Shown here in pieces: positions 1-13,225 of a stretch of 13,225 nucleotides of DNA. A program made the translations under genes and the position numbers. Each line of letters begins with the position of its first letter. Position 1 is the stretch's first letter. Location of the stretch: contig JAJYTJ010000105.1 of assembly GCA_021793115.1 (NCBI GenBank), positions 1 to 13,225 of the forward strand, given 5' to 3'. This DNA comes from Actinomycetes bacterium (GTDB lineage: Bacteria; Actinomycetota; Actinomycetes; Actinomycetales; Cellulomonadaceae). The notes under the pieces are model-generated. The model had not been told where the DNA came from. It did not search any database and saw only the letters and a list, made by a program, of their open reading frames with translations.

Positions 1-95
1 CGATGCGCTCGCGGGCGCGGGTGCGGGTGCGGGCCGGGGAGGCGGGGGGCGGAGTGGCGGGGGCCGGGGGCGGGGGTTGGAGGTGGTGGGGGGGG
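1..95 (-). other. C-rich, G-poor 3' flank of leuA; candidate Rho-dependent termination region / G-quadruplex on the opposite strand
   Basis: Read in the direction of leuA transcription, the 95 bases after the stop are about two-thirds C and under one-fifth G, with several runs of five or more C. Such C-rich, G-poor RNA is what Rho loading sites look like. The plus strand carries the matching G runs (near 43-48, 58-62, 66-70, 72-76 and 88-95), enough for a DNA G-quadruplex. No hairpin-plus-U-tract terminator and no gene can be supported here. Confidence 0.3.
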
Positions 96-1958
<1,863 letters not shown>

Positions 1959-4508
1959 TTAGAGGGCCCCGCCGCGGCGAGCAAGGAGGAGGTTGCGCCG
2001 CACGAAGGGCACCATACCCCCGCGCCGCGCCGCGCCCGCAACGCGTCCGCGGAGCGATCGGGCCGAGACGCGGGCCCACCACCTCGTCCGCGACGGCACG
2101 GCGGCACGCATGGCGCCGAGCGCCTCGTCGACGTCGAGCCAGTACGCGGCGACCTCCGCGTCGCTCGGGACGCCCGCGGCGAACACAGCGCGATCGGCCC
2201 TGCGGGCCAGGCCGTCGAGCCGCACGGCCACTGCTCCCGCCTGCTCGGGGGCGCCCGTCGCGAACGCCCGGCCCACCGCGGCGGCGCCCTCGCGCCTGGT
2301 GCCGCGTGGCCCGGGTGGTCGGCGCAGGTCGCGCGCGGCGTCCATCACCTCGTCCCAACCGCCCGCCACGCGGTGGACCGGGTCGAGGGCGCGGCGCCGC
2401 CGGCGCCGCCGTACGAGCTTGAGGCCGGCGACGGTGAGGAACGGGCCGGCGAGCACGAGCAGGCCACCGGTCCCGGCGCCCGCGTAGCCGACGACGCGCA
2501 GCCACGTCGGGACGGCGCCGGAGCCGTGCTCGTCCTGCCGCATCGACGGGCGAGCGGTGTCGGCGTCGGGTGCCTTGACGTCGGGCTCCGGCGGCGGCGG
2601 GGGCTGCACCACCTGCGGCTTGGGGTCCGAGGGGGCCGGGTCGGGGTCCTGGTTGACGGTCTTCGACGTCGGCGGCGTGGCGTCGAACGGCACCCAGCCG
2701 TAGCCGACGAAGGGCACCTCGACCCACGCCTGCACGTCCGCGCCGGTCACCTCGACGGCGCCGTCGCTCGTCGTCCGCGGCCCCGAGGCCGCCGTGCCCT
2801 GCGCGCCGGAGCCGGGGACGAAGCCGAGCACCACCCGCGCCGGCAGGCCCATCTCCCGGACCATGAGCGCCAGGGTGGCGGCGTACTGCTCGCCGTCCCC
2901 CACGATGACGCCGGCGCCGAGGAACGAGGCGATCCGGTCCGCGCCGTGCCCCGACAGCGACGGGTGCTCGCCGGACTGCCCGTCGCTGAAGTAGCCGTGG
3001 TCGACGAGCCAGGTGGCCAGCGACTGGACCACCTCGGCCGGCTTGCCCGCGTCGCGCGCGATGTCCGGCGCGAGCGTGCGGATGCGCGCCGGGACGCCCG
3101 AGAGCGCGGGCTCGGACACCGACTGCGGGCGCGCCGCGCCGAGCGCCGTCACGGACGGGGCCGGCGGCACCACGGCGTCCACCGTGTAGCTCAGTCCCTG
3201 GTGCAGACCGTCGACGAGCACCGCGGCCCCGGTCGCGTCGTTGAACCGCAGCGCGGGCTGCTCGGCCGCGTCGAGCGAGATGCGGGTCGCCTCGCCCACC
3301 GTGGGCAGCCATGGCCCGTCGAGCGCCCCGACGTCGACCCGCACGGCGGCGGCCGGTCCGGTGATCGGCGCCGGGAGCTCGTCGCCCACGCGCCGGAACT
3401 CCCCCGACGACGCCACCGTCCCGGACCCCGCCACGTTCCACACCACGCCGTCGTACCGGTCGAAGGTCGCCAGCCGGATGCGCGCGCCCTGCGGCAGGCC
3501 GGAGACGGTGAAGAGCACCGCGTCCTTCTCCTTGACGTACTGCCGGAAGGCCGCGAGCGGGCTCGGGTAGGCATCCGGGTCCCACGGTGGCGTGATCCGG
3601 TCACGCAGCACGAACCGCGACGTTCCCTGGGTCACGGCGGGACCGCCGGCGAGCCCGGCGCCGACGGCCACCGCGAGTACCACGCCGGTGGCCAGGACCC
3701 GCCGTGCACCCAGGCGCCCTGCGCGCCACGACGCCCAGCCGCCGAGCAGCACCACGAGCGCCGTGCCCTCGAGCGCCGGTGGAAGCGGCGGCGTGCGCGT
3801 CCCCAGCAGGGCGGCGAGCAGCGCCACCGCGACGGGCACGAGGGCCGCCACGGCCGCGACGCCGGGCGTCGGGGCCCGCAACGCGAGGGTCGCCGCGGCC
3901 GCCGACCCGGCGAGCGCGAGCAGCAGCGCCGCGACCAGCACCGTCCCCGCCGGGCCGATGGGCGGCTGCAGCGTGAGCACCTGCTTCCACGCGGAGGCCG
4001 CGCCGCGCGCCAGCGCGGCCGGCGTGCGCGGGCCGGGCAGCCACCCCACGAGCGTGGTGCCGCGCGCGGCGAGCGCCCCGCCGACCAGCACGTAGCCGAC
4101 GACGAGCACCGCGACGACGCCCAGGCCCGACCACCGACGCCACGCCCCGAGCACCGCGACGCCCGCGCCGAGCAGCAGCCCGCCGAGCAGCGCGGGCACG
4201 GCCGTGCCGCCGCCGTACACGGGGAGCAGCGGCGTGAGCGCGAGCGCGAGCCCGACGAGCAGGCACGCGACGTCGAGCGCCGCACGCACGCCGCGGCGCG
4301 GCCCGGCGGGCACCGGGGCGACCGCCCGGGCCACGCCCGTGCCGGGGTCGAGCCGGCGGCGCAGCAGGTCGCCGAGGGCACGCCAGGCCGCCGGCGGCGC
4401 AGCCTCCTCCGGGAGCAGCCAGCCGGCCGGCACTCCCTCGGTGCGGGGCCGGCCGTCGGAGGCACGGCGCCGCGACGCCTCCTCCTCGCGCGTGCGCGGG
4501 GCCGTCAC
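1959..4508 (-). CDS. TgpA-like multi-pass membrane protein with transglutaminase-like domain, catalytic residues apparently lost
   Basis: An 849-residue integral membrane protein. After a charged N-terminal stretch of about 72 residues come about seven membrane helices (roughly 76-96, 103-121, 128-147, 188-208, 216-236, 246-261, 270-288). An extracytoplasmic region (about 290-665) follows, containing the transglutaminase-like core, then a Pro-rich linker, an eighth helix (about 672-697) followed by an Arg-rich stop, and a cytoplasmic tail of about 150 residues resembling the DUF4129 tails of this family. The fold signature is clear: GEQYAATLALMVREMGLPARVVLGF, QAWVEV and GWVPFDATPP. However, the usual catalytic Cys is Gly539 (GDGEQYA), the usual His is Gln593 (VQAWVEV), and only Asp609 remains. 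I therefore infer a non-catalytic homologue. The GTG start overlaps the DUF58 stop as GTGA, indicating translational coupling. It probably works with the MoxR and DUF58 products at the membrane. Confidence 0.9.
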   Translation of the reverse strand: MTAPRTREEEASRRRASDGRPRTEGVPAGWLLPEEAAPPAAWRALGDLLRRRLDPGTGVARAVAPVPAGPRRGVRAALDVACLLVGLALALTPLLPVYGGGTAVPALLGGLLLGAGVAVLGAWRRWSGLGVVAVLVVGYVLVGGALAARGTTLVGWLPGPRTPAALARGAASAWKQVLTLQPPIGPAGTVLVAALLLALAGSAAAATLALRAPTPGVAAVAALVPVAVALLAALLGTRTPPLPPALEGTALVVLLGGWASWRAGRLGARRVLATGVVLAVAVGAGLAGGPAVTQGTSRFVLRDRITPPWDPDAYPSPLAAFRQYVKEKDAVLFTVSGLPQGARIRLATFDRYDGVVWNVAGSGTVASSGEFRRVGDELPAPITGPAAAVRVDVGALDGPWLPTVGEATRISLDAAEQPALRFNDATGAAVLVDGLHQGLSYTVDAVVPPAPSVTALGAARPQSVSEPALSGVPARIRTLAPDIARDAGKPAEVVQSLATWLVDHGYFSDGQSGEHPSLSGHGADRIASFLGAGVIVGDGEQYAATLALMVREMGLPARVVLGFVPGSGAQGTAASGPRTTSDGAVEVTGADVQAWVEVPFVGYGWVPFDATPPTSKTVNQDPDPAPSDPKPQVVQPPPPPEPDVKAPDADTARPSMRQDEHGSGAVPTWLRVVGYAGAGTGGLLVLAGPFLTVAGLKLVRRRRRRRALDPVHRVAGGWDEVMDAARDLRRPPGPRGTRREGAAAVGRAFATGAPEQAGAVAVRLDGLARRADRAVFAAGVPSDAEVAAYWLDVDEALGAMRAAVPSRTRWWARVSARSLRGRVAGAARRGGMVPFVRRNLLLARRGGAL
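2011..2041 (-). promoter_or_regulatory. Candidate leuA promoter inside the tgpA 3' end
   Basis: On the minus strand TATGGT (2016-2011) is a plausible -10 element of the TANNNT type, and TTGCGG (2041-2036) lies 19 bases upstream as a weak -35. A transcript would begin near 2004 and carry a leader of about 110 bases before leuA. The spacing is longer than the usual 17-18 bases and the elements lie in coding sequence, so this is only a candidate. No transcription data support it. Confidence 0.25.
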
Positions 4509-5650
4509 GGCAGCACCGCCCGCCGCAGCAGCCGGGGCAGGTCGTCGAGCGCGCCGAGCGTCGCCAGCGTGAGCAGGCCGTTGGTCCGCGCGGACGCCTG
4601 CGCCCCCGGCGCGCAGCGCACCACGAGCGTGCGCGCGCCGGACGGCACGTGCTGCGCCCCGAGCCGCAGGTCACGATCGTCGGGCACCGCGCCCGTGACG
4701 AGCACCGCCAGCGAGGCGTCCGGCGCCTCGCGCGCCACCCGCCGGCCCAGCAGGTGCACGCCCGCCCCCGCGGAGCCGGTCATGAACGCCGCGCAGTCGT
4801 CGAGCAGCACCGGGGGCGAGGCGACCCGCAGCCGGCCCGGTCCGGCGACCACCGTGACGCCCCGCTGGTCCCGGATCGCCTGGACACCGAGCGACGCGGT
4901 CACGCTGACGGCGAGCTCCAGGTCGTCCTCCCCCGCGTAGTCCGCGGGCGCGTCGGCGAGCGCGATCGCCGTCTGCGTGCGCCGGGTGTCCTCGAACTGC
5001 TTGACCATCAACGTGTCGCGGCGCGCCGTGGTGCGCCAGTGGATGTACCGCCGGTCGTCGCCCGCCACGTAGTCGCGCAACGCGTGGAAGCTGAGGTCCG
5101 TGTCGCTGCGGTCGCGCGCGGTCTGCCCCTCGAGGTCGCGCAGCACGCCCGCCGTGGCAGCGCCCAGGGCGACCACGCGGGGGTGCACGAACAGCTCGAC
5201 CGGGTCCGTCCAGCGCACGGTGCGCCGCGCCAGCCCCAACGGGTCCCCGCGCCAGGACCGCACCGGGCCGACGACGACGACGCAGCGCCGGTCGGTGGGC
5301 ACCGCGACCAGCTCGTCGTGCCGGGCGCCCGGCGCCAGCGACGGCACCGCGAGATCGGCGACGGAGCGCCCGACCGGCAGCTCGAGCCGAGACGGCAGCG
5401 ACCGGCGCCGCGCGGCGTTGCCCACGACGAGCCGGCCCACGGCGCGCTCGCCCACCGTGACCCGCCGCGTCGCGAGGTCCAACGTCACGCGGTAGCGGGC
5501 GCGACCGGCGGTCATGACGAGCGACGCGACGAGCACCCCGGCCGCCGCGGTGCCGAGCGCCCCGAGCTCGGTCCAGCCGAGCAGCCGCCCGACGAGCAGC
5601 CCGGCCGCCGCCGCGACCGCGACCGACCAGCCGAGCGGCGAGACCCTCAC
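4505..5650 (-). CDS. DUF58 domain protein (vWA-like partner of MoxR)
   Basis: A 381-residue protein with two N-terminal membrane helices (about 8-24 and 28-47) and a mainly cytoplasmic remainder. The DUF58 core is unmistakable at 187-220: SFHALRDYVAGDDRRYIHW followed by RTTARRDTLMVKQFE. A vWA-like fold normally follows this core, and its strand and helix pattern is present (TAIALADAPADYAGEDDLELAVSVTASLG), but the metal-site DxSxS motif reads DAPAD (233-237), so metal binding is doubtful. DUF58 proteins are usually encoded beside MoxR ATPases and are thought to be adaptors or clients of them; the biochemical role is not established. The start is GTG, one base after the moxR stop (TGACGTG), with no Shine-Dalgarno sequence, so translation probably depends on reinitiation after moxR. 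The stop overlaps the start of tgpA by four bases. Confidence 0.93.
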   Translation of the reverse strand: MRVSPLGWSVAVAAAAGLLVGRLLGWTELGALGTAAAGVLVASLVMTAGRARYRVTLDLATRRVTVGERAVGRLVVGNAARRRSLPSRLELPVGRSVADLAVPSLAPGARHDELVAVPTDRRCVVVVGPVRSWRGDPLGLARRTVRWTDPVELFVHPRVVALGAATAGVLRDLEGQTARDRSDTDLSFHALRDYVAGDDRRYIHWRTTARRDTLMVKQFEDTRRTQTAIALADAPADYAGEDDLELAVSVTASLGVQAIRDQRGVTVVAGPGRLRVASPPVLLDDCAAFMTGSAGAGVHLLGRRVAREAPDASLAVLVTGAVPDDRDLRLGAQHVPSGARTLVVRCAPGAQASARTNGLLTLATLGALDDLPRLLRRAVLP

Positions 5651-5651
5651 G

Positions 5652-6608
<957 letters not shown>

Positions 6609-6616
6609 CGGGGGCT

Positions 6617-6622
6617 TCCTCC
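6617..6622 (-). promoter_or_regulatory. Ribosome binding site of moxR
   Basis: On the minus strand this reads GGAGGA, continuing into AAG, 8 bases before the ATG at 6608. It is the strongest Shine-Dalgarno match at any junction in the window and fixes the moxR start inside a much longer open frame. Confidence 0.8.
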
Positions 6623-6637
6623 ACTCGTCGGACGCCG

Positions 6638-9600
6638 TCAGGGCGTCGTCACGGATAGGACATCGGACCAATCGCCCGCGCCCTTGACGTTGAGCGCCCG
6701 CACCTGCAGGCCGAACGTGCCCGCCAGGCCGACGTCGCCGAAGCGCAGCGACGTCGCGCCCGCCCCGCCCGGGACCGGTGCCGGGGCGCTGTAGGTCGCC
6801 CCGGAGTCGGGCGTCGTCCGGTACTCGTACCCGGTGATCGGGCGGTCGCTCGCAGGGGCGGCCCACGTGGCCCGGACACCACGCGCCGACAGCGCGAGCG
6901 TCACCACGGCGGGCACGCGCGGCGCGAGCGTGAGTGCCGAGCCGGTCCCGGTGCTCCACGCGGCATCGCCCGCGGCGTTGCGCTGCCGCACCTCGAGCGT
7001 GACGAGGTCGGGCGTGGCCGGCTGGTTCTTGTCGCACCACGGCGTGCTCGAGGTCTGCGACGGCGACACCGTCACCCAGGGGTCCGTCAGCAGCAGCCGG
7101 TACTGGGTCTCCAGCACCGGCGCGCCCCCGTTCGAGCCGAGCTGCACCGTCATCGTCACGCAGTCGACGTCCGGCCCGGGCGTCACGGTGACCACGGGCG
7201 TCGCCGGACGCGTGACGACGACGCCGCTGGTCACCTGCACCCAGTCGCTCGTCGCGCCCTTGGAGGAGACGGCCCGCACCGAGAAGGTGGGCGTGGAGCC
7301 GCCGGCCAGGCCGGTGATCGTCGTGCTCGTCCCGGTCACCGTGCCGTGCCCCTGGACCTCGTAGCCCGTGATCGTCGCGTCCGCCGCGCCGGCGTCGGTG
7401 GGCGCGGTCCACGTCAGCGTGACCGACCCGTTGCCGGGGTCGCGCACGTCGGCGGCGACCGACGCCGCGGCCGCCAGGCCCGTGGGCGCGCCCGGCGCGC
7501 TCCACACCTCGCCGACGACGGAACCCCAGGTCGACGCCCCGGCCTTGTTCACGGCCCGCACCTGGATCTGGTAGGCCCGCCGCTGCGCGTCGGTGATCTG
7601 GTAGGTCGTCGCCGTGCCCACATCGACAGGCGTGCCGCCGTCGACGACGACGTCGTACCGGGCGACCGCGTCGCCGTGCGCGGCGGGGCCCGTGACGGCG
7701 GGCCAGGTGACGTCGATGGTGTTGCCCGTCAGGGCGCCCTGACGCCGGGTGGCGTCGGGCACGGGCGCGTCCGGGACGCCGGCCGGCACCTCGGAGGCGC
7801 TGTCCGACCACCCCGACGGGTCCGGCGCCTTGTTCGAGGCCCGCACGCGCACGGTGTACCGCGTGCCGTTGGTCAGGCCGGTGAACGTGTGCGAGGTCGA
7901 CGCCTCGGTGACGCTGACCACGCCGGCCGACGAGCCGGTGAGCTCGAGCGTGTAGCTCGTCACGGGCGAGCCGGTCTGCGGCGGCGCGGTCCACGTCGCG
8001 GTGAGCGTGCCGTCGCCGAACGTCAGGGCGAGGTTGGTCGGCGGGTCGGGCACCGCGTCGGGCCGCGCGGGCGCGGACGGCGCGGACACCGGCGACCAGC
8101 CGACCGCGTTGTGCGCCTCGAGCGAGAACGTGTACTCGGTGTCGTTCGTCAGGCCGGTGACCGTGCAGACCGTGCTCGGGCACATCGTGACGAGCATGCC
8201 CGGCATGGCGGTGACGCGGTAGGAGTCGATCGGCTGCCCCCGACTGTCGGGAGCGGTCCACGACAGTGCCACCGCGCGGTCGCGGACCGCGTCTACCCGC
8301 GGCGGCGACGGCGCGGCCGGCGGCCCGCTCACCACGAGCACCACCTCGCCCTCGACGTCGCGGTCCGGGTCGCCCGTGACGTCGCGGACGCGGAACGTCG
8401 TCACCATCTCGCCGACGAAGTCGGCCGCCGGGTGCAGCACCACGGTGCCGCCCGTGCCGAGCGACGCCGTCCCGGCGCCGGGCGTCTGCACGCTGACACC
8501 GACGACGGTCAGGGGCGAGTCCGGGAAGGGGTCATACGCCCCGGCCAGCACGTCGACGCTGCGGTCCTGCCCCTGCACGCCGTCCGTCAGCCGCTGGTCG
8601 ACGACCTTGGCGCGCTGGCGCGTGCTCGCGATGACGGCGAGGTCGACCGACACGTCGAGCACGCCCGCGCGCCCGTAGCCGATGGCCAGGTCGAGCGTCC
8701 CCGTGGTGCCCTTGGGCGTGGCGGCCCCGGCCGAGACCGAGAGCACCGACCCGCGCAGCGGCGCGACGAACCCGGCCGGCACCGCGGACGTGATGCGGAA
8801 CGTGTCGTCGCCGGGCTGTGCGGGGCGCCCGTCGGGGCCGGTGAGGAACGTCAGCAGGTCGACCGCCACCGGGGCCTCGCCCGGTGCGACGCGGATCTGC
8901 GACGGCGTGAACGTCGGCGGGTGGTCGTCCACGGCGATGACCGTGATGGGGATGGTGAGCAGGGACGTGCGGGCGAGCGGGTCCCCCGGGCCGGTGGCGT
9001 CGGTGACGGGCACGGTTACCGAGGCCGGGCCCGCGTACCCGGCGGCGGACGTGAACTGCAGCGTCTTCGCGTCCTTGACCAGTGACGATCCGTCCGAGCG
9101 CGTCGCGGAGACGCCCGCCGGGTCGGCGATCGAGGGCGACCGCCCCGGGGCCACCTGGACGTGCTCGTCGAGCGGGATCACCAGCTGCTCGCCCGAGGCC
9201 ACCGTGAGGTCGGGTGCGTCCCGGCGCAGCACGGGCGGGAAGTTGCCGAGCGCGGGCACGGTGATGAAGGCGTAGGCGAACGCCGAGGGCTCGCGCGTGT
9301 TGGTGAGCAGGAAGGGCAGCGTCTGGGCGTGGTCGGTGAGCGTGACCACCGCGGTCCGGTCTGCGGCCACGTGGGCCACGTCCGCCGTCACGTCCGGCAC
9401 GGACACCGCCAGGTCGCTCATCGGCCCGCTGGGGTTCTGGGCGGTGGCCAGCACGTCCACCGCCACCTCGGTCTTGCCGAACGTGTCGGCCGCAGGGACC
9501 ACCACGTCCTTGGCCACGGGCGGCAGCACGGGCGCGTCCGCCCGCACGGTGACGGTGAGGATCGCGCTGTCGCGACCGCCGCGCGCGTTCGTGGCCGTGT

Positions 9601-12600
9601 AGACCACCTGCACCGTGCCGGGAGTCTGCGGCGCGGTGACCGAGACGCGCCCGGTCGTCACGTCCGCCGTTGCCTGGACGCCGGCGGGTACCTGCAGCAC
9701 CGGGTCGAGCGACAGCGTCCCGCCCGACGAGTCGACGTCGTTGGCCAGCACCCGCACCTGCACCAGCTCGCCCGGGCGCACGGTTACCGCGTCGTCGCGC
9801 GCCACCACGGACGCGGCCGTCGTCGGGCGCGGCGCGATGCCGACCCGCACGGTGGCGACCGCGCGCCGCCCGGTCCAGTCCTCGACCGCGTACGTGAAGG
9901 TGTCCGTGCCGGACTCGTCGCCGAACGCCTGGTAGCTCAGCGAGTCGGTGCCTGCGGTGACCACGCCCTTGGTGGGTGCCGAGGCCAGGCCGAGGAGCGT
10001 CACGCCGTCGCCGTCGGCGTCGATCCCGACGAGCGGGACGTCGATCCGCACGGTGTCGCCGGCGAAGACGCGCGCGGTCAGGTCGCGCGGGCGCGGCGGC
10101 GGCTTGGAGTCGGCCGACGAGGCGTGGACGTGCACCGTGAGCGTGGCCGCCGTGGTGTTGCCCGCGCTGTCCGAGACGGCGAACGTCGCGTGGACCGTCA
10201 TGGGCGTCTGGGGCGCCTGGTACCGCAGCACGCTGCCGGAGACGAAGAGCAGGCCCTGCCCGGCGGCCAGCGGCTGCGGCAGCTCACGGTCGAGCGTGAG
10301 CGGGTCGCCGTCGGGGTCGTACGCCGTGTCCAGCACCGGCACGGTGACCACGCCCCCGGTGCGCACGGAGGCGTCGACGTTCTCGACGACGGGTGCCTGC
10401 GACGAGCCCGCGGCGGGCACCGGCAGCACGACGATCTCGCCGGTCGCGCTCGCGGTGCCGTTCGACACCGTGTAGGAGAGCGACACCGGACCGTCGGGCG
10501 CGCGGTCGGCGGAGATCTGCACCAGGTGGTGGTCGAGCACGGCCGCCCGCAGCCCGGCGCCGTCCGGCACGTCGACCGACTGCAGCACCAGGACGCCGCC
10601 GTTCGGGTCCTGGTCGTTGGCCAACGGGTCGATTGTCACCTGCCCGCCGGCGGGCAGCAGCGCGCGGTCCCGGACCGCGACCGGTGGCGCCGCCTGGTCG
10701 GGCCACGCCAGCACGTCCACGCGCGCCAGGCCGGCGGCCTGCTGCGGCGGCGCGGTGACGGTGAACGGCACGTAGTACGTGCCGGGCCGCGGCGCTGTGA
10801 CCGTGAACGTCCCGGCCAGCAGGTCGGTGCTGATCGTCGCGCCCACCACGTCGTCCACGCCGGCGAGCGCCGCGGGCTGGGCCGACCCGCTGCGCACCGC
10901 GTCGAGCGGGTGGACCGTGACCGGCTGGTCCACGTACGTGGTGACGAGCACGGGGTCGATGTGGGGCGGCACCGAACCCTCGGGCCGCACGTCGACCAGC
11001 ACGTCGCCCCGCGCGGTGTCGGTGCCGTCGGAGACCGTCACCGAGATGCGCGTCTGGCCGAGCGTGCCGCCGTCCGCCTGGAAGGTCAGCGTCCCGTCCT
11101 GCCGCGCGCGGACGGTGCCGGCGGCGGGGTCCGCGGTCGCGCCGACGAGCTGGAGGTCGTCGCCGTCGGGGTCGACGAAGCTCGACAGCACGTCCAGGCT
11201 CACGCGGCCGCCCTGGTCCACCGTGGCGCTGGGCACCCGGACCTGCCGCGGCGCGCCGTTGGCGGCCCCACCGGCCACGCGCAGCGTCAGCGTGGCGGTC
11301 GAGGGCGGCGTGGTGCCGCGCCCGTCCGTCACGGTGTACGTCACCTGCGCCGAGCCGTGCGCCCCCGGGGCGACGCGCACCTGCAGCGCGCGGCCGCCGT
11401 ACACGCGTTCCAGCACGCCGAACGACGGGGGCAGCTGGTCGAACTCGGAGATCGCGAGGATGCCGCAGTCCGACGTCGTGTCGTTGTCGAGCACCGGAAG
11501 CACGGTGGTGCGGCCCGGCCGCACGCCGAACTCGTCGTCCACCGCCTGGGGCGCGCCCGAGTCGTGCCCGCACTCGGCCACCAGGTCCTTGGTCAGCGTG
11601 CCCTGCGTCTGCCGCGTGCCCGGCTCGGGCTGCGGCTGGGGAGCCACCTGCTCCCAGTCCGGCACCCGCAGGTTGCTGTCCTTGGCGGGCAGCCACAGCC
11701 GGCCGGCCGCGGTGTCGTTGAGCACCACCATCGAGCGGTTGACCCGGAACACGAGCGTTCCGCCCGAGCCGACGTCGGCCAGGTCACGGCGCACGTCGCC
11801 GTGCCCGCACGACTGCAGGGACGAGCCCGTGGGCGTGGCCCAGGCGCCGTATGCGCAGCCCGCGACGCGGACGGGGCGCGCCGGCGCGCCGGCGCCGCCG
11901 GAGCGATGGCTGACGATCGCGCCGCCCCGCAGCGGCACCTCGAGCAGCGCCGTCCGGCTCGCGACGAGCACCGTCGCGGCCGCGGGGCCCGGCTGCTGCA
12001 GCACGAGCCCCTGGCCGGGCAGCGTCACGGTGCCGTGCCGGGTTCGCAGCTGGTTGCCCGAGAGCACCACCGGGTCGTCGCCCACGGCGGTCAGCTGGTC
12101 GACCGGCCCGGCCCCGACCGTGCCGTCCGGCCGCTGCCCGGCCGGGGTCAGTCGGGTCACGGTCCCGTCGGTCGCCGCGACCGCCAGCGCGGTGCCCGTC
12201 GTGGCGGCCACCACCTGCCCGCCCGGGCCGAGCGCGAGGTCGGCCGGGTCCTGCGCGAGGTGCAGCCCGGACAGCGCGCCGATCGGGCGCACCCACACGT
12301 TCCCGTCCTTGTCGCCGAACGCGACCGTGCCGCCGCCGAGGGACGTGCTCACGCCGGCGGCCGCCACGTCGGCGACCGTCGCGACGGTCGCCGGGTCCAC
12401 CACGGCCACCGTGGAGGCGCCGACGAGCAGCACGTCGGAGCCGTCCTGCAGCACGTCGAAGCGCGCGGAGTCCGCGGCGAGCCCGGCGTTGAGCTCTTCG
12501 ACGGGCACGTTGTACCGGCCGAGCATGCCCCGGTCGGTCGAGGTGACCCAGACCGCGCCGTCGTCGAGGTTGAGCCGGGCCAGCGGGAACCCGCGGTCCA

Positions 12601-12682
12601 GCGCCGCGAGCGTCGCGACCAGCACCGGGATGGTCACCACGGCGGCGGCCGTGGTGAGGCGGCGGCGCGGCAGCCGGATCAT
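6638..12682 (-). CDS. Giant membrane-anchored or secreted protein with propeller-like region, Ig/cadherin-like repeats and six FN3 domains
   Basis: A 2014-residue protein. A basic N-terminus (MIRLPRRRL) precedes one hydrophobic segment (about 10-28), either an uncleaved anchor or a signal peptide, placing the rest outside the cell. Residues about 40-360 contain short repeated strand motifs (DDGAVWVTSTDRG, KDGNVWVRP, VNRSMVVLND, AAGRLWLP) suggesting a beta-propeller. After a Pro/Gln linker come about eleven Ig/cadherin-like repeats of 90-105 residues, then six FN3 domains to the C-terminus. There are only eight cysteines, arranged as plausible pairs. Related Ig-like giants are known next to MoxR/DUF58/transglutaminase genes in Actinobacteria, but their function is unknown; adhesion, envelope scaffolding or ligand sensing are possibilities. 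The ATG at 12682 forms an ATGA overlap with the upstream stop; a GTG three codons earlier (12691) is the alternative, and neither has a good Shine-Dalgarno. It is encoded immediately before moxR. Confidence 0.92.
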   Translation of the reverse strand: MIRLPRRRLTTAAAVVTIPVLVATLAALDRGFPLARLNLDDGAVWVTSTDRGMLGRYNVPVEELNAGLAADSARFDVLQDGSDVLLVGASTVAVVDPATVATVADVAAAGVSTSLGGGTVAFGDKDGNVWVRPIGALSGLHLAQDPADLALGPGGQVVAATTGTALAVAATDGTVTRLTPAGQRPDGTVGAGPVDQLTAVGDDPVVLSGNQLRTRHGTVTLPGQGLVLQQPGPAAATVLVASRTALLEVPLRGGAIVSHRSGGAGAPARPVRVAGCAYGAWATPTGSSLQSCGHGDVRRDLADVGSGGTLVFRVNRSMVVLNDTAAGRLWLPAKDSNLRVPDWEQVAPQPQPEPGTRQTQGTLTKDLVAECGHDSGAPQAVDDEFGVRPGRTTVLPVLDNDTTSDCGILAISEFDQLPPSFGVLERVYGGRALQVRVAPGAHGSAQVTYTVTDGRGTTPPSTATLTLRVAGGAANGAPRQVRVPSATVDQGGRVSLDVLSSFVDPDGDDLQLVGATADPAAGTVRARQDGTLTFQADGGTLGQTRISVTVSDGTDTARGDVLVDVRPEGSVPPHIDPVLVTTYVDQPVTVHPLDAVRSGSAQPAALAGVDDVVGATISTDLLAGTFTVTAPRPGTYYVPFTVTAPPQQAAGLARVDVLAWPDQAAPPVAVRDRALLPAGGQVTIDPLANDQDPNGGVLVLQSVDVPDGAGLRAAVLDHHLVQISADRAPDGPVSLSYTVSNGTASATGEIVVLPVPAAGSSQAPVVENVDASVRTGGVVTVPVLDTAYDPDGDPLTLDRELPQPLAAGQGLLFVSGSVLRYQAPQTPMTVHATFAVSDSAGNTTAATLTVHVHASSADSKPPPRPRDLTARVFAGDTVRIDVPLVGIDADGDGVTLLGLASAPTKGVVTAGTDSLSYQAFGDESGTDTFTYAVEDWTGRRAVATVRVGIAPRPTTAASVVARDDAVTVRPGELVQVRVLANDVDSSGGTLSLDPVLQVPAGVQATADVTTGRVSVTAPQTPGTVQVVYTATNARGGRDSAILTVTVRADAPVLPPVAKDVVVPAADTFGKTEVAVDVLATAQNPSGPMSDLAVSVPDVTADVAHVAADRTAVVTLTDHAQTLPFLLTNTREPSAFAYAFITVPALGNFPPVLRRDAPDLTVASGEQLVIPLDEHVQVAPGRSPSIADPAGVSATRSDGSSLVKDAKTLQFTSAAGYAGPASVTVPVTDATGPGDPLARTSLLTIPITVIAVDDHPPTFTPSQIRVAPGEAPVAVDLLTFLTGPDGRPAQPGDDTFRITSAVPAGFVAPLRGSVLSVSAGAATPKGTTGTLDLAIGYGRAGVLDVSVDLAVIASTRQRAKVVDQRLTDGVQGQDRSVDVLAGAYDPFPDSPLTVVGVSVQTPGAGTASLGTGGTVVLHPAADFVGEMVTTFRVRDVTGDPDRDVEGEVVLVVSGPPAAPSPPRVDAVRDRAVALSWTAPDSRGQPIDSYRVTAMPGMLVTMCPSTVCTVTGLTNDTEYTFSLEAHNAVGWSPVSAPSAPARPDAVPDPPTNLALTFGDGTLTATWTAPPQTGSPVTSYTLELTGSSAGVVSVTEASTSHTFTGLTNGTRYTVRVRASNKAPDPSGWSDSASEVPAGVPDAPVPDATRRQGALTGNTIDVTWPAVTGPAAHGDAVARYDVVVDGGTPVDVGTATTYQITDAQRRAYQIQVRAVNKAGASTWGSVVGEVWSAPGAPTGLAAAASVAADVRDPGNGSVTLTWTAPTDAGAADATITGYEVQGHGTVTGTSTTITGLAGGSTPTFSVRAVSSKGATSDWVQVTSGVVVTRPATPVVTVTPGPDVDCVTMTVQLGSNGGAPVLETQYRLLLTDPWVTVSPSQTSSTPWCDKNQPATPDLVTLEVRQRNAAGDAAWSTGTGSALTLAPRVPAVVTLALSARGVRATWAAPASDRPITGYEYRTTPDSGATYSAPAPVPGGAGATSLRFGDVGLAGTFGLQVRALNVKGAGDWSDVLSVTTP
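6641..8318 (-). other. Six tandem fibronectin type III domains at the C-terminus of the giant protein
   Basis: Approximate domain spans are 8055-8318, 7776-8054, 7501-7775, 7206-7500, 6921-7205 and 6641-6920, about 93 residues each. Typical FN3 signatures are visible: SWTAP, TATWTAPP and LTWTAP for strand B/C, ITGYE and VTSYTLEL for strand C, and TGLTNGTRYTVRVRASN for the F-G region. Domain 1 carries a CPSTVC pair and domain 5 a Cys pair 42 residues apart. Domains 3 and 5 are the most diverged. Confidence 0.8.
8319..11553 (-). other. Array of about eleven Ig/cadherin-like protein repeats inside the giant gene
   Basis: The encoded repeats are about 98 residues each and highly diverged, so there is no tandem repeat at DNA level. 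Each opens with a short Pro-containing joint (PPVA, APRQV, PPTF), then a VxxG turn, a Val-Leu strand, often an acidic loop, and ends in a YTVTD- or FAVSD-like strand. The acidic loop is best preserved as DPDGD (repeats 2 and 5) and DADGD (repeat 6), and partly kept as NDQDPNGG (repeat 4) and NDVDSSGG (repeat 7). These resemble the calcium-associated loops of cadherin-like bacterial domains. Boundaries are approximate. Confidence 0.7.
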
Positions 12683-13225
12683 CCGGCGCACCCGCGGGCG
12701 GCGTCCGACGAGACCCGGCCGTCACCCCGCACGAGCAGCACCTGGATGCAGACCTGGCCGGGTGCGTGCGCCGCGGGGACCGTCGCGGTCGGCTCCGCCA
12801 CGAGCGTGAGCGGCTCCTCGCCGGTCGCCGTGACGACGCCCCACTGGTAGCGGTCGCCGTCCTGCGGCGCCGGGTCGGTCCAGGTGAAGCGCACGGAGCC
12901 GTCCGCGGCGCGCGTGCCCGCCAGCGAGGTGACGGCCGGGACGGCCACGGCCGGGGGCGCGGTGCGCTGCACCTGGATCCCCGGGTCCTGGGGGTCCGCC
13001 GGGGACTGGTGCCAGAACGCCGCGACGAGCCCCACGGCCGCCGCGACCAGCACGAGCGCCGCGGCACCGGTGCCGGCCCGCCGCGCCGGCGACGTCCTGG
13101 GTGGCGGCTGCGGACCGTCGACCGCGTCGTCCGGGACCGCGGGGACGGCCTCGTCGGGCGCCGGGGCGACCGCGAGCGGCCCGCGCGGGCGGGTGGGCCC
13201 CGGCTCGCCGGCGCCGGCCGGCGCG
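12679..13225 (-). CDS. C-terminal part of a membrane protein with FN3-like extracellular domain (possibly a Ser/Thr kinase tail), 5' end outside window
   Basis: The frame is open to the window edge and gives 181 residues before the stop. Visible in order: a Pro/Ala-rich linker of about 45 residues with acidic patches (PAPDEAVPAVPDDAVDG), an Arg pair, a membrane helix (about 51-71), and an outer domain of about 100 residues with FN3-like strands (SVRFTWTDP, YQWGVV) and two cysteines near the end (GQVCIQ and RGCAG). Positive charge before the helix suggests a cytoplasmic N-terminus and an external C-terminus. This architecture and the neighbourhood fit the tail of a transmembrane Ser/Thr protein kinase, but no kinase sequence is in the window, so that is inference. 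The stop overlaps the next gene's ATG as ATGA. An internal GTG at 13053 would start inside the membrane helix and is not a credible start. Confidence 0.75.
   Translation of the reverse strand, partial: APAGAGEPGPTRPRGPLAVAPAPDEAVPAVPDDAVDGPQPPPRTSPARRAGTGAAALVLVAAAVGLVAAFWHQSPADPQDPGIQVQRTAPPAVAVPAVTSLAGTRAADGSVRFTWTDPAPQDGDRYQWGVVTATGEEPLTLVAEPTATVPAAHAPGQVCIQVLLVRGDGRVSSDAARGCAG

What the first reader, a model, noticed from the sequence alone, without database searches (positions are those of the whole stretch)
2682..2894. Transglutaminase-like domain missing its catalytic Cys and His
The sequence around the expected Cys reads GDGEQYA (Gly539, codon 2892-2894) and the expected His site reads DVQAWVEV (Gln593, codon 2730-2732); only the Asp in GWVPFDATPP (Asp609, codon 2682-2684) remains. 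The spacing and flanking residues are otherwise family-like and the frame is intact, so this looks like selected loss rather than decay. TgpA-type proteins are generally assumed to be active cysteine enzymes. Here the domain may bind peptides or the giant Ig/FN3 partner without catalysis.
Basis: partly seen in the sequence, partly recalled or inferred. Interest (0 to 1): 0.72.

Follow-up and report, generated by a model that had tools for sequence, protein, structure and literature searches.

The report
Conserved dead transglutaminase in surface operon
A membrane protein labelled as a transglutaminase has lost the residues needed for its chemistry, not only in this bacterium but across a large branch of actinobacteria including gut Bifidobacterium, so it probably works by holding or sensing a giant surface protein rather than as an enzyme.

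Summary
In detail: Gly539, Gln593 and Asp609 lie where stated, and the TgpA-type domain has no Cys. It is not a local mutation. None of 359 homologues around Cellulomonas, Bifidobacterium and Microbacterium has Cys at the site (best 120 per search, one of 360 gapped); the substitute is lineage-typical (Gly, Ser, Asp).

The gene order is that of the Bifidobacterium PFNA operon, described in print as Bifidobacterium-only and its TGM as presumably a cysteine protease. Neither fits: 243 of 396 genomes of the order match the giant's N-terminal profile.

Best reading: an ancient pseudoenzyme, probably the docking or sensing subunit for the giant protein. Loss of cysteine catalysis is near certain; binding is inferred.

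The parts
1959..4508 (-). Cys-less TgpA-type protein (849 aa), last gene of the operon; GTG start overlaps the DUF58 stop (GTGA)
3162..4253 (-). TgpA_N match, residues 86-449 (membrane helices plus start of the outer domain); 29.6 bits, cut-off 30
2679..3077 (-). Transglut_core, residues 478-610, without a Cys
2892..2894 (-). Gly539, nucleophile position (Cys in 27 of 27 canonical TgpA rows)
2730..2732 (-). Gln593, His position (His in 27 of 27 canonical rows)
2682..2684 (-). Asp609, third triad position (Glu 20, Asp 7 of 27 canonical rows)
2946..2948 (-). His521, invariant in the Cys-less rows (141 of 141; 7 of 27 canonical)
2934..2936 (-). Arg525, 137 of 141 Cys-less rows, 2 of 27 canonical
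2889..2891 (-). Glu540, 140 of 141 Cys-less rows, 11 of 27 canonical
2451..2507 (-). predicted helix after the outer domain, residues 668-686, likely membrane-spanning
   Evidence: hydropathy peaks at 676-699, overlapping and just downstream
2049..2447 (-). C-terminal helical part, residues 688-820, predicted intracellular
   Evidence: inside location inferred
4505..5650 (-). DUF58 protein
5652..6608 (-). MoxR-type AAA+ ATPase
6638..12691 (-). giant Ig (Big_9)/FN3 surface protein, 2017 aa; alternative ATG start at 12682 overlaps the upstream stop (ATGA)
11693..12457 (-). predicted beta-propeller of the giant protein, residues 79-333
12679..13225 (-). 3' end of a Ser/Thr kinase gene cut by the window edge (82% identical over 149 positions to the C-terminus of the L001 kinase)

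Best explanation
This is a member of an ancient branch of TgpA proteins, widespread in its order, that has given up cysteine chemistry and is kept as a non-catalytic (pseudoenzyme) subunit. Shown: no sampled TgpA domain linked to the giant protein has Cys at the nucleophile position, the His and acid positions drift, fold and cleft flanks are conserved, and the gene sits last in an operon of a giant Ig/FN3 protein, MoxR, DUF58 and TgpA, here and in most named Cellulomonas loci with a Ser/Thr kinase in front. Inferred mechanism: the membrane protein holds its dead transglutaminase domain outside the cell as a docking or sensing module for the giant surface protein (or for a peptide or wall ligand), while its inner helical tail couples that state to DUF58 and the MoxR ATPase, which the operon kinase is reported to phosphorylate in B. 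longum. Active TgpA paralogues in MoxR-DUF58 operons without the giant would do covalent work; this branch would do the holding.
Against: No binding or activity was tested. The giant may merely share regulation. The homologue lists are best hits of Cys-less queries, which favours Cys-less hits; the giant-first loci relieve this but are few. The 12 canonical operon loci were fetched because they were known to be canonical. Four Cys-less domains have no giant in view upstream: L021 and the second domain of L167 at ends, L184 (its genome has a giant elsewhere) and L247. A kinase motif was found upstream in only 62 of 138 giant-linked loci by a crude motif and distance rule, and in several loci only downstream.
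Confidence: 0.62

Rival explanations
1. The domain is only a structural spacer: the catalytic site drifted after loss, and what matters is the membrane part and the inner tail that work with MoxR-DUF58.
For: The His and acid positions drift (44 and 27 changes on the tree). Protein 4.2, a transglutaminase-fold protein listed in print as inactive (EPB42), is among the fold matches.
Against: In the close relatives tested the TG domain is more constrained than the rest of the protein (dN/dS 0.13-0.18 against 0.25-0.27), and near-invariant residues that canonical rows lack flank the old site.
Confidence: 0.22
2. The domain has a different, non-cysteine catalytic site, for example one built on His521, Arg525, Asp538 and Glu540, or on Asp539-His593-Asp/Asn609 in the branch that has them.
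For: His521 141 of 141, Glu540 140 of 141. In the Microbacterium-centred set Asp539 is 120 of 120, His593 119 of 120, position 609 Asn 66 and Asp 49 of 120.
Against: Within one clade and operon type the three old positions read G-Q-D, S-T-Y, A-T-F, E-I-F and more, so a shared chemistry cannot use them. No coordinates were available to test whether the invariant residues meet in space.
Confidence: 0.1
3. Local mutation or pseudogene decay in this strain.
For: None beyond the missing residues.
Against: The state is shared by the sampled relatives, which have open frames, and close relatives show purifying selection.
Confidence: 0.01

Closest known systems
TgpA of Pseudomonas aeruginosa (PA2873; PDB 6g49, 6g4h; PMC3507681, passages read)
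   Different: TgpA has the triad and transglutaminase activity in vitro; here Cys and His are gone, and a giant Ig/FN3 gene stands in the operon.
PFNA operon of Bifidobacterium (pkb2-fn3-aaa-atp-duf58-tgm; PMC6803598, PMC8430577, PMC10688814, PMC12607495, passages read)
   Same: Same five-gene order; homologous giant N-terminus (27% identity over 450 positions to a Bifidobacterium-type locus); TGM equally Cys-less
A likeness of the mycobacterial moxR operon to PFNA, and the frequent MoxR-DUF58-transglutaminase trio, are already noted in print (PMC12067865, PMC6803598, passages).
Transglutaminase- and papain-fold proteins listed as inactive in eukaryotes (EPB42/protein 4.2, menin, Rad4, CC2D2A; PMC10318531, passages read)
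   Same: Catalytic residues lost, fold kept, scaffold or binding roles; protein 4.2 is among the fold matches
   Different: Other lineage and architecture; no TgpA membrane part or MoxR operon (from general knowledge).

Membership tests
TgpA family (PF11992 + PF01841), by descent | Transglut_core domain above the curated cut-off | tested here: met
   62.2 bits, cut-off 23
TgpA family (PF11992 + PF01841), by descent | TgpA_N domain above the curated cut-off | tested here: inconclusive
   29.6 bits against 30 in the window; 58 and 52 bits in relatives P0122 and P0242
TgpA family (PF11992 + PF01841), by descent | Fold of the TgpA outer domain | tested here: met
Active cysteine transglutaminase / protease | Cys-His-Asp/Glu triad | tested here: not met
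   Gly-Gln-Asp; no Cys in the domain
Active cysteine transglutaminase / protease | Enzymatic activity | not testable with these tools
   no assay
PFNA-type operon | giant FN3 protein - MoxR - DUF58 - TGM order | tested here: met
PFNA-type operon | Ser/Thr kinase (pkb2) upstream | tested here: met
   the window holds only its 3' end, 82% identical to the L001 kinase. Kinase motif before the giant in 23 of 26 loci L001-L026, but in 62 of 138 giant-linked loci by a crude rule
PFNA-type operon | restricted to Bifidobacterium (claimed in print) | tested here: not met
   Cellulomonas and Serinibacter loci; giant N-terminal profile matched in 243 of 396 order genomes

The most novel reading that the evidence does not exclude
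In the Microbacterium-type branch the cysteine was not simply lost but swapped for Asp facing the retained His and Asp/Asn, giving an Asp-His-Asp/Asn triad in a transglutaminase fold: an enzyme with a switched nucleophile, from which other branches then lost all catalysis.
Probability: 0.05. Interest if true: 0.88.

Novelty: new variant of a known kind. Interest (0 to 1): 0.62.

Why it matters
[quoted passage not shown] Here the protein lacks the catalytic cysteine in every sampled relative, and the same gene set occurs in Cellulomonas and other genera that by general knowledge live mostly in soil and other environments, so its basic role should be a general cell-surface one. That changes which experiments make sense: binding and assembly, not cross-linking. 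It also gives a natural contrast, active and dead TgpA in one genome, to ask what MoxR-DUF58-TgpA systems do.

Tried and rejected
A parallel loss in the partner DUF58 (metal site) was looked for: no informative difference was seen. A tie between Asp539 and His593 (34 of 61 rows with Asp539 have His593, 2 of 80 without) did not stand a test on independent pairs (5 pairs on well supported branches, median p 1), so it is not claimed. Whether His521, Arg525, Asp538 and Glu540 meet in space could not be tested, as no coordinates were laid out. A PDB search with the single sequence gave only a chance match. NCBIfam named no family for this protein. Rfam and tRNA scans of the window gave nothing. Literature: in the listings, and in the passages opened of eight papers, I saw no statement that the PFNA TGM or this TgpA branch lacks the triad; no paper was read whole, supplements were not open to me, and only that library was searched. 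The structure paper behind 6g49 was not seen.

How rows were picked and dropped: each protein search listed the best 120 of more (1182, 631, 1744 hits). In one search one of 360 rows (P0207) has a gap at the site. The 80 order-draw loci were picked by hand from the listed upper part (E about 1e-127 to 1e-94). L173 (same place as L100) was dropped from counts. The 24 genomes were picked mostly for a weak TG match beside a giant match. In one search the labels were given by me knowing the residues, so its 0 of 141 Cys is partly by construction; the clade result is not. L246 and L248 (there under L075 and L081) and L257 (domain cut) were not among the 141. Of 20 loci three (L256, L259, L268) end before a TG gene; L242 shows a giant without one. 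Most matches were never read residue by residue.

Full report
Observation. The coordinates and residues are right: Gly539 (2892-2894), Gln593 (2730-2732), Asp609 (2682-2684) in an 849-residue protein whose only Cys is residue 82. The domain is a clear Transglut_core (62 bits), and a profile alignment to solved TgpA puts Cys, His and Asp of 6g49 opposite the three sites. That these are its catalytic triad follows from the family motif and from PMC3507681 (triad conserved; passages); their numbering was not checked.

Is it local? No. Three protein searches, centred on the window, on a Bifidobacterium-type and on a Microbacterium-type relative, listed the best 120 of 1182, 631 and 1744 hits. At the nucleophile position they read Gly 109, Asp 8, Ser 2, Ala 1; Ser 119 plus one gap; Asp 120. 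No row has Cys there, and 358 of 360 have no Cys in the domain. The His position is mostly Gln (75), Thr (85) and His (119) respectively; the acid position mostly Asp (118), Tyr (109) and Asn or Asp (66, 49). Where a source gave a name it is mostly Cellulomonas, Bifidobacterium and Microbacterium in turn.

How wide? In a draw of 296 Actinomycetota genomes 218 matched the first profile; of the 30 loci returned 14 lack Cys and 16 have Cys-His-Glu/Asp; the rest were not read. Among 120 non-redundant domains (27 named loci; 13 from the phylum draw; 80 from a 396-genome draw of the order) the position is Asp 44, Gly 30, Glu 20, Ser 14, Ala 12, never Cys. The 30 best loci of the order draw have none either. 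A 16S probe target recalled from memory marked 19 of the 396 order genomes; 16 of these carry a Cys-less TgpA, one only a canonical match, two none. Two of the 16 (G368, G666; 3.9-4.0 Mb) may not be Bifidobacterium; of the other 14, 13 read S-T-Y, S-Q-Y or S-A-Y and one G-D-R.

Paralogues. In 7 of 7 genomes searched whole (six Cellulomonas, one Serinibacter) a canonical TgpA with Cys-His-Glu/Asp exists beside the Cys-less one.

Context. In the window the order is kinase (3' end only) - giant Ig/FN3 - MoxR - DUF58 - TgpA, with start/stop overlaps at two junctions. Over the loci fetched with flanks, 138 TG domains have a giant or FN3-type protein upstream and all 138 lack Cys. Fifteen have MoxR but no giant in view upstream: 12 have Cys (all 12 fetched as known canonical), 3 do not (L021 at a contig end, L184 whose genome has a giant elsewhere, L247). 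One further domain (second of L167) is cut by the fetch end. As a check that starts from the giant, its N-terminal profile was searched alone: 13 of 296 phylum genomes and 243 of 396 order genomes match at 1e-10. Neighbours of divergent giant genes held 21 linked TG domains (4, 17), all without Cys; L246 and L254 had been seen before, and L247, also reached this way, reads A-H-E without a giant directly upstream. A second Cys-less type (L246, L248; Ser at the site) has a shorter FN3-type protein upstream of MoxR (in L246 the FN3 match is under its cut-off). A kinase motif precedes the giant in 23 of 26 loci L001-L026 but was found upstream in 62 of 138 giant-linked loci by a crude rule, so the kinase is the least constant member.

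Evolution. On a tree without the triad columns the 49 sampled Cys-less rows form one clade (89/97; 88% of bootstraps), the 27 canonical rows another (100/99), and the two Ser-type rows stand apart. A larger quick tree of 170 rows agrees (86 and 99) but flags long branches, some canonical. The two groups are equally diverse in the domain (mean identity 0.44 each), yet the canonical rows keep Cys 27/27 and His 27/27. His521, Arg525 and Glu540 are near invariant in the Cys-less rows and not in the canonical ones. Against its two closest relatives the window gene has dN/dS 0.13-0.18 in the domain and 0.25-0.27 elsewhere; three farther pairs give 0.35-0.52 against 0.56-0.65. GC-rich third positions make absolute values rough.

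Mechanism. Shown: the site has no nucleophilic Cys, the domain is kept under selection, and it is tied to the giant protein. Inferred: it docks or senses the giant protein or its ligand outside and signals to DUF58/MoxR inside. In B. longum the operon kinase is reported to phosphorylate MoxR (PMC8430577, passages).

Against print. [quoted passage not shown] Both conflict with the data here. Prior notes that lean this way: PMC12067865 likens the mycobacterial moxR operon to PFNA, and PMC6803598 says that the MoxR-DUF58-transglutaminase trio is frequent (passages). Transglutaminase-fold proteins without activity are known in eukaryotes (PMC10318531, passages), so this is a new variant of a known kind.

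Noticed in passing
window 96-1892 (-): 2-isopropylmalate synthase (leuA) directly downstream of the operon.
   Followed up: partly
giant protein, window 6638-12691 (-): Cys279 and Cys295 of the giant's propeller region are invariant in 16 diverse giants, possibly a disulfide.
   Followed up: no
L247 9085-11742 (-): A further TgpA in the Cellulomonas avistercoris genome reads A-H-E (GYAEQHA): Cys lost, His and acid kept, no giant directly upstream.
   Followed up: partly
L246 and L248: TgpA with Ser at the Cys site in large (about 7 Mb) genomes, with a short FN3-type protein upstream of MoxR; the L246 protein also has DUF4129.
   Followed up: partly
L164, L170, L174, L178, L183, L188, L189, L193, L213, L230: Two or more giant-type frames before MoxR, suggesting paralogue expansion (or, in L174, a split gene).
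   Followed up: no
L167 17792-19585 (-): A second Cys-less TG domain at the edge of the fetched region, upstream of the giant.
   Followed up: no
L242: A giant gene without a TG gene in the fetched 16.5 kb.
   Followed up: no
P0127, P0128, P0129: DUF58 and TG domains on one polypeptide (1214-1221 aa) in Bifidobacterium-like sequences, a hint that the two act together.
   Followed up: no
DUF58, window 4505-5650 (-): DUF58 proteins of Cys-less operons carry a few residues (such as SFH) before the LR-Y motif that 6 of the 7 canonical-operon DUF58s lack as a gap.
   Followed up: partly
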